The translations under genes were made by a program, and so were the position numbers. A model generated the notes under the pieces. That model was given only the letters and a program-made list of their open reading frames with translations. It was not told the DNA's origin and ran no database searches. Positions 1-14,304 of a DNA stretch of 14,304 nucleotides are shown here, one piece after another. Where the stretch lies: contig JAGLNE010000027.1 of the NCBI GenBank assembly GCA_023139655.1, positions 1-14,304 on the forward strand, written 5' to 3'. The first letter of the stretch is position 1. The number at the start of each line of letters is the position of its first letter. This DNA is from Candidatus Parcubacteria bacterium. GTDB lineage: Bacteria > Patescibacteriota > Patescibacteriia > Patescibacteriales > UBA12075.

Positions 1-1
1 C

Positions 2-1291
2 CTTAGCTGGGGCCTGCTTTTTTCATCAGCTAATTTTTTAATTAAAAAAATATCCAAGCCGAAAAAACTAGTAGAGCTTCTCAATGCTTGGTGCAAGGCG
101 CAAAAAAATATTAAAACAAAAATATATTCAATCCTCTTAATGTTTGGAATTTTAGCTACTTACTCGCTTAGACTATTTTTATTATATGAATTTTTTAATA
201 TTAGTATTTCTATTCCCGCTATTTTACTTATTGTCTCTTTGGCCATTTTGTCATTTTTTGTGTCAATTACCCCGGCTGCGCTCGGAATCAGGGAGGGAAT
301 AATGATAGCAGCGGCCTATTTGTCGGGCTACAAGTATGTTGACACGGCAATAGTGGCTACGGCTGACCGGGCTTTGGTTTTTTGTGTGATTCTTTTATTG
401 AATGTATTTATTGGTTTATTCTTTTTGAGCCGCAAACTTTCACCTTATAATTTTACGATCCGTTATTTGAATAAATGGAGTAAGTCCATACCTTCGGCGA
501 TAAAACGCGCCTTAACCAGGCTTTGGCTGGCACAAATTTATTTCCGGCCGCGCTTAGGCGCTTGCAAGAAGCCAATATTTATCCTGGGCAACCAAAAATC
601 CGGCACAACTGTTATCGCCAGCCTGCTCGCCCGCGCCACGGGCCGGTCCCTAGCTATTGATTTAAGGCAAGAGATATTAAGCCCTAGTTTTGAAAAATTA
701 AAAAGCAAACAATTGTCAATGGACGAGTTTATAAATAAGAATATTTTAGATTTTAGCAAAGAGATAATTAAGGTGCCTGAACTTAGTTTTTTTTATAATG
801 AATTAAGCGAGCATTGCAGGGAGGCAAAATATATTTTTATTGTTCGCGACCCGCGTGATAATATTAGTAGCTTGTTGAACCGCCTTAATACCCCCGGACA
901 TTTAGAGGTATTGGAGGCCAGTCAAATAAAAAAATTGCCTTTGGCCTGGCAATTGGTGTTTCGCGTTGATTGGCTGGGAGAAGAAAACAGTGAAAGTTAT
1001 ATTAAAAATTTAAGTACGCGCTGGCTGATCGCGGCTAATAATTATTTGCAGAATAAAGATAAGATTGTGTTAGTTAAGTTTGAAGATTTTTTGAGTGATA
1101 AAGCCGACACGATTGAACGATTGGCGGCCAAGTGCGGTCTCTCTAAAGTAAATGACATTTCAGGATTAGTGGACAAGCAATTCCAGCCCCATGGAGACAG
1201 GAAAACTTCTTGGCTGGATTTTTATGGCAAAGCAAACCTAGGAATAATAGAAGAAACCTGCGGCCAGGCTATGAAAGAGCTTGGTTACTGA
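2..1291 (+). CDS. Partial YbhN/LPG-synthase-type membrane segment fused to a PAPS sulfotransferase domain
   Basis: The reading frame is open from base 2, so the N-terminus lies outside the window and the internal ATG at 140 is not the start. Visible residues 1-155 or so are hydrophobic helices and loops. They include TPAALGIREG (residues 90-99), which resembles the conserved proline/glycine/RE motif of the YbhN/lysylphosphatidylglycerol-synthase membrane family. After a basic linker comes a soluble domain with the sulfotransferase 5'-phosphosulfate loop GNQKSGTT (196-203) and the 3'-phosphate motif RDPRDN (282-287). A later VKFEDF segment also fits the family. Such enzymes move sulfate from PAPS to a hydroxyl or amine. 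With a membrane anchor, the acceptor could be a lipid or a cell-surface glycan; this is inference. A glycosyltransferase lies 1 kb away, across truB. There is no terminator directly after the stop. The sulfotransferase call is fairly firm, the membrane-family call less so. Confidence 0.75.
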   Translation, partial: LSWGLLFSSANFLIKKISKPKKLVELLNAWCKAQKNIKTKIYSILLMFGILATYSLRLFLLYEFFNISISIPAILLIVSLAILSFFVSITPAALGIREGIMIAAAYLSGYKYVDTAIVATADRALVFCVILLLNVFIGLFFLSRKLSPYNFTIRYLNKWSKSIPSAIKRALTRLWLAQIYFRPRLGACKKPIFILGNQKSGTTVIASLLARATGRSLAIDLRQEILSPSFEKLKSKQLSMDEFINKNILDFSKEIIKVPELSFFYNELSEHCREAKYIFIVRDPRDNISSLLNRLNTPGHLEVLEASQIKKLPLAWQLVFRVDWLGEENSESYIKNLSTRWLIAANNYLQNKDKIVLVKFEDFLSDKADTIERLAAKCGLSKVNDISGLVDKQFQPHGDRKTSWLDFYGKANLGIIEETCGQAMKELGY

Positions 1292-1307
1292 TATAACACG
1301 CGTTTAC

Positions 1308-1486
1308 TGTCATTTCGACAGGAACGCAGCGTTAGCGGAGTGGAGCGGAGAAATCTTTAATACATTTAAACTTTTTCCATATTTTTTTTAATTAACTAAG
1401 TATTCTAACATTTGCGTGTAATCCGTATATTATAGATTTCTCCTCACTCAATTTTACTTCGTAAAATTTCATTTGTCGAAATGACA
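1308..1486. repeat. MITE-like palindromic element with 13-bp terminal inverted repeats
   Basis: The ends are perfect 13-bp inverted repeats, TGTCATTTCGACA at 1308-1320 and its complement at 1474-1486. A second perfect pair, GGAGAAATCT (1347-1356) and AGATTTCTCC (1434-1443), lies inside. The centre (1357-1433) is AT-rich and non-coding. The right arm holds a small hairpin, ATTTTAC-TTC-GTAAAAT (1451-1467). No flanking target duplication is obvious. The layout fits a non-autonomous mobile element or REP-like dispersed repeat. Confidence 0.7.
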
Positions 1487-1500
1487 AGGTGAATTGCGAT

Positions 1501-1539
1501 ACCCTCGCTACCGCTGGGGCAGGCCCAGCAAGAGAGGGT
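1501..1539. repeat. Two-part GC-rich hairpin downstream of truB
   Basis: The outer stem is ACCCTC (1501-1506) with GAGGGT (1534-1539). The inner stem is GCTGGG (1513-1518) with CCCAGC (1524-1529). An asymmetric internal loop separates them. It lies past the stop of truB, which is on the minus strand, but the T-run on that strand comes before the hairpin, so it is not a standard terminator. It may be another dispersed palindrome or may protect mRNA 3' ends. Confidence 0.5.
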
Positions 1540-1566
1540 TCCCTGGGGTACAAAAAAAGTGAGTTA

Positions 1567-2250
1567 TTAGATTAAATTCTCTTGCCAGTTGTCAGAGTTT
1601 AACTCCGAGAGTTGGCTTGCCTGCCCTAGCTTATACTCACCAATCGCTGTTCTCTCCAGCTCGGTAAGCAAAGCCCCACAGCCCAGGGCCTTACCAATAT
1701 CGCGGGCCAGGGCGCGGATATAAGTCCCACTTGATGAGTGGATTTTTATTTTTAATTCAGGCCACTTATAGTCAAGTAATTCTATATTAAATATTTCTAT
1801 TTCCTCGGCCCACCTTTCGATCGTCTTGCCTTGTCGAGCCAATTGATATAGTTTTTTTCCACCAACCTTTTTTGCGCTATACATAGGAGGGACTTGTTCC
1901 TGCCGCCCAATAAATAATCCCAGAACTTTTGTAACTTGTTCTTGTGTTTTTTGTTCTTTGCTCTTTGTTCTCTGCTTATTCCCCGTCCGATCATGCGTAT
2001 CAGACTTTGCTCCCAGTCTTAATTCTGCTTCATAGATTTTATCCAGCTTAACAAATTTGTTTATTTCTCTGGTTGCTTCGCGCCCGACGGCCACAATCAA
2101 TAATCCGCTGGCAAAAGGGTCAAGCGTGCCGGCATGCCCGATTTTTTTTATCCCGGTTATGCGCCTAAGTTTATCTATAATATCATGGGAGGTCGGTCCG
2201 CTTGGTTTGTCTATTAGCAAAAATCCGGATTTATTTTTTTCTGCTATCAT
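1567..2250 (-). CDS. truB: tRNA pseudouridine(55) synthase TruB, short form without a C-terminal PUA domain
   Basis: TruB converts U55 in the T-loop of tRNA to pseudouridine in the cytoplasm. The protein has 227 residues. The catalytic motif GHAGTLDPFASGLL has its aspartate at D44. Further family signatures are FLLIDKPSGPTSHD near the N-terminus, QVPPMYSAKKVGGKKLYQLAR in the middle, and SGTYIRALARDIG. Full-length bacterial TruB has about 300 residues; this one stops after the catalytic domain and has no recognisable PUA domain. Residues after DTHDRTGN are a lysine/glutamine-rich stretch made from a repetitive A-rich DNA run, replacing a variable part of the family. The ATG has no Shine-Dalgarno site. 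The gene is divergent from the glycosyltransferase gene and is not next to rbfA or nrnA, its usual neighbours. Confidence 0.93.
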   Translation of the reverse strand: MIAEKNKSGFLLIDKPSGPTSHDIIDKLRRITGIKKIGHAGTLDPFASGLLIVAVGREATREINKFVKLDKIYEAELRLGAKSDTHDRTGNKQRTKSKEQKTQEQVTKVLGLFIGRQEQVPPMYSAKKVGGKKLYQLARQGKTIERWAEEIEIFNIELLDYKWPELKIKIHSSSGTYIRALARDIGKALGCGALLTELERTAIGEYKLGQASQLSELNSDNWQENLI

Positions 2251-2290
2251 TTTTTATTATTTCGCAAAAGGTCTTATTTATAATATACTT

Positions 2291-2319
2291 ATTATATAGT
2301 ATTCATTCGATTTGCCCAA
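2291..2319 (-). promoter_or_regulatory. Candidate truB promoter
   Basis: On the minus strand there is a perfect TATAAT -10 (plus-strand ATTATA at 2291-2296). A poor -35, TTGGGC (2314-2319), sits 17 bases upstream. It is about 40 bases before the truB start, in the short gap shared with the divergent glycosyltransferase gene. The weak -35 keeps this tentative. Confidence 0.35.
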
Positions 2320-2320
2320 T

Positions 2321-3709
2321 ATGATAAATAAGACACTCAATTTTATTAGCCGGCATTTTTATTTGATTATTATTATCGCCTTAATAATCCAGGTGGCTTT
2401 GGTTTGTTCAAACCAGTTTATCCGCATGTTTAATAGCGATGAATTTGAGTCTATTCATGTTGCCTGGATGATGAGCCAGGGCCAAAGCATTTATACTGAT
2501 TTTTTTGAGCACCACCATCCATTTTTTTACTATCTGCTTGTGCCGCTTATTATAATTGGCAAGAGCAGCGTGCTTACGCTTTATCTGGCACGTTTGTCAA
2601 TTTTTGTTAATCTTTTATTTGTTTATTTTATAACTTATAAAATAGCTAGCCTAATCAAGGGTAGAAATTTTGCGCTGATCAGCTTGCTAATTCTAAATAA
2701 TTTTATTTTTTTCCTTACTACCGCTACAGAGATCCGTCCGGATAATTTGCAGCTTAGCTTTAGTTTATTGGCACTGTACTTTCTAATATTATTTTTTAAA
2801 AAATCGCGAGTTTTATTTTTAGTACTCACAGCCGCGTCTCTTGGCGTGTCGCTACTATTTTTACAGAAAGCGATTTTTTTTATTGCGCCAGTTTTTTTGT
2901 TTCTTTTACTCCTGGTATGGAAAAAGAAAATATCCGGGCGCAGTGTTTTCATTTTTCTAATTAGTTTTCTCTTCCCGATAATTCCATATTTTGTTTATTT
3001 GGCTTTAAGTGGTAATTTGAATGTTTATCTCCAAAATTTTTGGCTGTTTAATTTGCTCGTTGAGATGAGACAGCCGATAATAAAGTTTTATTTTTCACTA
3101 TTAATTACTAATATTCTTGCCTGGTCGCTTTTCTTCCTTGGATTGGTAAAAGCGCGTTTAGAGAAAGAACAATTTTTGTTATTTTTTGGGTTTATTTCCT
3201 TGTTTATTTTGCTCGCCCTAGCGCCAACACCCTTTAAACTAAACCAATACTACACTGTCATTGCTCCACTCTTGGCAATGGTGGCGGCTTTTGGTTTCCA
3301 TTATATTAAAGATAGAAATAAAAAAATAGCCGCAATAGTCCTGGTCCTGCTAACAATTTTCCCAGCAGTATTTTTAGTAGCAGTGCAAATCAAAGCCCCT
3401 AACACTGAGCAGCTGGCCCGGGTGAATTATGTACTGGACAACACCGTACCTGGTGACAAGGTTTTTGATGGTGCTACTTACTTTAATCTTTTTCGTGATG
3501 ATATTGACTATCTCTGGTTTGGCCTGCGCTACGTGGTGCCGACAATGAAAAAATTAAATGGTTATGAATATGACGTTTATGAGTCAATAGAAAAAGAAAA
3601 GCCAAAAATAATTTGGACCAGCAACCTTAAACCAAGCGACCCACGCATTAAAAATAACTACAACTACTCAGAAGTTTACGATAATATGTTGATAAGGAAG
3701 GAAGAATAA
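2321..3709 (+). CDS. Polytopic membrane glycosyltransferase, GT39/ArnT-like (PMT_2) type
   Basis: These enzymes use a polyprenyl-phosphate sugar and transfer it to a lipid or protein on the outer face of the membrane. The protein has 462 residues from the ATG at 2321; an in-frame TTG at 2312 would add three. The first helix (about 14-30) is followed by an acidic loop with D40-E41 in NSDEFES, the place where this fold has its catalytic aspartate. A histidine-rich segment, FFEHHHPFFYYLL (from about 61), follows. EIRPD (137-141) matches the RPD motif common in PMT_2 proteins. About ten more hydrophobic helices follow, ending near residue 360. The last 100 residues are soluble. Neither donor nor acceptor can be read from the sequence. 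No Shine-Dalgarno site precedes it. It seems to be a single-gene unit ending in a terminator. Confidence 0.78.
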   Translation: MINKTLNFISRHFYLIIIIALIIQVALVCSNQFIRMFNSDEFESIHVAWMMSQGQSIYTDFFEHHHPFFYYLLVPLIIIGKSSVLTLYLARLSIFVNLLFVYFITYKIASLIKGRNFALISLLILNNFIFFLTTATEIRPDNLQLSFSLLALYFLILFFKKSRVLFLVLTAASLGVSLLFLQKAIFFIAPVFLFLLLLVWKKKISGRSVFIFLISFLFPIIPYFVYLALSGNLNVYLQNFWLFNLLVEMRQPIIKFYFSLLITNILAWSLFFLGLVKARLEKEQFLLFFGFISLFILLALAPTPFKLNQYYTVIAPLLAMVAAFGFHYIKDRNKKIAAIVLVLLTIFPAVFLVAVQIKAPNTEQLARVNYVLDNTVPGDKVFDGATYFNLFRDDIDYLWFGLRYVVPTMKKLNGYEYDVYESIEKEKPKIIWTSNLKPSDPRIKNNYNYSEVYDNMLIRKEE

Positions 3710-3768
3710 AGAAGGAGTTGCTCGTTTGACTTATCCAATAAATTCTAGTAAAATTAGCTCACATTAAT

Positions 3769-3806
3769 AACAAACCCCGAGGAGGAAAGGGAGGGTTTGT
3801 TTTTTT
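3769..3806 (+). terminator. Intrinsic terminator after the glycosyltransferase gene
   Basis: A perfect 9-bp stem, AACAAACCC (3769-3777) with GGGTTTGTT (3793-3801), is followed by an unbroken T-run to 3806. It separates the glycosyltransferase unit from the purine genes. Confidence 0.8.
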
Positions 3807-3834
3807 GTGTTCCTGAACCTTGAAAAAGCGATTT

Positions 3835-3863
3835 TTGTTTAATAGGCAAAAATTTTATATAAA
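3835..3863 (+). promoter_or_regulatory. Candidate promoter for purN-purL
   Basis: A good -10, TATAAA (3858-3863), follows a partial -35, TTGTTT (3835-3840), with 17-base spacing. Transcription would start near 3870, giving a leader of about 33 bases. That is too short for a folded riboswitch. Confidence 0.45.
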
Positions 3864-3886
3864 TAAATTAAAATCATATTAGGATG

Positions 3887-3893
3887 AAAGGAG
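3887..3893 (+). promoter_or_regulatory. Strong ribosome binding site of purN
   Basis: AAAGGAG lies 9 bases before the ATG at 3903 and fixes this start. Housekeeping genes in the window lack such a site. Confidence 0.8.
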
Positions 3894-3902
3894 ACGAAGA
3901 AA

Positions 3903-4745
3903 ATGAAGAAAAAGAGAATAGGAATATTGATTTCCGGCGGCGGTACCAACATGATGGCGATAGCGAGTGACTGTAAAGCGGGAAAAGTGAACGCTGACGT
4001 GGTTTTTGTTGGCGCTGATAATCCGGATGCCAAAGGTTTAGTCTGGGCAAAAGAAAATGGAATTTCGACTTTCTTTGTTGACTATAAACAGATTAAAATG
4101 CAGGTAATGGATGGTATATATCGTGATATACCCGGCGACGAATTGGTCGAGACAATCCATAAAAAAAGTACTTATGTTCACAGTTGGTATGATAATGATG
4201 AGGCTCGGCAGCTTAGCCATATTCGCTGCAAAGTTGCCGCTGAAAGGGAGTTAATGAGAAAGGTTACTGGTTACAGCATTGATTTATTGGCACTAGCCGG
4301 CTTTATGCAGGTTTTTACGTCAAACTTGATTGATGTTATGAACATGGGATACGATGTACCTCGGATTATGAACATTCACCCAGCTCTTCTGCCCTCTTTC
4401 CCTGGTGTTAATGGTTACGAAGATACTTTTAACTACGGCTGTAAGGTCGGTGGTTGCACGGTTCATTTCGTGGACTATGACGAGGACACTGGCCCGATTA
4501 TTGGCCAGCGGACGTTCCCGATATTTCCGGGAGACACACTAAGCTTGATTAAGAAACGGGGTCTGAAGGAAGAATATCAGTTGTTTCCGGAATGCATTCA
4601 ACAGTTTGCTGAAGGAGGGCTCTGGGTAAGAAGAAACGAAAAAGGAAGAAAAGTGGTTGAAATTACAGAAACCCATAATAATCCTAGCACAGTAGCAGTT
4701 ACTGGGATTGGGGGTGTTATAAGAGACACTATTCCAAGAGTATAA
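3903..4745 (+). CDS. purN: Phosphoribosylglycinamide formyltransferase PurN with an insert and an FGAM-synthase-like tail
   Basis: PurN moves a formyl group from 10-formyl-tetrahydrofolate to GAR, giving FGAR, step 3 of purine synthesis. The N-terminal motif GILISGGGTNMMAI matches the phosphate-binding loop. NIHPALLPSFPG supplies the catalytic pair N157 and H159. D195 in DEDTGP matches the third catalytic residue. The protein has 280 residues against about 210 in E. coli. One extra block of about 44 residues lies around 61-105, before LLALAGFM. The second is the C-terminus: residues 256-275 read ETHNNPSTV, then TGIGGVIRD. This matches a signature of FGAM synthase (PurL), not of formyltransferases. 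The next gene, purL, starts 41 bases after the stop with no terminator, so the two are probably one operon. Function is well supported; the role of the tail is unknown. Confidence 0.9.
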   Translation: MKKKRIGILISGGGTNMMAIASDCKAGKVNADVVFVGADNPDAKGLVWAKENGISTFFVDYKQIKMQVMDGIYRDIPGDELVETIHKKSTYVHSWYDNDEARQLSHIRCKVAAERELMRKVTGYSIDLLALAGFMQVFTSNLIDVMNMGYDVPRIMNIHPALLPSFPGVNGYEDTFNYGCKVGGCTVHFVDYDEDTGPIIGQRTFPIFPGDTLSLIKKRGLKEEYQLFPECIQQFAEGGLWVRRNEKGRKVVEITETHNNPSTVAVTGIGGVIRDTIPRV

Positions 4746-4772
4746 AAATGATAATACAGTTTTATTGAAAGG

Positions 4773-4779
4773 AAAGGAG
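4773..4779 (+). promoter_or_regulatory. Strong ribosome binding site of purL
   Basis: GAAAGGAG-type sequence (AAAGGAG around 4773-4779) lies 7 bases before the ATG at 4787. The surrounding purine-rich run, GAAAGGAAAGGAG, recurs before purM. Confidence 0.78.
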
Positions 4780-4786
4780 ATAAACA

Positions 4787-7700
4787 ATGAAGAAATCCAA
4801 TGAAATGCTCCAGGATTTTTATCGATCAACTGCTTTGAGTAAACCTAAAATAAACAAGTTACTTCTCAAGGCTAGAGCGATTTTTCCCGGGGTTGAATCG
4901 ATCCAAACTGAATTTCAGTTCCTTGTCGATTCAACTCGGCCATTGACAGTGATTGAGGAGGCGGTGCTTACAAACATCCTTTCGATATCGTATGAGCCAA
5001 AAGGTTTTGGGCAAAATTCATTTTTTGGCGATCAAGACTTTGTCGTTCCGATCGGGACTAAACCTTCAAGAGTTTCGCCTTGGTCAACCAGGGTGGTTGC
5101 TGTTTGCCATTCCTCTGGTCTTGAAACAATAACTCGGCTGGAGCGAATTTGTCGTCATAGATTTACCTTCAAAGACGGCAAACAACCTGATCAGAATACC
5201 CAGGATGAGATAAATTTTATTTTTTATGATTTTATGACGGAGCAAATTTATCCTGACCGGCTGGTTACTTTTGAAACAAACATAACGCCAAAAGCAACCG
5301 TCGTGATCGATGTTTTGGGTAAAGGTTTTACCGCCTTAGTAAAAGCAAATGAAGATCTTGGTGCAAACCTCGGAGAAGCTCAACTTCGGCATATCTACAA
5401 CCTTTGCGTTAAGTACCAGAAAAATCCGACTGATGTCTACCTGTTCATGTGTGGCCAGGGGATATCAGAACATAGCCGACATCCGCATTTTAATGCTCGT
5501 CAGCAAGTTGACGGTGTTTTAAAGCCCCACACGTTGATGGAAATGATTGAGTCAACGGTTGAAGTGAACCCGGGTAATAGCATTTCTCATTTTCATGACA
5601 ATAGTTCGGTTATCAAGGGCTTTGACACTCTAGCCTTACGACCGGCAAATCCCGCTGGTCCATCCCCCTATATTGTTAAAAGAGTGAGGTATTGTTTTAC
5701 TTTTAACGGAGAAACCCACAATTACCCGACAACCGTTAATTCCGTGCCCGGGGCCGAAACCGGAACCGGCGGAAGAGTACGTGACAATCTTGCCACCGGT
5801 CGCGGCGGCTTGATCATCGCTGGCACAACCGCCTTTATGGTTGGCTATCTTTTTATTCCCGGCTACGATCTTCCCTGGGAGATCAAGTATGGCCCAGACC
5901 CCCAAGGCATTGAGACCCCCTTGGATATTTTGTGGGGCTCTCATACCGGATCCTATGACTTTGGCAATAAAATCGGGGAGTCGGTAATTTGTGGATCAAC
6001 CCGTTCACACGAGATGATGCTTCAAGCCAGAATTGATGGCGAGTTGACCGATTTTTGGTCAGGTTATCGAAAAACCATCATGTTCACAGCTGGCATCGGT
6101 GAGATTGATGAAGAGCTGATCGAGGGCAGGACTGCGGAAAAAGGCATGAAATTATTCCGTTTCGGCGGTGACTCACACCCGGTGGGTGTTGGCGGTGCCG
6201 GAAGAAGTTCTGATGAGCTTAAAAAGAGCGAAAAAGAGAGAAAATTTGATGAATCAGGTGTTCAGCGTAGTGACGCAATCATGGAAAAACTTGGAATAAA
6301 CGTTGTTCGTGGCTGCGCCGAGCTTGGACCAAAAAATCCAGCAGAAAAATTTCATGATTCAGGGGCTGGAGGGATAGGTAATTGCGGACCCGAAGCACTG
6401 TATCCGGCTGGAGGCACTATGTATCTTGCCCGGATTCCAATGGGCGACAAAACAATGAGTCAATTGGTGTATTTTTCCAATGAATGCCAAGAAGTCATTG
6501 TTGTGCTTATTCGATCGGAAAACGCCGAAATTTTCAAGCAGATTTGCAAGCGCGAAGATTGTCCGGTTCAGGAAATCGGTGATGTTACTGGCGATGGAGT
6601 ATTCACTCTTTATGATGAAAGAGACGATTCCACTCCGGTTAAATTTAACATGGAAGAGCTGCTTGGAAGTGACCTTCCCCAGGAAACCAAAGTTTTGGAA
6701 AGCGCTGAGTTGATCGGCAAGCCCTTTGCGCCACCGGAAGATCTGACTGTTGATGACGCGCTCAACCGGACTATGCGCTTGATTGACGTTGCTTCAAAGC
6801 GCACCATGATCAATAAGGTTGACCGAAGTGTATCGGGGCTTATTGCCCAGCAACAAATGGTTGGTCCTTGTCAATTGCCTTTGGCGGATTACGGAGTGGT
6901 CGCAAACGAAATGCTGCAAACAACCGGTGCCGCCATTTCAATCGGAGAGCAGCCAATTATCGGCCTGCTTAATGCCGGTGCGATGGTGCGGATGAGTATT
7001 TCCGAAATGCTGCTCAATTTGGCCGGTGCCAAATTCCAGAGCATTGAAGCCGTTAATATTTGCGGCAATTGGATGTGGGCAGTCAAAGTTCCTGGCGAAG
7101 GTGTGCGCTTGTTTAATGGGGTTGAAGCAGCAACTGAGTTTGTTAAAAAACTTGGCATACGCATCAATTCCGGGAAGGATTCTCTTAACATGGCTTGTGA
7201 GGCAATTATTAAGAGTCTGATCAAGAAGATCACATCCCCGGGTACCTTTATCGCTTCGGCTTACGTGCCAATGGATGATATTACCGTAAAGGTTACTTCG
7301 GATATAAAGCGTCCGGGCTATTCGCGATTGATGTACCTCGATATCGCCAAGGGCAAGACTCGTATGGGTGGCTCGGTTTTGGGCCGTGTATTTAACATGC
7401 TTGGAAGTACCGCACCCGATATTGATGACGACAAAATGCTCACCAACGCAATCCTTTTTGTGCAGGAATTAATCGAGAAAGAGTTGATTATGGCCTATCA
7501 TGACAGAAGCGATGGTGGCATAATTCAGACGGTGCTTGAAATGGCCTTTTCTGGAAATTGTGGGATCAATCTTGATTTCCGGTCTAAGGACGACAGAAAC
7601 ATCACAGTCCTGAGAACCTTATTCAACCAAGAAGCCGGTTATGTTTTTGAATGCATGCCAAAAACGGAAACTGCGATCAGGAAGATTGCCGTGAAGTATG

Positions 7701-8803
7701 GCTTGAATACCTGGCTCCATAACTTGGGTAAAACAACCAAGAAAAAGGATATTGTGATTTACGCCAACGGGAATACGGTGCTCCAAAAGAGCATGCTGAT
7801 GCTCCGTGATATCTGGGAGACAACCGGTTTTAAAATGGAAGAAACAAAAGCTCCTAATTCTGAAATTGCCAGCAAAGAGAGAAAGGCAGTCTATGACCGG
7901 TCGGGAATGAAGTTCCAGGCCAGCTTTGGTGTACGAAAAACATCATCGCGGATCATTCACGCGAATGATCGGCCAAGAATTGGGATTCTGCGAACCCGCG
8001 GGAGTAATACAGATCGCGAAATGGCTAAAGCATTCTACCTGAACGGATTTGAACCGTGGGATATCAACATGAATGACCTGAAAAAAGGTAAAGTATCCCT
8101 GGAGATTCTTCGTATGATCGCTCTTGTCGGTGGCTTTAGCGACGGTGACATTCCCGGCGCCGGAGTCGGCTGGGGAAGTGAAATTCTTAATCATCCGAGA
8201 TCGAGAGAGGAAATCTTCAATTTTGTCGGCAGGCCAGATACCCTCGGATTCTATGAATGCAATGGCGCTCAAGTCGCGCCGCAAATAGAAGTTGTTCCTT
8301 ATCCGAGTATCCCTTGGTCAAAACAGCCTCGTTTTATCTGGGGCGATTCTCGTAAATTTGAGTCAAGATTCGTCGCGGCAAATATTGTTGCCAGCCCCTG
8401 TGTTTTTACTCAGGGCATGGAAGGAAGTACGCTCGGTATCTGGGTAGCAAACGGAGAAGGTAAGCTTTATTTTCCTGATAAGCACATTCTCGAAGAAGTT
8501 CTGCGGCTTCGCCTTACTCCAATTTTGTACGCCGATGACGACATGAGAACAACGGTAGAGTACCCCTTCAACCCAAGCGGTGGAATGTGTTCGCTCTGCT
8601 CTAAAGACGGCCGTCATCTTGCCTTGATGCCACATGTTGTTCGTACTTGCCTGACCTGGCAATGGGCATATACTCCGTGGGGGTGGCGTAAACGCAAAAC
8701 TTCCCCGTGGGTAAAGTTCTTGCAAAATGCCAGGAACTACCTTGCAAGCACAAATGATCTTTCTGAAAAGCCGCCGGCCGCACTATTAAAGCTGGCAGCG
8801 TAA
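4787..8803 (+). CDS. purL: Phosphoribosylformylglycinamidine synthase PurL, large fused type with divergent glutaminase domain
   Basis: The enzyme turns FGAR, glutamine and ATP into FGAM, step 4 of purine synthesis. It has 1338 residues, close to the large single-chain form (about 1300 in E. coli). In order: a PurS-like N-terminal region (to about 150); a linker with SEHSRH (227-232, usually SEHCRH); the first synthetase half with GETHNYPTTV and TGTGGRVRD (308-333, usually ETHNHP) and HDSGAGG (523-529); a second half with the DRSVSGLIAQQQMVGPCQLP and SGKDSLNM motifs; and a C-terminal glutamine amidotransferase from about 1062. There GGFSDGD (1115-1121), C1158 in YECNGAQ and H1283 in MPHVVR are recognisable. 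The triad glutamate, normally in PHPER, is V1285, and the usual glycine two before the cysteine is missing. Start and frame are clear. Ammonia supply by its own glutaminase is doubtful. Confidence 0.93.
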   Translation: MKKSNEMLQDFYRSTALSKPKINKLLLKARAIFPGVESIQTEFQFLVDSTRPLTVIEEAVLTNILSISYEPKGFGQNSFFGDQDFVVPIGTKPSRVSPWSTRVVAVCHSSGLETITRLERICRHRFTFKDGKQPDQNTQDEINFIFYDFMTEQIYPDRLVTFETNITPKATVVIDVLGKGFTALVKANEDLGANLGEAQLRHIYNLCVKYQKNPTDVYLFMCGQGISEHSRHPHFNARQQVDGVLKPHTLMEMIESTVEVNPGNSISHFHDNSSVIKGFDTLALRPANPAGPSPYIVKRVRYCFTFNGETHNYPTTVNSVPGAETGTGGRVRDNLATGRGGLIIAGTTAFMVGYLFIPGYDLPWEIKYGPDPQGIETPLDILWGSHTGSYDFGNKIGESVICGSTRSHEMMLQARIDGELTDFWSGYRKTIMFTAGIGEIDEELIEGRTAEKGMKLFRFGGDSHPVGVGGAGRSSDELKKSEKERKFDESGVQRSDAIMEKLGINVVRGCAELGPKNPAEKFHDSGAGGIGNCGPEALYPAGGTMYLARIPMGDKTMSQLVYFSNECQEVIVVLIRSENAEIFKQICKREDCPVQEIGDVTGDGVFTLYDERDDSTPVKFNMEELLGSDLPQETKVLESAELIGKPFAPPEDLTVDDALNRTMRLIDVASKRTMINKVDRSVSGLIAQQQMVGPCQLPLADYGVVANEMLQTTGAAISIGEQPIIGLLNAGAMVRMSISEMLLNLAGAKFQSIEAVNICGNWMWAVKVPGEGVRLFNGVEAATEFVKKLGIRINSGKDSLNMACEAIIKSLIKKITSPGTFIASAYVPMDDITVKVTSDIKRPGYSRLMYLDIAKGKTRMGGSVLGRVFNMLGSTAPDIDDDKMLTNAILFVQELIEKELIMAYHDRSDGGIIQTVLEMAFSGNCGINLDFRSKDDRNITVLRTLFNQEAGYVFECMPKTETAIRKIAVKYGLNTWLHNLGKTTKKKDIVIYANGNTVLQKSMLMLRDIWETTGFKMEETKAPNSEIASKERKAVYDRSGMKFQASFGVRKTSSRIIHANDRPRIGILRTRGSNTDREMAKAFYLNGFEPWDINMNDLKKGKVSLEILRMIALVGGFSDGDIPGAGVGWGSEILNHPRSREEIFNFVGRPDTLGFYECNGAQVAPQIEVVPYPSIPWSKQPRFIWGDSRKFESRFVAANIVASPCVFTQGMEGSTLGIWVANGEGKLYFPDKHILEEVLRLRLTPILYADDDMRTTVEYPFNPSGGMCSLCSKDGRHLALMPHVVRTCLTWQWAYTPWGWRKRKTSPWVKFLQNARNYLASTNDLSEKPPAALLKLAA

Positions 8804-8824
8804 ACTATAAATTTTGTTTTATAT

Positions 8825-8859
8825 TCCCACCAGACCTGGAGGACTCTGGTGGGATTTTT
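8825..8859 (+). terminator. Intrinsic terminator after purL
   Basis: A perfect 10-bp stem, TCCCACCAGA (8825-8834) with TCTGGTGGGA (8845-8854), has a 10-base loop and is followed by five Ts. It ends the purN-purL transcript. Confidence 0.88.
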
Positions 8860-8861
8860 AT

Positions 8862-8890
8862 TTGACTTTTTACCTAGCATAAGCTAAAGT
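8862..8890 (+). promoter_or_regulatory. Promoter for purM
   Basis: TTGACT (8862-8867), a 17-base spacer and TAAAGT (8885-8890) form a sigma-70-like promoter just after the purL terminator. The same two hexamers with the same spacing precede infB. The leader of about 75 bases contains a G-rich/C-rich patch (8908-8930) that folds only weakly. Confidence 0.6.
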
Positions 8891-8962
8891 TTAGTTAAAT
8901 CAAACCAAGGGGGACCTTTTCGGGCCGCTCTTTTTATATTTAAAACAGATAAACCGAAAGGA

Positions 8963-8970
8963 AAGGAGGT
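8963..8970 (+). promoter_or_regulatory. Consensus ribosome binding site of purM
   Basis: AAGGAGGT is a full anti-Shine-Dalgarno match, with only four bases to the ATG at 8975. It is the strongest such site in the window. Confidence 0.82.
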
Positions 8971-8974
8971 AGTT

Positions 8975-10165
8975 ATGGCAGAAAAAGATTTGTATAAGGA
9001 GCTTGGTGTGGATGCAGCCAAAAAAAGCGTCAGAAAAGCGTTCACCAGGCGCGTCGACAATGATTATCCGGGTGCATTTGTTAATATTATAATCGATCCT
9101 GACGATTCGAGATACGGCAAAACTCAGCACAACGACGGCGACGGCAGTAAATTCGTACAGCGATTACTTATTTTTCAAGAGACCGGAAACATCGAAGTTG
9201 TTCGTGGAGCGGTCGATGATGCTTGGGAAATGAATATGGGCGATATTGCAGCCAGTGGTTTCGTTTTCGGAACGATTATGGTTACCGATGTTATCAATAT
9301 CAAAGACATCGAGGACAAGGTACCCAAAGACGAGATCATGGAGCAGGTTGCTATTCGTATGGCCGAATTAAGGGACCTTTATCGTTCATACGGGTTCAAT
9401 ATCTACTGGCTGGGTGGCGAAACTGCCGATTTGCCAGATCAGGTACATAGTATTGTCTTTGATGTTTGTGTTAATGCTCGGGCGCTTCGGAAAGACATTG
9501 TCATCGGTAATGTGCAGGACAACGATAAAATCTTCGGTTTCGTTAGCACCGGTCAGGCTACTTGGGAGAATGAAATCAATTCCGGTTTGATGTCGAATGG
9601 CGCGACTCTGGGCCGAACTTATCTCATGCGGAAGGTTTATACCGAAAAATATCCGTTTTTGATTCGTCCAGAAGGCTCTTACAAAGGGAGGTTCCTGGTC
9701 GGCGAATGCGACGATGGTTTATCTGGAATGTCAGTTAGTGATGCTCTGATTTCGCCCACCAGGCATTGGTCGATACTTATCAGGCTGCTTCTAGAAAAGT
9801 TGCGGGAAAAAGGTATTTCCCACATGCTTCACGGAATCAGTATGAATACTGGTGGTGGAGCTACAAAGATCGGGCATGTCGGGAGTGGCATATTGTACAA
9901 AAAGAAAATGCCTGCACCTCCCGAATTGTTCCAGCTCATTCAAAGGGAATCCGGCTCAGATTGGGAAAAAATGTTTCGTGACTTCAATTGTGGTATTGGA
10001 ATTGATATTGTCGGTGAAGACAATCTAGAATTTGAAACGGCGTTGTATGAATTAGCCAATGATACCAATATTGCCTGTCTTGAGCTCGGGGTATGTGAAG
10101 AGAGAGATAAGGGCGACAATAAAGTTGAATTGGATACGCCATACGGCCTTTTCGACAATTATTAA
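8975..10165 (+). CDS. purM: Phosphoribosylformylglycinamidine cyclo-ligase (AIR synthase) PurM, divergent
   Basis: PurM closes the imidazole ring of FGAM with ATP to give AIR, step 5 of purine synthesis. The protein has 396 residues, longer than the usual 345 or so. The N-terminal YKELGVD matches the family start. HNDGDGSK (52-59) stands where most PurM have GTDGVGTK; the aspartate, glycine and lysine are kept. GGETADLP (147-154) matches GGETAEMP. SGLMSNGATLGR matches the SNG motif but follows about ten extra residues. NTGGGATK and FNCGIGID (337-344) match the C-terminal ATP-side motifs. The PurM/PurL fold is shared with HypE, SelD and ThiL, but the GGETA and FNxGIG motifs and the neighbouring purN and purL favour PurM. 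It has its own promoter and terminator, so it is expressed apart from purN-purL. Confidence 0.87.
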   Translation: MAEKDLYKELGVDAAKKSVRKAFTRRVDNDYPGAFVNIIIDPDDSRYGKTQHNDGDGSKFVQRLLIFQETGNIEVVRGAVDDAWEMNMGDIAASGFVFGTIMVTDVINIKDIEDKVPKDEIMEQVAIRMAELRDLYRSYGFNIYWLGGETADLPDQVHSIVFDVCVNARALRKDIVIGNVQDNDKIFGFVSTGQATWENEINSGLMSNGATLGRTYLMRKVYTEKYPFLIRPEGSYKGRFLVGECDDGLSGMSVSDALISPTRHWSILIRLLLEKLREKGISHMLHGISMNTGGGATKIGHVGSGILYKKKMPAPPELFQLIQRESGSDWEKMFRDFNCGIGIDIVGEDNLEFETALYELANDTNIACLELGVCEERDKGDNKVELDTPYGLFDNY

Positions 10166-10192
10166 TTACGTTCGTTTGAAAATAGTATATAG

Positions 10193-10229
10193 AGGGGTGG
10201 TGCACGTTTTACGTCATCGCCCCTTTTTT
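10193..10229 (+). terminator. Intrinsic terminator after purM
   Basis: The stem pairs GGGGTGGTG (10194-10202) with the complementary run ending in CGCCCC (10223), including G-T pairs and one bulge. It closes with ACG/CGT around a short T-rich loop and is followed by six Ts. Confidence 0.78.
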
Positions 10230-10277
10230 ATTTGCCCTAGAAATAAAAACGCGGTACAATTTGGGTATAAACATTTC

Positions 10278-10311
10278 ATGATTAATTAATGATTGATCAT
10301 TGATTAATCAT
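10278..10311. repeat. 34-bp AT-rich near-perfect palindrome, possible operator
   Basis: ATGATTAAT (10278-10286) pairs with ATTAATCAT (10303-10311), and AATGAT (10288-10293) pairs with ATCATT (10296-10301). One T/G mismatch and a two-base centre break the symmetry. It ends 8 bases before the ATG of the broken AbrB-like ORF, where an autoregulatory operator would be expected, but no binding evidence exists. Confidence 0.6.
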
Positions 10312-10319
10312 CGTAAAAT

Positions 10320-10501
10320 ATGTCAAGAAAATTAATAAAAAATAATCGGGGAAGTTATTACATTAACATCCCCAAAGAGATTGTTAAGGAATTAAAGTGG
10401 CCTGCCTTCGCATAAAGCTACGGCAAGGCAAGAAAGAGCGCCAGAAATTAGTAGTCAAGAAACAAGGCCAGGGGCTACGAATCGTGGATTGGAAAAAGTA
10501 G
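10320..10501 (+). pseudogene. AbrB/SpoVT (MazE-like) DNA-binding protein interrupted by a hairpin insert
   Basis: From the ATG at 10320 the frame encodes 31 residues and stops at 10413-10415. The first 27 residues include GSYYINIPKEIVKELKW, the classic swapped-hairpin AbrB/SpoVT core (I-P-K-E). From about 10430, in another frame, KERQKLVVKKQGQGLRIVDW follows and ends at TAG 10499-10501. That is the missing second half of the same small domain. Joined, the two give a protein of about 49-50 residues, a common size for these proteins. The break is a palindromic insert of about 29-32 bases (10401-10432) that brings a stop and a frame change. Such proteins act as transcription regulators or antitoxins; no toxin gene is next to it. 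No Shine-Dalgarno site is seen. Confidence 0.78.
10400..10429. repeat. Small REP-like hairpin inserted in the AbrB-like ORF
   Basis: GCCTGCC (10400-10406) pairs with GGCAAGGC (10422-10429) with one bulged A; the loop includes TTCGCATAAAGCTAC. Read on the minus strand, it has TTGCCG and CGAAGGCA flanking ten bases. A shortened form, TTGCCGAAGGCA, lies at 10617-10628, just before infB. Confidence 0.65.
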
Positions 10502-10516
10502 AGTTGTTTTGTCGAA

Positions 10517-10545
10517 TTGACTTTAATCAGTATTTGTTGTAAAGT
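10517..10545 (+). promoter_or_regulatory. Promoter for infB
   Basis: TTGACT (10517-10522), a 17-base spacer and TAAAGT (10540-10545). Both hexamers and the spacing are the same as in the purM promoter. Transcription would start near 10552, giving a leader of about 83 bases. Confidence 0.55.
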
Positions 10546-10557
10546 AAAATCAAATTA

Positions 10558-10578
10558 AGGACTTATGTCCTCTTTTTT
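10558..10578 (+). terminator. Short terminator-like hairpin in the infB leader
   Basis: AGGAC (10558-10562), TTAT loop, GTCCT (10567-10571), then C and six Ts, with more Ts after one A. The stem has only 5 bp. It lies between the infB promoter and start, so it could be a weak attenuator or a terminator for transcripts from the AbrB-like region. Confidence 0.4.
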
Positions 10579-10596
10579 ATTTTTTAATTCGTATGT

Positions 10597-10629
10597 GCCG
10601 CATTCGTGTTTGCGGCTTGCCGAAGGCAA
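10597..10629 (+). repeat. Twin hairpins directly before the infB start codon
   Basis: First hairpin: GCCGCA (10597-10602) with TGCGGC (10611-10616). Second: TTGCC (10617-10621), GAA loop, GGCAA (10625-10629). The second ends five bases before the ATG at 10635, where a Shine-Dalgarno site would normally be. Confidence 0.6.
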
Positions 10630-10634
10630 TAACT

Positions 10635-12605
10635 ATGAATATTTCTGAACTAGCCAGACAACTTAGAATCAACCCCCAAGAATTGCGCAATCATCTGCCG
10701 CAGTTTGGTTATGATATTGGCCAAAAAGCGATTAAAGTAAATCGCAATGTAGCTAATAAAATAATTCGTGATTGGCCGCGTTTGCGTAGGCAGATCATTG
10801 AGCAAAAAGATAAAGCCGAAGAAGAAGCTAAGCAGGAGCAAGTAAAAGTAGAGGCAAATACAGAGATAAGTATTCCGGCTTTTATCACAGTAAGAGAGTT
10901 TGCCGCTCTGGCCAATATACCAATCAACATCGTCCTGGGTGAATTAATGAAAAATGGCGTTATTTCTTCTTTAAACGAAAAAATTGATTATGAAACCGCC
11001 TGGTTGGTCGGCTCTGAGCTTGGTTTTAAAGTGAGCAAAAAGGAATGTGAAGATGGAGACGAGGAATGTGAAGAGAATAAAATAATCGCCATTTTAAAAA
11101 AAGAAGAGAATTTAGTGGCTCGTCCACCGGTAGTAGTGGTAATGGGCCATGTTGACCATGGCAAAACCAAGCTATTGGACGCGGTGCGCAAATCGCATGT
11201 TATAGACGGTGAGGCCGGCGGTATTACCCAGCATATCGGTGCTTATCAGACCAAAAAAGACAATAAATTAACTACTTTTATTGATACCCCGGGGCACGAG
11301 GCCTTTACTGCTATGCGCAGTCGTGGGGCGCGTATCGCCGACATTGCTATTTTGGTAGTGGCGGCCGATGACGGCGTAAAGCCGCAAACAGTAGAAGCGT
11401 TTAAAATAATCGAAGCCGCTAAGATCCCTTATGTGGTGGCAATAAATAAAATAGATAAGCCGGAAGCAAATATTGATAAAGTAAAACAAGAACTTTCGAG
11501 TAAACTAGGCATTGTCCCCGAAGACTGGGGCGGGAAAATAATTTGTGTCCCCATCTCAGCGCTTAAAGGCACAGGCATAGATGAATTATTAGATATGGTT
11601 CTGTTAGCTGCCGAAACCGAGTCTGACCATATCAAGGCTAACCCTCTTTCGGATGCAATGGGTACTGTAATTGAATCGCATGTTGATAAAGGGGCCGGCC
11701 CGGTGGCCACGATATTGGTCCAGAACGGGACCATGAAAAACGGTGATAAATTATGCTCTAATAATATTAGCGTAGGCAAGGTCCGCGGCCTTAAGGATTA
11801 CCGTGGTGACGATATAAAGACCGCCCCGCCCTCTACCCCGGCACAAGTCATTGGTTTTAAAACTTTGCCCCAAGTAGGGGATATAATTGAGGTCGGCGAT
11901 GGCGACAAAATTAAATTCAAAAACTATAAAGGGGCTGACGTCTGCCACACGGCCGCGCCAGAGCAGAATGGTGAGGAAAATGATCAAGCGGCTAAAATAA
12001 ATATAGTTATTAAAAGCGATGTTCTCGGGTCAGCCGAAGCAATAGAAGAGTCGCTTGAGAAAATAAACACCAAGGAAGTGATGGTAAATATTATTCATAA
12101 AGGGTTGGGCAATATTACCGACGGTGATATCAAGCGCGCGGAAGCGTCTGACGCTTTAATTGTCGGTTTTAATGTTAAATTATTGTCCACGATGGAGGAG
12201 GTGGCGCGGGAGAAAAATGTTGAAGTTAAGCTTTATTCTATAATTTATGATCTGATTAACGATATTAAAGAGCGTATGCAGAGCGCGATTTCCCCAGTAG
12301 TTAATCGACTTGATCTTGGACGTTTGGTTGTAGTGGCGATATTTCGAACTGAGAAAAAAGTTCAGATCCTGGGCGGGAAGGTTAAAAAGGGGCGAATTGA
12401 AAATAATGTCTTGGTTGAGATACTTAGAAATAAAGAAATAATCGGTGAAGGGAAGATTACCAGCCTGCAGGCCGGGAAACAAGAAGTGTCGCAGGTTGAA
12501 AAGGGTGAGGAATGCGGTCTTCAACTGAAGAGCAATGTTACGGTAGAGGAGAATGACATCCTTCAATTTTATAAGAATGAAGAGACAATTAGCAAACTAA
12601 AATAA
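10635..12605 (+). CDS. infB: Translation initiation factor IF-2
   Basis: IF-2 is the GTPase that brings initiator tRNA to the 30S subunit and promotes 50S joining. The ATG at 10635 is chosen because [10 protein letters not shown] begins the expected N-terminal domain; the in-frame ATG at 10593 would translate the hairpin leader. The protein has 656 residues. An IF2-N-like region at about 80-135 is followed by the G domain: GHVDHGKT (171-178, G1), [10 protein letters not shown] (G2), DTPGHEAF (217-224, G3), NKID (271-274, G4) and SALKG (308-312, G5). Beta-barrel domain II, the [16 protein letters not shown] domain III and the C-terminal fMet-tRNA-binding domain IV with GGKVKKGRI follow. All GTPase motifs are intact. 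The N-terminus is short compared with E. coli (890 residues). No Shine-Dalgarno site precedes it. Confidence 0.97.
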
Positions 12606-12613
12606 TTCCAGAT

Positions 12614-12737
12614 TGCCAAAAACTAATTGTCATTGCGAAGCGCGAAGCGCTGTGGCAATCCCGTGATTAGTCGCTTTTATCTCGGGATCACCACGTCGTT
12701 TCACTCCTCGTGATGACAGCTATTTTAGTTTTTAGCA
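12614..12737. repeat. Imperfect long palindromic element between infB and rbfA
   Basis: The core (12628-12718) starts TGTCATTGCGA and ends in the near-complement TCGTGATGACA. The arms stay complementary inward through GTGGCAATCCC (12652-12662) and CGGGATCACCAC. The outer flanks AAAAACTAA (12618-12626) and TTAGTTTTT (12725-12733) pair perfectly, with TGC/GCA beyond. The whole gap therefore folds into one hairpin. It may be a mobile repeat that also stabilises or ends infB mRNA, but it has no T-run after the stem. Confidence 0.65.
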
Positions 12738-12773
12738 GCCTGGAATTTTTGCCTTAGAATTAATAAACAAAAT

Positions 12774-13103
12774 ATGTCTAGAATGGACCAAATAAACGAG
12801 CAACTGGCGCAAGAGTTAGCCAGGCTAATAAATGAGCTGGTGGAAATGCCGGATGCTTTGATCACGGTTACCCGGGTCAAGTGTTCGGCGAACCTGCGCG
12901 AAGCAACAGTTATGATCTCGGTATTGCCGGACAATAAGACCGGCACGGCTTTAAGCCAAGTAAAAAAACAGAATTCAAATTTTATTAAGCATCTTAATAA
13001 AAGGTTGGTTTTAAAAAATATGCCAAGATTGCGCTGGCAGATCGATCCGACCGAAAGGAAAGCTGAAGAGCTTGAGCAAGCAATTAAAAATAATGTTAGA
13101 TAA
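12774..13103 (+). CDS. rbfA: Ribosome-binding factor A
   Basis: RbfA is a small KH-fold protein that binds the immature 30S subunit near the 5' end of 16S rRNA and helps its late maturation, notably in the cold. The protein has 109 residues, in the usual range of 100-130. The N-terminal helix INEQLAQELARLINELVEMP is followed by the family strand pattern LITVTRVKCSANLREATVMISVLPD. The region FIKHLNKRLVLKNMPRLRWQIDPT matches the C-terminal half. Another ATG at 12783 is possible. There is no Shine-Dalgarno site. The gene follows infB, as in most bacteria, and its last 11 bases overlap the start of the DHH phosphoesterase gene, suggesting translational coupling. Confidence 0.92.
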   Translation: MSRMDQINEQLAQELARLINELVEMPDALITVTRVKCSANLREATVMISVLPDNKTGTALSQVKKQNSNFIKHLNKRLVLKNMPRLRWQIDPTERKAEELEQAIKNNVR

Positions 13104-14058
13104 TAAGCATAAAGAAGCCCTTAAAAAGATAAAAGCGGCTAACAATATTCTCCTAGTAACTCATTATCGCCCTGATGGTGATGCTTTGGCTTCGATTTGT
13201 GCTATGGGTGATGTACTTGATTCTTTTGGCAAAAAATTTACAGCTTTTTGCAAAGATCAGCCCCCAACGCCATATAGTTTTTTGCCTGGTGTTGAAAAAA
13301 TTACTAGCGATAAGGGTAAACTGAATTTTTTTTCTTTTGATCTGATTATTGCTCTTGACTGTGGCGAATTAAGCCGGACCGCTTTAGTTGATGAGATATC
13401 TACGCGAAATAGCAAACAAATATTTATTGAGTTTGACCATCACCCCAGAGTTGATGACTATAGTGATTTGGAGATCAGAACCACTGAAATTTCGTCTACT
13501 TCGGAATTGCTTTATGATTTTTGCAAAGCAAATAAAATTAAAATTAGTAAAAATATTGCTACTTGTGTTTTGACCGGGATTTTAACCGACACCGGCAATC
13601 TAATGTACGATAGTACAAGCGATAAAACTATTAAAGTTGCTTCTGATATGCTTGTTTACGGCGCGCGTTTTCCTACCATTCTGGATAATACTCAGCGCAA
13701 TAAAAGTATAGGTGGGTTGAAAATTTGGGGAATTGCCATGCATCGTTTAAGTATTAATAAAAAATATAATATTGCCTTTACTGTATTAACCAGAAAAGAT
13801 TTTATTAAAACCAAGGCCAGTGATGAAGAAATGGAAGGCGTTCCCGGATATCTTTCCAATTTGGCTGAAACCGATGCTATTTTGTTTCTTAGAGAAACAG
13901 AAGATGGTAAAATAAAAGGCAGTTTGCGCAGTACCAGTGATAAAGTGGACGTATCCGCGTTAGCCAAAAAGCTTGGCGGCGGTGGCCATACCAAGGCCTC
14001 AGCCTTTATGCTTGACGCGAAGTTAGTTAAAGATGGTGAACGTTATTATGTTAAATAA
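13093..14058 (+). CDS. nrnA: DHH/DHHA1 phosphoesterase, NrnA-like nanoRNase / pAp phosphatase
   Basis: NrnA-type enzymes degrade 2-5 nucleotide RNAs to mononucleotides and remove the 3'-phosphate of pAp. The protein has 321 residues. HYRPDGDA (24-31) is the first metal motif; an aspartate in ALDCGE is the second; DHHP (115-118) is the name-giving DHH motif; LTGILTDTGNLMYDST supplies the last. The DHHA1 domain ends with GSLRS and GGGGHTKASAF (295-305), which binds substrate. All catalytic residues seem present. The ATG at 13093 lies inside the end of rbfA (11-base overlap); a TTG at 13072 is less likely. If the upstream sulfotransferase is active, pAp would be formed from PAPS and this enzyme could clear it; that link is inference. 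The rbfA-nrnA pairing is common in bacteria. Confidence 0.9.
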   Translation: MLDNKHKEALKKIKAANNILLVTHYRPDGDALASICAMGDVLDSFGKKFTAFCKDQPPTPYSFLPGVEKITSDKGKLNFFSFDLIIALDCGELSRTALVDEISTRNSKQIFIEFDHHPRVDDYSDLEIRTTEISSTSELLYDFCKANKIKISKNIATCVLTGILTDTGNLMYDSTSDKTIKVASDMLVYGARFPTILDNTQRNKSIGGLKIWGIAMHRLSINKKYNIAFTVLTRKDFIKTKASDEEMEGVPGYLSNLAETDAILFLRETEDGKIKGSLRSTSDKVDVSALAKKLGGGGHTKASAFMLDAKLVKDGERYYVK

Positions 14059-14062
14059 TAAA

Positions 14063-14160
14063 ATCAAAAATCAAATCTCAAAATGCAAAATGACAAATCA
14101 AAATGCAAAAATTTAGACATTTTGATTTGTCATTTTGCATTTTGAGATTTGCATTTTGAT
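14063..14160. repeat. 33-bp perfect inverted repeat after nrnA
   Basis: Bases 14073-14105 are perfectly complementary to 14118-14150 around a 12-base loop. One further pair and then ATCAAAA/TTTTGAT (14063-14069 with 14154-14160) lengthen the stem. The arms are built from short direct repeats: CAAAATGCAAAA occurs at 14079-14090 and 14099-14110. There is no T-run after the stem, though the hairpin may still block 3' decay of nrnA mRNA. Confidence 0.85.
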
Positions 14161-14182
14161 TATATCTATTATACTTGATAGA

Positions 14183-14211
14183 TTGACTAAAAAAAATATT
14201 TAAGTTATCCT
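14183..14211 (+). promoter_or_regulatory. Candidate clpP promoter
   Basis: TTGACT (14183-14188), 17 bases, TATCCT (14206-14211). The -35 is the same as in the purM and infB promoters. The leader would be about 20-25 bases and has no Shine-Dalgarno site. Confidence 0.45.
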
Positions 14212-14238
14212 TAATTCGTAAATAATATAATAAACCAT

Positions 14239-14304
14239 ATGTCACTTGTTCCAACAGTAATTGAAAAATCCGGCCATTATGAGCGGGCTTATGATATTTA
14301 TTCC
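14239..14304 (+). CDS. clpP: ATP-dependent Clp protease proteolytic subunit, N-terminus only
   Basis: Only the first 22 codons are inside the window. The peptide LVPTVIEKSGHYERAYDIYS matches the conserved N-terminus of ClpP (typically LIPTVIE, then GERAYDIYS), the axial-loop region of this serine peptidase. The catalytic Ser-His-Asp residues lie beyond the end. ClpP forms a 14-subunit barrel that degrades proteins unfolded by ClpX or similar ATPases. The ATG at 14239 has no Shine-Dalgarno site. Confidence 0.85.
   Translation, partial: MSLVPTVIEKSGHYERAYDIYS

Follow-up and report, generated by a model that had tools for sequence, protein, structure and literature searches.

The phosphoribosylglycinamide formyltransferase (PurN) encoded in the window, by which we mean the whole stretch of 14,304 nucleotides that was analysed, ends in a short peptide that resembles part of FGAM synthase (PurL). 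This tail is a real feature, recurring as it does in relatives, and probably a useful one, found in a rare set of bacteria with tiny genomes. The reading that we favour, if only tentatively, is that the tail is a selected C-terminal motif imitating an element of FGAM synthase, with the most likely role of bringing PurN to PurL, or to the partner surface of PurL, for the handover of FGAR. Selection, docking on PurL and FGAR handover are all putative.

The window PurN and the PurL likeness of its tail

By profile and by fold, the window PurN is an ordinary member of its family. It scores 160.4 bits against TIGR00639 (curated cut-off 150.1), with residues 4–239 aligned to positions 1–188 of the 192 in the model, and the profile match ends at residue 239, before the tail. 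Its fold is that of GAR transformylase, the best Foldseek matches being 3auf, 4ew1, 1meo and 1cde (TM by target 0.86–0.88), and N157, H159 and D195, which we take to be the catalytic residues, are invariant in the PurN alignment. After the strand at residues 250–254 the protein continues as TETHNNPSTVAVTGIGGVIRDTIPRV and then reaches its stop codon; the tail itself, ETHNNPSTVAVTGIGGVIRD, comprises residues 256–275 (positions 4668–4727), the codon for E256 lying at 4668. The arrangement is not a PurN-PurL fusion, in which a PurL domain would be joined to PurN: PurN ends at 4745, and purL is a separate ORF (Table 1).

Table 1. Features of the purN-purL region, in window coordinates
Feature	Position	Strand	Basis
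purN, phosphoribosylglycinamide formyltransferase, long type (280 aa)	3903..4745	+	TIGR00639, PF00551, Foldseek
Last ordered PurN element, strand 250–254 (RKVVEI region); the tail begins after it	4650..4664	+	DSSP on AlphaFold2 model
First half of tail, ETHNNPSTV, like PurL ETHNHPSAI	4668..4694	+	NCBIfam/PDB searches, motif counts; low model confidence
Second half of tail, TGIGGVIRD, like PurL TGxGGxxRD	4701..4727	+	NCBIfam/PDB searches, P0121, pLDDT
purL, large-type FGAM synthase, 41-nt gap after purN	4787..8803	+	TIGR01735, 1135.1 bits (cut-off 1123.05)
PurL segment resembled by the tail, ETHNYPTTVNSVPGAETGTGGRVRD, PurL residues 309–333	5711..5785	+	Sequence comparison

The preliminary description had matched PurN residues 256–275 with PurL residues 309–333. 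Both its coordinates and its residues are correct, except that the PurN copy is shorter by five residues (20 versus 25) rather than four, and the match of the PurN C-terminus to PurL is borne out by searches of NCBIfam and the PDB, which return PurL only. When the last 41 residues of PurN are compared with 18,950 NCBIfam models, all four matches at E ≤ 10 are to PurL; the best is TIGR01736, the small-type PurL (E = 7e-4, 17.9 bits, model positions 69–102), and the large-type model TIGR01735 scores 11.5 bits (E = 0.035). All five PDB sequences matched by the last 28 residues at E ≤ 10 are likewise PurL, each weakly (best E = 0.16). In one PurL chain from T. maritima, 2hs0, the residues aligned to the tail span E70 to D94, H72 included, and these presumably hold Mg-ATP and act in catalysis. 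The tail thus has both PurL elements, ETHN.P and TGxGGxxRD, with a five-residue deletion between them, and it falls far from full-length membership, its 17.9 bits over positions 69–102 of 718 comparing with a cut-off of 525.75.

The interpretation offered in the preliminary description holds as regards the resemblance to PurL, which is common to other PurNs, but a recent copy of the adjoining purL is an unlikely source, as the tail and its own PurL differ both in codons and at variable positions. Where the neighbouring purL is known, in three cases, the tail departs from the PurL of the same genome in this way (NNPSTV against NYPTTV, NNPCC against NFPSGV, and NHPNAI against NSPTQK). A recent copy is unlikely because tails do not follow the PurL of their own genome at the variable residues, and also because the window tail fits the small-type PurL better than the large-type one whose gene follows purN. 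Nor is an assembly error likely, since the PurN protein is present on two contigs (possibly not independent assemblies) and other proteins have related tails.

Recurrence and motif-like behaviour of the tail

Absence of the tail from all close relatives had been named beforehand as grounds for abandoning the idea; this does not apply, as other PurNs share the tail. The accompanying statement that this segment is foreign to formyltransferases is correct for the family models but does not hold for every PurN of the clade. We compared 194 PurNs, the window PurN included, which are the union of two lists of the 120 best homologues (8,000 candidates scored for each). The strict pattern [ED]xHNxP occurs within the last 45 residues of 13 of them, where shuffling leads one to expect 0.015, and in none of the 194 bodies; looser variants bring the number of tails to 16, but neither 13 nor 16 of 194 is a population frequency, because the lists are best-120 lists and the second query was made from tail bearers. 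Beyond the 16, G915 has a further tail, in a PurN almost identical to P0005, and G473 a broken copy.

Among the examples are AEVHNHPSAT (P0003), AEIHNTPSTI (P0060), TETHNSPCAV (P0031) and METHNNPRAI (P0009). P0121, which is 52% identical to the window PurN over 99% of the query, ends in GEIHNFPASYPVTGVGGRNRD..., with both halves of the tail and the same step of 11 residues from E to T as in the window. On its own the P0121 tail finds no PurL model in NCBIfam and no PurL in the PDB, and its weight lies in the position-by-position match to the window tail. Of eight other tails compared with the family models, five, P0121 among them, match none, two (P0003 and P0031) match only PurL models, and those weakly (E 0.08–0.11 and 0.05, respectively), and P0007 matches only ribosomal protein L14; two tail-less control C-termini match no family model. 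Used as a search query, the C-terminal region of P0003 returns nothing beyond P0003 and two PurNs without a tail. P0002, which at 78% identity over 87% of the query is the nearest relative found, has no tail, and in some relatives PurN has a different short extension past the same strand (IAQIDIRSSDD, IAEININSRED and IAQIH). The C-terminus of P0032, VVVITEAHK, looks like a decayed or shortened tail.

The PurN C-termini were also scanned, independently of the motif, with a position matrix built from seven PurL 9-mers. The window tail scores 25.1, and the best controls are 16.5 among 38,800 shuffled PurN C-termini, 7.5 among 194 reversed ones and 9.0 among 1,251 C-termini of unrelated ORFs. The 12 best-scoring of the 194 listed PurNs are all tail bearers, with scores of at least 14.2, and their scores are reached by between 0 and 7 of the 38,800 shuffles, up to 7 at the lowest. 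The tail-less P0139 comes 13th (12.2), above three weak tails, and P0055, whose motif ends after 8 residues, is absent from the best 26. A chance origin of the tail is rejected by the NCBIfam and PDB matches, the shuffling count and these matrix controls.

The tail behaves like a C-terminal short linear motif, being short, conserved, predicted to be disordered and tolerant of position. Counted from the E, eight of the 13 strict tails are exactly 9 residues long, as is ETHNHPSAI in PurL; three have 8 or 10 residues, and two long ones 25 and 33. P0009, P0010, P0022 and P0031 have extra residues between the strand and the motif, which is still C-terminal. The AlphaFold2 model of the window PurN (66 PurN sequences) has a mean pLDDT of 89.5 and an ordered body, and pLDDT falls below 50 at tail residues 260–268, 270–275 and 277–279. 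The confidence is intermediate in the short tail of P0060, where the last ten residues average a pLDDT of 69 and have no secondary structure, most other blocks exceeding 90. Across bodies that are about 52–57% identical, E is retained in 14, H in 15, N in 13 and P in 15 of 15 tails, a conservation that is partly circular because the tails were selected by that motif. The codons at the same tail residues differ among the window, G473 and G915, and the constraint therefore acts on the protein.

Three other explanations were considered and rejected. An RNA-level role finds no favour with the predicted fold of positions 4660–4800 (z = −1.57, with 12 of 200 shuffles as good) or with the use of different synonymous codons at the motif; an Rfam search of the window at gathering scores gave no match. 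As for a general protein tag, the back-translated pattern GARANNCAYAAYNNNCC, which permits only some residues at position 2, occurs in the G000 sequence examined (completeness 89.65) only in purN and purL, and in three tail genomes it occurs in purN, purL and four other sites, never at the C-terminus of a long ORF. Repair in trans of a damaged PurL is rejected in that the window PurL retains ETHNYP and passes TIGR01735.

Spread of the tail and its genomic setting

On a PurN tree of 115 rows (made up of 103 of the 194 proteins and the PurNs of 12 out of 15 loci, L065, L093 and L105 being left out), the tail changes state 9 times, at least 7 of them forced by well-supported branches, as compared with an average of 15.3 for shuffled labels. 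The tail therefore clusters, yet it has been gained or lost repeatedly or has moved sideways. Between the window PurN (P0001) and P0002, identity is 97% in alignment columns 90–150 and 35% in columns 240–270, a mosaic pointing to intragenic recombination between purN genes. For P0121, tails occur in none of the eight nearest bodies and in four of the eight nearest C-terminal segments (206–254). The window PurN has tails in four of eight on both counts, its nearest segment (P0024) being tail-less, and because body and C-terminal neighbours give equal counts the cassette evidence for the window PurN is the mosaic. A short GRK hairpin is present in 15 of 16 tail bearers and in 22 of 178 tail-less PurNs, in a statistic that ignores relatedness. 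From these patterns the tail probably travels between purN genes as part of an exchangeable 3'-end cassette.

The mosaic, the neighbours of P0121, the hairpin and the frequent gains or losses on the tree all count for the strongest rival to our reading, a serious one, although we consider it somewhat unlikely. It holds that illegitimate recombination, once or a few times, joined the 3' end of purN, with its strand KVVxI, to the PurL strand and its ETHN.P, and that 3'-end exchange then spread a functionless piece. Residues 5–26 of the P0003 C-terminus align with positions 62–83 of the PurL model in equal spans, strand included and with no net gap, and the junction of strand and tail in P0003 is a plausible crossover point. 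Against such a relic, a useless tail should not retain E, H, N and P between diverged bodies, with the partial circularity already mentioned; the 9-residue ending is too frequent, and a simple fusion relic explains it poorly; the motif remains terminal despite the residues inserted upstream; and codons differ at the conserved residues.

The purL gene lies directly 3' of purN in all three tail genomes that could be read (G000, G473 and G915, with gaps of 41, 22 and 18 nt) versus two of eight tail-less genomes (G800 and, after about 0.3 kb, G803). This contrast is suggestive only, as it is not significant (0.06) and becomes weaker if G387 is counted. In the other tail-less genomes, purL is elsewhere in G431, a weak match lies on another contig in G801, and no PurL match was found in G379, G638 or G845; the purN contig of G801 has only 3,056 bases, and its non-adjacency rests on no clear PurL having been found. 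The comparison, of 11 genomes, leaves out G049, G059, G070 and G844, whose matches are short or weak; the PurN of G844 is without the tail. In G387 (L093, 9070–9603), a 177-aa ORF 3' of a tail-less purN matches only positions 548–717 of the PurL model and has an internal stop; it is perhaps a remnant of PurL or PurM. G803 shares its order set with the Moraniibacteriota genome G800.

PurL itself is of the large type in G000 and G473 and of the small type, with a separate PurQ, in G915. In G473 (L094, 6137–10544), purN has an internal deletion, a frame change and an in-frame TAG, and purL is split into two overlapping ORFs; both genes look broken, and decay or poor assembly would fit equally. 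At the C-terminus of the window PurL (8363–8800) the glutaminase motif reads MPHVVRT, as compared with MPHPER in the PurLs of L106 and L107 and MPHPIDR in that of L094; in the two large PurLs encoded after a purN with the tail, what we take to be the Glu of the glutaminase triad is absent or displaced. Further downstream in the window, at 8975–10165, a PurM-like ORF of 396 aa scores 48.9 bits against TIGR00878 (cut-off 236.35) with no Pfam match at 0.001, and judging by its sequence it is a very diverged AIR synthase.

In the phylum of the window genome, a patescibacterium, this PurN is rare: it was found in 4 of 379 genomes, three of these four matches being partial and weak. The counts are 5 of 111 genomes for the order and 3 of 380 for the class, with 6 of 128 genomes in the order of G800 and 3 of 383 in the class of G915, each set having its own cut-off and the sets overlapping. 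Searches of two further classes found PurN in 0 of 294 and 0 of 16 genomes, an empty answer that alone shows little. Of 80 loci, mostly from Desulfobacterota, 77 have a complete purN ORF with its stop codon, and none of these 77 has the tail; in L036 and L071 the ORF is cut, and the purN of L065, read by eye, is without the tail. A scan of viral contigs for relatives yielded one weak relative.

Readings of the tail and comparison with known systems

Under the docking interpretation, an exchangeable 3' end of purN would encode a tail that hangs flexibly off the last β-strand of PurN and imitates the catalytic ETHN.P of FGAM synthase, and in two proteins TGxGGxxRD as well. Selection would retain the tail in part of a largely patescibacterial clade. 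The tail may then recruit PurN to PurL, or to whatever surface this element of PurL ordinarily contacts, and FGAR from step 3 could be passed on to step 4. Evidence against docking is that the tail is patchy, with the forced changes on the tree, that P0002 is without it, and that G800 and G803 have an adjacent purL and no tail. The idea of a docked pair is further weakened by the presence of different PurL types in the tail genomes, which argues against tight co-evolution of the two proteins.

A more specific proposal, which we regard as unlikely, is substrate-passing by active-site mimicry, in which the tail would copy the catalytic signature of the next enzyme, would have been built by 3'-end recombination, and would be common to reduced bacteria with different types of PurL.

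Less likely still are two alternatives in which PurL is not the partner. The tail might be a C-terminal signal that has nothing to do with PurL, serving for example in turnover or in contact with another partner, and that converged on E.HN.P, the likeness of the second half in the window being secondary. Related PurNs do carry other short extensions after the same strand, and five of the eight other tails reach no family model; nevertheless, two diverged tails also have TGxGGxxRD at the same spacing, and the window tail matches only PurL in NCBIfam and the PDB, and we think this reading quite improbable. It is more doubtful again that the PurL-like peptide folds over the active site of PurN, or holds a PurN dimer or FGAR, as an autoregulatory lid: the enzyme that ends in the tail is indeed the one producing FGAR, and the PurL residues that the tail imitates presumably line the site receiving FGAR and Mg-ATP, but monomer models give the tail low confidence and no secondary structure, and the length of the linker before the motif varies.

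If the tail does mimic the catalytic signature of the next enzyme, it would represent a new way of coupling successive pathway steps; as a relic, it would be an example of a conserved enzyme gaining and spreading a piece of its operon neighbour. We found no description of a PurN tail in open-access papers, although one may be published elsewhere, and the pertinent part of PMC3815217 contains nothing on these residues. Association of PurL with other enzymes of the pathway in an E. coli two-hybrid system is attributed to Gedeon et al. (2023b) in the relevant part of PMC10912719, where PurL is also said to have been proposed as a scaffold and the association of bacterial purine enzymes to have been debated since. 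Section 19 of that paper, on the bacterial purine-enzyme network, mentions no linear motif or active-site mimic. A removable motif of nine residues makes the question of purine-enzyme association testable.

Compared with the PurN family (TIGR00639, PF00551), the window PurN has the same body, fold and NIHP active-site region; solved PurN chains have 184–229 residues, and the window PurN has 280, with its PurL-like tail beyond the family models. With PurL, small (TIGR01736) or large (TIGR01735), the tail shares the nine residues of the ETHN.P.. element, to which the window tail and that of P0121 add TGxGGxxRD. The tail is nonetheless not an FGAM synthase, because only 20 of more than 700 PurL residues are present, interrupted by the deletion between the halves, and the rest of PurL is absent. 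In eukaryotes, GARS-AIRS-GART consists of fused purine enzymes. Together with TrifGART, a fused purine enzyme covered in part of PMC10912719, it likewise joins purine steps physically. Unlike these fused enzymes, the window PurN bears no extra enzyme domain, only a peptide that would imitate the next enzyme.
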